NCBI RefSeq assembly: GCF_036226605.1
Contig: NZ_CP109000.1
Span: 4,522,501 to 4,586,500, forward strand
Direction of reading: 5' to 3'
DNA length: 64,000 nt
From: Streptomyces sp. NBC_00704
GTDB taxonomy: Bacteria > Actinomycetota > Actinomycetes > Streptomycetales > Streptomycetaceae
Part shown: positions 1-64,000 of the stretch, piece after piece
Numbering within the stretch: the first letter of the stretch is position 1
Layout of the letters: each line of letters begins with the position of its first letter
The notes under the pieces: generated by a model
The model's database searches: none
What the model saw: only the letters and a program-made list of their open reading frames with translations
What the model was told of the DNA's origin: nothing
Program-made: the position numbers and the translations under genes

Positions 1-332
1 CGCACTTCGAGGAGAGCCTGCGCCTTCTCGGCGCGCACGGGGACTGGCACGGCGAGTCGCAGACGCGGCTGGGCCTCGTGCGCGCCCTGCGCCCGCTGGG
101 CCGGGCCGAGCGCGCGCTGGGGGAGTGCGCCGAGCTGCTGCGCCGGGCCGAGGCCCGCGCCGACCGCTACACGGCCGCGCTGGCCCGCCACCAGCACGGT
201 CTGCTGCTGCGGGAGCGGGGAGAGCAGGAGCGCGCGTTCGAGGAGTGGCGGTCGGCGCTCGACGCGCTGGACGGCACGGACGAGACGGCGGTCGCCGTGG
301 AGCTTCGCGAGCTGCTCGCCGGCCGGGGCTGA
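1..332 (+). CDS. C-terminal part of a TPR-containing protein (5' end outside window)
   Basis: An open frame enters from the left edge in the third frame and stops at the TGA at 330-332. About 109 residues are visible. They are helical and rich in Ala, Leu, Arg and Glu, with a TPR-like pattern: leucines and alanines spaced as in helix-turn-helix pairs, for example the stretches around ALGECAELLRRAEA and RHQHGLLLRERGEQERAFEEW. This looks like the tetratricopeptide tail of a large Streptomyces regulator (AfsR/LuxR/NB-ARC types) or of a stand-alone TPR protein. The catalytic or DNA-binding part is not in the window, so the family is not assigned. The gene converges on the polymerase gene with no gap. 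Confidence 0.6.
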   Translation, partial: HFEESLRLLGAHGDWHGESQTRLGLVRALRPLGRAERALGECAELLRRAEARADRYTAALARHQHGLLLRERGEQERAFEEWRSALDALDGTDETAVAVELRELLAGRG

Positions 333-2084
333 CTACTTGGCGTCGGCATAGCACTCCACCACCGCGACGGTGAACGGAAACCGCACCGGCGTCTCCCCGA
401 AGGTGAGCCGCCCGGCCAGGTCGGAGGCCTCGCGGATCGCCGCGGCCACCTGCTCGGCCTCCTCCTCGGGACAGTGCACGATCACCTCGTCGTGCTGGAA
501 GAAGACCAGCTCGGCGGCCATCCCGGCGCAGGCCTGGCGCAACGCGGCGAGCATCAGCAGCGCCCAGTCGGCCGCGCTGCCCTGGACGACGAAGTTGCGG
601 GCGAAGCGCCCCCGCGCGCGGGCGTTGGTCGACGCGTATCCCGGCACCCATTCCTGTCCGTCGCCCTCCCCGCCGTCGCCGTCGCCCCGCCGCCGTCTCG
701 CCGCGTGGCTCGCGCCGGGGCCGTCGGCGTCGTCCTCGGGGAGCGGGATGCCGGCCTCCTCCGACCCCGCGTCGCCGGTCCGGGCCGCGGGCGGGCAGGT
801 CCGGCCCAGCCAGGTCCGCACCAGCCGGCCCTCCTCGCCGGCCTTGGCGGCCTCGTCGACGTAGGCCACCGCGCGCGGGAAACGGCGGCGCAGCGCCGCG
901 AGGTTCTTCAGGCCGTCGCCGGAGGTCTGGCCGTAGACCGCGCCGAGGACGGCCAGCTTGGCCTGGCCGCGGTCGCCGGAGAAGGCGCGCTCGGAGACGG
1001 ACTGGTAGAGGTCGCTCTCCCGGCCCGCGACCTCCATCAGCCCGGGGTCGCGGGAGATCGCCGCCAGCACGCGGGGCTCCATCTGGTCGGCGTCGGCGAC
1101 GACGAGCCGCCAGCCCGGGTCGGCGACGACGGCTCGCCGGATGATCTTGGGGATCTGCAGCGCGCCTCCGCCGTTGGTCACCCACCGGCCGGTGACGGTG
1201 CCGTGCGCGAGGAACTCCGGGCGGAACCGCCCGTCGCGCACCCAGTCCTGGAGCCAGGACCAGCCGTGGGCCACCCAGATGCGGTACAGCTTCTTGTACT
1301 CGATCAGCGGCTTCACGGCCGGGTGGTCGAGGGACTCGATCTCCCAGCGCCGGGTCGACCGGACCCTGATCCCGGCCTGCGCGAAGGCCTTGACGACGTC
1401 GGCGGGCAGGTCGGGGCGGACCCGGCGGCCGAAGGCGGCCGAGACCTCGTCGGCCAGCTCGGCCAGCCGCCGGGGCTCGCCGCCGCCCGCGTAACGCTCG
1501 CCGAGCAGGTCGTGCAGGACCGCGCGGTGCACCGGGGCGCTCCAGGGCAGCCCGGCCCGGTTCATCTCGGCGGCCACCAGCATCCCGGCCGACTCGGCCG
1601 CCGTCAGCAGCCGCATCCGCTCCGGGTGCAGCGTCAGTTCGTGGCGCCGCTGCTGGTCGGCGTAGACGGCGAGAAGGTCGTCGAGGGGCAGCCGGGCGGC
1701 GGCCCGCGCTTCGAACAGCGATGACTGCGCGCCGGGGGCGGCCGCGCGCGAGGGCGGATCAGGCGGTACGGGACCGCCGCGCAGCCGGGCCAGTGCGGCG
1801 GCCGCCGAGCGGGGTTCGCCCGACCGGCCCTCGTGGCCCAGCAGAAGCGTCTCGGCGTCCTCCACGTCGTAGCACCGCTCCACCCGCACCCCCGCGGCGA
1901 GCAGCGACGGATAGACCTCGGCCGTGGAGCGCCAGACCCAGCGGGCGACGTCGGGCCGCTCGCGCACGGCACGGGCGAGGTCGGGCTCGCGCAGCACCGG
2001 CCCGGCGGGCAGCCCGCCGGGGCCGAGGGGGGCGAGTTCCACACCGCCGTCCTCGGCCGGGGCGAGAGCCCACCGATCGGCCAT
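333..2084 (-). CDS. DNA polymerase I-like protein (family A polymerase, 5' nuclease domain absent)
   Basis: A 583-residue protein from the family A polymerase superfamily. It keeps the polymerase motifs: motif A as DADQMEPR near residue 330, motif B with RGQAKLAVLGAVYGQ, and motif C as QHDEV near the C-terminus. It is much shorter than PolA (about 900 residues) and lacks the 5'-nuclease domain; the N-terminal part is the degenerate 3'-5' exonuclease-like region usually annotated in Streptomyces as bifunctional exonuclease/polymerase. A low-complexity Asp/Gly/Arg linker (rich in DGDGGEGDG) sits between motifs B and C. The ATG at 2084 fits the conserved start MADRWALAP; an upstream extension to 2156 reads as Arg/Pro-rich noise. 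No clear Shine-Dalgarno is seen. It is an accessory polymerase, not the main replicative or Okazaki-processing enzyme (family inference). Confidence 0.85.
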   Translation of the reverse strand: MADRWALAPAEDGGVELAPLGPGGLPAGPVLREPDLARAVRERPDVARWVWRSTAEVYPSLLAAGVRVERCYDVEDAETLLLGHEGRSGEPRSAAAALARLRGGPVPPDPPSRAAAPGAQSSLFEARAAARLPLDDLLAVYADQQRRHELTLHPERMRLLTAAESAGMLVAAEMNRAGLPWSAPVHRAVLHDLLGERYAGGGEPRRLAELADEVSAAFGRRVRPDLPADVVKAFAQAGIRVRSTRRWEIESLDHPAVKPLIEYKKLYRIWVAHGWSWLQDWVRDGRFRPEFLAHGTVTGRWVTNGGGALQIPKIIRRAVVADPGWRLVVADADQMEPRVLAAISRDPGLMEVAGRESDLYQSVSERAFSGDRGQAKLAVLGAVYGQTSGDGLKNLAALRRRFPRAVAYVDEAAKAGEEGRLVRTWLGRTCPPAARTGDAGSEEAGIPLPEDDADGPGASHAARRRRGDGDGGEGDGQEWVPGYASTNARARGRFARNFVVQGSAADWALLMLAALRQACAGMAAELVFFQHDEVIVHCPEEEAEQVAAAIREASDLAGRLTFGETPVRFPFTVAVVECYADAK

Positions 2085-2172
2085 GCTGCGAGTGTGGCAG
2101 GAGGGTCTGACAACGGCCCTGCTCAAGCCCGGCGGCCGTCGCCTGCCCGCCGTCACCCTCTCGCCCGCCCCC

Positions 2173-2292
2173 GGATTTCGCGTCCCCGGGCTTCGCGTCC
2201 CCGGGCTTCGGGTCCCCGGATTTCGCGTCCCCGGGCTTCGCGTCCTCGGGCTTCGGGTCCCCGGGCTTCGCGCCCCCGGGTTTCTCGTCCGG
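2173..2292. repeat. 15-bp tandem repeat, eight copies
   Basis: Eight head-to-tail 15-bp units of the form gggcttcgcgtcccc fill most of the space between the polymerase gene and the Clp_N gene. Copies differ at one to three positions. Because 15 is a multiple of three, the minus-strand frame stays open and would read as a Lys-Pro-Gly-Asp-Ala repeat. That frame is one base off the end of the Clp_N gene at 2313, so no gene is called on it. Confidence 0.9.
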
Positions 2293-2312
2293 CTGTCCGC
2301 CTCCGGTCTCGC

Positions 2313-3068
2313 CTACTCGGCCGCTTCGTCCGCCTCGCCCGCGTCGTCTGCCTTCACCAGCCCGGCGAGGGCCTCCGCCACGAACCTCTCGGTCGCCGCC
2401 TTGCCGACGCCGAGGCCGCTGAGCACGCCCTCGCCGTTCTCGTGTTCCAGCAGGGCCAGCAGCAGGTGCTCGGTGCCCACGTAGTTGTGGCCGAGACGGA
2501 GCGCCTCGCGGAAGGTGAGTTCGAGGACCTTCTTGGCGTCCGTGCCGTACGGCACCAGCTCCGGCGGCTCCTCGACGGCCGACGGGAGCGCGGCGGTCGC
2601 GGCCTCGCGCACGGCGTCCGGGGAGACGCCCTGCGCGGCGATCGCCTTGGCGGCGAGGCCCTCCGGTTCGGAGAGCAGGCCGAGGACCAGGTGCGCGGGC
2701 AGGCCCTCGGCGTTGCCGGCCGCCTTGGACGCGTTGTGGGCCGCCATGACCACGTTGCGCGCGCGGGGCGTGTAGCGGCCGAAGTTCTGGTTGGCGTCCA
2801 GGTCGGACGACTCCCTCGGGACGAACCTCTTCTGGGCGGCCTGCCGGGTGACGCCCATGCTGCGGCCGATGTCGGTCCAGGAGGCGCCCGAGCGGCGGGC
2901 CTGGTCGACGAAGTGGCCGATGAGGTGGTCCGCCACGTCGCCGAGGTGATCGGCGGCGATGACGGCGTCCTGGAGCTGTTCCAGCGGCTCGTCGTGGACT
3001 TTCTTGATCGCGTCGATGAGGTCGTCGAGACGCACGGACGACGTGGTGGCGGGGCGTGAATCGGTCAT
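2313..3068 (-). CDS. Clp N-domain protein with N-terminal HTH
   Basis: 251 residues. The first about 90 contain a helix-turn-helix-like segment (ASWTDIGRSMGVTRQAAQKRF, residues about 62-82). Two Clp_N repeats follow; the second carries the typical LTFREALRLGHNYVGTEHLLLALL pattern seen in ClpC. There is no AAA+ module. Clp_N domains bind adaptors and substrates of Clp ATPases, and here the domain is joined to a DNA-binding part, so the protein may link Clp state to transcription (inference). A true ClpC with the same Clp_N motif lies at 57526-60051. The tail is acidic (DDAGEADEAAE). The start ATG lies 6 nt after a -10 box, so the mRNA is probably leaderless; two matching inverted repeats overlap the promoter and suggest autoregulation. 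Confidence 0.85.
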   Translation of the reverse strand: MTDSRPATTSSVRLDDLIDAIKKVHDEPLEQLQDAVIAADHLGDVADHLIGHFVDQARRSGASWTDIGRSMGVTRQAAQKRFVPRESSDLDANQNFGRYTPRARNVVMAAHNASKAAGNAEGLPAHLVLGLLSEPEGLAAKAIAAQGVSPDAVREAATAALPSAVEEPPELVPYGTDAKKVLELTFREALRLGHNYVGTEHLLLALLEHENGEGVLSGLGVGKAATERFVAEALAGLVKADDAGEADEAAE

Positions 3069-3070
3069 GT

Positions 3071-3115
3071 GTCAACCTTAGGTTGACAGTGGAGGGGTGT
3101 CAACCCGAGGTTGTC
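3071..3115 (-). promoter_or_regulatory. Leaderless promoter with two overlapping inverted-repeat operators
   Basis: Reading on the minus strand: TTGACA (3103-3098), a 17-bp spacer, TAAGGT (3080-3075), then 6 nt to the ATG at 3068. Two operator-like inverted repeats overlap it: GTCAACC-TTA-GGTTGAC (3071-3087, perfect) over the -10 box, and GTCAACC-CGA-GGTTGTC (3099-3115, one mismatch) over the -35 box. Their starts are 28 bp apart. Binding at either site would block polymerase. Confidence 0.75.
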
Positions 3116-3156
3116 ACTCGCGAGGGTCGTGAGTGCCCCACACGCGGGGGCGTCCT

Positions 3157-3235
3157 CACGGGGCGGAGGCGTCCCCACGGGGGCGGAGGCGTCCCCACGG
3201 GGGCGGAGGCGTCGTGCACGCACGGAGGCGTCCTT
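3157..3235. repeat. 21-bp GC-rich tandem repeat, about four copies
   Basis: Imperfect units of cacgggggcggaggcgtccc fill the space between the Clp_N promoter and the DUF2786 gene. The first unit lacks one G and the last is diverged. No gene is supported in this stretch. Confidence 0.8.
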
Positions 3236-3296
3236 CCGCGCACCTGGCTCCCTCCCGCGCGTGGGGGCGGCGCCGTCCGCGTGGCACGATCGACCG

Positions 3297-4433
3297 GTGA
3301 GCAGCACCAGTGACAGCCCGGCCGACACCGTCGAACGCGCCTTCCGCGCCGCCCTGCACGACAGCGCCGACGCCGCCCTCGACACGGGCGCTTCCCTCCT
3401 CGCCGCCGACCCGGCGACGGACGCGGAACTCACGCGCCGGGGTGTGGAGTTCGTCGCGGCGCTCTGGCGTCGCGGCTGGCAGCCCGCGGACGCGGTGCGC
3501 ATCGTCCGCCGGGAGCTGGACGTCGTCCACGTGGGCCTGGTGACGGCGCTGATCCGCGCCCACGCGCGCGACGACCGCGCACGCGGCAGGCGCTGGGCGG
3601 ACCAGCTCGCGGAGCTGCCGGCCGGCCCGCCGGCGTCCGCCGACCGCTTCTCGCACGCCACCGCGGTTCTGGAGCTCTACCGCCTGCTGCTGCGCCTGCC
3701 CGCCCTCGAACCCCTCCAGGAGCGCCAGCCGCACCGGTCCGCACGCCCCGGGACCCACTCGCGCATGCTCACCCGCATCCGCGCCCTGCTGGCCAAGGCC
3801 GAGGCGACCGGGTTCCCGCAGGAGGCGGAGGCGCTCACCGCGAAGGCGCAGGAACTGATGGCCCGGCACAGCGTCGACGAGGCGCTGCTCGCCGCCCAGG
3901 CGCCGGACCCGGACGCGCCCGGCGCCTGCCGGATCGGCGTCGAGCCGCCCTACGAGCAGGCCAAGGCGGTGCTGCTGGACGCGGTCGCCGTCGCCAACCA
4001 CTGCCGGGCGGTGTGGAACGAGCCCTTCGCGTTCTCCACGGTGGTCGGGTTCGAGGCCGACCTGGAGGCGGTCGAACTGCTCTATACGTCGCTGCTGGTG
4101 CAGGCGCAGTCCGCGATGGCGAAGGCGGAGGCGGCCCAGCGGTCCGGGGGGCGCAGGCGGACCAAGACCTTCCGGCAGTCCTTCCTCGCCGCGTACGCCC
4201 ACCGCATCGGAGTCCGGCTGGGCGAGATCGCCGCGGCCGCCGAGACCGCCGTCGACGACGCTCTGCTGCCGGTCCTCGCCACGCGCGCGGTCGCGGTCAC
4301 CGCCGCGACGGACCGGATGTTCCCGCAGACGGTGTCCACACGTCTGCGCGGGGTCACGGACGAGGCGGGCTGGACCGAGGGCGCCGAAGCGGCCGACCGG
4401 GCCAGGATGCGCTCCCGGCCCCGCCTGCCCTGA
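3297..4433 (+). CDS. DUF2786 domain-containing protein
   Basis: A 378-residue soluble protein of unknown function. A central segment, LTRIRALLAKAEATGFPQEAEALTAKAQELM (near residues 158-190), is the hallmark of the DUF2786 domain, whose function is not established. The C-terminal half is helical with a basic patch (GGRRRTKTFRQSF). There are no signal peptide or membrane segments. The GTG at 3297 is chosen because homologous-looking sequence starts there (SSTSDSPADTVERAFRAAL); the frame stays open upstream only through the 21-bp repeat, where the sequence is low complexity. Confidence 0.75.
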   Translation: MSSTSDSPADTVERAFRAALHDSADAALDTGASLLAADPATDAELTRRGVEFVAALWRRGWQPADAVRIVRRELDVVHVGLVTALIRAHARDDRARGRRWADQLAELPAGPPASADRFSHATAVLELYRLLLRLPALEPLQERQPHRSARPGTHSRMLTRIRALLAKAEATGFPQEAEALTAKAQELMARHSVDEALLAAQAPDPDAPGACRIGVEPPYEQAKAVLLDAVAVANHCRAVWNEPFAFSTVVGFEADLEAVELLYTSLLVQAQSAMAKAEAAQRSGGRRRTKTFRQSFLAAYAHRIGVRLGEIAAAAETAVDDALLPVLATRAVAVTAATDRMFPQTVSTRLRGVTDEAGWTEGAEAADRARMRSRPRLP

Positions 4434-4466
4434 CGCCCCCGGCCGCCCCGCCGCCCCCGGCGCAGG

Positions 4467-5012
4467 TCAGTCGCCCGCCTGCGTGAAGGCGCTCACCGTG
4501 GCGTCCGGCACGCCCTTGCTCTTCAGCGCGACGTCGCCGTACGACCAGTCGAAGCTCACGGTGGACGAGGCGTCCGGCAGGCCGTACTTCACCGTCTTGA
4601 CGGCGAGGCTCTTGTCGCCGCCCTTCTCGCCGCGCACATAGGTGATCGTGAACGAGGCGGTCCCCTGTGCCGGGAGGGTCAGGGTCTGCGCCGCGGCGGC
4701 GCCGTCCTCGGCCACGGTCGCGGAGTCGCCGTCGGCCTGCAGAGCCACCTTGGGGAAGCCCTTGAGGGTGCACTGCGCGCCCTTGTTGGTGAGCGTGACG
4801 GTGACGTTGCCGGTGTCCCCGGTGGCGGGTGCGGCGTCGACGGGGCCGACCTCCTGGCCGAGGCCGTCGGCGGCACAGGCGCCGCCGGCGGGGCCGGACG
4901 AGCCGGCGGCCTTGCTCTCGTCGCCGCCGGAGTCGCTGTCGTCCCCGCCTCCGCAGGCGGTGAGGAGCAGGGCCGCGGCGAGGGCGGTGACGGTGATGGG
5001 AAGGGCGCGCAT
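4467..5012 (-). CDS. DUF4232-type lipoprotein
   Basis: 181 residues with a classic lipoprotein signal: MRALPITVTALAAALLLTAC, lipobox LTAC with Cys20, followed by a Gly/Asp/Ser-rich linker. The mature part matches the DUF4232 beta-sandwich pattern: an early Cys, then NVTVTLTNKGAQCTLKGFPKV and late alternating beta strands. Such proteins are exported and tethered to the outer face of the membrane; their role is unknown. The gene converges with the DUF2786 gene. Confidence 0.8.
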   Translation of the reverse strand: MRALPITVTALAAALLLTACGGGDDSDSGGDESKAAGSSGPAGGACAADGLGQEVGPVDAAPATGDTGNVTVTLTNKGAQCTLKGFPKVALQADGDSATVAEDGAAAAQTLTLPAQGTASFTITYVRGEKGGDKSLAVKTVKYGLPDASSTVSFDWSYGDVALKSKGVPDATVSAFTQAGD

Positions 5013-5770
5013 GAGGGATTCCTAGGGTGTCGTGACGGTGCTCGATGGATCATCACGCACGCGTGCGGCGACGCTGCGCGCGCCCCCCGCTTCCGTGACG
5101 GCCCGATCACTCACGCGCACCCGACGACCCGCACCGCCCTGACGACCCGCACCGCCCCGGCACCCGCACCGCCCCGCCAACCGCGCCGACCGACCACCCG
5201 CGCCGGCCGTACTGCCGAAGACGGCCCGGCTGTCGGGACCTCCTCGGCCGCAGGAGCCGCCGCCGACCGTCCGGGACGGCCCTCAGCTGCCCGCGCGATC
5301 CCACGTGCCGTCCGACTGCCTCCAGTCGCCCGAGTCGCCCCCTCGGCCGTCCGACTGCCTCCAGTCGCCCGAGTCGCGCTCTCGGCCGTCCGGCTGCCTC
5401 CAGTCGCCCGAGTCGCGCTCTCGGCCGTCCGGCTGCCTCCAGTCGCCCGAGTCGCGCTCTCGGCCGTCCGGCTGCCTCCAGTCGCCCGAGTCGCGCTCTC
5501 GGCCGTCCGGCTGCCTCCAGTCGCCCGAGTCGCGCTCTCGGCCGTCCGGCTGCCTCCAGTCGCCCGAGTCGCCCCCTCGCTCGCCCGAGCCGCCCTCGCT
5601 TGCCCGAGCCGCCCTCGCTTGCCCGAGCCGCTCCGGGCTACCTGAGCTGCCGTCGGTTACCCGGGCCGCCGTCGGCCGTCCGAGCCGCTTGCAGCCGCCC
5701 GCGTGATCCTCGGCCGTCCGCGTGATCCACGGCCGTCCGCGCGCCCCTCGGCCGTCCGGGCCGCCCTCGG
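5013..5770. other. Intergenic stretch dominated by repeats
   Basis: About 760 bp between two lipoprotein genes. Frames are open on both strands because the repeat unit is a multiple of three, but their products are Arg/Pro/Ser-rich or pure repeat, without a credible start or domain. I see no gene here. The repeat block is listed separately. Confidence 0.6.
5307..5579. repeat. 39-bp minisatellite, seven copies
   Basis: Seven head-to-tail 39-bp units start at 5307, 5346, 5385, 5424, 5463, 5502 and 5541. Each holds the core ctccagtcgcccgagtcg. The inner five copies are nearly identical. A related 21-bp tract (cttgcccgagccgccctcg, about three copies) follows from 5580. In translation the block reads as a 13-residue repeat on either strand. 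Confidence 0.95.
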
Positions 5771-6298
5771 CTAGCCGAGCCCCGGTGTCGGCAGTCCGGA
5801 GGGCCACTGGCCGCCCTGCGCCTTGGCGAACGTCTCCTTGCCGGCCGCGCCGGACCAGGTCACCTTGAGGGACTTCGCGTCGACGGAGTCGACCATCCCG
5901 GTCGTCCGGTCGTCCTTGCCGGCGCTGCACTTGAGGCGGATCATCCGCATGCCCGCCTCCTCGCCCGCCGTGCCGCTGCACACGGCCCCGCCGGTCACGA
6001 AGAGGGCGGCCTGCCTGCCCGTGACGATCAGGGCGACGGCCTTGCCGTCCGTCGTGGCGAGCCAGCTCCCCTCCAGTTCGTGGGAGGCCGACGCCGAGGC
6101 GGAGGCCGACGCGCCGCCCGTGCCGCTCGCGCCGCCGGTGTCCGCGGTCGCCGTCGCGGACGGCGTGGCCGGGGAGCCGTCGGACCCGCCGCCGTCGCTG
6201 CACGCCGTGAGCGTGAGCGCGCCCGCCAGCGCCGCCGCCGCGGCCACCGCGCGGACCGACGGACGGGACGTGCCCCGCGAGAAGATCGCCGAAGTCAC
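5771..6298 (-). CDS. Putative lipoprotein of unknown function
   Basis: 175 residues. An Arg-containing n-region, the hydrophobic stretch [17 protein letters not shown] and a lipobox (LTAC, near residue 33) mark it as a lipoprotein. A Ser/Ala/Gly/Thr linker of about 40 residues follows, then a compact domain of roughly 100 residues beginning [22 protein letters not shown], with two cysteines (VCSGT and LKCSAG) that could form a disulfide outside the cell. The pattern resembles lipocalin-like small beta proteins, but I do not recognise the family. Confidence 0.75.
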
Positions 6299-6420
6299 TG
6301 CTGGCTCCCAAGCTGTGCTGTAGCGGGCCGGCCCGGTCGGCGGACGCGAGGACCGCGCGGGCCGAGGGTCCGCAGCAAGCTACCAGCAAGCCCCGGCGGA
6401 GTTCCGGGGCCGCCCGTGGC

Positions 6421-6725
6421 CTACCAGGACGCCTTCCGCACCCCGGGCAGCCGCCCGGCGTGCGTCTCCTGGCGCAGCCCCAGCCGGGACAGCCCGAACC
6501 TGCGGAAGTACCCGCGCGGGCGCCCGTCGACCTGGTCGGTTGCCTATCCGCGTCGCACCGGCGTGGGCGGGGCTGGGCGTGCAACTCCTGCTGTGCTTCG
6601 CGCCGTTGCGTGTCGGTCGTGGAAGGCAGCCGGACGATCTCCTTCAGCTCGGCCCGGCGGGCCGCGTAGCGCGCCACGCTCGCGCGGCGCCGCTCGTTCT
6701 TGGCGATCTTGCCCTTCTTGGCCAT
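6421..6725 (-). pseudogene. rpsN: Frameshifted remnant of a second ribosomal protein S14 gene
   Basis: The reading starts as a clear S14: [14 protein letters not shown], then [17 protein letters not shown] up to [10 protein letters not shown]. The expected middle (ATRIGNR) is then found in a second frame and the expected end ([20 protein letters not shown], then [13 protein letters not shown] and a stop) in a third. So there are two indels: about +1 near 6570 and about -2 near 6545. Total length is 305 nt against 306 for an intact 101-codon S14. The intact form matches the zinc-independent (no CxxC) type. The ATG at 6725 overlaps the TGA of the rpmB remnant by one base, the usual coupled arrangement. 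Confidence 0.85.
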
Positions 6726-6847
6726 CAGATCCGCACCCCACGCGCGCGGATGCGCGCCACGGCCGGCTCGACGCCGATCGCGTCGACGGTCCTGACGCCC
6801 TTCGTGCTCAGCCGCAGCCGGACGTGCCGGCCCTCGCCCGGCAGCCA
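6725..6847 (-). pseudogene. rpmB: Truncated remnant of a second ribosomal protein L28 gene (C-terminal half only)
   Basis: The last about 40 residues of an L28 paralog are intact: [17 protein letters not shown], then [19 protein letters not shown] and a TGA stop. Upstream of the Trp codon (6845-6847) similarity ends abruptly. The first half of L28, with the usual CxVTG/SHS region, is missing, and within about 8 bp the sequence becomes the tail of a CobW-type gene on the opposite strand. There is no start codon or promoter, so this cannot make a ribosomal protein. Confidence 0.85.
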
Positions 6848-6854
6848 CTCGCCG

Positions 6855-7097
6855 GCGTCCCTGCCGGACGCCGCCTGGGACCTGGTCCCGCCGGGGCGCC
6901 GGGCCGCCGCCGCGCTGGACTGGCACCCCGAGCACGGCGACCGCTGCCGGCACCTGGTCTTCACGTCACCCGGCCCGGACCGGGACGGGCTCGCGTCCCT
7001 CCTCGACTCCTGCCTGCTCACGGACGCCGAGTACGCGGCCGGGCGCACTGCCTGGCAGCAGTGGCCGTCCGCCTTCAACAGCCTCCTGGAGGTCTGA
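6855..7097 (+). pseudogene. C-terminal fragment of a CobW/COG0523-type GTPase gene
   Basis: The frame 6855-7097 encodes about 80 residues that match the C-terminal domain of CobW-like metal chaperones: [13 protein letters not shown], then [20 protein letters not shown] and [18 protein letters not shown]. The G domain with its Walker A and CxCC motifs is absent. Upstream sequence in this frame is unrelated and belongs to the rpmB remnant on the other strand. In Streptomyces this gene is normally a Zur-controlled neighbour of the zinc-independent ribosomal paralogs, and its stop lies 4 bp before the rpsR remnant, as expected for that operon. Confidence 0.75.
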
Positions 7098-7101
7098 CCC
7101 C

Positions 7102-7363
7102 ATGCCCAGCAAGCCCGCGCGCAAGCCCGCGCGCGTCTCCGGGACGCACGCCGGCCGCGTCCCGGCCCAACCCGCTCGACCAGGCGGGCGTCGCCTGCAT
7201 CGACTACAAGGACACCGACCTGCTGCGGAAGTTCCTCTCCGACCGCGGCAAGATCCGCAGCCGCCGCGTCACGCAGATCACCGCCCGGCAGCAACGGCGG
7301 CTCTCCCGAGCGGTCAAGAACGCCCGCGAGACGGCGCTGCTCCCTGACGCGACCACTCGCTGA
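7102..7363 (+). pseudogene. rpsR: Frameshifted remnant of a second ribosomal protein S18 gene
   Basis: The ATG at 7102 opens [12 protein letters not shown], a fair S18 N-terminus. The conserved body then appears in a different frame: [17 protein letters not shown], then [20 protein letters not shown] and [13 protein letters not shown], ending at TGA 7361-7363. The switch falls between about 7140 and 7170. The body frame has no good start codon of its own near the expected place. With the upstream promoter region also deleted, the gene is judged dead. Confidence 0.75.
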
Positions 7364-8275
7364 CCCGCCCCACCGCCCGGCCGCCCGGCCCGGCCCCTCT
7401 CCCGGTGGCCGGATCCGCTCAGGTGACGGCCGGGCCCGTCCGCAACCCGCCCGAGCCGTCCACCCTCCGGCTCGGGCGGGTCCGTTCGGCGTGCCGGTCC
7501 GGTCCCGGCCGCTCACCTCCCCGCCCGAACGCAAGCCGGAACCGGCCGGAGAGCGCCGCGAACCGGTCGAGAAGTGTGGCCATCCGGTCGAGGAGTGTGG
7601 CCGACCGGTCGACCGGCACGGCTGCCGTCCCCGCCCGAAGTACACCGCTTCGCCCCCTCCGAGGGGCCCGGGGGTGTGTCCTGTACGCACCCGTCCCGTC
7701 CACCACCGGCCCGCCGAAGACCTTCGTCGTGCTTAGACACGGCCCACTGCTCCCTTGGACGGTCTCCATCGTTCGTACGAGCGAATCCCGTCCCGGCGTC
7801 CACTCATGCGGGCCGTGCGCCCGTTGCCCCACCGCGACGACCGGCCGACCCCCGGCTCATGCGTCCGGCCGCCCCCGCCTCACCTCCGCGTGCCACTCCA
7901 CCTGCACCCCCACCTGTGCCTCCACCTGCGTCTCCATCCCACCTCCACCCCGACCTCCACCTCCACGGCCTCTTTCGTGCTCCCGCGTGACCCTTGGCCG
8001 CGGGGGCCCGGCCGTCGTCGGCGGACGCCGCCGGCACGAGGTGTCCCGGATCGCGGGGCCCCGCCCCAGGGCAGTCGGCTGTCGGCGTCGCGCGGTCCGC
8101 CGGATCCGTGCGGAGCGCTGAGCGGAGGCCCGGAATCCGCCGGAACGGCGTCTCCCGGACCGGCGCCGTCGATCTCCGCCGTGCGACCTCGGCCGATCCC
8201 GTTTCGCCGCCGACGGAACAGGACGGGCATGCTGAGCGTCTGTCCTCATATATGGATGGTTCGATCCGTACGACT
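7364..8275. other. Long intergenic stretch without a recognisable gene
   Basis: About 900 bp. Open frames exist on both strands but their products are Pro/Arg/Ser-rich without domains. It holds a short direct repeat at about 7562-7603 (ccggtcgagaagtgtggcc and a near copy), a pyrimidine-rich CCACCTSC-type tract at about 7890-7970, and the 8-bp palindrome TCGTACGA near 7775. I see no RNA gene. Confidence 0.5.
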
Positions 8276-8293
8276 TTCGCGGGGGCCCGCGAA
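8276..8293. promoter_or_regulatory. Perfect inverted repeat, candidate operator
   Basis: TTCGCGGG-GG-CCCGCGAA, two perfect 8-bp arms around a 2-bp centre, about 180 bp upstream of the DUF397 gene in a locally less GC-rich stretch. It has no T-run, so a terminator is unlikely. Which protein binds is unknown. Confidence 0.4.
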
Positions 8294-8360
8294 TAGGACC
8301 GCGAAGCGGAACGAGCCGGGTAAAGCAGGCGTCAAAGCTGTAACCACTCAGGCACCGCGC

Positions 8361-8393
8361 GTGCACGTGCATCTGCTCATGCGACTGCACGTG
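8361..8393 (+). promoter_or_regulatory. Upstream element with two CACGTG boxes, shared with the divergent-partner gene
   Basis: GTGCACGTGCATCTGC at 8361-8376, then a second CACGTG at 8388-8393 (box starts 24 bp apart). A TATGAT-like -10 box lies at 8402-8407. The same 16 bases occur on the opposite strand at 9465-9480, upstream of the ATPase gene at a similar distance. This suggests one regulator for both genes. Confidence 0.6.
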
Positions 8394-8469
8394 AACGGGG
8401 CTATGATCCGGAACAGTTGACAACGGCACCAATGGCCACACGAGCCAGTGCACCACCAGGGAGCGACCT

Positions 8470-8730
8470 GTGGACCACCACGTTGACGGGGGGCACGACG
8501 TGTACAACGGCATGACGGCCACACAGCTGTACGGGGTTGCCTGGCAGAAGAGCCGGCACAGCAACTCGCAGGGTTCGTGCGTGGAGTTCGCCCGGCTGCC
8601 GGGCGGCGACGTGGCCGTGCGCAACTCGCGTTTTCCCGACGGTCCCGCGCTCGTCTACACGCGCGCCGAGATCGAGGCCATGCTGCTGGGCATCAAGGAC
8701 GGCGAGTTCGACCATCTGATCGCGAGCTGA
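8470..8730 (+). CDS. DUF397 small regulatory protein (WhiJ-cluster type)
   Basis: 86 residues. It carries the DUF397 signature: AWQKSRHSNSQGSCVEFARLP, then VAVRNSRFPDGPALVYTRAEI. DUF397 proteins occur almost only in Streptomyces and relatives, next to XRE/DUF5753 regulators (WhiJ paralogs) and SpoIIAB-like ATPases, as here; several such clusters affect the onset of development (established for the family, not this copy). The GTG at 8470 follows AGGGAG with good spacing. A later internal ATG gives the usual shorter N-terminus and is an alternative. Confidence 0.85.
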   Translation: MDHHVDGGHDVYNGMTATQLYGVAWQKSRHSNSQGSCVEFARLPGGDVAVRNSRFPDGPALVYTRAEIEAMLLGIKDGEFDHLIAS

Positions 8731-8873
8731 CGGCGCCCGACATGATTGCGGTCACCTCTGCTCCCGTCCCGGCCTCCGCTTCCGCCCCCGTCCCGTCGGA
8801 TCAGAGGCGGTCCGGTCTTCGCACTGCGGTGCGACGCGCGTAGAACCGCGGCGTCACGGCGCGCCGCGGTTCT

Positions 8874-9380
8874 TCACCGTGCGGGGGTGGGCAGCCGGAA
8901 GAGGGCCCAGACGACCTTGCCGCGCAGAGTGCCGGAGAGCGGGTGCCAGCCCCAGCTCTCGGCGAACGAGTCGACGAGGAAGAGGCCGCGCCCGGACTCG
9001 GCCGAGAAGTCCTCGCCCTCACGGGGCAGTGGGCTGTCGTGGCTGGGGTCGCGCACCGCGCAGACGAGGCGTTCGGTCCACCGCATCAGATGCAGGCGCA
9101 CGGGCGGATGCCGGTGATCCGGTCCGACGGGAACCTCGTCGGGGGCCAGCCCGTGTCTCAACGCGTTGGTCACCAGCTCCGAGACGACCAGGCAGACGTC
9201 GTCGAGACAGTCGCCCACGTCCCACTGCCCGAGGGTCCGCCTGGTGAACTGCCGGGCCTCGCGCACCGCTTCGAAGCGGGTCGGCAGAGCGCAGGAGGCG
9301 GCGTTGGACACGGCCGCGGGATCAAGCGGCGGAAGGCCCTGCCGTAACGGCTCGAGCATGGTCGATCCATTCGTCCCCAT
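8874..9380 (-). CDS. SpoIIAB/RsbW-like ATP-binding regulatory protein
   Basis: 168 residues with a HATPase_c fold: N-box SELVTNALRHG, a weakened G1 region (AVRDPSH, where DxGxG is usual) and the G2 motif SGRGLFLVDSFAESWGW. Such proteins act as anti-sigma or partner kinases in the cytoplasm. With DUF397 and the XRE protein it forms a typical WhiJ-type trio. The ATG at 9380 is preceded by GGGAG at a suitable distance; a second ATG at 9359 is possible. The 16-bp element at 9465-9480 sits about 85 bp upstream. Confidence 0.85.
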   Translation of the reverse strand: MGTNGSTMLEPLRQGLPPLDPAAVSNAASCALPTRFEAVREARQFTRRTLGQWDVGDCLDDVCLVVSELVTNALRHGLAPDEVPVGPDHRHPPVRLHLMRWTERLVCAVRDPSHDSPLPREGEDFSAESGRGLFLVDSFAESWGWHPLSGTLRGKVVWALFRLPTPAR

Positions 9381-9464
9381 GCGAGGCACTCCCGGGATTC
9401 GCGGTCGTTGCGATGCAGCGGTGGCGCGAGACCATGGTTTCGGATGCGCACGGTGGATGCAAGG

Positions 9465-9483
9465 GCAGATGCACGTGCACGTG
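9465..9483 (-). promoter_or_regulatory. Second copy of the CACGTG element, upstream of the ATPase gene
   Basis: On the minus strand this reads GTGCACGTGCATCTGC (9480-9465), identical to 8361-8376, and overlaps a further CACGTG at 9478-9483. It lies 85-103 bp upstream of the ATPase start, about as far as the plus-strand copy lies from the DUF397 start. Confidence 0.6.
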
Positions 9484-9696
9484 ACCGAAATGGACCCGCC
9501 CGTACCGCTTCTTGGCCATTTTTTCCGCCAACTTCTCGCCCAACACCGCCACTTCCCTTGCTTTCTCCTCACTCTTCCCGCGCATCCCTCTGTGCGTATC
9601 CTTCTGTTTCTTTCCATCTCTGTAATCGGACGAGTACTGCTCGAAGTGTTTTAGTGGCAGACTCGGTCCCCAGGACGGTTGGGGAGGCTGGCGAAC

Positions 9697-10557
9697 GTGA
9701 GCGTGGGAGAGCCCGGATCGGTGGTGCGGCGGATGCTGCTCGGCTCGCAACTTCGGCGGTTGCGCGAGACGCGCGGCATCACCCGCGAAGCGGCCGGATA
9801 CTCGATCAGGGCGTCGGAGTCGAAGATCAGCCGGATGGAACTGGGCCGGGTGAGCTTCAAGACCCGTGACGTGGAGGACCTGCTCACGCTGTACGGCATC
9901 ACGGACGACACGGAGCGCCAGGCGCTCGTCGGACTCGCCCGCGAGGCCAACGTGGCCGGCTGGTGGCACAGTTACTCGGACGTCCTGCCCAACTGGTTCC
10001 CCACCTACGTGGGCCTGGAGGGCGCGGCCGCGCTGATCCGCGCGTACGAGGTCCAGTTCGTGCACGGCCTGTTGCAGACCGAGGCGTACGCCCATGCCGT
10101 CGTCAGTCGCGGCATGAAGGGGGCGTCGCCCGCCGACGTCGACCGGCGCGTGGCGCTGCGGCTGGAGCGGCAGAAGTACCTCGTCGCCGAGAACGCCCCC
10201 GACGTCCACATCGTGCTGGACGAGGCGGCGCTGCGCCGGCCGTACGGCGACCGCGAGGTGATGCGCGGGCAGCTCCAGCACCTGATCGAGATCTCGGAGC
10301 GCCCCAACGTGCGGCTACAGGTGGTGCCGTTCAGTCTCGGCGGCCACTCCGGAGAGTCGGGCGCGTTCACGATCCTGAGCTTCCCGGAGTCCGACCTCCA
10401 GGACGTCGTCTATCTGGAACAGCTCACCAGCGCGCTCTACCTGGACAAACGCGAGGACGTGGCCCAGTACGAGCAGGTTCTCGTGGAGCTCCAGCGCGAC
10501 AGCCCAGGCCCGGACGCGAGCCGGGACCTGCTGCGCGGTCTGCTCCAGCTGTCGTAG
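9697..10557 (+). CDS. XRE-family regulator with DUF5753 (WhiJ-like)
   Basis: 286 residues. The N-terminal HTH_31/XRE domain spans about residues 10-75 (LGSQLRRLRETRGITREAAGYSIRASESKISRMELGR), and the DUF5753 domain follows (about 95-275, with LLQTEAYAHAVV and NVRLQVVPFSLGGHSGESGAFTIL). In the WhiJ family DUF5753 is thought to receive a signal from the small partner protein, here DUF397 at 8470 (family knowledge). The GTG at 9697 is chosen because GGGGAGG precedes it by 9 nt; a TTG at 9679 would lack a site. It is the likely binder of the shared element at 8361 and 9465. Confidence 0.85.
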   Translation: MSVGEPGSVVRRMLLGSQLRRLRETRGITREAAGYSIRASESKISRMELGRVSFKTRDVEDLLTLYGITDDTERQALVGLAREANVAGWWHSYSDVLPNWFPTYVGLEGAAALIRAYEVQFVHGLLQTEAYAHAVVSRGMKGASPADVDRRVALRLERQKYLVAENAPDVHIVLDEAALRRPYGDREVMRGQLQHLIEISERPNVRLQVVPFSLGGHSGESGAFTILSFPESDLQDVVYLEQLTSALYLDKREDVAQYEQVLVELQRDSPGPDASRDLLRGLLQLS

Positions 10558-10689
10558 GGATTCCCCCGCGGGGGCCGGCGACCGGTCGAAGTCCCCGCCA
10601 ACTCCCCTGAAACCACCGTACGATGACGCGTGATCAGATCGTGATGCCGATCGATCGAAGCCGATCGCAGCAGGGGATTGAGGGATCGC

Positions 10690-12150
10690 ATGTCGTCATA
10701 CTTCACCGACCTGGCCCAGCAGTACATCGACGGCACATGGCGTCCGGGCACCGGGTCCTGGGACATCATCACCATCAATCCCTATGACGGCGAGAAGCTG
10801 GCCTCGATCACGATAGCCACGGTCGAGGAGGTCGACGAGGCGTACCGGGCCGCCGCCCGCGCCCAGAAGCAGTGGGCCGCGACCAGCCCCTACGCACGCC
10901 GCGCGATCTTCGAGAACGTGCTGCGTCTGGTCGAGGAGCGCGAGGCGGAGATCAGCGCCCTCCTCGTCGACGAGGCCGGCGGCACCTTCGGCAAGGCGGC
11001 CTTCGAGCTCCACCTCGCCAAGGAGTTCCTGCGCGAGTCGATCCACCTGGCGCTGCGCCCCGAGGGCCGCATCCTGCCCTCGCCGATCGACGGCAAGGAG
11101 AACCGCGTCTACCGCGAGCCGGTCGGCGTGGTCGGCGTGATCAGCCCCTTCAACGTGCCGTTCCTGCTGTCGTTGAAGTCCGTCGCCCCCGCGCTCGCCC
11201 TCGGCAACGCCGTGGTGCTCAAGCCGCACCAGAACACCCCGGTCTCCGGCGGCACGGTGATCGCCAAGCTCTTCGAGGACGCGGGTCTGCCGCCGGGCCT
11301 GCTGAACGTCGTCGTGACCGACATCGCCGAGATCCGCGACGCCTTCCTGGAGCACCCGGTCCCGCGGGTCATCTCCTTCACCGGCTCCGACAAGGTCGGC
11401 CGCCATGTCGCGACCGTCGCCGCCTCGCACTTCAAGCGGACCGTCATCGAACTCGGCGGCAACAGCGCGTTCGTGGTGCTGGACGACGCCGACGTCGACT
11501 ACGCCGTGGACGCGGCGGTGTTCAGCCGCTTCGTGCACCAGGGCCAGGTCTGCATGGCCGCCAACCGGATCCTGGTGGACCGCGCGGTCGCCGACGAGTT
11601 CACCGAGAAGTTCGTCGCCAAGGTGCGCACCCTCAAGGCGGGCGACCCGCGCGACCCGCAGACCGCGATCGGCCCGCTGATCAACTCCTCTCAGGCGGAG
11701 GCGGTCTCGGCGGTGGTCGAGCAGGCCGTCGGCGAGGGCGCGCACGCGCTGGTGCACGGTACGACGGTGGGCAACGTCGTCGAGCCGTCCGTCCTGGCCG
11801 ACCTGCCCGCCGACTCCGCGCTGCTGCGGCAGGAGGTCTTCGGGCCCGTCGTGTTCGTGAACACCTTCGACGGCGAGGAAGAGGCCGTACGGCTGGTCAA
11901 CGAGTCGCCGTACGGGCTCAGCGGAGCCGTCCACACCGCCGACGTCGAGCGGGGGGTGGCCTTCGCCAAGCAGATCGTCACCGGCATGTTCCACGTCAAC
12001 GACGCCACCGTGCACGACGAGCCGATCGTGCCGTTCGGCGGCGAGAAGAACTCCGGCGTCGGCCGTCTCAACGGCGAGTCGACCCTGGAGGCCTTCACCA
12101 CCACCAAGTGGATCTCGGTCCAGCACGGCCGCAGCGCGTTCCCCTTCTGA
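10690..12150 (+). CDS. Aldehyde dehydrogenase (benzaldehyde/vanillin dehydrogenase-like)
   Basis: 486 residues, full length for the ALDH superfamily. Catalytic features: ELGGNSAFVV with Glu254 and GQVCMAANR with Cys288, spaced 34 residues apart as in the family, plus the cofactor loop FTGSDKVGRH. The protein oxidises an aldehyde to the acid with NAD(P)+; the overall pattern (NPYDGEKLASI at the N-terminus and FGGEKNSGVGR near the end) is closest to aromatic aldehyde dehydrogenases, but the substrate is inferred. The ATG at 10690 lies 7-11 nt after a GAGGGA site. A strong hairpin follows the stop. Confidence 0.85.
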   Translation: MSSYFTDLAQQYIDGTWRPGTGSWDIITINPYDGEKLASITIATVEEVDEAYRAAARAQKQWAATSPYARRAIFENVLRLVEEREAEISALLVDEAGGTFGKAAFELHLAKEFLRESIHLALRPEGRILPSPIDGKENRVYREPVGVVGVISPFNVPFLLSLKSVAPALALGNAVVLKPHQNTPVSGGTVIAKLFEDAGLPPGLLNVVVTDIAEIRDAFLEHPVPRVISFTGSDKVGRHVATVAASHFKRTVIELGGNSAFVVLDDADVDYAVDAAVFSRFVHQGQVCMAANRILVDRAVADEFTEKFVAKVRTLKAGDPRDPQTAIGPLINSSQAEAVSAVVEQAVGEGAHALVHGTTVGNVVEPSVLADLPADSALLRQEVFGPVVFVNTFDGEEEAVRLVNESPYGLSGAVHTADVERGVAFAKQIVTGMFHVNDATVHDEPIVPFGGEKNSGVGRLNGESTLEAFTTTKWISVQHGRSAFPF

Positions 12151-12160
12151 GCGCGCGCCG

Positions 12161-12225
12161 GGGCGGGCGGGAAGGCGCCCGCGGCATCCGCGCGCGGGGG
12201 CGCGCGGCCCGCGGGCGCCCGCCCG
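12161..12225 (+). terminator. Strong GC hairpin after the aldehyde dehydrogenase gene
   Basis: Core arms GGCGCCCGCGG (12174-12184) and CCGCGGGCGCC (12209-12219) pair perfectly, and flanking GGGCGGG/CCCGCCC extends the stem past a small bulge. There is no T-run, which is common for Streptomyces terminators. Confidence 0.6.
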
Positions 12226-12245
12226 GCACGCCCTAACCTGGGCGC

Positions 12246-12887
12246 ATGTCAGCGATCCGTCTTCTCGTCCTGGGGGCCGTGCGCCAGCACGGGCGGGCCC
12301 ACGGTTACCAGGTGCGCGGCGACCTGGAGTACTGGGGCGCCCACGAGTGGTCCAACGCCAAGCCGGGCTCGATCTACCACGCCCTGAAGCAGATGGCCAA
12401 GCAGGGACTGCTGCGCGAGCACGAGACGGCTCCCTCCCCGGCGGGCGGCCCGCCGCGCACCGAGTACGAGATCACCGAGGCCGGCGCCGAGGAGTACTTC
12501 CGGCTGCTGCGCGCCGCGCTGACCTCGTACGACCAGAAGACCGACGTGAAGTCGGCGGCCATCGGCTTCATGCTCGACCTCCCGCGCGCGGAGGCCGTGT
12601 CGCTCCTTCACGAGCGCATCCGCGGCATCGAGGCGTGGCGGACCGCCGTCACCGCGCACTACCTCCCCGAGGAGGGCCCGGAGCAGCTGGGCCACATCGG
12701 CGAGATCATGAACCTGTGGCTCCACACGGCCGACGCCGAGGCCGAGTGGACCCGCGGCCTGATCGCCCGGGTCGAGGGCGGCGCGTACACCTTCGCGGGC
12801 GAGGGCGAGCCGTTCGTCGGCGTGCTGGCCGAGGGCGAGGAGAACCCGTACGCGACGGGCGAGCGGCACCCCGGCGACGCGCACTGA
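12246..12887 (+). CDS. PadR-family transcriptional regulator
   Basis: 213 residues. The PadR winged helix covers about residues 4-90: IRLLVLGAVRQHGRAHGYQV, then KPGSIYHALKQMAKQGLLR and TEYEITEAGAEEY. A C-terminal helical dimerisation domain (PadR_C-like) ends with a short acidic tail. It probably represses the neighbouring aldehyde dehydrogenase or another stress gene (inference). The ATG lies 6 nt after TAACCT (12234-12239), so the transcript may be leaderless; there is no ribosome-binding site. Confidence 0.85.
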   Translation: MSAIRLLVLGAVRQHGRAHGYQVRGDLEYWGAHEWSNAKPGSIYHALKQMAKQGLLREHETAPSPAGGPPRTEYEITEAGAEEYFRLLRAALTSYDQKTDVKSAAIGFMLDLPRAEAVSLLHERIRGIEAWRTAVTAHYLPEEGPEQLGHIGEIMNLWLHTADAEAEWTRGLIARVEGGAYTFAGEGEPFVGVLAEGEENPYATGERHPGDAH

Positions 12888-13045
12888 CCAGCCGCCAGGA
12901 GCCTCCTCGGCCCCGCCCGTGCGGGATGCGGGGCGCGGGATGCGGCGCGACGGCCGAGCCCGGCCGGCCGGCCGGTCGCCGGACCGGTCAGGTGGTCGGT
13001 CGGTCGGTCAGGCGATCGGGCATCCCGCTCGCCGCCCGCCCGGAC

Positions 13046-14452
13046 CTAGTGGTGGAAACTCGTCGCCGCGCCCTTGTCCCGGATCGCCGGACCGGACTGG
13101 CGTCGCAGCTCCGGCAGCAGTCGCGTCAGGTCCTCCACGAACAGTTCGGCCAGGTCCTCCGAGAAGCCGTTTCTGCACACGACCCGCAGCACGGACAGGT
13201 CCTCCCGGTTCGCCGGGAAGGTGTACGCGGGCACCAGCCAGCCGCTCTCGCGCATCCGCCGGGACACGTCGAAGACGTCGAACGCCTCCACGCCCTCCGC
13301 CGTGGTGAAGGCGAAGACCGGCAGTTCGTCGCCCCGGGTGAGGAGCCGGAAGTCGCCGAGCGCCTCCACCTGTCCGGCCAGCCGGGCCGCCACGTCCCGC
13401 GTGCACTGCTGGACCGCACGGAAGCCCTCCCGGCCGAGCCGCAGCAGCGTGTAGTACTGCGCGACGACCTGGGCGCCCGGGCGGGAGAAGTTGAGCGCGA
13501 ACGTGGGCATGTCGCCGCCCAGGTAGTTCACGCGGAACACCAGCTCCTCCGGCAGGGCCTCCTTGTCGCGCCACAGCGCCCAGCCGACGCCCGGGTAGAC
13601 CAGGCCGTACTTGTGCCCCGAGGTGTTGATGGACGCCACGCGCGGGAGGCGGAAGTCCCACACCAGGTCCTCGTCGAGGAAGGGGGCGATCATCGCGCCG
13701 GACGCGCCGTCGACGTGCACCGGAACGTCCAGGCCGGTGCGCTCCTGGAGCGCGTCCAGCGCCGCGCACAGCTCGGCGATCGGCTCGTAGGACCCGTCGA
13801 AGGTGGAGCCGAGGATGCCGACGACCCCGATGGTGTTCTCGTCGCACAGCTCGGCCGCGAGCTGCGGGTCCAGGTGGAAACGCTCCCCCTCCATGGGGAC
13901 CAGCCGGGCCTCGACCTCCCAGAAGTTGCAGAACTTCTCCCAGCAGACCTGGACGTTGATGCCCATCACGAGGTTCGGCCGCGCGCCCGGGTAGCGGTCG
14001 GCGTTGCGCCGCGCCCACCGCCGCTTCAGCGCCATCCCGGCGAGCATGCATGCCTCGCTCGACCCGGTCGTCGAACAGCCCACGGCCGCCGAGGGGTCGG
14101 GCGCGTTCCACAGGTCGGCGAGCATCGCCACACAGCGCCGCTCCAGTTCGGCGGTGCGCGGGTACTCGTCCTTGTCGATCATGTTCTTGTCGCGGCACTC
14201 CGCCATCAGGACGCCGGCCTGCGGCTCCATCCACGTGGTCACGAAGGTGGCCAGGTTCAGGCGCGCGTTGCCGTCCAGCATGAGTTCGTCGCGCACCAGC
14301 TGGTACGCCGTGGACGGGGGCGTGGGGCCGTCCGGCAGACGGTGCTTGGGAGGCGCCTCGATCATCCCGCTGACCGGATCGGCCTCGCCGTAGAAGGGAT
14401 TGACGGACAGTGGGCGCTCGTCGGGCTTCCGGGGCCCTTTGTGCAACGGCAT
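13046..14452 (-). CDS. gadB: Glutamate decarboxylase
   Basis: 468 residues, the usual length of bacterial GadB. It is a PLP enzyme that turns glutamate into GABA and CO2, using up a proton. The PLP lysine is Lys281 in SINTSGHKYGLVYPG, preceded by VHVDGASGAMIAPF. The N-terminus has the family block NPFYGEADP. The gene lies 28 bp after the ClC gene on the same strand, so the two form an operon. No GadC antiporter is nearby. Confidence 0.95.
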   Translation of the reverse strand: MPLHKGPRKPDERPLSVNPFYGEADPVSGMIEAPPKHRLPDGPTPPSTAYQLVRDELMLDGNARLNLATFVTTWMEPQAGVLMAECRDKNMIDKDEYPRTAELERRCVAMLADLWNAPDPSAAVGCSTTGSSEACMLAGMALKRRWARRNADRYPGARPNLVMGINVQVCWEKFCNFWEVEARLVPMEGERFHLDPQLAAELCDENTIGVVGILGSTFDGSYEPIAELCAALDALQERTGLDVPVHVDGASGAMIAPFLDEDLVWDFRLPRVASINTSGHKYGLVYPGVGWALWRDKEALPEELVFRVNYLGGDMPTFALNFSRPGAQVVAQYYTLLRLGREGFRAVQQCTRDVAARLAGQVEALGDFRLLTRGDELPVFAFTTAEGVEAFDVFDVSRRMRESGWLVPAYTFPANREDLSVLRVVCRNGFSEDLAELFVEDLTRLLPELRRQSGPAIRDKGAATSFHH

Positions 14453-14480
14453 GAATGCCTCCTGATGGGTCGAACGGGTG

Positions 14481-15794
14481 TCAGCGGACCGGAGTTCCGT
14501 CCGCGCGCAACTGCATCTGCGGCCGCCCCGTCACCAGCAGCCAGGCAGGCAGCGTGGCGATGCACAACAGGGCGATGATCGACGCCGAGGCCACCAGGAC
14601 GGCGGCGACGAAGAGACTCACCCAGCCCTGCCGGGTGATGGCCAGGAGCACGCCCAGCACCCCGGCCGCCACGCCCACCGAGGGATGGACGCCGGAGACG
14701 AGCGCGTGGGCGGTGAGACCGAACGCGGTGCCCACGAACACGGCCGGGAAGATCCGGCCGCCGCGGAAACCGCAGGACGCGGCGACGAGCAGCGCGGCCA
14801 GCTTCACCACCGTCATCGTGGCGAACTGACCGGCCGTCCAGCCCTCCGGATCGGCCGCGAGCTCCCCGACCTCGTCCAGCCCCTTGAAGAGCGTCAGATG
14901 GCCGCCCAGCGCCCCCAGCAGGCCCAGGACGACGCCGCCGAGCGGCAGCATCAGCATCGGGTGCCGCAACCGCGTGAACACGCCGTGGACGTACGGGAAG
15001 GCGCGGACGGCGCACAGGGTCAGCAGCGCGCCCGCCGAGGCGATCACGAGCGCCGCCAGCAGATCGCCCCAGCCCGGCCGGTCGAGTCCGGGCAGGCCCA
15101 GGTCGAAGGCCGGATGCGCCACCAGGGTGGTCGTCATCGAGCCGGCCGACGCGGCGACCAGCGGAGGGAACACGTGGTCCCACAGCGGCCCCTCGCTCTG
15201 CCGCCCGGCCAGCGCCTCGGAGATCAGCAGCGCCGCCGCGACGGGCGTGCCGAACAGCGCGCCGACGGTCGCCGCCTCGGCGAGGACCGCCCACAGGGCG
15301 CCCGGCGCCCGCGGCGCCGCCCGGCGGCCCAGCCAGACGGCCAGTCCCACGTTGACGGCGATGATCGGGTTCTCCGGGCCCAGGCTCGGGCCGCCCGCCA
15401 GCATCAGCGCCGTCGCCACGACCAGTCCGGGCAGCACCGCCGGGGGCAGCACGGGCGCGTCCAGCCCCATCGTCGCCGGATCGGGTCCCGCGTGTCCCGG
15501 CGCCTTCCACACCACCAGCCCCACCGCCACGCCGGTCGCGGTGAGGACGACGAGTATCCACAGCACCGAGTAGCGGCCCACGTCCAGCGCGTCCGGAAGC
15601 GTGGCCCACAGCACGTGCTCCAGCCGCTCGGCCACCCCCTCCACCAGCAGGAGCAGCACCGACGCCAGCACCCCGACCAGCAGAGCGGGCAGGATCAACG
15701 GCAGCAGGGCGCGCGCCGGCGTCGCCGCGGAGGCGGGCGAACGCTGCGAGGTGTCCTGAGCCACGGGCTCACGATAAGCGGACGAAACGGACAT
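14481..15794 (-). CDS. ClC-family chloride channel or Cl-/H+ antiporter
   Basis: About 437 residues with ten or more hydrophobic segments. ClC landmarks: GGPSLGPENPII (the GSGIP/GREGP-like region) and GFRGGRIFPAVFVG (selectivity filter). It moves chloride across the cytoplasmic membrane, probably exchanging it for protons. Standing directly upstream of gadB in one transcript, it fits an acid-resistance role in which chloride flux offsets charge movement linked to glutamate decarboxylation (known for E. coli ClC; inference here). Start choices include ATG 15794 and a GTG some 30 bp later. It is divergent from tipA. Confidence 0.85.
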   Translation of the reverse strand: MSVSSAYREPVAQDTSQRSPASAATPARALLPLILPALLVGVLASVLLLLVEGVAERLEHVLWATLPDALDVGRYSVLWILVVLTATGVAVGLVVWKAPGHAGPDPATMGLDAPVLPPAVLPGLVVATALMLAGGPSLGPENPIIAVNVGLAVWLGRRAAPRAPGALWAVLAEAATVGALFGTPVAAALLISEALAGRQSEGPLWDHVFPPLVAASAGSMTTTLVAHPAFDLGLPGLDRPGWGDLLAALVIASAGALLTLCAVRAFPYVHGVFTRLRHPMLMLPLGGVVLGLLGALGGHLTLFKGLDEVGELAADPEGWTAGQFATMTVVKLAALLVAASCGFRGGRIFPAVFVGTAFGLTAHALVSGVHPSVGVAAGVLGVLLAITRQGWVSLFVAAVLVASASIIALLCIATLPAWLLVTGRPQMQLRADGTPVR

Positions 15795-15830
15795 GACATC
15801 CGGAACGCGGACGCCTGCGGGGCATCCCGC

Positions 15831-15852
15831 TTGCACCTCACGCGGCGTGAGG
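15831..15852 (+). promoter_or_regulatory. tipA-type promoter with TipA operator
   Basis: TTGCAC (15831-15836) overlaps the inverted repeat CCTCACG-CGG-CGTGAGG (15836-15852). This closely resembles the ptipA operator of S. lividans as I remember it. The palindrome lies between the -35 box and the expected -10 region, as in MerR-type activation by untwisting. Confidence 0.8.
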
Positions 15853-15891
15853 CAGCACCGTGGAGCGCGTACAGGGAAGGGAGCGCACGAA

Positions 15892-16653
15892 GTGAGCTAC
15901 TCGGTAGGACAGGTCGCCGGATTCGCCGGTGTCACGGTGCGCACACTGCACCACTACGACGACATCGGCCTGCTCGTCCCCGGCGGGCGCAGCCACGCGG
16001 GTCACCGGCGCTACGACGAGGCCGACCTCGACCGGTTGCAGCAGATCCTGTTCTACCGCGAGCTGGGCTTCCCGCTCGAAGAGGTCGCGGCCCTGCTCGA
16101 CGATCCGGCGGCCGACCCGCGCGCGCACCTGCGCCGCCAGCACGAGTTGCTCACCGCACGGATCGAGAGGCTCCAGAAGATGGCCGCGGCCGTGGAACAC
16201 GCCATGGAGGCACGCAAGATGGGCATCAACCTCACACCCGAGGAACGGTTCGAGGTCTTCGGCGACAAGGACCCCGGTCAGTACGCCGAGGAGGCGGAAC
16301 AGCGCTGGGGCGGCACGGAGGCGTACGCCGAGTCGCAGCGCCGCGCCGCCCGCTACACCAAAGACGACTGGAAGCGCCTGCAGGCCGAGGTCGACGACTG
16401 GAGCGGGCGCTACGCCGCCCTGGTGGCCGCGGGGGAGCGGCCCGCCGGCGAGGCGGCCATGGACCTGGCCGAGGAACACCGGCGGCACATCACCGCCTGG
16501 TACTACGACTGCCCCTATGAGATGCACGTGTGCCTGGGCGAGATGTACGTCTCCGACGAGCGCTTCAAGGCGTTCTACGACGCCATGCGCCCCGGCCTCG
16601 CCGAGCACCTCAGGGAGGCGATCCTGGCGAACGCGGCCCGGCACGCGGGGTGA
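15892..16653 (+). CDS. tipA: TipA, MerR-family thiopeptide-binding regulator
   Basis: 253 residues, the same length as TipAL. The N-terminal MerR domain (SYSVGQVAGFAGVTVRTLHHYDD, residues 2-24) and coiled coil are followed by the TipAS drug-binding domain from residue 110. Met110 (ATG 16219-16221, before GINLTPEERFEVFG) is exactly where the internal TipAS product starts in S. lividans. The conserved CLGEMYVSDERF and HYDC/YYDC-like region with Cys near residue 207 and 214 match the covalent thiostrepton-binding part. TipAL activates its own promoter when bound to thiopeptides; free TipAS binds the drug. The GTG at 15892 has a good AAGGGAG site. Confidence 0.95.
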   Translation: MSYSVGQVAGFAGVTVRTLHHYDDIGLLVPGGRSHAGHRRYDEADLDRLQQILFYRELGFPLEEVAALLDDPAADPRAHLRRQHELLTARIERLQKMAAAVEHAMEARKMGINLTPEERFEVFGDKDPGQYAEEAEQRWGGTEAYAESQRRAARYTKDDWKRLQAEVDDWSGRYAALVAAGERPAGEAAMDLAEEHRRHITAWYYDCPYEMHVCLGEMYVSDERFKAFYDAMRPGLAEHLREAILANAARHAG

Positions 16654-16687
16654 GCCACGGCCCGGCCGTCCCGGTCCCGGTCCGGGG

Positions 16688-17053
16688 CTACTCCCGGGCC
16701 AGGACCACGGCGGTGCCGTAGGCGCACACCTCGGTGCCCACGTCGGCCGCCTCCGTCACGTCGAAGCGGAACATCAGCACGCCGTTGGCTCCCCGCGCGC
16801 GTGCCTGCTCCACCAGTCGTTCCATCGCCTGGTTGCGGGTCTCCACCAGGGTCTTGGTCAGCCCCTTCAGCTCACCGCCGATCATCGACTTCAGACCGGC
16901 GCCGATCTGGCTGCCCAGATGCCGTGAGCGCACGGTCAGCCCGAAGACCTCGCCGATGACCTGCTGCACCCGGAACCCGGGCACGTCGTTCGTCGTGACG
17001 ACCAGCACGTCCGACTGGGGGCCCTGCCCGCCGCCGTAATCCTCGATACCCAT
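16688..17053 (-). CDS. YbjQ/UPF0145 family protein
   Basis: 121 residues. It has the family pattern VLVVTTNDVPGFRVQQVIGEVFG, then MIGGELKGLTKTLVETRNQAM and GANGVLMFRFD. Members form pentamers and are often labelled heavy-metal-binding, without firm proof. The protein is cytoplasmic, with no signal peptide. The gene converges with tipA and is divergent from the DedA gene. Confidence 0.85.
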   Translation of the reverse strand: MGIEDYGGGQGPQSDVLVVTTNDVPGFRVQQVIGEVFGLTVRSRHLGSQIGAGLKSMIGGELKGLTKTLVETRNQAMERLVEQARARGANGVLMFRFDVTEAADVGTEVCAYGTAVVLARE

Positions 17054-17195
17054 GGCTCACAGCTTCGCCCCGGCACGCGCACGGCGCATCCCGAGGACGC
17101 CCGTGGAACCTGGGGTCCGCGCGGTGCGTTGATAGCTTTGTGCGGCCGCAGCATGGACGCTGCACTTCCCCCACCCCCGTCAGGAGCCCGGAAGC

Positions 17196-18371
17196 GTGAC
17201 GACGATCGCCCTCGGACCGAGCTGGCTGGACCCCGACTACCTGCTCGACAACTTCGGCATCTGGGGCCTGTTGCTGATCGTCTTCGCCGAGTCCGGCCTG
17301 CTGATCGGGTTCTTCCTGCCGGGTGACTCGCTGCTGTTCACCGCCGGGCTGCTGATCACGTCCAACCAGCTGGACTTCCCGCTGTGGGGCGCGGTCGCGC
17401 TGATCTGCACCGCCGCGATCCTGGGGGACCAGGCGGGCTACATGTTCGGCAAGAAGGTCGGGCCGTCGCTCTTCAACCGGCCGGACTCCCGGCTCTTCAA
17501 ACAGGAGAACATCACCAAGGCGCACGAGTTCTTCGAGAAGCACGGCCCGAAGTCGCTGATCCTGGCCCGCTTCGTGCCCATCGTGCGCACCTTCACGCCG
17601 ATCATCGCCGGCGTCAGCGGCATGCGGTACCGCTCCTTCCTGACCTTCAACGTCATCGGCGGCGTCCTGTGGGGCGCGGGCGTCACCCTGCTCGGCTCCT
17701 GGCTGGGCAACATCGACTTCGTCAAGAAGAACATCGAAGCGATGCTCATCCTGATCGTGCTGCTCTCCGTGATCCCGATCGCCATCGAGTTCCTGAGGGC
17801 CCGCTCGAAGTCGAAGAAGAGCGCCTCGCGGACCCCGGCGCCGGCCCCCGAGCAGCAGCACGGGCCCCAGCAGCAGCTCCCCGTCATGGACGACGCGACC
17901 ACGCAGCTGCGCCGGATCGACGGGCACGACCAGCAGTACCCGTACGGCGACCAGTACGGGGGCCAGGGCCAGCAGCCCCACGGTCAGCAGAACTACGGCC
18001 AGCAGCAGCCCCACGGTCAGCAGAACTACGGCCAGCAGCAGCCCCACGGTCAGCAGAACTACGGCCAGCAGCAGCCCCACGGGCAGCAGAACTACGGCCA
18101 ACAGAACTACGGGCAGCAGGCCCAAGGGCAGGACTTCGGGCACCAGGGCCGGCAGGACGACCACTACGGCGCGCAGCAGCAGTACCCGCAGCAGCAGGCG
18201 TACCCGCAGCGGCAGCGGCAGCGGCACGCCCAGGACGACTGGCCGCAGCAGCCGCAGCAGCCGCAGCAGGCCCAGCCGCAGCCGCAGGAACAGCCGTACG
18301 GCGCTCAGCCCAACGGCTCCGGCCACCACGGCCACCACGGCCCGTACCCCTACGACGACCAGGGTCACTAG
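17196..18371 (+). CDS. DedA-family membrane protein with a Gln-rich repetitive tail
   Basis: 391 residues. The first about 205 form a DedA/SNARE-associated domain with the signature [11 protein letters not shown], then [13 protein letters not shown] and [20 protein letters not shown], and several membrane segments. DedA proteins act in lipid scrambling (undecaprenyl phosphate or phospholipid) and proton-force homeostasis. The remaining about 185 residues are unusual: a hydrophilic tail made of Gln, Tyr, Asn, His, Gly and Pro, with four 11-residue repeats [11 protein letters not shown]. The tail should lie in the cytoplasm and be disordered. The GTG at 17196 follows CAGGAGC. Confidence 0.9.
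17976..18107 (+). repeat. 33-bp in-frame tandem repeat in the DedA gene, four copies
   Basis: Units start at 17976, 18009, 18042 and 18075. The first three are identical at the DNA level and encode [11 protein letters not shown]; the fourth varies at its end. Near-identity of synonymous sites suggests recent expansion. Confidence 0.95.
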
Positions 18372-18387
18372 CGGCGGGACGAGGGGC

Positions 18388-20052
18388 TCAGAAGCCCCTC
18401 GTCCGCTTGGCGGCCCGCCGCTTCTCCTGGGAACCGATCCGCAGGAACATCCGGGACACCTCGGACCCGAGGTTCACCCCGATCGCGATGGCCATCGCCA
18501 GCGCCGCCGCCTTGGTGATCGACACCAGTCCCGCGTCCACCTTGCTCTGCGCGATGGCCAGCAGCCCGAAGTAGGTCGCCGAACCCGGCAGCAGCGGCCC
18601 GATCGCGGCCGTCGTGTACGGCAGCGCGGAGGCGAACCGGTAGCGCGCCAGCAGCTGCCCGAACAGGCCGACCACCCCGGCCGCGACGGCCGTGGACGCG
18701 ACGGGCGAGATCTCGCCGGTGTAGTGCATCGCCCCGTACACCGACCAGGCGACGCCGCCGTTGAGGGTCACGGCGACCACGGTGGACCGCTCCTGCTGCA
18801 ACAGCACCGCGAACGTCAGGGACAGCAGCATCGACGCGCCGATCTGCCACAGCGGCCGCTTCGTGACGCCCAGGGCCGCGTCGGGATTGAGATGCGCGCC
18901 GAGCTGGACCCCGACGTACAGCATCACCAGCACCCCGGCCACGATGCCCACGAAGAAGTACATGACCTCCAGCAGCCGCGCCGCCGCGGTGATGTAGAAG
19001 CCCGTCAGGCCGTCCTGGACGCCCGCCACCAGCGCCCGCCCGGGCAGCAGCGCGAACAGTCCACCGGTGATGACGGCGGACGCCTTCACGTCGACGTGGG
19101 ACAGCGTCAGCGCGATGCCGATCGCGGCCGGGGGCATCGCCGCCACCAGGAACTGGTAGAACTCCGGCAGCCCGCGCCCCGCGCACAGCCACGCCAGCCG
19201 GTCGCCGAGCATCGCCCCGAGCATGGCCGCCACGAACACGACGAGGTCGCCGCCGACCAGCACCGAGGCCGCGCCCGCGAGCAGTCCGCTCGCCGAGGTC
19301 AGCACCCAGGTCGGGTAGGGGTGCCGGTTGCGGCGCATCTCCGCGAGGCGGCGGTAGGCCTCCTCCAGCGAGAGATGGCTCTCCGCGTCGCTCAGGTCGT
19401 CCACGAGCCGGAAGACGGCCGCCAGGCGCGTGTAGTCGGTGCCGCGGCGGCGTACCGTCCGTGACGCCGTCACCGGGTCCTCCACCAGGGACGGCTGGTA
19501 GGAGATCGACAGCAGGGTGAAGGTGACGTTCGGCTCGCAGCGGTCGAGGCCGTAGGAGCGGCACACCGCGAACATCGCGGCCTCCACGTCCTCGGCGCCC
19601 TCCCCGCCCGCCAGCAGCAACTCGCCGATGCGCAGCGTCAGGTCGAGCACCCTGGGGACGGCCGGGCCCTCCTCCTCCGCCGTCTTCGGCCCCGGCTCGG
19701 GAGCGGGCCGTTCGGCCACCGGCATCCGCAGCATGGTGCGCATCCGGTCCTGCCAGGGCAGGTCCTTGATCAGGCTCACCACCGGGACGCCGCCGGCCGG
19801 CGTGAAGGCGACCGGGGCCTGCCGTGCGCTGTACGTGCTGGGCGGACTGAACGCCGACCCCTCGCCCTCGCCGGCGGCCGGCTGGGCCACGTCCAGCCCC
19901 GCCGGGACGGCGAACTCCGACGTGGTCTCCGGTTCGCCCCCGGGTCTGGCGACGGCCATTCCCGCCGGGATCGCGAACTCGGACGTGATCTCCGGGTCGA
20001 AGGCACTCCTCGCCTCGTCCGACTGCGGCTTGCGGTCCTCCGCCTCCGACAC
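18388..20052 (-). CDS. Threonine/serine exporter family protein (ThrE-like)
   Basis: 554 residues. After a about 150-residue hydrophilic N-terminus come the ThrE domain (LDLTLRIGELLLAGGEGAEDVEAAM, GCEPNVTFT-like CEPNVTFTLLSIS, and RRRGTDYTRLAAV) and then about ten membrane segments covering the ThrE and ThrE_2 halves fused in one chain. It should export threonine or serine using the proton gradient. The N-terminus repeats the phrase TSEFA(I/V)PAG twice. GTG 20052 follows AGGGAG. It is downstream of the ppa terminator. Confidence 0.85.
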   Translation of the reverse strand: MSEAEDRKPQSDEARSAFDPEITSEFAIPAGMAVARPGGEPETTSEFAVPAGLDVAQPAAGEGEGSAFSPPSTYSARQAPVAFTPAGGVPVVSLIKDLPWQDRMRTMLRMPVAERPAPEPGPKTAEEEGPAVPRVLDLTLRIGELLLAGGEGAEDVEAAMFAVCRSYGLDRCEPNVTFTLLSISYQPSLVEDPVTASRTVRRRGTDYTRLAAVFRLVDDLSDAESHLSLEEAYRRLAEMRRNRHPYPTWVLTSASGLLAGAASVLVGGDLVVFVAAMLGAMLGDRLAWLCAGRGLPEFYQFLVAAMPPAAIGIALTLSHVDVKASAVITGGLFALLPGRALVAGVQDGLTGFYITAAARLLEVMYFFVGIVAGVLVMLYVGVQLGAHLNPDAALGVTKRPLWQIGASMLLSLTFAVLLQQERSTVVAVTLNGGVAWSVYGAMHYTGEISPVASTAVAAGVVGLFGQLLARYRFASALPYTTAAIGPLLPGSATYFGLLAIAQSKVDAGLVSITKAAALAMAIAIGVNLGSEVSRMFLRIGSQEKRRAAKRTRGF

Positions 20053-20112
20053 TCAGCAACGCTCCCTGGAACGACACCTTCCGTTGGCCTCAGTATGCGC
20101 ACAGACACGCGA

Positions 20113-20142
20113 AAGGGCCGCACGCGCATGCGTGCAGCCCTT
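20113..20142 (-). terminator. Terminator hairpin downstream of ppa
   Basis: Arms AAGGGC + GCACGC pair with GCGTGC + GCCCTT around a 4-nt loop, with one mismatch (C/A). On the minus strand the hairpin is followed by a short T-rich stretch. It sits 40 bp beyond the ppa stop and before the exporter gene. Confidence 0.65.
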
Positions 20143-20181
20143 CACCTACCTCAGCGCAGGCGTTTCACACTCGCGAACGTC

Positions 20182-20673
20182 TCAGTGACCGCCCTGGTCC
20201 TTGAAGCGCTTGTAGGACCGCTCGATCTCGGCCTCGGCGTCGGTGCGGCCGACCCAGTCGGCGCCCTCGACGGACTTGCCGGGCTCCAGGTCCTTGTAGA
20301 CCTCGAAGAAGTGCTGGATCTCCAGGCGGTCGAACTCCGACACGTGGTGGATGTCGCGCAGGTGCTCCACACGCGGGTCGGTCGACGGGACGCAGAGCAG
20401 CTTGTCGTCGCCGCCGGCCTCGTCGGTCATCCGGAACATGCCGATCGCGCGGCAGCGGATGAGGCAGCCCGGGAAGGTCGGCTCGTCCAGGATGACCAGC
20501 GCGTCCAGCGGGTCGCCGTCCTCGCCGAGAGTGTTCTCGACGAAGCCGTAGTCGGTCGGGTAGGCGGTCGAGGTGAAGAGTCGACGGTCCAGGCGGATCC
20601 GACCGGTCTCGTGGTCCACCTCGTACTTGTTCCGCGAACCCTTCGGGATCTCGATCGTGACGTCGAACTCCAC
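20182..20673 (-). CDS. ppa: Inorganic pyrophosphatase
   Basis: 163 residues, a family I soluble pyrophosphatase. It has [40 protein letters not shown] (metal-binding acidic signature) and [12 protein letters not shown]. It splits PPi to two phosphates and pulls biosynthetic reactions forward. The GTG at 20673 is chosen since GGAGGAG lies 7 nt upstream; the upstream ATG at 20688 would put that site inside the gene. It is divergent from dacB. Confidence 0.95.
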
Positions 20674-20752
20674 CGGTGGCTCCTCCATGATCAACACATA
20701 GTTCTGGTGGTTAAGTGTCCCTCACGCAGGTGTGTGATCGCGAAAGGGGCTG

Positions 20753-22459
20753 GTGGTCGTGCCAGAGCTGAGGCCTTGGCGGGCCGCGAGACCGCACGTG
20801 GTGCGGATCGGGAACGCCGTACGACCGCGTCTGGCACGGGCCGCAAGGATCGTACGGCCCCGCCTCGCGCACGTGGCCGCGACCGCGAAGCCGCAGGTCG
20901 CGCGACTCGCGCGGGCGGCGCGACCGCAGCTCGCGCGGATCACGAAGGCCGGTCCGCAGGCCAGGTCCTGGCAGTACACCGCGGGTGCGGCGACCGCCGG
21001 GCTGGCGCTGACCGCCGTCGTGGTGACCGCCGTCGGGCCCTGGGACTCCAGCGGTCAGCGTACGGCCGAGCGGGACCGGGCCGCCGCCCTGGAACGGCCG
21101 GGTGGCACAGATCACGGACGCCCGGACGATTCGTCCGGCAGATCCTATTCATCGGGTGCGTCCGGTACGTCCGGTACCTCCGACAGGGCGGCCGGAGCGC
21201 CCCGGCCCGCCCCCAGCGCGGCGTCCGTCCTCACCGCCCTCGGCGGCGCCGCGGAGGCCGGCGCCGCCGTGAAGTCCGCCCCCGGCACCCTCCCGAGCGT
21301 CACGGGCCTCACGGGCGTCCTGGGGCCCCTCCTGGGCGATCCGGCCCTCGGCGCCCAGCACGCCGCCGCGGTCGTCGACGTGGCCACCGGCAAGCGCCTC
21401 TACGGCGCCGGAGCCGGCCGTGCGCTCACCCCCGCCTCCACCACCAAGATCGCCACCGCGGTCGCCGCGCTCTCCGCGATGGGCGGCGAACACCGCTTCA
21501 CCACGCGTGCCGTGCTGGAACCCGACACCCGGGAACTCGTCCTCGTCGGCGGCGGCGACCCCACCCTCACGGCCCGCGCCGACGCCCGCGGCTGGGCGAG
21601 CCTGCGCACGCTGGCCGCCTCCACCGCGGCCGCCCTGAAGAAGCGCGGCCTCACCCGCATCACGCTCTCCTACGACACGACCCTGTACGCCGGTTCGCGG
21701 ATTCACCCCATCGGGGTCAACCCCAACCTCGCCCCCGTCACCGCCCTGAGCGCCGACGAGGGCCGCACCGACGACTCCGACAGCGGCCCGGCGGCCCGCG
21801 TCGACGACCCGGCCGCCGACGCCACCGCCACCTTCGCGGCGCTCCTCGAGGCCGCCGGCGTGACGACCACGTCCCCCGGCCCCTCCAAGGCCACCACGCG
21901 CGCGCAGAGCCTCGCGACGGTCACCTCGCCCCCGCTGACCGCCCTCGTCGAGCGGATGCTCACCAACAGCGACAACGACATCGCCGAGGCCCTCGCCCGC
22001 CAGACCGCCGTCGCCACGGGCGTGCGCGCCGACTTCGCCGGCGGCGGCAAGGCGGTCCACGCCCAGCTGAAGAAGCTCGGACTGCCCATGGCCGGCGCCC
22101 GCTTCAAGGACGGCAGCGGCCTCGACCGGCAGGACCGACTCACCGCGAACCTGCTGACCGCCCTCCTGGTCGAGGCCGGCGACCCCCGCCGCCCCGACCT
22201 GCGGCCCGTCCTCACCGGCCTCCCGGTCGCCGGCTTCACCGGCACCCTCACCAGCCGCTACACCGACGGAGCCGCCGGCGTCGTCCGCGCCAAGACCGGC
22301 ACCCTGAGCGGCGTCAACACCCTTGCCGGGACCGTCGTCGACCAGGACGGCCGGCTGCTCGCCTTCGCCCTCATGGCCGGCGGCACGACCGACCCGGGGG
22401 CCGCCCAGAGCGCGTTGGACCGGGCGGCCACGGCACTGGCCGGATGCGGCTGCCGCTGA
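20753..22459 (+). CDS. dacB: D-alanyl-D-alanine carboxypeptidase/endopeptidase (PBP4-type)
   Basis: 568 residues. It carries all three penicillin-binding motifs: SxxK as Ser229-TTK232, SxN as Ser406-Asp-Asn408, and KTG at Lys514. It cuts peptidoglycan stem peptides or cross-links outside the membrane. One transmembrane segment (AGAATAGLALTAVVVTAVG) near residues 78-97 anchors it. The about 75 residues before it are odd: strongly basic and repetitive, a pattern of RPRLARAAR / KPQVARLAR / RPQLARI, predicted to lie in the cytoplasm. GTG 20753 follows AAAGGGG. The gene begins the conserved dacB-protease-tilS-hpt-ftsH-folE block. Confidence 0.9.
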   Translation: MVVPELRPWRAARPHVVRIGNAVRPRLARAARIVRPRLAHVAATAKPQVARLARAARPQLARITKAGPQARSWQYTAGAATAGLALTAVVVTAVGPWDSSGQRTAERDRAAALERPGGTDHGRPDDSSGRSYSSGASGTSGTSDRAAGAPRPAPSAASVLTALGGAAEAGAAVKSAPGTLPSVTGLTGVLGPLLGDPALGAQHAAAVVDVATGKRLYGAGAGRALTPASTTKIATAVAALSAMGGEHRFTTRAVLEPDTRELVLVGGGDPTLTARADARGWASLRTLAASTAAALKKRGLTRITLSYDTTLYAGSRIHPIGVNPNLAPVTALSADEGRTDDSDSGPAARVDDPAADATATFAALLEAAGVTTTSPGPSKATTRAQSLATVTSPPLTALVERMLTNSDNDIAEALARQTAVATGVRADFAGGGKAVHAQLKKLGLPMAGARFKDGSGLDRQDRLTANLLTALLVEAGDPRRPDLRPVLTGLPVAGFTGTLTSRYTDGAAGVVRAKTGTLSGVNTLAGTVVDQDGRLLAFALMAGGTTDPGAAQSALDRAATALAGCGCR

Positions 22460-22569
22460 GCCCGCCGGCCCCGAGCCGCCCCCGGTCGCCCTCGGGGCCG
22501 ACCCTGACATCTCCCTGACCGGCCTCCCGCGGCCTGCCCTCCCCGACGCCGCTCACGTACGGTTGACGC

Positions 22570-23703
22570 ATGACGAGCATCGGCGGCGCTGCCTCATCGG
22601 GGATGGTCGACTGGAATCTCGCGGTGGCGACCGCGACCCGGCTCGTACGGCCGGGACCGGAGGTCAGCCGCGACGAGGCGCGTGCCGTCGTCGCGGAACT
22701 GCGCCGGCACGCCAAGGCCTCGGAGCAGCACGTGCGCGGCTTCACCCGGATGGCCACCGACGGCGTCCACGACACGCCCGTCCTCGTCGTCGACCGCCCC
22801 GGCTGGGTGCGGGCCAACGTCGCGGGCTTCCGGGAGATCCTCAAGCCCCTGCTGGAGAAGATGCAGGAACGCCGCGGCAACAGCCCCGGCGGCGCGGTCC
22901 TCGGCGCGGTCGGCGGCAAGGTCACCGGCGTCGAACTCGGCATGCTGCTGTCGTTCCTGTCGTCCCGTGTCCTCGGCCAGTACGAGACGTTCGCCCCCGC
23001 CACCCGCGAACTCCCGGCCGGCGCGAACGGCGGCGGCCGCCTGCTGCTCGTCGCGCCGAACATCGTCCACGTGGAACGCGAACTCGACGTCGACCCGCAC
23101 GACTTCCGCCTCTGGGTGTGCCTCCACGAGGAGACGCACCGCACGCAGTTCTCGGCGGTGCCCTGGCTGCGCGACCACCTGGAGGGCGAGATCCAGTCGT
23201 TCCTGGGCGAGACCGACGTCGACCCCATGACGTTCCTGGAACGCGTCCGGGAAGCCGCCCAGTCCCTCGCCGGGGGCCGCCCGGAGGGCGAGGAGGACGA
23301 CGGCGGCCGCTCCCTCGTCGAACTCGTGCAGACGCCCGCCCAGCGCGAGATCCTCGCCCGCCTCACCGCCGTGATGTCCCTCCTGGAGGGCCACGCCGAC
23401 TTCGTCATGGACGGCGTCGGCCCCGAAGTCGTCGCGACCGTCGCCGAGATCCGCGAGAAGTTCCAGCAGCGCCGCGCCAAGGGAGCCTCCCGGCTCGACA
23501 TCGCCCTGCGCCGCCTCCTCGGCCTGGACGCCAAGCTCAAGCAGTACCGGGACGGCGAACGCTTCGTGAGGGCCGTCGTCAACGAGGTCGGCATGGACGG
23601 CTTCAACCGCGTGTGGACCTCCCCGAACACACTTCCGACCAAGGCCGAGATCGCCCAACCGGCCGAGTGGGTCGCGCGGGTGCACCGCAAGGCCGAGTCG
23701 TGA
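22570..23703 (+). CDS. Zinc-dependent metalloprotease, DUF2342 (F420-biosynthesis-associated label)
   Basis: 377 residues, with the zincin motif HEETH at 186-190 in WVCLHEETHRTQFSAVPWL and a likely third ligand in MSLLEGHADFVMD. The DUF2342 family is actinobacterial and often carries the label coenzyme F420 biosynthesis associated, with little direct evidence. No signal peptide or membrane segment is seen, so it is probably cytoplasmic. The ATG lies 6 nt after TACGGT (22558-22563), suggesting a leaderless transcript. The dacB-DUF2342-tilS-hpt order is conserved in actinobacteria. Confidence 0.85.
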   Translation: MTSIGGAASSGMVDWNLAVATATRLVRPGPEVSRDEARAVVAELRRHAKASEQHVRGFTRMATDGVHDTPVLVVDRPGWVRANVAGFREILKPLLEKMQERRGNSPGGAVLGAVGGKVTGVELGMLLSFLSSRVLGQYETFAPATRELPAGANGGGRLLLVAPNIVHVERELDVDPHDFRLWVCLHEETHRTQFSAVPWLRDHLEGEIQSFLGETDVDPMTFLERVREAAQSLAGGRPEGEEDDGGRSLVELVQTPAQREILARLTAVMSLLEGHADFVMDGVGPEVVATVAEIREKFQQRRAKGASRLDIALRRLLGLDAKLKQYRDGERFVRAVVNEVGMDGFNRVWTSPNTLPTKAEIAQPAEWVARVHRKAES

Positions 23704-23895
23704 ACCGCGGGCACGCGCGGGAACCGATTCCGGCCGCCGGCAGGAGAACGCCCCCGCAATCACCCGTCCGAGGGACCGTGAGCCCTCGGTAGGCGTGCAA
23801 TGCTCGGGGAACGCCACGGTTCTGTCACCATCTACACACTCTGAGTGACCGAATCCCGTGCCAACCCCCGAAAACTTCATGAAGGGAACCGGACA

Positions 23896-24927
23896 ATGGG
23901 TCCCCATCCTGCGGTCGCGGCGATACGCCTGGCGGTCCGCCGCGTACTTCACGACATCCTCAACGACCACCCCGCCCCCGAAACCGACCCGCACGAGCGC
24001 CCGAACCCGCCGCTCGTGCTCGTGGCGTGCTCCGGCGGCGCCGACTCCATGGCGCTCGCCTCCGCCCTCGCCTTCGAGGCCCCCCGCCTCGGCGTCCGCG
24101 CCGGCGGCGTCACCGTCGACCACGGCCTGCAACCCGGATCCGACCTGCGCGCCGCGGAAGTCGTCCTGCGACTGCGCGAACTCGGCCTCGATCCCGTCGA
24201 GTCCACCGCCGTCGCCGTCGGCCGCGAAGGCGGCCCCGAAGCCGCCGCCCGCGACGCGCGCTACGCCGCCCTCGACGCCGCCGCCGAAGCCCACGGCGCC
24301 ACCGCCGTCCTGCTCGGCCACACCCGCGACGACCAGGCCGAGACCGTCCTGCTCGGCCTCGCCCGCGGCTCCGGCATCCGCTCCCTGTCCGGCATGGCCG
24401 CCGTCTCCGGACGTCCGGGCGCCGCCCGCCGCTACCGGCGCCCCTTCCTCCAACTGGACCGGCAGACGGCCCGCAAGGCCTGCATGGTCCAGTCCCTGCC
24501 CGTCTGGGACGACCCGCACAACGCCGACCCGGCCTACACCCGCTCCCGGCTGCGCCACGAGGGCCTGCCCGCGCTGGAGAAGGCCCTCGGCAAGGGCGTC
24601 GTCGAAGCCCTGGCCCGCACGGCCCAGCTCTCCCGCGACGACGCCGACGCCCTCGACGCCTGGGCCGGCCAGGCCGAGTCCTCCGTACGCGACGCGGCCG
24701 GCCTCCTGGAGTGCGCCAAGCTCTACGCCCTGCCGCCCGCGGTGCGCCGCCGGATCCTGCGCCGCGCCGCGATCGAGGCGGGCGCTCCCGCCGGTTCGCT
24801 CTTCGCCCGGCACATCGAAGAGGTCGACCGGCTGATCACCGGCTGGCGCGGCCAGGGGGTCATCAATCTCCCGGGCAAAGTCGTCGCCCAGCGCCAGGGT
24901 GGCAGACTGGTGATTCGGCAAGGCTGA
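23896..24927 (+). CDS. tilS: tRNA(Ile)-lysidine synthase
   Basis: 343 residues. The PP-loop [13 protein letters not shown] sits near residues 44-56, followed by [12 protein letters not shown] and [20 protein letters not shown], all typical of TilS. The enzyme adds lysine to C34 of the CAU-anticodon tRNA-Ile, changing it to read AUA. The C-terminal part is short, as in actinobacterial TilS. ATG 23896 is preceded by GAAGGGAACC. It runs into hpt with a 69-bp gap. Confidence 0.95.
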
Positions 24928-24996
24928 ATCCGGGCCTCCGGCAGGACCGCTTACGTGGTCGTGGGCGGTCCCGGCGGCCGGTGGGACGACCGAAGG

Positions 24997-25557
24997 ATGC
25001 GGGTGGACGCGAAAGACATGGGCACCGACCTCAAAGAGGTGCTCATCACCAAGGAAGAGATCGACGCGAAGCTGGCCGCTCTGGCCGCGGAGATCGACGC
25101 GGAGTACGCGGGCAAGGACCTGCTCATCGTCGGTGTCCTCAAGGGCGCGGTGATGGTCATGGCCGACCTCGCCCGGGCCCTGTCCACCCCCGTCACCATG
25201 GACTGGATGGCCGTGTCGTCCTACGGGGCGGGCACCCAGTCCTCCGGAGTGGTGCGGATCCTCAAGGACCTCGACACCGACATCAAGGGCAAGCACGTCC
25301 TGATCGTCGAGGACATCATCGACTCCGGCCTGACCCTGTCCTGGCTGCTGTCGAACCTCGGCTCGCGCGAGCCCGCCTCCCTGAAGGTGTGCACGCTGCT
25401 GCGCAAGCCCGAGGCCGCCAAGGTCGCCATCGACGTCGAGTGGGTCGGGTTCGACATCCCCAACGAGTTCGTCGTCGGCTACGGCCTGGACTACGCCGAG
25501 AAGTACCGCAACCTCCCGTTCGTGGGGACGCTCGCGCCCCACGTCTACGGCGGCTGA
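24997..25557 (+). CDS. hpt: Hypoxanthine phosphoribosyltransferase
   Basis: 186 residues. The PRPP-binding motif [11 protein letters not shown] and the flexible-loop [11 protein letters not shown] are present. It salvages hypoxanthine and guanine to IMP and GMP. Start is uncertain: ATG 24997, GTG 25003 (better spaced from GAAGGA) or ATG 25018 ([15 protein letters not shown]). It sits in the tilS-hpt-ftsH order found across bacteria. Confidence 0.93.
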
Positions 25558-25743
25558 GACCCGAAGGGCGCAAGCCCGCAGGGAAGATCGGGAACCCCGG
25601 CGGGCCTCGCACCGTTGGAGCATGCAGACGGGTGTGCCAGCCGTTCCGTGCGGCTTTGCGCGACGAAGCTGGGGTACCGTCAGAAGAACTGTCTTATCAA
25701 ACTCACTATGGCAGGAGGGACGGGGCGACACCGCTCCGTATGG

Positions 25744-27783
<2,040 letters not shown>

Positions 27784-27820
27784 TCCGGCTCCGGCAGGCC
27801 CCACCAGGCCCGGAATGGAT

Positions 27821-27861
27821 GCCGCGCCCCCCAGGTTCTAGCCTGGGGGGCGCGGCGTTTT
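27821..27861 (+). terminator. Rho-independent terminator after ftsH
   Basis: A 15-bp perfect stem, GCCGCGCCCCCCAGG (27821-27835) with CCTGGGGGGCGCGGC (27842-27856), has a 6-nt loop and is followed by GTTTTCC. It separates ftsH from folE. Confidence 0.92.
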
Positions 27862-27936
27862 CCGTATGACCGATTTCGTAGGCTCGCAGATGAGGTGCGC
27901 ACCCACCCGAGCGACCCGCACAGGAACGAGGCCCCC

Positions 27937-28542
27937 ATGACCGACCCCGTGACGCTGGACGGCGACGGCTCCATCGGCGAGTTCGACGAGAAGCGTGCCG
28001 AGAACGCCGTACGCGAACTGCTGATCGCGGTCGGCGAGGACCCGGAGCGCGAGGGCCTGCGCGAGACGCCGGCACGCGTGGCACGGGCCTACCGGGAACT
28101 GCTGGCGGGCCTGACCCAGACGCCCGAGGACGTCCTGACGACGACGTTCGATCTCGGCCACGACGAGATGGTGCTCGTCAAGGACATCGAGATCGTCTCC
28201 CTGTGCGAGCACCACATGCTGCCGTTCCACGGCGTCGCGCACGTGGGCTACATCCCCGCGGAGTCCGGCAAGATCACGGGCCTGTCCAAGCTGGCGCGGC
28301 TGGTCGAGGTGTTCGCGCGCCGCCTCCAGGTGCAGGAACGTCTCACCACCCAGGTTGCGGACTCCCTGATGCGGATCCTCGAAGCCCGTGGCGTCATCGT
28401 CGTCATCGAGGCCGAGCACATGTGCATGTCGGTGCGGGGGATCCGCAAGCCCGGTGCCAAGACCACGACGTCCGCGGTGCGCGGGCAGCTCAGGGACGCC
28501 ACGACCCGCGCCGAGGCAATGAGCCTGATCCTGGCGCGCTGA
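27937..28542 (+). CDS. folE: GTP cyclohydrolase I
   Basis: 201 residues, full length. It holds [19 protein letters not shown] (zinc Cys and His), then [28 protein letters not shown] and the second zinc Cys in [11 protein letters not shown]. It turns GTP into dihydroneopterin triphosphate, the first step of folate synthesis. The ATG at 27937 follows AGGAACGAGG. The remaining pathway genes folP, folB and folK lie just to the right on the opposite strand. Confidence 0.96.
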
Positions 28543-28559
28543 CGGCGCCCCGACCGGCC

Positions 28560-28783
28560 GGTGAGGCCGGGAAGGGCCGCAGGCGGCCCAGGATCGGGCC
28601 GTGGGCGGGGAAGGGCCGCAGGCGGGGAACAAGCCGCGGGCGGCGCAGGAACGGCGGGCGACGAACGGGCCGCAGACGACGCAGGAACGGCGGGCCCCGC
28701 AACGGCGGGTGACGAACGGGCCGCGGGCGGGCCAGGAACGGGCGGCCCGGCAACGGCGGGCGGGGAACGGCGCGGTGGGCGGC
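28560..28783. repeat. Imperfect GC-rich repeats between folE and the DUF3180 gene
   Basis: About 220 bp between two convergent genes, built from variants of ggcggggaacgggccgc and caggaacggcgggcgacgaac. No gene or clean terminator stem is seen; several overlapping short hairpins are possible. Confidence 0.6.
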
Positions 28784-29269
28784 TCAGGCCGCCGTGGCCG
28801 CGCCGTTCTCGTGGTCGTCGTCCTCCGGGAGCCGGCAGACGCGCTCCAGGAAGATGGCCGCCGCTATGACCGCGATGCCGGCCAGGACCGAGAAGCCGGC
28901 GTAGATGGCCTGGTCACGGCGGGCGGGGATGTCGAGGGACTCCAGCAGGAAGACGCCCGTGCCCCCGTACATGCCGGAGACGAGCGCGGCGACGAGGGCG
29001 CTGGACTGACCGAAGACCACCGCCCGCGCCGCCATCAGGGGGTCGACGCCCTTGGCCTCGGGGCGGCGCTCGCGCTGGGCCTTGAGGCGGGCGCGCAGCG
29101 AGAGCGCCGTGGCCGTCAGCACCACGGCGATCAGGGCGAGGACGATGGGGGCGGCCAGGGGGACGCTGGGAAGGGTCCCGATCGCGTTCCACAGGCGGGC
29201 GCCCGCCCAGGACAGGATCGCGGCCACGGCGAACACGCCGATCAGCACCCTGATGCGCAGCTCTCTCAC
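28784..29269 (-). CDS. DUF3180 membrane protein
   Basis: 161 residues with four hydrophobic segments in the DUF3180 layout: RVLIGVFAVAAILSWAGARL, PIVLALIAVVLTATALSL, a central Arg/Glu-rich loop with RAVVFGQSSALVAALVSGMYGG, and AIYAGFSVLAGIAVIAAAIFLERVCRLP. The family is confined to actinobacteria and its role is unknown. It closes the fol gene cluster, 85 bp after folK, as in related genomes. Confidence 0.85.
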   Translation of the reverse strand: MRELRIRVLIGVFAVAAILSWAGARLWNAIGTLPSVPLAAPIVLALIAVVLTATALSLRARLKAQRERRPEAKGVDPLMAARAVVFGQSSALVAALVSGMYGGTGVFLLESLDIPARRDQAIYAGFSVLAGIAVIAAAIFLERVCRLPEDDDHENGAATAA

Positions 29270-29353
29270 GGTGTCCCTTCAGCTCCCCCGCGCCCGCGGC
29301 GGGAAGATCTCGCGGGCAGTGGTCTCGTTGACCTTCCTGCTTGACCTTAACGA

Positions 29354-29965
29354 CTAGTCGGGCAGGTGGAGTTCCAGGTCCTTGCGGGCTTCGACGCCTT
29401 CGCGGGGGAGCGCGCCGAGCAGATCGGCGACGGCGCCCCGGCCGGGCAGCCGGGCCTCGGGCTCCACGTCGTGCCAGGGGGCCAGCACGAAGGCGCGCTG
29501 GTGGGCGCGGGGATGCGGGAGGGTGAGGTGCGGGTCGTCGTCGACGACGTCGGCGTACGCGACGATGTCGACGTCCAGCGTGCGGGCGCCCCAGCGTTCG
29601 TCCCGCACCCGGTGGAAGGCCTCCTCGACCGCGTGGGCGCGCTCCAGGAGGGAGGAGGGCGGGAGCGTCGTCTTCAGCAGGACCACCGCGTTGAAGTACG
29701 AGGGCTGGCTGCCGGGTTCGACGCCCCACGGCTCCGTCTCGTACACGGGGGAGACGGCCTTGATGCGGACACCGGGGGTGTCCTCCAGGGCGTCGATGGC
29801 CCCCTGGAGCGTCTCCAGACGGTTGCCCAGGTTGGAGCCGAGGGAGATCACCGCGCGTTTGGGGTTGTGCAGGGTGGTGTCGGCGGCGTCGACCTGCTCG
29901 ACGACGGAGGCGGGTACCGGCTGTACGGTCGGGTCGCTCTGGCCCTCGGTGGAGAACGCGGTCAT
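29354..29965 (-). CDS. folK: 6-hydroxymethyl-dihydropterin pyrophosphokinase
   Basis: 203 residues. The HPPK domain starts near residue 38 with AVISLGSNLGNRLETLQGAID, followed by SPVYETEPWGV and RWGARTLDVDIVAYAD (metal Asp residues) and LTLPHPRAHQRAFVLAPW. It transfers pyrophosphate from ATP to the pterin just before FolP acts. The N-terminal about 37 residues are an extra low-complexity part. Its ATG overlaps the folB stop (ATGA), so the two are co-translated. Confidence 0.95.
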   Translation of the reverse strand: MTAFSTEGQSDPTVQPVPASVVEQVDAADTTLHNPKRAVISLGSNLGNRLETLQGAIDALEDTPGVRIKAVSPVYETEPWGVEPGSQPSYFNAVVLLKTTLPPSSLLERAHAVEEAFHRVRDERWGARTLDVDIVAYADVVDDDPHLTLPHPRAHQRAFVLAPWHDVEPEARLPGRGAVADLLGALPREGVEARKDLELHLPD

Positions 29966-30321
29966 GCTCGGCTCCGGGTGATGGTGACGGTCACGTCGTC
30001 GAACGGGACGGTGATCGGCGCGTCCGGCTTGTGGACGCAGACCTCGACCTCCTGGACCGCTTCGTGCTTCAGACACGCCTGGGCGATGCGCTCGGCGAGC
30101 GTCTCGATGAGGTCGACGGCCTCGCCCTGGACGACGGCCACGACCTCCTCCGCGACGATGCCGTAGTGCACGGTCTTCGTCAGGTCGTCGTCGGCCGCGG
30201 CCGGCCGGGTGTCCAGGCCCAGGACGAGGTCCACGATGAAGGTCTGGCCCTCCTCGCGTTCCTTGGGGAACACGCCGTGGTACCCGCGGGCCTTGAGGCC
30301 GCGCAGCGCGACACGATCCAC
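29962..30321 (-). CDS. folB: Dihydroneopterin aldolase
   Basis: 119 residues. FolB landmarks are RVALRGLKARGYHGVFPKEREEGQTF and TVHYGIVAEEVVAVV, then LIETLAERIA. It cleaves dihydroneopterin to hydroxymethyl-dihydropterin and glycolaldehyde. GTG 30321 is chosen because GGAG lies 8 nt upstream; the next GTG upstream (30330) overlaps that site. It is translationally coupled to folK. Confidence 0.95.
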   Translation of the reverse strand: MDRVALRGLKARGYHGVFPKEREEGQTFIVDLVLGLDTRPAAADDDLTKTVHYGIVAEEVVAVVQGEAVDLIETLAERIAQACLKHEAVQEVEVCVHKPDAPITVPFDDVTVTITRSRA

Positions 30322-30637
30322 GCGAATCACTCCTGCAATCGTCGGTTGGGGCCGGTGCGTACCGGGTGCGGGCGGTCGCCCGGCCTCGAACGAATCTACC
30401 TGCGAGCACTGACAGTCCCGGCCTCCGGCAGCGCGGGCCCGGACCGGAGCCGGGAGTGTTCACCGGGCGTTTCCCCCGGGGAACCCGGCGGCCCACGGGT
30501 CGGTAGCCGCCCCTACCCGTGGGTTCGTGATTCCAACCACTTCCTCGTCCTGTCGGCCGATCCCGGGGGGCTGCTGCCCCGTCCGGGCCGGTCCATCCGC
30601 TCGGAAAGCCTCGGAAAGCTCGGAGAGCTCCGGAAGC
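30322..30637 (-). other. Gap between the NTF2-like gene and folB
   Basis: 316 bp without a gene. It contains a 9-bp hairpin CCCACGGGT (30492-30500) with ACCCGTGGG (30515-30523), which could act as an attenuator or weak terminator between the folP and folB-folK parts. The folB promoter probably lies between 30325 and 30420, where the sequence is less GC-rich. Confidence 0.45.
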
Positions 30638-31222
30638 TCAGGAAGGGGTGCCGTCGATCCCCGGGGCGCCGGGGTCGTCCAGGTCGTCGGGGATGCCCGG
30701 GCTGTCGGCGTTCTCGGGGTGCCCGGCGTCCGCGGAGTCGTCGGCGTCGTCGCTCTCGGCCAGCACCGGGGAGGCGTGGTGCGACCACAGCTTCCAGCCG
30801 TCCGGGGTGCGGCGGAACACGTTGGTGGCGACCACCAGCTGGCCGACGAGCGGCCCCAGCTCCTCGCCGTCCTCGGGCGCGGGGCCGCCGCTGAGGATGT
30901 TCTCGGTGCAGGTCACCAGGGCGGTGTCGCCGGTGACGGAGACGTGCACGTCGGTGAGGAAGAACTGGATGTAGTCGGTGTTCGCCATGATCAGCGCGTA
31001 GGACCTGAGGACCTCGCCCCGGCCGGTGAGCACCGGCCAGCCGGGGTGGACGCAGGAGACGACACCGATGTCCGCGGGGTCGTGGTACGTCTCGTCCACG
31101 CCCAGGTCGGCGGGGGTGAGCCAGAGGGCGGAGACGCCTTCGAAGTCGCCCTGTTCCAGTGCTTCGTAGAACGCGGCGTTGGCGGCTTCGACCTGCTCGA
31201 CGTCGGTGTGGGGGGCGCTCAC
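30638..31222 (-). CDS. SnoaL/NTF2-like protein
   Basis: 194 residues. The NTF2-like cone fold spans about residues 5-145: VEQVEAANAAFYEALEQGDFEGVSALW, then a middle with DTALVTCTENI and FRRTPDGWKLWSHHASPV. The last 45 residues are an acidic Asp/Pro/Gly/Ala tail. There is no known pathway role; such proteins follow folP in many Streptomyces. GTG 31222 overlaps the folP stop (GTGA), so it is translated with folP. Confidence 0.85.
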   Translation of the reverse strand: MSAPHTDVEQVEAANAAFYEALEQGDFEGVSALWLTPADLGVDETYHDPADIGVVSCVHPGWPVLTGRGEVLRSYALIMANTDYIQFFLTDVHVSVTGDTALVTCTENILSGGPAPEDGEELGPLVGQLVVATNVFRRTPDGWKLWSHHASPVLAESDDADDSADAGHPENADSPGIPDDLDDPGAPGIDGTPS

Positions 31223-32205
31223 CGGGCTCCCTCTGCGCGGGGCGTGGCGGAGCCGGTCCGCGCGTCGGGCGTGCCTCCCGCGCCGGGTGGGCTCGCCGCC
31301 GGCCGCGCCCGCCCGGATGCGCCTGCGCCCGGCGCTTCCGTCTCCTCGCGCGCCCCTTCCACGGCTCGTGCGACCCGTACCGCGTCCGCGGTGGCGCGGA
31401 CCTCGTGCACCCGGACCGCCCACGCGCCGGCCCGGGCCGCGAGGGCCGACACGGCGGCGGTGGCGGCGTCCCGCTCGCGCGCGGGCGGCGGAGCGCCCTG
31501 CGGGCCCGCCAGAACGCGGCCGAGGAACCGCTTGCGGGAGGCGGCGACCAGCAGCGGGTGCCCGAGGGCGTGCAGCCGGTCGAGGTGGGCGAGCAGCGTC
31601 AGGTCGTGGTCGGCCTCCTTGGAGAAGCCGAGGCCCGGGTCGACGACGATGCGGTCGGGGGCGACGCCGCCCGCCAGGACGGCGTCCACGCGCGTGCGGA
31701 GCTCGTCCACGACTTCGCCGACGACGTCGGCGTACACGCCCTTGACGTTGCCGCCGTCGAGGAAGCCCCGCCAGTGCATAACGACGAAGGGTGCGCCCGC
31801 GTCGGCCACGGTGGGGATCATCGCCGGGTCGGCCAGGCCGCCGCTGACGTCGTTCACCAGGGCGGCGCCGGCCGCGAGGGCCTGGGCGGCGACGGTGGCG
31901 CGCATGGTGTCGACGGAGACGACGACGCCCTCGGAGGCCAGGCCCCGGACGACGGGGACGACCCGGCGGAGTTCCTCGGCCTCGTCGACGCGGGTGGCGC
32001 CGGGGCGGGTGGACTCGCCGCCGACGTCGACCAGGTCCGCGCCCTCGGCGACGAGCTGCAGACCGTGTTTGACGGCGGCCGTCGTGTCGAACCAGCGGCC
32101 GCCGTCGGAGAAGGAGTCGGGGGTCACGTTGACGACTCCCATGACCGCGCAGCGGTCCCATTCGGGAAGTCCCACGACGCGCCCGCGTCCGCTCTGCTTG
32201 CTCAT
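31219..32205 (-). CDS. folP: Dihydropteroate synthase
   Basis: 328 residues. It has VMGVVNVTPDSFSDGGRW, VDVGGESTRPGATRV, the VNDVSGG motif and the final pterin-binding region AASRKRFLGRVL. It joins hydroxymethyl-dihydropterin pyrophosphate with p-aminobenzoate and is the sulfonamide target. The C-terminal about 45 residues are a Pro/Ala/Gly tail beyond the TIM barrel. It is the first gene of the minus-strand fol group. Confidence 0.95.
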   Translation of the reverse strand: MSKQSGRGRVVGLPEWDRCAVMGVVNVTPDSFSDGGRWFDTTAAVKHGLQLVAEGADLVDVGGESTRPGATRVDEAEELRRVVPVVRGLASEGVVVSVDTMRATVAAQALAAGAALVNDVSGGLADPAMIPTVADAGAPFVVMHWRGFLDGGNVKGVYADVVGEVVDELRTRVDAVLAGGVAPDRIVVDPGLGFSKEADHDLTLLAHLDRLHALGHPLLVAASRKRFLGRVLAGPQGAPPPARERDAATAAVSALAARAGAWAVRVHEVRATADAVRVARAVEGAREETEAPGAGASGRARPAASPPGAGGTPDARTGSATPRAEGAR

Positions 32206-32301
32206 GCGTTCAGCGTAGGCCCAGGAGGGAGCCCTGCCGCGGTGCGGCCCGGGCGGAACCGGCGAGGCGGGCCCGAGGGCCGGACCGGCGGGGCGGACCG
32301 A

Positions 32302-32365
32302 GGGGCGGACCGGGTGAGGCGGATCGAGGGGCGGACCGGCGGGGCGGACCGGGTGAGGCGGATCG
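32302..32365. repeat. Two copies of a 25-bp repeat, 39 bp apart
   Basis: The sequence beginning ggggcggaccgggtgaggcg occurs at 32302-32326 and 32341-32365, inside a longer tract of ggcggaccg variants between folP and the lysyltransferase-like gene. It is non-coding. Confidence 0.85.
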
Positions 32366-32388
32366 GTGGGCGGACCGGAGGGCTTTCG

Positions 32389-32414
32389 CCCGGCCGGTCT
32401 CGGGGCCGGCCGGG
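32389..32414 (-). terminator. Hairpin downstream of the lysyltransferase-like gene
   Basis: CCCGGCCGG (32389-32397) pairs with CCGGCCGGG (32406-32414) around an 8-nt loop, 20 bp beyond the stop of the gene to the right. There is no T-run. Confidence 0.5.
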
Positions 32415-32433
32415 GTGGAGGGTGGGGCCGTGG

Positions 32434-34269
32434 TTACGCGGCCCGCACGTCTCTGTCCGCCACCGCGTGCGTGCACGCGCGTGCCGGTGCGGAGCGACGG
32501 CGCAGGAAGCGGGGGAGGGGCAGGGCGAGGGTGACGAAGCCCTCTGCCTGCATGGCGGCGAAGCCGATGCGGGGAAGGTCGCCGGAGGCCCGGTAGACGA
32601 CGAAGCGGGGCTCCCAGCGGGGCTGGAACTTGGCGTTGAACTTGTACAGGGACTCGATCTGGAACCAGCGGGAGAGGAAGACCAGCAGCCCGCGCCAGGC
32701 GCGCAGGACGGGCCCCGCGCCGATCTTCTCGCCGCGGGCCAGGGCCGCGCGGAACATCGCGAAGTTCAGCGACACGCGCGTGATGTCGAACTTCGGCGCC
32801 GCCTGGAGGGCCGCGACGATCAGCAGTTCGTTCATGCCGGGGTCGGCCGAGCGGTCGCGGCGCATCAGGTCCAGCGAGGCGCCGTCGGGGCCCCAGGGCA
32901 CGAAGTGCAGGATCGCCTTGAGGTCGCCGTACTCGCCGGGGACCTCGTCGGTCTTGTGGGCGGTGGCGATCAGGCAGTCGCCGTCGCCCGGGTCGCCGAT
33001 GCGGCCCAGGGCCATGGAGAAGCCGCGTTCGGTGTCGGTGCCGCGCCAGTCCTCGGCGGCGCGCCGGACGCGCTCCAGTTCGGCTTCGCCGAGGTCACCC
33101 ACGCGCCGGACCCGGGTCTCGTAACCGGCGCGTTCGATGCGCTTGACCATTTGGCGTACGTTGCGCATCGCGCGGCCGGCGAGGGAGAAATCCGCCACGT
33201 CCACCACCGCCTCGTCGCCCAGTTCGAGGGCGTCCAGGCCGGTCTCCCGGGTCCACACCTCGCCGCCGGTCTCCGAGCAGCCCATGACGGCCGGGGTCCA
33301 GGAGTGGGCCTTGGCCTCGTCCATGAAGCGCTCGATGGCGCCGGGCCAGGCCTCGACGTCGCCGATGGGGTCGCCGCTGGCGAGCATCACGCCGGAGACC
33401 ACGCGGTAGGTGACGGCGGCCTTGCCGCTGGGGGAGAAGACGACGGCCTTGTCGCGGCGCAGCGCGAAGTGGCCGAGGGAGTCGCGGCGGCCGTGCTTGA
33501 CCAGCAGGGCGCGCAGCCGGGTCTCGTCCTCCTCGGTGAGGCGCGCGGCCGGGTGCTCGGGGCGGAAGGCGAGGTAGATCGTGGTCACCGCGGTGATCCA
33601 GCCGAGCGCGCCCAGGGAGAAGGCGACGGTCCAGGAGGTGTTGCCCTGGTAGTCCACCGGCCCCTCGAAGCCGAAGAGGCCGTACAGGACGTGCGTGATG
33701 CGATCGGCCAGGCTCGGGTCGCCGATCAGGCGGTTGGGGTGGACGCTGACGATGACCAGCCCCAGACCGAGGGATCCGGCGCCCATGAGAACGAAGTTGG
33801 CGAGCGCGCGCCAGCGGCTGCGCGGGTCGGGCAGCGCCGCGAACTGGTCGCGGTGCAGCAGCAACGGCACCAGGAGCGCGATCGAGATGAGCGCGCCCAG
33901 GATGGAGTGGCGGTACATGAACTGGGCGACCGCGCCGGCCGGGAGCAGCATCACCGCCGCCCGCCACGCGCGCCGCTTGCCGCGCTTGAGGCCGTGGGCC
34001 AGCAGCAGCAGCAGGACGCCGGCGCTGAGCGACAGCGCGGCGGCGAACGGCCCGAAGGAGCCCGGGAGCACCTCGGCGAAGGAGTGCATACGGCTGTGAC
34101 GGAACCGCGGGAAGACGCCCCCGGCGACGTCCAGCAGGCCCACGAGGGCGCAGGCCCTCGCGACGAGGGCGGGAACGGCCTCAGGGCGCGGACCTCGCAC
34201 TATCCGCCGCACCCGGCTTGTTCGGCGCGGAACCCCGCCCGACATTTCCGCATCTTCCGTGACAGACAT
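32434..34269 (-). CDS. Phosphatidylglycerol lysyltransferase-type membrane protein (DUF2156)
   Basis: About 611 residues. The N-terminal part holds about six membrane segments, and the C-terminal half is a cytoplasmic DUF2156/GNAT-fold domain (SGKAAVTYRVVSGVMLASGDPIGD, VDVADFSLAGRAMRNVRQMVKR, ERGFSMALGRIGDP, VSLNFAMFRAAL). This is the MprF/LysX2 layout, in which lysine from Lys-tRNA is put on phosphatidylglycerol. No lysyl-tRNA synthetase domain is attached. The substrate is inferred. Start is either ATG 34269 (MSVTEDAEMSGG) or ATG 34320; neither has a strong site. It is divergent from the esterase. Confidence 0.8.
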   Translation of the reverse strand: MSVTEDAEMSGGVPRRTSRVRRIVRGPRPEAVPALVARACALVGLLDVAGGVFPRFRHSRMHSFAEVLPGSFGPFAAALSLSAGVLLLLLAHGLKRGKRRAWRAAVMLLPAGAVAQFMYRHSILGALISIALLVPLLLHRDQFAALPDPRSRWRALANFVLMGAGSLGLGLVIVSVHPNRLIGDPSLADRITHVLYGLFGFEGPVDYQGNTSWTVAFSLGALGWITAVTTIYLAFRPEHPAARLTEEDETRLRALLVKHGRRDSLGHFALRRDKAVVFSPSGKAAVTYRVVSGVMLASGDPIGDVEAWPGAIERFMDEAKAHSWTPAVMGCSETGGEVWTRETGLDALELGDEAVVDVADFSLAGRAMRNVRQMVKRIERAGYETRVRRVGDLGEAELERVRRAAEDWRGTDTERGFSMALGRIGDPGDGDCLIATAHKTDEVPGEYGDLKAILHFVPWGPDGASLDLMRRDRSADPGMNELLIVAALQAAPKFDITRVSLNFAMFRAALARGEKIGAGPVLRAWRGLLVFLSRWFQIESLYKFNAKFQPRWEPRFVVYRASGDLPRIGFAAMQAEGFVTLALPLPRFLRRRSAPARACTHAVADRDVRAA

Positions 34270-34480
34270 CGCATCCCGTAGTTCCGCGAGAGACCTTGGA
34301 CCCGGTGCCGATTCGGGCATCAGGCGACATTGCGCCCTCTAGGACGGTGTCTTGGGGAGAGAGGTTCACTCGTCTCGCCAAAGCCACTGAAAAGGCGAAG
34401 GAAAATCCGGGACAAGCCCTCGCGAAGGAGTCGGGGGAGCGGGTGTGGTCCCGGACGGAGAGCAGGCAGGAAACCACCGC

Positions 34481-35608
34481 ATGGGTCTCACGAGCAACAA
34501 AGTGCTGCTGCTGTCAGTGCTGTTCGCCTTGCTGCTGTTCGTCGGCACGGTCTGGCTGTGGCCGCGGCTGGCCAGGCGCAGCTGGCGGGCCGTCGGCGGG
34601 CGGGTCGGGCTTCTGCTCGCCACACAACTGGCACTCTTCGCGTCCATCGGGCTCTCCGCCAATCAGGCGTTCGGTTTCTACGCCAGCTGGGCGGACCTGT
34701 TCGGTCAGGAGACGGAGCCGGGCGTGGTCGTCGACCACTCCGCGGGCGGCGCGGCGGCGGGGCCGCTGAGAGTCGTCGACACGCGCCGGGTGGACGGCGG
34801 GGGCGGCGGAGGGCCGCGGGCCGCCGGGCAGGTCCAGAAGGTCGCCGTCGCCGGGCGTACGACGCACATCACCACGCCCGCGTTCGTGTACCTGCCGCCG
34901 GAGTACTTCGACCCGGCCTACCGCACGCGGACGTTCCCCGCGGCCGTCGTCCTCACGGGGTACCCGGGCACGGCAGAGGCGCTCGTGAACAAGCTGCACT
35001 ACCCGCGCACCGCCCGGCAACTGGCCAGGGACGGCAGCATGCAGCCGATGATCCTGGTGATGATGCGGCCCACGGTGGCGCCGCCGAGGGACACGGAGTG
35101 CGTGGACATCCCGGACGGCCCGCAGACCGAGACGTTCTTCGCGAAGGACCTGCGGGACGCCGTGGCGGCCCACTACAGGGTGGGGAAGAAGGCGAGCAAC
35201 TGGGGCATCATCGGCGACTCCACGGGCGGCTACTGCGCGCTGAAGCTGGCGATGCACCACCCGGAGGCCTACGCGGCGGCCGCGGGCCTGTCGGCGTACT
35301 ACAAGGCACCGACCGACCCGACCACGGGCGACCTCTTCCACGGGAACAAGACCCTGCGCAATGAGTCGGATCTGCTCTGGTTTCTGAAGAATCGTTCCGC
35401 TCCCGCCACCTCCCTCCTGGTCACCAGCAGCAAGGTCGGAGAATCCAACTACAAGGCCACGCGGAAGTTCATAGAGCTGGCGAAGGCGAACGACAGGACC
35501 AGGGTGTCGTCGATCATCCTGGAAAGCGGCGGGCACAACTTCAACACCTGGCGGCGGGAGATTCCGCCGACGTTGCAGTGGATCAGCGGTCGCCTGAGCG
35601 ACCGTTGA
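34481..35608 (+). CDS. Membrane-anchored alpha/beta-hydrolase (antigen 85-like esterase)
   Basis: 375 residues. Two N-terminal hydrophobic segments (VLLLSVLFALLLFVGTVWLW and GLLLATQLALFASIGLSA) are followed by an extracytoplasmic esterase D/mycolyltransferase-like domain. The nucleophile elbow is GDSTGG with Ser247, and ESGGHNFNTW supplies the catalytic His. The surface Gly-rich loop after residue 100 is a linker. Natural substrate is unknown. ATG 34481 follows AGGAA; GTG 34445 is less likely. It shares a divergent promoter region with the lysyltransferase-type gene. Confidence 0.85.
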   Translation: MGLTSNKVLLLSVLFALLLFVGTVWLWPRLARRSWRAVGGRVGLLLATQLALFASIGLSANQAFGFYASWADLFGQETEPGVVVDHSAGGAAAGPLRVVDTRRVDGGGGGGPRAAGQVQKVAVAGRTTHITTPAFVYLPPEYFDPAYRTRTFPAAVVLTGYPGTAEALVNKLHYPRTARQLARDGSMQPMILVMMRPTVAPPRDTECVDIPDGPQTETFFAKDLRDAVAAHYRVGKKASNWGIIGDSTGGYCALKLAMHHPEAYAAAAGLSAYYKAPTDPTTGDLFHGNKTLRNESDLLWFLKNRSAPATSLLVTSSKVGESNYKATRKFIELAKANDRTRVSSIILESGGHNFNTWRREIPPTLQWISGRLSDR

Positions 35609-36009
35609 GCGACGCGCCGCCCGCCGTCCGTCGGTGGCGCGCGGCGGCTGCGTGAAGTGACGGTGAGGGCGGGGGCGACCGGTGCGGCGGGCCGGCGGCC
35701 CCCTGCGGGCGCGCCCGGTCGCCGCCCACACCAGGGCCGACGGGCGCGCAGACCACGCGCGATGGGCGCGTACACCACGCGTGACGGGCGTCCGCGACAG
35801 GTGCGATGGACGCCCGCAACAGGCGCGGCGGGCACCCGCAATGGGTGCGAAGGGCGCGCCGGCGGCCCTTCCCCGAGCGTTGAATGATCTTGCTTCTTGT
35901 CGAATTCGGCGACGGTCCCGATTCCTGATGCCGTGTGAAGGCATCGTTATGGCTGTGTTTTTGTGGGGCGGGGCGCCAACAATCGCCTACGCGCGGTAAG
36001 TTTCTGGCC
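35609..36009. other. Intergenic stretch, no gene seen
   Basis: About 400 bp. The first half carries loose GCGCG-rich repeats (gggcgc variants every about 30 bp); the last 100 bp are less GC-rich and look like a promoter. A TAAGTT hexamer (35997-36002) lies 7 nt before the ATG of the next gene. Confidence 0.5.
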
Positions 36010-37731
36010 ATGCCACGAGGACGTCACCGCCATTCCCCTCCTTTGCACAGGCTGCTGCCCCCCTCGGCGATCGCCGGCGTCTCCCTTGTCTGCGCCCTCG
36101 GCCCCTGGCTGTTCACGCAGGCGACGGCGCTCCGTGTGCTGGCCGCGGCCGCCGCGGCGACGGCGATCGTCGGCGCGGTCGTGATGCGCCACTGGGACGT
36201 GCAGGCCGGAAAGCAGGTCGCCGACCTCACCCGCGCGCGTGCCGGTGACGAGTGGCGCTTCGAGGAACGTGTCGCCGAGCTGGAGAGCGACCTCGAGGAA
36301 TCGCGTGAGCTGCGGGTCAAGCTGGAGCAGCGGCTGCGGGCCAAGCGAGCCGAACTGGCGGGTCTGCGCAACGAGCACGCGGCGCTGCTGCGCCGGTACG
36401 CCACCGCGGAGACCGAGCGGGCCAGTGCCCTGGAGGGCCGCCGCCTGCTGGAGATAGAGGCGGCTCCGTCGCCCGCGTCGCTGCCCGCCGCGCGCGGGCC
36501 GCAGGACACGGAGCCCACCGAGCCGTCGGAACTCACCGGGGCGGAGGCGGCGAAGGTCGCGGAGGCCGGGGAAGCGCTGCCCGAGACGTCGTCGGCGTCC
36601 GAGGCCACGGAGGAGTCCGAGGCGTCCGGCTCCGGCGCGTCGGGTGAGTCCGCGGAGGAGTCCGAGCCGGTCGAGTCCGTCGAGTCCTCCGGGTCCGGTG
36701 AGGGGAGCGCGACGTCGGCGGTGTTCTCACCGCGGGGTTCCCAGCTGTTCCTGCGGGCGCAGGCGGCCCTCGCGCGGCTCGACGCCGACGGCGACGCGGG
36801 CGTCGAGGCGTCCGACGACGAGCCGGGCGACGACCTCCCGGAGGGGCCCGCCAAGGGCGCGGCCGGCGAGGGGACCGCGCGCGTGGCTTCCGCGGAGGCC
36901 GCGCAGGAGGACGAGGCGGAGGGGAAGCCCGGGGCGGTCGACGAGCACACGCGCGCGACCGCCCCCCACCCGGCCGCCGACGACGAGGTAACCGGGAACG
37001 ACGGAACCGAGGGCGACGCAACCGGCTCCGACGGGGGGACGGCGCGGCAAGCCCGCCCGGACGACGCCTCGTCCGACGCCTCCTCGTCCGATGTCCCCGC
37101 TTCCGCTGAGACGTCCTCGACGGACATGACGGCGACGGACCTCAGCCGGGCGGGAGTCCTCCCCGAGGACGAGACCGACTCGGGTGACGCGGCCGTTTCG
37201 GGAGGGACCACGGTGCGGGCCGCGGCCGCTCGGCAGACCGACGGCGCACGGACCGCGCGCCCCGGCGCCGACCGTGACCCCGACCCGGACTCGGACCCCG
37301 ATCCCGGCCCGGGTCCCGGCCGTGGCGTCACCCACGCCGTGGAGCCCGCTGCCGCTGCCGCGACCGAGGCCGGCGCCGTCGTCCGGCGTCCCGCCGCTCC
37401 CGTGCAGCGTCTCTCCGGGCACTTCGCCGTGCCGACCGCCGTGGCCGTCGTCCCGGCCGCCGAGCCGGTGCGGCGTCCGACCGTCGAGGGCGGCTTCGAC
37501 TTCTTCGGCACGAAGAGCGACGCGGAGCCCGACGCGCTGGAGGCGGTGCAGAACGAGGACCTCGCCGACGTCGTCGGCCAGGAGGCCCTCGCGCTGCACA
37601 AGGCCGAGTCCGAGGCGGAGTTCAAGCCGGCGGACGAGGCGGCGCGCGGCGTGGGCCAGGTCATCGACCTGACCGCGCACGACGAGACGGAGCACATCGA
37701 CCTCCAGGGACTGCGCAGCGCCGTCTCCTGA
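36010..37731 (+). CDS. Large membrane-anchored protein with coiled coil and long disordered region
   Basis: 573 residues, family not recognised. Two N-terminal hydrophobic segments (SAIAGVSLVCALGPWLF and LRVLAAAAAATAIVGAVVM), then a coiled coil of about 85 residues (EWRFEERVAELESDLEESRELRVKLEQRLRAKRAE), then about 300 residues of acidic, Ser/Glu/Asp/Ala-rich disordered sequence including a DPDPDSDPDPGPGPG run, and a short ordered end with GGFDFFG and IDLTAHDETEHIDL. The soluble part should be cytoplasmic. The pattern suggests a scaffold, not an enzyme. The start is ATG 36010; upstream TAAGTT at 7 nt suggests a leaderless mRNA. Confidence 0.75.
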   Translation: MPRGRHRHSPPLHRLLPPSAIAGVSLVCALGPWLFTQATALRVLAAAAAATAIVGAVVMRHWDVQAGKQVADLTRARAGDEWRFEERVAELESDLEESRELRVKLEQRLRAKRAELAGLRNEHAALLRRYATAETERASALEGRRLLEIEAAPSPASLPAARGPQDTEPTEPSELTGAEAAKVAEAGEALPETSSASEATEESEASGSGASGESAEESEPVESVESSGSGEGSATSAVFSPRGSQLFLRAQAALARLDADGDAGVEASDDEPGDDLPEGPAKGAAGEGTARVASAEAAQEDEAEGKPGAVDEHTRATAPHPAADDEVTGNDGTEGDATGSDGGTARQARPDDASSDASSSDVPASAETSSTDMTATDLSRAGVLPEDETDSGDAAVSGGTTVRAAAARQTDGARTARPGADRDPDPDSDPDPGPGPGRGVTHAVEPAAAAATEAGAVVRRPAAPVQRLSGHFAVPTAVAVVPAAEPVRRPTVEGGFDFFGTKSDAEPDALEAVQNEDLADVVGQEALALHKAESEAEFKPADEAARGVGQVIDLTAHDETEHIDLQGLRSAVS

Positions 37732-37790
37732 CCGCCCGTCCATCGCCGGACGGCGGTCGGTCCGTCGTGGAGCCGTTACCGGGCGGCCTT

Positions 37791-39179
37791 CTAGGTCATC
37801 CACCGGTCGGGCCGGGCGTCCTTGCGCCCGGTCCGTGATCGTTCGGCCTGGCTCCCGAGCAGCTCGGCGGCCTGCTGTGCGTCCCGCAGGCGGGCCGTGA
37901 CGGTCTTGCCGGCCCCCGTGTCCACATGGACGTCCGCGAGCCGCCAGAGGCGCTGCCAGGGCCCCTGGGTCAGCCGTACGCTCTGGACCTTGGCGTGCGG
38001 CACGAGCGCCAGCCGCCTGCGCAGCAGGCCGTGCCGGGCGGCGAACACCGTGTCGGTGACGGCGGTTCCGTAGCCCCGCCACCACACCGGCGCACACCGC
38101 CCGGCCCGTCGCGGCGGGCGCGCGAGCGACTCCGCGGCCGGGACGCACACCCCGGGCAGCACGTGCGCGACGACCGCTTCGGCCGCCTCGCGCGGAGCGA
38201 CCGGCACGAGCACGGAGTTGGCGGAGCCGGCCACGTCCAGCTCGACGCGCACCCAGCCGGGCCGCCGCCACAGCAGCGGCTGGACGATGCGCACGGTCTG
38301 CACCCGCCCCGGCGGCACCGTCTCGTGCGTACGGTCCAGGAGCCCGCGGTCGATGCGCAGGCCGTCCGGCGACTCGCCGACCGTCCAGTCGTACTCGCCG
38401 ACGAACCGGCCGGCGCCGGCCGCGCCCGCCGCGCCGAGCAGCGGCACGCCGGTCGCCAGGACCGTCCACACGCTGTGGGTGGCCAGCCACAGCACCGGCG
38501 GCACGACGAGCGCGGCGGCCAGGGTTCCCCAGGTCGCGCCGGTCAGCGCCAGCGCGACCGCGAGCGTGCGCGGCGGCACGCGCAGCAGCTCGCGCGCGGG
38601 CGCCTCGCCGACTTCGTGCGCGGTCTCCGGCGCGAATCCGGCCGCCCGCGCGAGCAGCTCCGCTCGCAGCGCGCGGGCGTCCTCCTCGCCGAGGAAGGCC
38701 AGTTCGTCCTTCTTCTCGGCGCCGACGACGTCGAGCCGCAGTTTCGCGACGCCCGCGATCCTGGCCAGCAGCGGCCGGCTGACGTCGATCGCCTGGATGC
38801 GTTCCAGCCGGATGTGCGCGGCGCGCCGGAACAGCAGGCCGGTGCGTATGCGCAGCTCGCTGTCCGTCACCGCGAAGTGGGTGAACCACCAGGTCAGGAA
38901 GCCGTACAGGGAAGCCGCGGGGACGAGGACGGCCAGCGCGATCAGCAGGGTGGTCGTGGTCAGCCGGGTCAGCTGCTCCTGCGCCTGGTTCGGGTCGTGC
39001 ACCGCCCACCCGACGAGGACCGCGATCGGCGCCCAGGCCCGCCGGAACGGCGTGACGGGATGCAGCCGCCGCTCGATGACGGGCCGCCCCGCCCCGGCGG
39101 CGCCGGGCACCGCCGGTCCCGGCCCGCCCGGCCTGCCCGGGTCGTCCGGGACGCCGGCGCCGACGTCGGGGGTCGTCAC
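37791..39179 (-). CDS. PH-domain membrane protein (YdbT-like, bPH2)
   Basis: 462 residues with paired membrane segments alternating with bacterial PH2 domains: [47 protein letters not shown] is the first, and related copies follow around [42 protein letters not shown] and [31 protein letters not shown]. This three-domain layout matches YdbT of Bacillus. Role is uncertain; some relatives confer resistance to antimicrobial peptides. GTG 39179 overlaps the stop of the upstream YdbS-like gene (GTGA). Confidence 0.85.
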
Positions 39180-39688
39180 AGTCCCGCCGATCGTGCCTCG
39201 CCGAGGGCGGTGAGCCGGTCGCGGAGCCGTTCCGCCTCGGCCGGGTCCAGGCCCGGAATGGCCGCGTCGGTCGCGGCGGCCGCCGTGTGCAGCTGGACGC
39301 CGGCCAGCCCGAAGAAGCGCTCGACAGGGCCGGAGGTGACCTCGACGAGCTGCATGCGCCCGTACGGGACCACCGTCTCCTCCCGCCACAGCACGCCGCG
39401 GCTGATCAACAGGTCGTCGGCCCGCTCGGCGTACCGCCAGGAGCGCCAGTTGCGGCCGAGGAGCACCCAGCCCCAGCCGATGCCCGCCAGGGGCAGCAGC
39501 GCGAACGCCGCCCACGCGGGAGCGACGAGCAGTCCGAGCAGCAGTCCCACCGCGACGGCCGCGAGCCCCAGCCACACCACCAGCAGCAGCCGCCGCATCC
39601 GCAGCAGACCCGCCGGCAGTCCGCTCCAATCCGGCGCGACCGCCGCCGGCTCCCCGCCCCCCGGGTTTCCCGGGCTCCCCGTTTCCAT
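39176..39688 (-). CDS. PH-domain membrane protein (YdbS-like)
   Basis: 170 residues. Two membrane segments ([20 protein letters not shown] and [19 protein letters not shown]) precede one bPH2 domain with [45 protein letters not shown]. YdbS and YdbT are always paired, as here, and co-translated. ATG 39688 lies 31 bp from the start of the divergent nuoD-like gene, so the two promoters overlap. Confidence 0.85.
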
Positions 39689-39719
39689 GGGGCCAGCGTA
39701 CGTAGGGGAGACTGTCGCC

Positions 39720-40871
39720 ATGACTCCTACGACGGAGACCACGGTCGGGATCGGCGGTGCCGCGGAGAGCACCGACATGGTGCTCAACATCGGCCCCCAG
39801 CATCCCTCCACGCACGGCGTGCTGCGGCTGCGGCTCGTGCTGGACGGCGAGCGCATCCGGCACGCGGAGCCGGTGATCGGCTACATGCACCGGGGTGCGG
39901 AGAAGCTGTTCGAGGCGCGCGACTACCGCCAGATCGTGATGCTCGCCAACCGCCACGACTGGCTGTCGGCGTTCTCCAACGAGCTGGGCGTGGTCCTCGC
40001 GGTGGAGCGGATGCTCGGCATGGAGGTCCCCGAGCGGGCCGTGTGGACGCGCACGCTGCTCGCCGAGCTGAACCGGGTGCTCAACCACCTGATGTTCCTC
40101 GGCTCGTACCCCCTGGAGCTGGGCGGCATCACGCCGGTCTTCTACGCCTTCCGCGAGCGCGAGGTGCTGCAGAACGTCATGGAGGAGGTCTCCGGCGGCC
40201 GCATGCACTACATGTTCAACCGCGTCGGCGGCCTCAAGGAGGACCTGCCGGCCGGCTGGACCTCCCGCGCGCGGGCGGCCGTCGCCGCCGTGCGTTCCCG
40301 GATGGACGTGTACGACGACCTGGTGCTCGGCAACGAGATCTTCCGCGGGCGCACCCGCGACGTGGGCGTCCTCGCGCCGGAGCACGTGCACGCGTACGGC
40401 GTGAGCGGTCCCATCGCGCGCGGTTCGGGCGTCGACTTCGATCTGCGCAGGGACGAGCCGTACCTGGCGTACGGGGAGCTCCAGGACACGCTGAAGGTGG
40501 TGACCCGCACCGAGGGGGACTGCCTGGCGCGTTTCGAGTGCCTGCTGGAGCAGACGCACAACGCGCTCGACCTCGCGGACGCCGGCCTCGACCGCCTCGT
40601 CGACCTGCCGCCCGGCCCGATCAACCAGCGGCTCCCGAAGGTCCTGAAGGCGCCCGAGGGGCACACGTACGCGTGGACCGAGAACCCTCTCGGCATCAAC
40701 GGGTACTACCTCGTCAGCAAGGGCGAGAAGACCCCGTACCGGCTGAAGCTGCGCTCGGCGTCGTACAACAACATCCAGGCGCTCACCGAGCTGCTCCCCG
40801 GTACCCTGGTCGCGGACATGGTGGCGATCCTGGGGTCGATGTTCTTCGTGGTGGGCGACATCGACAAGTAG
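39720..40871 (+). CDS. nuoD2: Lone NuoD-like (49-kDa subunit) protein
   Basis: 383 residues, homologous to complex I subunit D and to group 4 hydrogenase large subunits. It has [17 protein letters not shown], then [12 protein letters not shown] with Arg58, and [21 protein letters not shown], ending [20 protein letters not shown]. No other nuo gene is near, so it is a second copy outside the main nuo operon. It lacks hydrogenase Ni-binding CxxC motifs. It is shorter than standard NuoD (over 400 residues), mainly at the N-terminus. Arg58 corresponds to the arginine methylated in mitochondrial NDUFS2. Confidence 0.9.
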
Positions 40872-40958
40872 CCCGCGCGCGGGACGGCGGACAGCCGGGC
40901 GGCGGGACAGCCGGAGGGGCGCGGGGCCGGGCGGTGGTCGCCGGGCGGCCGGCGGGAA

Positions 40959-42215
40959 TCAGCCGGGGGTGGGCTCCCGGTCGGGTCCGGTGTCGAGCGG
41001 ATCCGCGATCCCCACCGGCTGGAGCAGCCAGCCGAAGTCGCCCAGTCCGCCCCTGGCGGTCAGCTCGGAGGCCTCGGTGGCGCCCGCCAGGGCGCGCACG
41101 TACCCCGAGGGATCCGTGGCGGCGAGCGCGAGCGGGGGTCGCGCCCCGGAGACGCCCAGGGCGCGCAGCGCGTCGCGCTGGGCGAGCACCCGCGCGCGGG
41201 ACGCGACGGACCGGGCCGCCTTCGTCGTGGCCGCCGCCGGCGCCGTCCCTGTGGCGGCCGCCGCGCACGCGTCCAGGGCGACGTGGGCGGTGAGGTCGCA
41301 GGAACCGTCCGGGACGGGCGTCGTCTCGCGTCCCTCCCGGAACGCGGTGAGCGTCCCGAAGGGCGGGCGCGCGTCGGCGCGGTGCGCGTAGTCCACGGCC
41401 ACCGCGAGCCCGCGTGCGACGCACGCCACCGCGGACGCCCACGCCGTGTCCCGCGGCAGCCCGATCTCCGCCCGCAGCCCTTCCTCCCCCGGCAGCGGCC
41501 ACCATCGCGCGAGCCACCGGGCCTGCGCACCGGAGACCGGCTCCCCGAGCCGCTCCGCGCCGTCGTCGCGGACGAGCACGAGGCGCGGCACGCCCGCGGA
41601 GTCGACCTCCGCGACGTCGAGGGGGACGTTGTCCAGCCATTCGTTGGCGAAGAGCAGTCCGGTGATCTCCCGGGGCGGCTCGGACCGCCACGCGATCCGG
41701 GGAGCGAGGCCCTCGGGACGGCCGGCGATCTCGACGGCGCACACGCGTGTGCGGGCGGCGACGTCGGCGGGCAGCGCCGCCAGCACGCCCTCGGCCAGCT
41801 CGCCGCAGCCGGCGGCCATGTCGACGAAGTCGAGCGACGCGGGCCGGCCCAGCGCCTCGTCGACCCGGCAGAGCAGTTGGGCCACGGCCTCGGCGAAGAG
41901 CGGCGAGGCGTGCACGGACGTACGGAAGTGCCCCGCCGGTCCCTCGGGCCGCCGGTAGAAGCCGCCCCGCGCGTGAGCACCGCGATCATGCGGCGTGTCC
42001 GGGCCGGCCCGCGATCCCGCCCCGGCCCTCGCCTCGCGGTCGGTCAGGCCGCCCGCGTCCCCGGGCCCGTCCGCGCCACTCGGTCCGTCCGCGCCCCCAT
42101 GGGCCCCCGGGCCGGTCCGCGCCTGCGCGTCGGGCTGTGCGTCCGGGCCGTACAGGGCGTCCTGCATGGCCTCCTGCCAGCCGCGCCAGCGGCCCGTGCC
42201 GGTCACCTCGTCCAC
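40959..42215 (-). CDS. MidA/NDUFAF7-type SAM-dependent methyltransferase
   Basis: 418 residues. After an N-terminal [14 protein letters not shown] block and a low-complexity Gly/Asp/Ala insert of about 60 residues come the family motifs: [30 protein letters not shown]-binding [18 protein letters not shown], and [15 protein letters not shown] (the NExxDxxP signature). In mitochondria this family symmetrically dimethylates an arginine of NDUFS2, the NuoD homolog. Here it stands tail to tail with the lone nuoD-like gene. Substrate in this organism is inferred. The SAM motif is atypical (AAGCG for GxGxG). Confidence 0.85.
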
Positions 42216-42350
42216 CGTCCGTCGTTCACCACTCGTTCAATGTAGGCGTACAGGTGATCACGGCCTCCACCTTGCGGAGTACGCCCGCGCGGACCGGATC
42301 GGCCCTCCGGTTGACCCCTGCACGCATCGGGCTTCCCTACGCTGGGTTAC

Positions 42351-43553
42351 GTGCAGCGCCTCTATGACTTCCTTCGCAGACACCCGACCAGGGTCGACGG
42401 CTTCTGGGCCCTCGTCCTGTTCGGGATCTCCGCCGCTGCCGGAACCGCCGGGCAGGACCGGGGCGGCACCGACTCCATGGCGCTGCTGGTGCCGGTGCTC
42501 TTCCTGCTGTGCCTGGTCATCGCGTTGCGGCGGCGCATGCCCGAGCAGATGCTCGTGCTCGCCGCCGGGCTCGGGACGGCGCAGCTGGTGCTGAACGTCG
42601 GCGTCACGGCGGCGGACTTCGCGCTGCTGGTGATCGTCTACACGGTCGCGGCGACGGGCGCCCGCTGGGCCTCCCGCCTGGCCCTGGTCATGGCGCTGAG
42701 CGCCGCGACCCTGGCGCAGCTGCGCTGGCCGCACGAGAACGCGAGCGTGCCGGGCCAGGTGGCGGTGATCGTCTTCCAGACGGTGCCGTTCGCCCTGGCC
42801 TGGGTGCTCGGCGACTCCATCCGCACGCGTCGCGCCTACTTCGCCCAGCTGGAGGAGCGCGCGGCACGCCTGGAGAGGGAGCGCGAGGCGCAGTCGAAGG
42901 TCGCGGTCGCCGCCGAGCGCGCCCGGATCGCGCGCGAGCTGCACGACGTCGTCGCGCACAACGTGTCCGTGATGGTGGTGCAGGCGGACGGCGCCGCCTA
43001 CGTCCTCGACGCCGCGCCCGACCAGGCGCGCAAGGCGCTGGAGACGATCTCCTCCACCGGCCGCCAGGCGCTGGCCGAGATGCGGCGCCTGCTGGGCGTG
43101 CTGCGCACCGGTGAGCACCAGGAGAGCGGCGAGTACGTGCCGCAGCCGGACGTCGAGCAGATCGAGGACCTCGTCGAGCAGTGCCGCGGTTCGGGCCTGC
43201 CGGTGGACTTCAAGGTCGAGGGCACCGCGCGGCCGCTGCCCAGCGGCGTCGAGCTGACGGCGTACCGCATCGTGCAGGAAGCGCTGACGAACACCCGCAA
43301 GCACGGCGGACCGAACGCCGGCGCGAGCGTACGTCTGGTCTACTTCGACGACGGTCTGGGGCTGCTCGTGGAGGACGACGGCAAGGGCGCCCCGCACGAG
43401 CTGTACGAGGAGGGCGGCGTCGACGGCGCGGGCCACGGTCTGATCGGCATGCGCGAGCGGGTCGGCATGGTGGGCGGCACCCTGGACGCGGGACCGCGGC
43501 CCGGCGGAGGATTCCGCATCAGCGCCCTGCTGCCGCTCAAACCGGCGCATTGA
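42351..43553 (+). CDS. Two-component sensor histidine kinase (NarL-partner type)
   Basis: 400 residues. About five membrane segments in the first 160 residues are followed by a HisKA_3 dimerisation domain with phospho-acceptor His198 in IARELHDVVAHNVSVM, then a HATPase with LVEDDGKG and GHGLIGMRERVGMVGGTL. No large extracytoplasmic sensor domain is present, so it may sense within the membrane. GTG 42351 lies 7 nt after TACGCT (42338-42343), consistent with a leaderless transcript. The cognate regulator follows. Confidence 0.9.
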   Translation: MQRLYDFLRRHPTRVDGFWALVLFGISAAAGTAGQDRGGTDSMALLVPVLFLLCLVIALRRRMPEQMLVLAAGLGTAQLVLNVGVTAADFALLVIVYTVAATGARWASRLALVMALSAATLAQLRWPHENASVPGQVAVIVFQTVPFALAWVLGDSIRTRRAYFAQLEERAARLEREREAQSKVAVAAERARIARELHDVVAHNVSVMVVQADGAAYVLDAAPDQARKALETISSTGRQALAEMRRLLGVLRTGEHQESGEYVPQPDVEQIEDLVEQCRGSGLPVDFKVEGTARPLPSGVELTAYRIVQEALTNTRKHGGPNAGASVRLVYFDDGLGLLVEDDGKGAPHELYEEGGVDGAGHGLIGMRERVGMVGGTLDAGPRPGGGFRISALLPLKPAH

Positions 43554-43660
43554 CGCCCACGTACGCCCCTGGTTGACACCTGTCACGCCCCCTGAAACAG
43601 ACCAGAAGACCAGAAGAACCAGAGAACCAGAAGAACCAGAAGCGAACGGAAGAGGACTCG

Positions 43661-44329
43661 ATGGCGATCCGCGTGATGCTCGTCGACGACCAGGTGCTCC
43701 TGCGCACCGGGTTCCGGATGGTGCTCGCCGCCCAGCCGGACATGGAGGTCGTGGCCGAGGCGGGCGACGGCGTCGAGGCCTTGCAGGTGGTGCGCTCCAC
43801 GGCGGTGGACGTCGTGCTGATGGACGTCCGCATGCCGAAGCTGGACGGTGTGGAGGCGACCCGTCGCATCTGCGCGGAGCCCGACGCGCCCAAGGTGCTG
43901 ATCCTGACCACCTTCGACCTGGACGAGTACGCGTTCTCCGGGCTGAAGGCGGGCGCCTCCGGGTTCATGCTCAAGGACGTGCCGCCGGGCGAGCTCCTGA
44001 CCGCGATCCGTTCCGTGCACAGCGGCGACGCGGTGGTCGCCCCGTCCACCACCCGCCGTCTGCTGGACCGGTTCGCGCCGATGCTGCCGAGCACCGGCAG
44101 GGAGCCCCGGCACAAGGAGCTGGAGCGGCTGACGGAGCGCGAGCGCGAGGTCATGGTGCTCGTCGCCCAGGGGCTGTCCAACGGGGAGATCGCGGCCCGC
44201 CTGGTGCTCTCCGAGGCCACTGTGAAGACCCATGTGGGCCGCATCCTGACCAAGCTGGGGCTGCGCGACCGGGTCCAGGTCGTGGTCCTGGCGTACGAGA
44301 CGGGGCTCGTCCGCGCGGGCGGCCTGTGA
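43661..44329 (+). CDS. Two-component response regulator (NarL/LuxR family)
   Basis: 222 residues. The receiver domain has phospho-site Asp55 in VVLMDVRMPKLDG, with the conserved Lys in MLKDVPPGELL; the C-terminal LuxR HTH is LTEREREVMVLVAQGLSNGEIAARLVLSEATVKTHVGRILTKL. It works with the kinase 107 bp upstream. The interval holds several aaccagaag repeats. ATG 43661 follows GGAAGAGG. Target genes are unknown. Confidence 0.93.
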   Translation: MAIRVMLVDDQVLLRTGFRMVLAAQPDMEVVAEAGDGVEALQVVRSTAVDVVLMDVRMPKLDGVEATRRICAEPDAPKVLILTTFDLDEYAFSGLKAGASGFMLKDVPPGELLTAIRSVHSGDAVVAPSTTRRLLDRFAPMLPSTGREPRHKELERLTEREREVMVLVAQGLSNGEIAARLVLSEATVKTHVGRILTKLGLRDRVQVVVLAYETGLVRAGGL

Positions 44330-44379
44330 ACCGCCGGGAACGGGCCGTGCGCGGCAGCGGCGCCCACTAAGGTCTGCGC

Positions 44380-45012
44380 ATGCTCCTGTGGATCAACGGC
44401 CCCTTCGGGGGCGGCAAGACACAGACCGCACACGAGATACGGCGCCGGCTGCCCGGCAGCGTCGTCTGCGACCCCGAGCACGCCGGGTTCGGGCTGCGCC
44501 GGATGCTGCCGCCGGGCCTGCGCGGGGACTTCCAGGACCTGGCGGCGTGGCGGCAGGGCGTCGTCGAGGTCCTCGACCTCGCCCTCCGCGCGGACGACGG
44601 CGTGGTCATCGCCCCCATGACCGTCACCGACCCCCGGTACTTCGACGAGACCGTCGGCCGCCTGCGCGGACTCGGCCACGACGTGCGCCACTTCACCCTG
44701 CTCGCCGAACGGGAGACGGTCCTGCGGAGGCTGCGCGAGCGCGGCCCGGGGCACCTCCTCGGGTTCGCCCTGGGCAGGAACGCGGGGCTGCGCCGGGAGA
44801 CCTGGGCCGTCCGGCAGCTCGACCACTGCCTGGAGCGGCTGCGGGAGCCGGAGTTCGCCGAGCATCTGTGGACGGATCACACGACCGTGCCGAGGACCGC
44901 CGACCGCATCGCCGTCCTGGCCGGGCTGACGCTCAGCCCCAACACGGAGGGCCCGCTGCGGACACGGCTGCGCCAGGCCGGGGTGGGCGTGCGGCACATC
45001 CGGTTCGACTGA
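44380..45012 (+). CDS. TmrB-like P-loop ATPase
   Basis: 210 residues. Walker A is GPFGGGKTQTAHEI at residues 7-15 or so, followed by kinase-like LLAERETVLRRLRERGPG. This pattern matches TmrB/AAA_33 proteins; TmrB of Bacillus gives tunicamycin resistance, but most relatives are uncharacterised. ATG 44380 lies 6 nt after TAAGGT (44368-44373), a leaderless arrangement without a ribosome site. Confidence 0.75.
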   Translation: MLLWINGPFGGGKTQTAHEIRRRLPGSVVCDPEHAGFGLRRMLPPGLRGDFQDLAAWRQGVVEVLDLALRADDGVVIAPMTVTDPRYFDETVGRLRGLGHDVRHFTLLAERETVLRRLRERGPGHLLGFALGRNAGLRRETWAVRQLDHCLERLREPEFAEHLWTDHTTVPRTADRIAVLAGLTLSPNTEGPLRTRLRQAGVGVRHIRFD

Positions 45013-45033
45013 CCCCGGCGAGGCGGTCGGGCC

Positions 45034-46137
45034 TCAGCGAAGGATGCCTTCCAGGAAGTCGCTGCCCAGGCGGGCCACCACCGTCACGTCGAGCTGGTGC
45101 AGCACGTACCGGCCGCGTCTGCGCGTGGTCACCAGGCCGGCCTTCTTCAGGACGGCCAGGTGCCGGGATATCTCGGGCGCGCTCCTGCCGTGCACCTGGG
45201 CCAGCTCCGTCGTGGTGTACGCGCTGCGGGCCAGCAGCCGGCAGATCCGCATCCGGACGGGGTGGGACAGCGCCGTCATCCGCAGGGTCAGCTGCTCCAC
45301 CGACGGGGGCGAGGCCAGCTCGGGCGAGCCCACGGGGTAGTGCAGCACGGGCTGCCAGCCGTACCGGTGCAGCACCATGAGGTGCGGCCAGCCCAAACTC
45401 GTGGGCACGAGCAGGAGGCCGCCGTCGCCGGTGGAGGTGCGGCCGGAGACCAGCTTGTCGACGGTGATCCGCGTGCCGCTCTCGTCGAGGGAGACGGCCG
45501 AGGACACCGAGGCGAGCGTCTCCGCCAGCCCCTTGTGGCGCAGGAGGTCCGTCTTGTGGCGGGCGTCGGCGGCGAGCGGGAGGCGCACCCGGGCCCAGAC
45601 GTCGGCGAAGAACGCCTCGTCGCAGTCCTCCAGGAACTGCCGCAGCCAGGCACGCACGCGTGGCGGGTCCGCCAGGAGCCGCCGGGTGAACCGCACCTGC
45701 CGAGGCCCGCGCGTGGCGGCCAGGTCGAGCGCACGGCGGCACAGCTCCGGGTGGGAGAGCAGGGCCGGGCCCGGCAGGTCGTATCCGGCAGCGCAGGTGA
45801 ACTCCAGCGCGGAGTCGACGAACTGTTCGTCCGTCAGCTTGTCCAGCAGGTCGAGTTCCTCGGCGAGCGCGGCGCCGGGGAGCGTGCCGCCGGGGATGCC
45901 CGCGTAGGGCAGGAAGAGGTCGGAGAACGTCGTCCGCCACAGGAAGTCGGCCTCGCACATCCGGTCGGCCAGATGCGAGTCGAGCCGGGCGGTGACGGAG
46001 GTGACCCAGCCCTGCAGGCCGGGATGGTGTGCGGGCTCGGCCAGCGCGTGCAACGCCATGCCGAGCTCGGCCAGGGGCGAGGGCACGACGGCGACCCTCT
46101 CCGGCCGCAGCCCCGCGATGTCGATGCTCAGACTCAT
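45034..46137 (-). CDS. ArsR-type winged-helix regulator with DUF5937-like N-terminal domain
   Basis: 367 residues. The first about 270 residues form an alpha/beta domain without a recognised enzyme motif. The C-terminal about 90 residues are an ArsR HTH: LTLRMTALSHPVRMRICRLL, then TTELAQVHGRSAPEISRHLAVLKKAGLVTTRRRGRYVLHQLD. Domain order (HTH last) is typical of the DUF5937 group. There is no Cys-rich metal site. ATG 46137 is preceded only by a weak GGGGG. Targets are unknown. Confidence 0.8.
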   Translation of the reverse strand: MSLSIDIAGLRPERVAVVPSPLAELGMALHALAEPAHHPGLQGWVTSVTARLDSHLADRMCEADFLWRTTFSDLFLPYAGIPGGTLPGAALAEELDLLDKLTDEQFVDSALEFTCAAGYDLPGPALLSHPELCRRALDLAATRGPRQVRFTRRLLADPPRVRAWLRQFLEDCDEAFFADVWARVRLPLAADARHKTDLLRHKGLAETLASVSSAVSLDESGTRITVDKLVSGRTSTGDGGLLLVPTSLGWPHLMVLHRYGWQPVLHYPVGSPELASPPSVEQLTLRMTALSHPVRMRICRLLARSAYTTTELAQVHGRSAPEISRHLAVLKKAGLVTTRRRGRYVLHQLDVTVVARLGSDFLEGILR

Positions 46138-46263
46138 GCCCCCATGGTGCACCTCGCCACCGACAGCGCCGTCGCCGCTCGGGGGCCGCCGTCGACCGGC
46201 GACGGCAGGCCGTGCCCGGAGCGCCGCCGTCCCTCTCGGCCCGGTCCCGTCCGCCGGCGGGGC

Positions 46264-47436
46264 CTACCGGCCGCCGGGTGCCCGGGCCGCGAAGTCCGCG
46301 GCCGCCGCCCTCACGTCGTCCGCCGTCCAGCTCAGGCCGGCGGCGCGCACCGTGACCTCGGTGAAGGACAGCCCCGGCCCGCCGCGGTCCCAGGCCCCGG
46401 CGAACAGCATCGTGCTCGTCTCCTGCGCCTGCGCCACGGCCGCCTCGGCCGCCACGTCCGCCTCGTACGGCAGCCAGACCTGGAACTGGTGCGTGTGCGG
46501 GACCTCGGGGTGCACGCGCGCCCACGGGACGTCCGTCCCGGCGAAGCCCTCGCGCAGGGCGGCGGCGACCACACGCGCGTGCGTCACGTACTCCGGCAGC
46601 CGGGGCAGCTCGCGGTCCAGGCCGACGAGCGCCGACAGCGCGGTGGGGAACTGCTGGAAGACCGTGCCGCCGTAGCGGTGCCGCCAGGCCTTCGCCTCCG
46701 CCACCAGGGTCTTCGGGCCGGCGAGGGCGGCGCCGCCGAAGCCGTCGAGGGACTTGTAGAACGACACGTACACGCTGTCCGCGAGGTCCGCGATCTCCGA
46801 CAGGCTGCGGCCGAAGTGCTGGGTGGTCTCCCACAGGCGTGCGCCGTCGAAGTGCACCACCGCGTCGCGCTCGCGTGCCGCCTCCACGACGTCGGTCAGC
46901 TCCTCCCAGGTGGGGAGCACGAACCCGGCGTCCCGGAGAGGCAGCTCCAGCATGAGCGCGCCGAACGGCTCGTCGAAGGCGCGTATCTCCTCGGCCGTGG
47001 GCAGCCTGGGCTCGCGCGTCACCCGCACCGTGCGCAGGCCGCTCACGGCGCCGAAAGCGCCCCGCTCCCACACCTCGGGATGGCTCAGGGCGTGCAGCGC
47101 GACGGTCGGGTCGCCGGTGCGGCCGGCCCAGCAGCGCAGGGCGACCTGCTGGGCCATCGTGCCGGTGGGGAAGAACGCGGCGGCCTCCGTCCCCAGCAGC
47201 CCGGCGACCCGCCTCTCCAGCGCCTCCACGACCCCGTCCCCGTAGACGTCCGCGGGTTCGTCGAGGTCGTGGACCCCGGGGGCGGCCTCCTGGAGCACCG
47301 CGAGCCGCTCCCGCAGCGTGCTCTGGAACCCCGCGCGCGACAGCACGCGCTCCGCCTTCCGGTGCGCGAGCGCCCGCCGCTCCCGCAGGCCCTGCTGTGC
47401 CGGCTGTTCCTCGCTGTGCTCCGCGGTGTACGTCAT
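46264..47436 (-). CDS. Threonine aldolase/beta-eliminating lyase family PLP enzyme
   Basis: 390 residues of fold type I PLP enzymes. It shows EAAAFFPTGTMAQQVALRCW, HFDGARLWETTQHFG (PLP-contacting Asp) and VSFYKSLDGFGGAALAGP with the PLP lysine in the SFYKS segment. Low-specificity L-threonine aldolases cut threonine or beta-hydroxy amino acids to glycine and an aldehyde. The N-terminal about 60 residues are longer than usual. Substrate is inferred. It follows the ArsR-type gene's upstream side on the same strand, with a 126-bp gap. Confidence 0.85.
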   Translation of the reverse strand: MTYTAEHSEEQPAQQGLRERRALAHRKAERVLSRAGFQSTLRERLAVLQEAAPGVHDLDEPADVYGDGVVEALERRVAGLLGTEAAAFFPTGTMAQQVALRCWAGRTGDPTVALHALSHPEVWERGAFGAVSGLRTVRVTREPRLPTAEEIRAFDEPFGALMLELPLRDAGFVLPTWEELTDVVEAARERDAVVHFDGARLWETTQHFGRSLSEIADLADSVYVSFYKSLDGFGGAALAGPKTLVAEAKAWRHRYGGTVFQQFPTALSALVGLDRELPRLPEYVTHARVVAAALREGFAGTDVPWARVHPEVPHTHQFQVWLPYEADVAAEAAVAQAQETSTMLFAGAWDRGGPGLSFTEVTVRAAGLSWTADDVRAAAADFAARAPGGR

Positions 47437-47641
47437 GCCCCGGATGATGCCGTGCGCCGGGGCCGCGCGGGCACACGCGTGTGCCGTCCCGCCGCTTCGG
47501 CCCCGGATCGGCGGCGGCGGTCGGAACGGGTGGGAAAACCCACAGCCTGTGGACAACCGGGCCCCGCCGGAACAGATCGCGTTAACATGACGAGAAATCG
47601 TCCGGTACCCGGAGCGGACTGGAACGGAAGGCCGCCGTCGA

Positions 47642-48652
47642 GTGAGTACACCCCAACAGCCAGACCCCAGGGACCGCCCCGCGCGGCTCGCCGTCGGGGT
47701 CGTCGGCGCGGGCCGGGTCGGGCCCGCCCTGGCCGCGTCGCTGCAACTCGCCGGGCACCGGCCCGTCGCCGTCTCGGGCGTCTCCGACGCCTCCAGGCGG
47801 CGAGCGGCGCTCCTGCTGCCCGACGTGCCCCTGGTGCCGCCCGCCGAGGTCCTCCAGCGGGCGGACCTGGTGCTGCTCACCGTCCCCGACGACGCCCTGC
47901 CGGGGCTCGTGGAGGGCCTCGCCGACACCGGGGCGGTACGGCCCGGCCAGCTCCTCGCGCACACCTCCGGGCGCTTCGGCGCGAAGGTCCTCGACCCCGC
48001 ACTGCGCGCGGGCGCCCTGCCGCTGGCCCTGCACCCGGCGATGACGTTCACGGGCACCCCCGTGGACGTCCAGCGGCTGGCCGGCTGCTCCTTCGGCGTC
48101 ACCGCGCCCGAGGAGCTGCGGCTGGCCGCGGAGGCGCTCGTGATCGAGATGGGCGGCGAGCCGGAGTGGATCGCCGAGGAGAGCCGCCCGCTCTACCACG
48201 CCGCTCTCGCCCTGGGCGCCAACCACCTGGTCACCCTGGTCGCCCAGTCCATGGAGCTGCTGCGCGCGGCCGGCGTCGAGGCTCCCGACCGGATGCTCGG
48301 CCCGCTCCTCGGCGCCGCCCTGGACAACGCCCTGCGCTCCGGCGACGGCGCGCTCACCGGCCCCGTCGCGCGCGGGGACGCCGGCACGGTCGCCGCCCAC
48401 GTCGCCGAACTGCGCGCGCACGCACCGCAGACCGTCGCGGGCTACCTGGCGATGGCCCGCGCGACCGCCGACCGCGCGCTCGCCCACGGGCTGCTCAAGC
48501 CCGAACTGGCCGAGGACCTCCTCGGGGTGCTCGCCGACGAAGCCCACCGGGCCCCCCGGGCGCCCGGCGCGCCCGGCGCGTCCGGCACAACCGGTATCGA
48601 CGGCGTCGACGGCATTGACGGCATTGACGGCACCGAAGGAGAAGCGGGATGA
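47642..48652 (+). CDS. Rossmann-like/DUF2520 oxidoreductase, first gene of the NAD/CoA operon
   Basis: 336 residues. The N-terminal NAD(P)-binding part has [22 protein letters not shown], and the C-terminal DUF2520 domain has [23 protein letters not shown] and [21 protein letters not shown]. The fold is like ketopantoate and pyrroline-5-carboxylate reductases. Its stop overlaps the panC start (ATGA), which makes a role in pantothenate synthesis, such as a ketopantoate reductase, attractive but unproven. The C-terminus is a short repeat of Gly-Ile-Asp triplets. The GTG at 47642 has GGAAGG upstream. Confidence 0.85.
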
Positions 48653-49641
48653 CCACCGCCCTGCTGCGCACCGCCGGCGAACTCCACGCACGCGCGCGTG
48701 GCGGCCGCCGGACCGTCGTGATGACGATGGGCGCCCTGCACGAAGGACACGCCACCCTCGTGCGCACCGCCCGCGACCTCGCCGGGCCGGACGGCGAGGT
48801 CGTCGTCACGGTCTTCGTCAACCCGCTTCAGTTCGGCCAGGGCGAGGACCTCGACCGCTACCCCCGTACCCTCGACGCCGACCTCAAGGTCGCCGAACTG
48901 GCGGGCGCGGACGTCGTGTTCGCCCCTTCCGCGGACGAGGTCTACCCCGGCGGCGAGCCCCAGGTCCGCATCACCGCGGGCCCCATGGGCGAGCGCCTGG
49001 AAGGCCGCTCCCGCCCCGGGCACTTCGACGGCATGCTGACGGTCGTCGCGAAGCTGCTGCACCTCACCCGCCCCGACACGGCGCTGTTCGGGCAGAAGGA
49101 CGCCCAGCAGCTCGCCCTGATCCGCCGCATGGTGCGGGATCTCGACTTCGGCGTGGAGATCGTCGCGGTGCCCACCGTGCGCGAGGAGGACGGGCTCGCC
49201 CTGTCCAGCCGCAACCGCTACCTGTCCGCCGGGGAACGGCGCACCGCGCTCGCGCTGTCCCAGGCCCTCTTCGCGGGCCGCGACCGGCACGCCGCGCAGG
49301 AGGCACTGCGGGCCCGCGCGCGGGAGGTGCCCGCCTCCCACGCGCGCGCCGAGGCCCTCAGCGCCCTCGGGGAGTCCCGTGCCGCCGCCGACGCGCACGC
49401 CGTCGCGAAGGCCGCCCCCGGCGACGCGGCGGGCGTCCGCGCGGCCGCCCGCACGGTCCTCGACGAGGCCGCCCGCCTCGTCCCACGGCTCGAACTGGAC
49501 TACCTCGCGCTCGTCGACCCGTCCGACTTCACCGAGATCGAGGACGGCTTCACCGGCGAGGCCGTCCTCGCCGTCGCCGCCCGGGTCGGCGCGACCCGGC
49601 TGATCGACAACCTCACCCTCACCTTCGGAGCCGCCTCGTGA
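48649..49641 (+). CDS. panC: Pantoate-beta-alanine ligase
   Basis: 330 residues. [19 protein letters not shown] carries the HIGH-like motif, followed by [40 protein letters not shown] and the KMSKS-like SSRNRYLS. It joins pantoate and beta-alanine at the cost of ATP. ATGA overlap upstream and GTGA overlap downstream show tight translational coupling. An insert rich in Ala/Arg (about residues 225-260) makes it a little longer than E. coli PanC. Confidence 0.96.
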
Positions 49642-51353
49642 CCAGCACAGGCATACGACTGCACGCGCCCGCGCCCGGGTGGAACATCGACGCGGACGTC
49701 GTGGTCGTCGGCTCCGGCGTGGCCGGCCTGACCGCCGCCCTGCGCTGCGAGGCCGCCGGCCTGACGACGGTCGTCGTCACCAAGGCCCGCCTGGACGACG
49801 GCTCCACGCGCTGGGCGCAGGGCGGCATAGCCGCGGCCCTGGGCGAGGGCGACACGCCCGAACAGCACCTGGACGACACGCTCGTGGCGGGCGCCGGTCT
49901 GTGCGACGAGGAGGCCGTGCGGATCCTGGTCACCGAGGGCCCCGACGCGGTGCGCCGGCTGATCGCGACCGGCGCGCACTTCGACGAGTCCGAGGAAGGC
50001 GGCCTGGAGCTGACCCGCGAGGGCGGTCACCATCGTCGTCGCATCGCGCACGCGGGCGGCGACGCGACCGGCGCGGAGATCTCCCGCGCGCTCGTCGAGG
50101 CGGTCCGCGCGCGGGGCATGCGCACCGTCGAGAACGCGCTCGTCCTGGACCTCCTCACGGACGCCGACGGCCGCACCGCTGGCGTGACCCTGCACGTCAT
50201 GGGCGAGGGCCAGCACGACGGCGTGGGGGCCGTGCACGCCCCCGCGGTCGTGCTCGCGACCGGCGGCATGGGCCAGGTGTTCTCCGCCACCACCAACCCG
50301 TCGGTGTCCACCGGCGACGGCGTGGCGCTGGCGCTGCGGGCCGGCGCGGAGGTCTCCGACCTGGAGTTCGTCCAGTTCCACCCGACGGTGCTGTTCCTCG
50401 GCGCGGACGCGGAGGGCCAGCAGCCCCTCGTCTCCGAGGCGGTGCGCGGCGAAGGCGCCCACCTGGTCGACGCGGACGGCGTGCGCTTCATGGTCGGGCA
50501 GCACGAGCTCGCCGAACTCGCCCCGCGGGACATCGTCGCCAAGGGCATCATGCGGCGCATGCAGGAGCAGGACGCCGAGCACATGTTCCTCGACGCCCGG
50601 CACTTCGGCGCCGCCATGTGGGAGCACCGCTTCCCGACGATCCTCGCCGCCTGCCGCACCCACGGCATCGACCCGGTCACCGAGCCCGTCCCGGTCGCCC
50701 CGGCCGCCCACTACGCGTCCGGGGGCGTGCGCACCGACTCCCACGGCCGCACGACCGTGCCCGGGCTCTACGCGTGCGGGGAGGTCGCCTGCACCGGTGT
50801 GCACGGCGCGAACCGCCTCGCGTCGAACTCCCTCCTGGAGGGCCTCGTCTACGCCGAGCGCATCGTGGCCGACATCGCCGCGAGCCGGGCCGGCGACGCG
50901 CTCCGCGCGCGGGTGCCCGCGCCCGTCGAGCACCCCGAGCGGCCGGCGCACCCGCTGCTCGCCCCCGAGGCCCGCTTCGCCATCCAGCGCGTGATGACCG
51001 ACGGGGCCGGCGTCCTGCGCTCCGCCGGGTCCCTGGAGAAGGCCGCCGACCAGCTGCACCGACTGCACTCAGAGGCCCGCGACGCCCTGGACGAGAACGG
51101 CAAGACGGCCGAGCCCGGTGTCGACACCTGGGAGGCCACCAACCTCCTCTGCGTCGCGCGCGTGCTGGTCGCCGCCGCCCGGCAGCGCGAGGAGACCCGC
51201 GGCTGCCACTGGCGCGATGACCACGCCGACCGCGACGACGCGAAGTGGCGCCGCCACATCGTCGTGCGACTGAATCCGGACCGCACGCTCGCCGTACACA
51301 CCACCGATACCGCAGACTTCCCCCCGACCCGGCAGCACCACCAGGAGCAGTGA
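49638..51353 (+). CDS. nadB: L-aspartate oxidase
   Basis: 571 residues. The FAD site is [22 protein letters not shown], with the succinate dehydrogenase-like [20 protein letters not shown] and [27 protein letters not shown]. It oxidises aspartate to iminoaspartate for NAD synthesis. Its GTG overlaps the panC stop (GTGA). The partner nadA, which makes quinolinate, is not in the window. The last about 50 residues form an extra basic and His-rich tail. Confidence 0.95.
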
Positions 51354-51358
51354 CAGAC

Positions 51359-52354
51359 GTGAGCACCCCCGACCTTCCCCTCGCCCGGAGCGGCGGCTGC
51401 GGCGACGACTGTGCCTGCGGCGCCGACGCCGAACTCACCGAAGAAGGACACGCCGCCTACATGGAGTGCGGGCTCGACCCCGCGCTCGCCGGGCTCCTGT
51501 CCCACGCCGGGCTCGACCCGGTCGAGGTGGAGGACATCGCCAACGTCGCCATCGGCGAGGACCTGGCCCACGGCGTCGACGTGACGACCGTCGCGACCAT
51601 CCCCGAGGACGCGGTCGCCACCGCCGACTTCACCGCCCGCGAGGCCGGCGTGGTCGCGGGCCTCCGGATCGCCGAGGCCGTCGTCTCGGTCGTCTGCACG
51701 GACGAGTTCGAGGTCGAGCGGCACGTCGAGGACGGCGACCGCGTGGAGGCCGGGCAGCCGCTGCTGTCGGTCACCACGCGCACGCGTGACCTCCTCACCG
51801 CCGAACGCAGCGCGCTCAACCTCCTGTGCCGCCTGTCCGGCATCGCCACCGCCACGCGCGCGTGGGCCGACGTCCTGGAAGGCACCAGCGCGCGTGTGCG
51901 CGACACCCGCAAGACGACGCCCGGCCTGCGCTCGCTGGAGAAGTTCGCCGTCCGCTGCGGCGGCGGCGTCAACCACCGGATGTCGCTGTCCGACGCGGCC
52001 CTGGTCAAGGACAACCACGTGGTCGCCGCGGGCGGCGTCGCGCAGGCCTTCGAGGCCGTCCGGGAGGCGTTCCCGGACGTGCCCATCGAGGTCGAGGTCG
52101 ACACCCTGCACCAGCTGCGCGAGGTGATCGACGCCGGCGCCGACCTGATCCTCCTGGACAACTTCACCCCCGGTGAGTGCGAGGAGGCCGTGGGCATCGT
52201 CGGCGGGCGGGCCCTGCTGGAGGCGTCGGGCCGGCTGACCCTGGACAACGCCAAGGCGTACGCCGACACCGGCGTGGACTTCCTCGCCGTCGGGGCGCTG
52301 ACGCACTCCTCGCCGATCCTGGACATCGGTCTGGATCTGCGAGCGGCTGAGTAG
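51359..52354 (+). CDS. nadC: Nicotinate-nucleotide pyrophosphorylase (quinolinate phosphoribosyltransferase)
   Basis: 331 residues. It has EDIANVAIGEDLAHGVDVTT, TRKTTPGLRSLEKFAVRCGGGVNHR, and KDNHVVAAGG, then LLDNFTPGE and the GALTHSSPILDIGLDL end. It converts quinolinate plus PRPP to nicotinate mononucleotide. The N-terminal about 25 residues are an extra Cys-rich segment (GGCGDDCACGAD) of unknown use. GTG 51359 follows GGAGCA, 6 bp after nadB. Confidence 0.95.
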   Translation: MSTPDLPLARSGGCGDDCACGADAELTEEGHAAYMECGLDPALAGLLSHAGLDPVEVEDIANVAIGEDLAHGVDVTTVATIPEDAVATADFTAREAGVVAGLRIAEAVVSVVCTDEFEVERHVEDGDRVEAGQPLLSVTTRTRDLLTAERSALNLLCRLSGIATATRAWADVLEGTSARVRDTRKTTPGLRSLEKFAVRCGGGVNHRMSLSDAALVKDNHVVAAGGVAQAFEAVREAFPDVPIEVEVDTLHQLREVIDAGADLILLDNFTPGECEEAVGIVGGRALLEASGRLTLDNAKAYADTGVDFLAVGALTHSSPILDIGLDLRAAE

Positions 52355-52370
52355 GGAACGGGAACCGGCC

Positions 52371-53168
52371 ATGCTGCTGACGATCGACGTGGGCAACACG
52401 CACACCGTGCTCGGCCTGTTCGACGGTGAGGACATCGTCGAGCACTGGCGCATCTCCACCGACTCGCGCCGCACCGCGGACGAACTCGCCGTCCTCCTCC
52501 AGGGCCTGATGGGCATGCACCCGCTCCTCGGGGACGAGCTGGGCGACGGCATCGACGGGATCGCGATCTGCGCGACCGTGCCCTCGGTGCTGCACGAACT
52601 GCGCGAGGTGACGCGCCGGTACTACGGCGACGTGCCCGCCGTGCTCGTCGAACCCGGCGTGAAGACGGGCGTGCCGATCCTGTTCGACAACCCCAAGGAG
52701 GTCGGCGCCGACCGCATCATCAACGCCGTCGCGGCGAACGAGCTCTACGGCGGCCCGGCGATCGTCGTCGACTTCGGCACGGCCACCACGTTCGACGCGG
52801 TCAGCGCGCGCGGGGAGTACGTCGGCGGCGTCATCGCCCCCGGCATCGAGATCTCCGTGGAGGCGCTCGGCGTGAAGGCCGCGCAGCTGCGCAAGATCGA
52901 GGTGGCCCGCCCGCGCAGCGTGATCGGCAAGAACACCGTCGAGGCCATGCAGTCCGGGATCGTCTACGGATTCGCCGGCCAGGTCGACGGCGTGGTGACC
53001 CGGATGGCCCGCGAGCTGGCGGACGACCCGGACGAGGTCACGGTGATCGCGACGGGCGGGCTGGCGCCGATGGTGCTCGGCGAGTCCTCGGTGATCGACG
53101 AGCACGAGCCGTGGCTGACGCTGATCGGCCTGCGCCTGGTGTACGAGCGCAACGTCTCGCGCATGTGA
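52371..53168 (+). CDS. coaX: Type III pantothenate kinase
   Basis: 265 residues of the CoaX family. LLTIDVGNTHTVLGLF is the ASKHA phosphate loop, followed by PKEVGADRIINAVAAN, VVDFGTATTFDAVS and GGVIAPGIEISVEAL. It phosphorylates pantothenate, using a monovalent cation, to begin CoA synthesis. Panning from panC to coaX, the operon supplies both pantothenate and NAD. ATG 52371 follows GGGAACGGG, 16 bp after nadC. Confidence 0.95.
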   Translation: MLLTIDVGNTHTVLGLFDGEDIVEHWRISTDSRRTADELAVLLQGLMGMHPLLGDELGDGIDGIAICATVPSVLHELREVTRRYYGDVPAVLVEPGVKTGVPILFDNPKEVGADRIINAVAANELYGGPAIVVDFGTATTFDAVSARGEYVGGVIAPGIEISVEALGVKAAQLRKIEVARPRSVIGKNTVEAMQSGIVYGFAGQVDGVVTRMARELADDPDEVTVIATGGLAPMVLGESSVIDEHEPWLTLIGLRLVYERNVSRM

Positions 53169-53567
53169 GCCGTCCGCGTCTCCCACGCGCGGGAGACGCG
53201 GACGACGGCGCCGGTCCGCGCCGGTCGAGGCGAGGGGCCCGCGGCCGTCGGTCGAGGCGAAGGCCCGCAGTCGTCGGAGCGTCCGTGCCGGTCGGCCGAG
53301 TCCGCCCGGTTGGGCCCGATCGGCCCGGTCGATCGGGCTCGGGCGGCCCGCCGGATGGGCCCCGCCGCCGGCAGCCGGATCCGGCGTTCCGCCTCGGGCA
53401 GCCGGGCCCGGACCTGGGGCCGGGCCCGGCCCGCTTCCCCGCGGGCGGCGGCGGGTGACGGCCCGGTGGGCCATCAGGGGGTGAGCGGTGGGCCACCAGG
53501 GCGGATCCCGGCGCGCCGCGTCCGATCTCCATGTCTCATTTGTCTGATTAGCGCGTATCGTCGCCGC
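53169..53567. other. Intergenic stretch, no gene seen
   Basis: About 400 bp of very GC-rich sequence with loose gggcccg repeats. Frames are open but the products are Arg/Pro-rich without a domain. A less GC-rich stretch at 53530-53567 contains the promoter-like TATCGT. Confidence 0.5.
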
Positions 53568-54368
53568 ATGCCCACGCCATGCGGATCCCGCGGCGGCCTG
53601 GCGTTCGGCGCGGAGGAGCTGCGTGTGCTCCGCCGCGCCCTCGCCATCGCCCTCCACCCCGGCCCCGTCACCGCCGAGGACGTCCAGGACTGCCATCGCC
53701 TCGCCGAGTCGCTCGACGAGGCGATGGGCGAGGCCGCCCGCCTGCGGGCCTTCCTCGTGGCCGACCTCGGCCGGTACCGCGCAGCCCTCCCCGGCACCGC
53801 CGCCGGCTACCTCACCCTTCTGGAGGAGGTGCTGGCCACCGGCCACCTCCCCGAGCCGGACGACCTCGCCGCGCTCCGCGCCCTGCGCGGCAACCCCACG
53901 GCCGCGGCGCTCCTGGACCGCTGCCAGGCTCTCGCCGAGCAGGACGTACGCGCCCGTCTGGCGAGCCGTGCGGCCCGCCGGGCCGGATCGGCCGTCCCCA
54001 CCGTCCCGGCGTCCCGTACGCACCTCCAGGCCCTTCCCGGGGGCCTCTCCGCGGCACGCCGCCCCGCCCTCGCCCCGGCCGTCGCCGCCGGGACGACCCC
54101 GGGCGGCGACGGCCGGACCGATGCGAGGGGCGATGCCGGGGCCGAGGGAGCGGCGGCCGGGGAGCCGGGGAAGAAGCCCGCGCCCGCACCCCGGAAGGAA
54201 CCCGCCGAGAAGCCGGCCGCGCCCGCGCCAGGCCCGGGGCCGGTACCGGTCAAGCCCGGCTCCGAGCCGGCCCGCCGGCCCGTCCCCACTCCCGGCGAGG
54301 TCTTCCCGCGGCGCAAACCGGCCCCGCCGCCCGCCGACGCCCGGCAGCACCGGCTGGCCGTCGGCTGA
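53568..54368 (+). CDS. Hypothetical protein with helical N-terminus and Pro/Ala-rich tail
   Basis: 266 residues, family not recognised. Residues about 10-130 are helical and ordered (GAEELRVLRRALAIALHPG, LAESLDEAMGEAARLRAFLVADLGRYRAALPGTAAGYLTLLEEVL). The rest is a disordered Pro/Ala/Lys/Gly tail with KPAPAPRKEPAEKPAAPAPG. No signal or membrane segment is present. ATG 53568 sits 6 nt after TATCGT (53556-53561), so leaderless. Similar proteins appear next to coaX in other Streptomyces (from memory). Confidence 0.65.
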   Translation: MPTPCGSRGGLAFGAEELRVLRRALAIALHPGPVTAEDVQDCHRLAESLDEAMGEAARLRAFLVADLGRYRAALPGTAAGYLTLLEEVLATGHLPEPDDLAALRALRGNPTAAALLDRCQALAEQDVRARLASRAARRAGSAVPTVPASRTHLQALPGGLSAARRPALAPAVAAGTTPGGDGRTDARGDAGAEGAAAGEPGKKPAPAPRKEPAEKPAAPAPGPGPVPVKPGSEPARRPVPTPGEVFPRRKPAPPPADARQHRLAVG

Positions 54369-54421
54369 CCGGGCCGCAACCCCGCCCGAAGATCCGGCTC
54401 CCGTCTGGCTACTCTGGATCC

Positions 54422-54601
54422 ATGGACTACGTCTCCGCGCTCGTGCCCCCCGTCGTCATGGCCGTGTTCTTCGTCGGTCTGATCAGGGTGATCGTGAAGA
54501 CCCAGGGCGGCGCCAACAAGGCCAAGGAGGACGCGGTCGTCGACGCCGCGCTCGCGCGCGCGGAGGGCGCCCGCCAGGCCTCCGCCGGCCCCGAGGCCTG
54601 A
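54422..54601 (+). CDS. Small single-span membrane protein
   Basis: 59 residues: DYVSALVPPVVMAVFFVGLIRVIVKTQ is a transmembrane helix near the N-terminus, followed by a charged cytoplasmic helix (ANKAKEDAVVDAALARAEGARQAS). The function is unknown. ATG 54422 lies 6 nt after TACTCT (54410-54415), so a leaderless mRNA is likely. A textbook terminator follows 30 bp after the stop, supporting that it is a real single-gene transcript. Confidence 0.75.
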   Translation: MDYVSALVPPVVMAVFFVGLIRVIVKTQGGANKAKEDAVVDAALARAEGARQASAGPEA

Positions 54602-54630
54602 CGGCCCGCCGCACCCGTACAGCCCTCCAG

Positions 54631-54666
54631 GGCGTGCGTCTCCATTCGGAGCCGCACGCCCTTTTT
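54631..54666 (+). terminator. Rho-independent terminator
   Basis: Stem GGCGTGCG-T-CTCC with loop ATTC and GGAG-C-CGCACGCC, then CTTTTTG. There is one mismatch in the stem (T/C). It ends the small membrane protein transcript. Confidence 0.92.
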
Positions 54667-54736
54667 GTTCGCGTTTGATGATGAAGATGCCCGTCCGGCA
54701 CGCGATTGACGGGATCTCCCACTATTGTTCTGAGCT

Positions 54737-55285
54737 GTGCCTCGCCCATTGGGAGAACTCGAAGACTCGGTCATGACGCGGGTGTGGAAGTGGAACCGCC
54801 CGGTGACCGTTCGAGAAGTCCTGGAAGACCTTCAGCAGGAACGGTCCATCGCGTACACCACGGTGATGACCGTTTTGGACAATCTCCATCAGAAGGGCTG
54901 GGTGCGCCGTGAAGCGGAAGGCCGGGCCTATCGATATGAGGCGGTCTCCACCCGCGCCGCCTACGCCGCCGCCCTGATGAACGACGCCTGGTCCCAGAGC
55001 GACAACCCCGCGGCCGCTCTCGTCGCCTTCTTCGGGATGATGAGCGAGGAACAGCGCGGAGCGCTGCGCGACGCCGTGCGCATCGTCCAGGGGCCGGAAA
55101 CCGCCGAACCCGTACGCGAACCCGAACCCGTACGCGAACCCCGTGAACCCGAACCCGCCGAACCTGAACGCGCGGAACCCGCAACCGCCCCGACTGCCGA
55201 GAACGGGGGGAGTGGGGGGAGTGGGGCGAGTACCGGCGGCGCCGGGGAGAACCCCGCCTCGGCATCGGAGGGCGGCGGGCGATAG
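54737..55285 (+). CDS. BlaI/MecI-family repressor
   Basis: 182 residues. The winged-helix domain covers residues 1-75: LGELEDSVMTRVWKWNRPVTVREVLEDLQQERSIAYTTVMTVLDNLHQKGWVRREAEGRAYRYEA. Beyond the dimerisation helices (to about 120) is a about 60-residue Glu/Pro/Arg then Gly/Ser-rich tail. BlaI repressors are normally cleaved by a BlaR1-type protease, and none is adjacent. GTG 54737 lies about 8 nt after TATTGT. The next gene starts 9 bp later. Confidence 0.88.
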   Translation: MPRPLGELEDSVMTRVWKWNRPVTVREVLEDLQQERSIAYTTVMTVLDNLHQKGWVRREAEGRAYRYEAVSTRAAYAAALMNDAWSQSDNPAAALVAFFGMMSEEQRGALRDAVRIVQGPETAEPVREPEPVREPREPEPAEPERAEPATAPTAENGGSGGSGASTGGAGENPASASEGGGR

Positions 55286-55294
55286 CGTCCGCAC

Positions 55295-55843
55295 ATGTCA
55301 GCAGAGAGTCCCTCGGCCGAGAACGTCGGAGTCACCGCTAAAGCCATCACCGTCCGGCGGGCCCGGACAGGCGATGTCGACGCCGTGCGCCGTCTCCTTG
55401 ACGCCTACGTCCGCGGCGGCATCCTGCTCGACAAAGCGACCGTGACCCTTTACGAGGACATCCAGGAGTTCTGGGTCGCCGAACGCGACGACAACGCCGA
55501 GGTGGTCGGCTGCGGCGCCCTGCACGTCATGTGGGAAGACCTGGCCGAAGTGCGCACTCTCGCGGTGAAGCCCGGGCTCAAGGGCGCCGGCGTGGGCCAC
55601 CAGTTGTTGGAGAAGTTGCTCCACACCGCGCGCTGGCTCGGCGTTCGCCGTGTTTTCTGTCTGACCTTCGAAGTGGACTTCTTCGCCAAGCACGGCTTCG
55701 TGGAGATCGGTGAGACGCCCGTCGACACCGATGTCTACGCGGAGCTGCTGCGTTCCTATGACGAGGGCGTCGCGGAGTTCCTCGGACTCGAACGAGTGAA
55801 ACCGAACACCTTGGGCAACAGCCGGATGCTTCTGCATCTGTGA
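55295..55843 (+). CDS. N-acetylglutamate synthase-like GNAT acetyltransferase
   Basis: 182 residues, a single GNAT domain with the acetyl-CoA loop VKPGLKGAGVGHQLLEKLL, and VGCGALHVMWEDLAEVRTLAV and FFAKHGFVEIGETPVDTDVYAELLRSYDEGVAEFLGLERVKPNTLGNSRM. It matches the short actinobacterial N-acetylglutamate synthases (M. tuberculosis Rv2747 type), which start arginine synthesis. ATG 55295 lies 6 nt after TAGCGT (55283-55288), whose TAG is also the stop of the blaI-like gene, so it may have its own leaderless start. Confidence 0.88.
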   Translation: MSAESPSAENVGVTAKAITVRRARTGDVDAVRRLLDAYVRGGILLDKATVTLYEDIQEFWVAERDDNAEVVGCGALHVMWEDLAEVRTLAVKPGLKGAGVGHQLLEKLLHTARWLGVRRVFCLTFEVDFFAKHGFVEIGETPVDTDVYAELLRSYDEGVAEFLGLERVKPNTLGNSRMLLHL

Positions 55844-55979
55844 TCGTCGCCGCATTCCGGCCGACCCGCCTTGCCCGGGTGCCCTATGTCCGAAACGCGC
55901 ACGTTTCCGGGCCGGGGCGGGGCTGCGGGTCTCTGCCAGGGGTTTGTGTTTTCTCAGCAAAAGCGGTTTGCTTTCCGAC

Positions 55980-55991
55980 GTACTGCAGTAC
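55980..55991. promoter_or_regulatory. Palindrome upstream of lsr2
   Basis: GTACTGCAGTAC is a perfect 12-bp palindrome, extended on the right by TGCA and TATAAC (a -10-like box at 55996-56001). It lies about 80 bp before the lsr2 start in the least GC-rich part of the interval. It could be an operator for lsr2. Confidence 0.5.
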
Positions 55992-56067
55992 TGCATATAA
56001 CAGGGTGCGGCTAAACGGCGGACGCCGCTGACCCCCGGCCCTCACGTTTTCGATGAAAGGAAATCCG

Positions 56068-56406
56068 GTGGCACAGAAGGTTCAGGTCCTTCTTGTCGAT
56101 GACCTCGACGGCGGCGAGGCGGACGAGACCGTGACGTTCGCGCTGGACGGCAAGACGTACGAGATCGATCTCACGACCACCAATGCCGACAAGCTGCGTG
56201 GACTTCTCGAGCCCTACGTGAAGGGCGGCCGCCGCACCGGCGGGCGTGCTTCCGGCGGGCGCGGAAAGACGCGTGCGGCTTCCGGCGGCGGCAGCCAGGA
56301 CACCGCTCAGATCCGCGCGTGGGCGAAGGAGAACGGTTTCGAGGTCAATGACCGCGGCCGAGTTCCGGCGACCATTCGCGAGGCCTACGAGAAGGCCAAC
56401 GGCTGA
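56068..56406 (+). CDS. lsr2: Lsr2-family nucleoid-associated protein
   Basis: 112 residues. The N-terminal oligomerisation part is AQKVQVLLVDDLDGGEADETVTFALDGKTYEIDL; a Gly/Arg/Ser linker leads to the DNA-binding part QIRAWAKENGFEVNDRGRVPATIREAYEKANG, whose RGR loop inserts in the minor groove of AT-rich DNA. It silences foreign and specialised-metabolite genes. GTG 56068 follows AAAGG by 7 nt; ATG 56053 upstream would put that site in the gene. It overlaps the converging gene by 22 bp. Confidence 0.95.
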   Translation: MAQKVQVLLVDDLDGGEADETVTFALDGKTYEIDLTTTNADKLRGLLEPYVKGGRRTGGRASGGRGKTRAASGGGSQDTAQIRAWAKENGFEVNDRGRVPATIREAYEKANG

Positions 56407-57266
56407 GGGCACGCGCGCCGCAGCCGGACACGGTGACAATGCGTCGCCAGCGTGTCCACCAGCCGTACGAGATCGGGGGCGCCCCCAACGCCCCCCGACG
56501 CCGACATCGTCGGCAGCGAGTCCTCGACCTCGCGCCCTGCCACGGGGGGCCGCAGCCAGACGGCGGCCCCCTGCACCGGCCCGGGGCGGCACGGTCCCGG
56601 AACGCGGTCCGGGGAACGGCCCGGCGGGCGTGCGGGCGGCGGCGCCTCGACGGTCCCGCCCTCGCCGATCGCCGTCAGGTCCAGCGGCAACGCGCCCCAG
56701 TCCAGCCAGCGCAGGATGCCCGGCACCTCGTCCGCGCCGCCCGCCGCCACCAGCAGCCGCATCCGGTCGCCCCGCACGGCCACCGGAGAGTCCGGCGCCA
56801 GGCGTCGCAGCGCGGCGAAGCCCGCCTCGGCCGGCACGTCCAGGACGTCGAAGCGCTCACCCACCGAAAGTCGTACCGGCGATCCGGGCACGGTCGTCCA
56901 GCCCAGTTCGTTCTCGTACCAGCCGCGGATCCGGTCCTCGGAACCGGCCGAACCCGCCGGGCCGGCCGAACCCGCCGGGCCGGCCGAACCCGCCGGGCCG
57001 GCCGCACCATCGGGGTCGAGCGGCCGCCGGGGGACGGGGACCGTGGTGATCGCGGCGGCGGCCGGGCGGGCGAGCGGGGGAACTGAGCCAACCATGCCAA
57101 GTGCAACCGCGGAAAAGGCCCGCAAGTTACGCTGGGTGTTTCTGTGACTGCACAGGGTTCCGGCAGGGGAGGCGGGTACGGGTGCGGGGAGACGCAAGGT
57201 TGTTCGCCCGTAGCGGAGGGAACGGGGCCGTACGGCATGGACTGTCAGTCCCGGCGGGTAAGACAT
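56385..57266 (-). CDS. Hypothetical protein between lsr2 and clpC
   Basis: About 293 residues by the first plausible ATG (57266), which is not well supported; later starts near 57100 are possible. The C-terminal about 190 residues look ordered and conserved in the way of the S. coelicolor neighbour of lsr2: SPVRLSVGERFDVLDVPAEAGFAALRRLAPDSPVAVRGDRMRLLVAAGG, LRWLDWGALPLDLTAIGEGGTVEAP and APDLVRLVDTLATHCHRVRLRR. This region resembles the regulatory or bifunctional DNA primase/polymerase N-terminal family, weakly. Before it lies an 18-bp repeat coding Gly-Pro-Ala-Gly-Ser-Ala (56950-57005). Confidence 0.6.
   Translation of the reverse strand: MSYPPGLTVHAVRPRSLRYGRTTLRLPAPVPASPAGTLCSHRNTQRNLRAFSAVALGMVGSVPPLARPAAAAITTVPVPRRPLDPDGAAGPAGSAGPAGSAGPAGSAGSEDRIRGWYENELGWTTVPGSPVRLSVGERFDVLDVPAEAGFAALRRLAPDSPVAVRGDRMRLLVAAGGADEVPGILRWLDWGALPLDLTAIGEGGTVEAPPPARPPGRSPDRVPGPCRPGPVQGAAVWLRPPVAGREVEDSLPTMSASGGVGGAPDLVRLVDTLATHCHRVRLRRACPQPLAFS
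57202..57215 (+). promoter_or_regulatory. Candidate ClgR-type site upstream of clpC
   Basis: GTTCGC-CCGTA-GCG, with half-sites like those reported for ClgR, the regulator of clp genes in actinobacteria. It lies about 310 bp before the clpC start. The match is from memory of the motif, and the spacing to a promoter is not clear. Confidence 0.35.
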
Positions 57267-57525
57267 CCCTAGTGGGAGGGGGCGACACGCAGGAAAGGCG
57301 GTCTCACGTTCGCCATCGGCGTACTGGCGACTGGGGTATCTGCCTGGCCTGCGGGAACATCGTCTCGCACCATCGGGTTGGAGCAGATGTCGGCGTTCGG
57401 GGTCAGGAGGCCATCGACGGTGTCGGCAGTTGGAATGAGCGGTCCCCGCTTGCGGGACTAAGCTGCGGAAGGACAGGGAGGGGAAGTTCCCCCCACTGCC
57501 TGACCGCTCTGAGGAGCGATTAACG

Positions 57526-60051
<2,526 letters not shown>

Positions 60052-60071
60052 CCCTCCCGGGTCGAGCCGAA

Positions 60072-60107
60072 GAGAGGGGCCGGTGCTTTCCAGCACCGGC
60101 CCCTCTC
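60072..60107 (+). terminator. Rho-independent type terminator after clpC
   Basis: A 16-bp perfect stem: GAGAGGGGCCGGTGCT (60072-60087) with AGCACCGGCCCCTCTC (60092-60107), loop TTCC. There is no T-run. Being symmetrical, it may also serve the converging phosphatase gene. Confidence 0.9.
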
Positions 60108-60116
60108 GCATGCCCT

Positions 60117-60178
60117 GGTGGGTCAGGTGCGCGTGTCCTGGTGGCTCAGGAGGTGCGCGTGCCCTGGTGGCTCAGGAG
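60117..60178. repeat. Direct repeat, two and a half copies of a about 27-bp unit
   Basis: Units of the form gtgcgcgtgccctggtggctcagga follow each other, overlapping the end of the phosphatase gene. The first unit is shortened. It has no recognised role. Confidence 0.8.
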
Positions 60179-60840
60179 AGCTGGCCGTCGTAGTCGGGCA
60201 GCTTGTACGTCGTCTCGGCGTGGCCGCCCGACAGGTCGGTGGCGCTGTTGCCGACGTTCGCGATGATCGTGTAGCCCTTGGACTCGATGGTGACGCGCTG
60301 GGCGGTCTTGTAGGCGGCGACGTCCTTGAAGAGGTCCAGGAAGCCGCGCACGTACAGGCCGGAGACGTCGTAGCCGACGGTCTTGAGGTTGTAGTCGGTC
60401 ACCCCGGAGATGATGCCCGGGCGGGCGGTGACGAAGAACAGGGCGACGCCGTGCTCCTGCGCGTACCTGGCCACGTCGAGGACGGGCTTGTTGGCCGGGG
60501 CCGGGTAGTGGAAGCCGAAGTCGGACTCCAGGGTGGTGTTGTCGATGTCGAAGACGATCGCCTGCTTCTCGCCCGGCTTCGCCGCGGCGATGCGCTGCTT
60601 CAGGGCCGGCAGCGCCTGGTTCATCACGGCCTGGCAGTCCTGCTGCCAGGTGGCGTAGTCGACCTTCGCGGCCGCCGCGGAGGCGGTGGCCACCGTGGCG
60701 GTGGCCGCGCCGGAGACGGACACGGCGGAGGTGTCTGCCGTCGTCGCCGCCTGGGCGCCGGCCGGGAGGGCCAGCGCGGTGGCGGCCGCGGTCGCCACCG
60801 CGGTCAGGGCGATGCGGCGCGTCCAGGTGCCTCTGGTCAT
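60172..60840 (-). CDS. Secreted HAD-family acid phosphatase
   Basis: 222 residues. A Sec signal peptide (RRIALTAVATAAATALALPAGAQA, cut after AQA near residue 31) is followed by a Ser/Ala/Thr-rich spacer and a class B/plant acid-phosphatase-like HAD domain: AIVFDIDNTTLESDFGF (motif I, DxDxT-like), ALFFVTARPG (motif II) and NVGNSATDLSGGHA (motif IV region). It should act outside the cell on phosphomonoesters. ATG 60840 follows GAGAGGA. Confidence 0.9.
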   Translation of the reverse strand: MTRGTWTRRIALTAVATAAATALALPAGAQAATTADTSAVSVSGAATATVATASAAAAKVDYATWQQDCQAVMNQALPALKQRIAAAKPGEKQAIVFDIDNTTLESDFGFHYPAPANKPVLDVARYAQEHGVALFFVTARPGIISGVTDYNLKTVGYDVSGLYVRGFLDLFKDVAAYKTAQRVTIESKGYTIIANVGNSATDLSGGHAETTYKLPDYDGQLS

Positions 60841-60948
60841 GGGTGGGGGGTCCTCTCGCGTCCTTGCGCTACCGGTGTCGTGGACATGCTCATCGTTCGG
60901 AATGATCCGAGGGGAACCAGCGGGTTACTGGACGGTAGACGCGAACGA

Positions 60949-60989
60949 GACCCCGGTCACAGACCCGTGCACGTGACGTGACCGGGGTC
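60949..60989. promoter_or_regulatory. 12-bp inverted repeat between the phosphatase and peptidase genes
   Basis: GACCCCGGTCAC (60949-60960) and GTGACCGGGGTC (60978-60989) are perfect reverse complements, separated by 17 nt. The right arm is itself part of a small palindrome GTGACC-GG-GGTCAC (60978-60991). It lies in the 517-bp divergent interval, about 110 bp before the phosphatase start and 370 bp before the peptidase start. Confidence 0.65.
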
Positions 60990-60991
60990 AC

Positions 60992-61357
60992 AAGTGCCGT
61001 ACGGGGCACGGGAGTAGCCGCCGTCACATTCCGAAGTCCCTTGAGGCGGGGGGCCGGTGACATGCCGCACAGGTGGTTCGGGCCCTACTAGGCGGAATAG
61101 TCGCAGCGCATTTTCGGGCAAAACGGACGGGTGTGTGGCGTTCCGGATGCGCGAAGGGCTCATGGACCGGCCCGGTGTCGAAAGTGTCCGGAACGGGCGG
61201 TCTGTCAAGGACTGGGAAGTTTTGCGGTGAAGTACTAGCTTCCGTCGTAGATCACACGTTTGTGGGCCTGTGGGCCACCGGGTTACCAAGGGATGGCCAC
61301 CGCGGCGGAGGTTCCCGCCAGGTGGTTTCCGCTGTCCCCGATCCCATGAGGTCTTCG
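60992..61357 (+). other. Long 5' region of the M23 peptidase gene
   Basis: About 365 bp without a gene. It is less GC-rich around 61200-61290. I looked for a ydaO-type c-di-AMP riboswitch, common upstream of Streptomyces cell wall hydrolases, and did not recognise one; the conserved GGGUGAAUC-like and CAGCUAAC-like blocks are absent. Confidence 0.5.
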
Positions 61358-61939
61358 ATGTTCCAGCGCGTCACGTTCCGTTCTTCCCGTACGTCCCTGC
61401 TCCGCACCAGCGTGGCCGTCGGGGCCGCCGCAGTGGGCGCCTCGGTCGTGCTGGGGACCGGAGTGGCGTCCGCCGCCGCCCCCGCCGCCGCGCCGGCCGC
61501 CAAGAAGGCCGTCTCCGCCGCCTCCTGGATGGACCCGGTGAAGAAGTACACGCTGTCCGCCGGGTTCGCCCAGGCCGGCAAGATGTGGCAGTCCACCCAC
61601 AGCGGTCAGGACTTCGCCGTGCCGAGCGGCACCAAGGTCATGGCCGCGCACGGCGGCACCGTGGTGAAGGCCGGCGGCAACGGCGCCGGCGACGGCCCGG
61701 CCTACGGCAACGCCATCGTGATCAAGCACGCCAACGGCGTGTACTCGCAGTACGCCCACCTCTCGCGCATCGAGGTGAAGATCGGCCAGGTCGTGAAGAC
61801 CGGCCAGGAGATAGCGCGGTCCGGCAACACCGGCAACTCCAGCGGTCCGCACCTGCACTTCGAGATCCGCAAGACCGCCAACTACGGCTCGGCGATCAAC
61901 CCGGTCGCCTTCCTGCACGCCAAGGGCGTCAAGGTCTGA
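61358..61939 (+). CDS. Secreted M23 (LytM-type) peptidase
   Basis: 193 residues. Signal peptide (FRSSRTSLLRTSVAVGAAAVGASVVLGTGVASA, cut near residue 37), a short Ala/Pro/Lys spacer, then the M23 domain: SAGFAQAGKMWQSTHSGQDFAVPSGT (HxxxD zinc ligands), VIKHANGVYSQYAHLS and SGPHLHFEIR (HxH). It cuts glycyl or stem-peptide bonds of peptidoglycan. ATG 61358 is preceded by GAGG at 7 nt; ATG 61346, twelve bases earlier, is also possible. Confidence 0.92.
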   Translation: MFQRVTFRSSRTSLLRTSVAVGAAAVGASVVLGTGVASAAAPAAAPAAKKAVSAASWMDPVKKYTLSAGFAQAGKMWQSTHSGQDFAVPSGTKVMAAHGGTVVKAGGNGAGDGPAYGNAIVIKHANGVYSQYAHLSRIEVKIGQVVKTGQEIARSGNTGNSSGPHLHFEIRKTANYGSAINPVAFLHAKGVKV

Positions 61940-61975
61940 CCCCTGCGGGACCGGCGCGGTGACGCCGGTCCGCGA

Positions 61976-62563
61976 TCAGCCGCCGTGATGCGCCTGCGTC
62001 ACGAGATCGACGGCGACCTCCAGGACAGCGGCCCGCTTGTCCTCGGGGTCGCCGTCGAGGTCGTTCAGGAAGAACATCCCGGCGTGCAGCGTGAAGATGG
62101 CGCTCACGCAGCGGACCTGGTCGGTGAGGGGGGCCTCTGGGTCCATGATGATGTCGCGCAGGCCGCGCATGCGGTCCTTGAACGAGTCGCCGATCTGGAG
62201 CTCGCGCACCGTCGCCTGGTTCTCCTGCATGAAGCGGAAGAGCGGGGCCGCCTCGGACAGGGCCTTGCTGTAGCGCCGTACGAGTTCGTGCTTGGTCTCC
62301 AGGGTGTGCGGCTGCTCCCCGCCCCACTCGATCAGGTCTTCGATCGGTTTCGTCAGATCCGTGAAGATGCCGACGATGATCTCTTCCTTGGTCTTGAAGT
62401 GGTAGTACAGAGCCGCCTTGGTGACCTCCAGACGTTCCGCGATCTCGCGGAGGGAGGTCTTCTCGTAACCCTGCTCGGCGAACAGTTCGAGGGCCACGTC
62501 CTGGATGCGCTGGCGGGTGTTGCCGCGACGCTGCTGCTTGGTGCCGTCCATGGTGCGGTCCAT
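61976..62563 (-). CDS. TetR-family repressor
   Basis: 195 residues. The HTH is RQRIQDVALELFAEQGYEKTSLREIAERLEVTKAALYYHFKTKEEIIVGIF near the N-terminus; the C-terminal ligand domain is helical. It is divergent from an MFS pump gene, and three copies of one 24-bp operator lie between them, so it almost certainly represses the pump and itself. Start is ATG 62563 or ATG 62551 (MDGTKQQRRGN). Confidence 0.93.
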   Translation of the reverse strand: MDRTMDGTKQQRRGNTRQRIQDVALELFAEQGYEKTSLREIAERLEVTKAALYYHFKTKEEIIVGIFTDLTKPIEDLIEWGGEQPHTLETKHELVRRYSKALSEAAPLFRFMQENQATVRELQIGDSFKDRMRGLRDIIMDPEAPLTDQVRCVSAIFTLHAGMFFLNDLDGDPEDKRAAVLEVAVDLVTQAHHGG

Positions 62564-62589
62564 CCTCGTACTCCTAGGGCTCCCGCGAA

Positions 62590-62694
62590 ACTTACTTGCC
62601 GCCCGGCTAGTTCGACACCCTTAACTTACTTGACGACCGGCTAGTGACAGGGCTACCTTCCCAGTGTACTGAACTAGCCGGGCGGCAAGTAAGT
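62590..62694. promoter_or_regulatory. TetR/MFS control region with three operator copies and a promoter
   Basis: Copies: 62590-62613 (starts ACTTACTTGCCGCCCGGCTA), 62624-62647 (same direction, four or five changes) and 62671-62694 (perfect reverse complement of the first). Each copy is itself a near-palindrome, ACTAGCCG-GG-CGGCAAGT. A promoter for the MFS gene, TTGACG (62630-62635), 18 bp, TACCTT (62654-62659), has its -35 box in the middle copy and its transcription start just before the third. Confidence 0.85.
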
Positions 62695-62696
62695 AG

Positions 62697-64000
<1,304 letters not shown>

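Follow-up and report, generated by a model that had tools for sequence, protein, structure and literature searches.

The region at 6421–7363 of the window (the 64,000-nucleotide stretch analysed here, G000:C1:4522501–4586500, from a 3-contig assembly of completeness 100 and contamination 0) is, with a probability of about 0.94, a defunct Streptomyces copy of the Zur-controlled locus for zinc-free ribosomal proteins, from which one deletion took out the middle. Analyses by tblastn, alignment and Pfam bore out the original prediction of four adjacent remnants, of rpsN, rpmB, cobW and rpsR (Table 1). The orthology and synteny typical of a pseudogene are present, with the flanking genes and both halves of the locus collinear with those of relatives. 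The open frames for zinc-free paralogs that define a functional locus are not: rpsN2 and rpsR2 are frameshifted, rpmB2 is halved, and rpmG and rpmE are absent at the site.

Table 1 Remnants of the zinc-free ribosomal protein locus and the adjacent gene in the window
Feature	Position	Strand	Description
Lipoprotein-type gene, intact, downstream of rpsN2	5771..6298	(-)	open in five clade relatives
rpsN2 pseudogene (zinc-free S14 paralog)	6421..6725	(-)	start and stop regions recognisable; two indels and an internal stop
rpmB2 3' remnant (L28 paralog without CxxC)	6725..6847	(-)	residues 39–78 of 78
Deletion junction	6844..6851	.	DNA alignment with relatives
cobW (COG0523) 3' remnant	6851..7097	(+)	last 80 of 382 codons (303–382)
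rpsR2 pseudogene (zinc-free S18 paralog)	7102..7363	(+)	frameshift in N-terminal tail

Searches by tblastn with the proteins of an intact relative (G013, locus L047) delimited the rpmB2 and cobW pieces given in Table 1, recovered residues 5–73 of 78 of rpsR2 and found rpsN2 as residues 1–53 and 40–101 in two frames with one stop. The first half of rpsN2 looks intact and the lesions follow; DNA alignment placed indels of −2 at ~6537 and +1 at ~6566, and the rpsR2 frame is lost after ~7142–7150, in the N-terminal tail, all close to the predicted positions (6545, 6570 and 7150). The rpmB2 stop overlaps the rpsN2 start. Against Pfam, the rpsR2 remnant matched S18 (positions 4–52, E = 1.1e-22), and the rpmB2 and cobW remnants matched L28 (profile positions 37–58) and CobW_C (profile positions 48–94), both below the cut-off. 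The N-terminal 56-residue piece of rpsN2 had no Pfam match, and its C-terminal part was matched by the S14 model in the whole-genome search; the 13 intact rpsN2 orthologs inspected are 101 amino acids long and have no cysteine. The extra N-terminal stretch of rpsR2 is not all lesion because much of it is also present, in frame, in L068 (Streptomyces sp. IBSBF 2953), an intact member of the window's clade. The reading of the extra 25 nt as one insertion was rejected on the same ground, given the similarly long in-frame tail of L068.

The deletion was evident directly from relatives. When 392 Streptomyces genomes (several relatives are draft assemblies) were searched at the DNA level, the best relatives matched query positions 1–427 and 431–943 as two blocks ~1.5 kb apart, and no junction-spanning match besides the window's own was found among the matches listed. 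In G013, the order is leftward rpsN2 (101 amino acids) and rpmB2 (78), a 62-bp gap, and rightward rpmG (54), rpmE (84), cobW (382) and rpsR2 (78); rpsN2, rpmG, rpmE and rpsR2 lack cysteine, and rpmB2 has one cysteine and no CxxC. For S. coelicolor, we take the locus, in its gene order, to be SCO3425–SCO3430. In comparison with relatives, the site has lost the Zur box and divergent promoter region, all of rpmG and rpmE, and the greater part of both rpmB2 and cobW, as anticipated by the prediction that one deletion had removed the middle together with the divergent promoters and Zur box; the rpmB2 and cobW pieces, expected to meet at 6847–6855, do so at the junction in Table 1. The blocks in L068 end at 3044 (window 6847) and restart at 4623 (window 6844) with a 4-base overlap, giving a deletion of ~1.58 kb relative to L068 (~1.50 kb relative to G013). 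Read against L068, the junction ends share 3–4 bp (GCC/GCCA), an overlap that suggests illegitimate end joining or slippage. It is plausible that the frameshifts are later than the deletion.

The rpmB2–rpmG gap (52–75 bp) was readable in 76 fetched loci, in which three genomes are represented twice. The sequence TGGAATTCATTTTCA was present in this gap exactly in 54 loci, with one mismatch in 15, two mismatches in 5 and three mismatches in 2; it is near the published Zur motif of S. coelicolor, tGaNNatSatNNtCa (PMC5472717). The Zur sites of the relatives scored 20.2–30.6 across the 76 loci, whereas no Zur-like site was found at 6300–7400 of the window (best score, 4.8), in agreement with the absence predicted for that interval. 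In the window's genome, a Zur-like box (score, 19.7) is retained at the start of a ZnuA gene, so the Zur regulon as such looks alive. A Zur-like box (score, 23.7) also lies at the start of a GNAT acetyltransferase gene (L149 1497–2309; G000:C1 near 6763553), which is a possible further Zur target.

Substitutions in the remnants were polarised with L068 as the sister and seven outgroups, leaving out 25 variable sites at which the outgroup state was ambiguous and the columns adjoining gaps. The 35 substitutions of the window lineage fell at codon positions 1/2/3 as 13/11/11, compared with 2/3/8 in the L068 lineage and 93/60/245 in a control of 33 intact lineages (not fully independent, as some share sisters, and with segments trimmed slightly differently from those of the window). 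The control was obtained by dropping 13 of 70 intact tips with incomplete or gapped genes and a further 24 of 57 with a nearest sister that was too near or too far. The share at positions 1–2 in the window lineage (24/35) lies near the two thirds expected under neutrality, unlike that of the control (153/398; binomial p = 0.0003, Fisher p = 0.001); against L068 alone (positions 1–2:3 of 24:11 versus 5:8), the difference is not significant (p = 0.096). These data support that the remnants evolve like pseudogenes, under relaxed selection.

We looked for backup copies in the rest of the genome. The primary genes carry CxxC motifs (S14, CQRC/CRVC; L33, CVEC/CPRC; S18, CAFC; L28, CDVC/CTSC), and whole-genome Pfam searches for S14, S18 and L28 found only the primary gene and the remnant in each case. 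Second copies of L31 (85 amino acids at 818733) and L33 (54 amino acids at 7330751) are open and free of cysteine, and Zur-like boxes are absent within 1.5 kb of either copy (best scores, 7.2 and 9.1, respectively). Three other strong CobW-family matches are present, with a best Zur-like score of 12.1 at those loci. The suggested genome-wide check for cysteine-free copies and a full CobW thus split the expectation that the strain has no backup, which held for S14, S18 and L28 but overreached for L31 and L33. On gene content, the zinc-sparing backup appears mostly, not wholly, lost, because Cys-free L31 and L33 genes exist elsewhere. These are probably not replacements for the lost copies, because in L068, where the locus is intact, rpmG and rpmE have further DNA matches elsewhere in the genome; for the same reason, we dropped the idea that they are relocated pieces of the locus.

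That the true genome has an intact locus and the remnants are an assembly or sequencing artefact is extremely improbable. Short indels are a common error type in GC-rich sequence, and the locus has a GC content of 75%, but a single precise junction lies inside a contig of 8,037,745 bases, substitutions as well as indels show the lost constraint, the locus was also lost, through other deletions, in four of the five clade relatives, each assembled separately, and a further zinc-free paralog of S14, S18 or L28 was not encountered in the genome. It is almost as hard to credit that the remnants still function, for example with rpsR2 or rpsN2 pieces translated via frameshifting or an alternative start. 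The S18 core, which gave the strong Pfam match, is open for many codons in its own frame, and a GTG at 7061, inside the cobW remnant, lies in that frame; however, between 6825 and 7200 this frame contains no other ATG, GTG or TTG, the promoter region has been lost, codon positions are unconstrained, and the C-terminal M and Y of rpsR2, kept in all eight intact relatives aligned, are altered in the window. Translation of the S18 core from the remnant is unlikely.

Losses of the locus extend to the close relatives of the window. Of five relatives in its clade, only L068 is intact; the locus is lost in L067 (LUP30), L069 (S. hilarionis), L071 (S. humidus) and L072 (S. rishiriensis), with scraps of rpsN2 in L071 and L072 and only the rpsR2 tail in L067. 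The flanks of the six species are ~89–95% identical to L068. One loss in the clade's ancestor, followed by recombinational regain of the locus in L068, would account for four of five relatives plus the window being without a working locus, and Streptomyces recombine often. This history is improbable, given that the deletion ends differ in every clade loser and that the window retains sequence that the others lost. A tree of the flanks (4691 columns) joined L067 with L068 (98), L072 with these two (100) and the window with L069 (100), and a topology with all losers excluding L068 was rejected (AU p = 0.0004), although a short-tract regain would escape notice in such a tree. When the locus is compared in full, L068 has the highest identity with the window remnants (89.2% over 961 bases, versus 84.5–87.7% over 2421–2548 bases for six near outgroups), which argues against regain; for cobW alone, an outgroup (L048) is nearly as close to L068 (90.6% over 1105 bases) as the window remnant is (91.3% over 254 bases). 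We consider a short-tract regain in L068 unlikely. Repeated loss remains our preferred reading: the locus is dispensable in the window's clade and was lost several times independently, with at least four independent losses in six species predicted from the deletion ends and the tree if there was no regain. Whether the zinc-free ribosome programme was selected against in the clade, beyond being merely neutral, is doubtful; if so, having alternative ribosomes, or expressing them wrongly, might bear a cost when zinc starvation is removed by the niche or by another route of zinc uptake.

To place these losses in the genus, loci were fetched with the neighbouring lipoprotein gene, and the best 80 of 115 (79 of the 80 bearing the Streptomyces genus name) were searched at the site by tblastn. 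All six genes were found in 55 loci, none in 19 (among them L130, which runs into a contig end, and L072, in which the rpsN2 scrap appeared on DNA comparison) and part in 6 (including L142, cut by a contig end). A larger tree (97 relatives and the window, midpoint-rooted, three tips set aside, duplicate loci L049, L064 and L065 omitted) gave 15 loss groups at the site by parsimony without regain; this count sets aside L117 (without rpmE only), L130 and L142 (contig edges), and includes L053, which by tblastn lacks rpsR2 alone, and L081, L116, L128 and L129, which have a diverged full or near-full locus elsewhere. Such diverged loci (L160, L161, L162 and L163; 73–75% DNA identity) occur in four genomes without the locus beside the lipoprotein gene, and in S. 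colonosanans the contigs bearing the diverged locus and that gene are equal in length, so the two probably lie ~100 kb apart. Among 25 genomes checked whole, a set that leaves out the partial loci L053 and L057, the locus was intact at the site in 2 (L068 and L074), was present elsewhere in 4, and 19 had no full locus. With a profile built from eight rpsN2 proteins, 293 of 392 genomes (284 of 380 good assemblies) gave a match at E ≤ 1e-20, a cut-off that can miss diverged copies, and not all matches were checked for intactness; about a quarter (99 of 392), including the window's genome, had no zinc-free S14 match. No report of loss in Streptomyces was found among the titles and abstract openings listed, a weak negative, as the subscription literature lies partly outside that scope. 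Another middle loss was seen in the reversed locus (6643–7338) of S. hyaluromycini NBRC 110483 (L145), in which rpsN2 and rpsR2 are full-length, rpmB2, rpmG and rpmE are gone, and an inverted cobW fragment lies between.

The lipoprotein gene downstream of rpsN2 has remained open in all five clade relatives, though four of these lost the locus. By its position, it is perhaps the ortholog of SCO3431, which appears in the Zur regulon table for S. coelicolor (PMC6103462); if so, it may have lost a Zur-linked promoter in the window. No second Zur box was found between rpsN2 and the lipoprotein gene in 72 intact loci (best score, 7.7). In the lipoprotein gene, each of the five comparisons with the window showed an excess of third-position differences, and no such excess appeared in some other clade pairs (13/13/13 for L069–L072 and 8/7/8 for L068–L072). 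At 5307–5579, between two lipoprotein-like genes, the window also carries a tandem array of seven 39-bp repeats that are nearly identical (97% matches); degenerate repeats of 19 bp then extend to ~5770.

The ancestral locus had two divergent units around one Zur box, with rpmB2–rpsN2 transcribed leftward and rpmG–rpmE–cobW–rpsR2 rightward. Low zinc would derepress both units, and the CxxC-free S14, S18, L28, L31 and L33 paralogs would replace the zinc-binding versions, a behaviour that is established for the family and carried over here by analogy. A deletion of ~1.58 kb, putatively an illegitimate event through the 3–4 bp of microhomology, eliminated rpmG and rpmE with the promoter region and Zur box, as well as the larger part of rpmB2 and cobW, and the outer pieces have gathered indels and substitutions without codon-position constraint, then or meanwhile. 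Because the locus is dead, the strain would depend on its zinc-binding S14, S18 and L28 whatever the zinc level, and the Cys-free L31 and L33 from elsewhere may still serve it. Because such losses recur in the genus, the window locus is a case of ordinary gene decay and not a new system. Zinc-starvation physiology known from S. coelicolor should not be assumed genus-wide, given the share of the 392-genome sample without a zinc-free S14 match, and sets such as intact L068 and its locus-free near neighbours provide natural matched material for testing when zinc-free ribosomes matter.

Zur-repressed zinc-free paralogs free ribosomal zinc in starvation (PMC6103462). In S. coelicolor, the Zur-controlled set comprises rpmE2, rpmB2, rpmG2, rpsN2, rpsR2, rpmF2 and yciC/COG0523, with rpmG/B named as a Zur-repressed promoter region (PMC6103462 and PMC5472717). 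The intact relatives have the same genes except rpmF2; in contrast, the window's locus is deleted and frameshifted, without a Zur box, rpmG or rpmE at the site. The mycobacterial altRP operon (S14-2, S18-2, L28-2 and L33-2) belongs to the same class of zinc-free paralogs and forms one operon, unlike the two divergent units in Streptomyces; as described in PMC5912738, the M. smegmatis operon is needed in severe zinc depletion and not in standard medium, M. leprae is without any AltRPs and M. avium strains have a truncated operon. Loss of a zinc-free ribosomal system is thus already known from these cases. Whereas the mycobacterial losses are named species by species in that account (PMC5912738), several of the Streptomyces losses occurred within a single group of closely related species, and the window adds a snapshot of decay in progress to these repeated losses among close Streptomyces.
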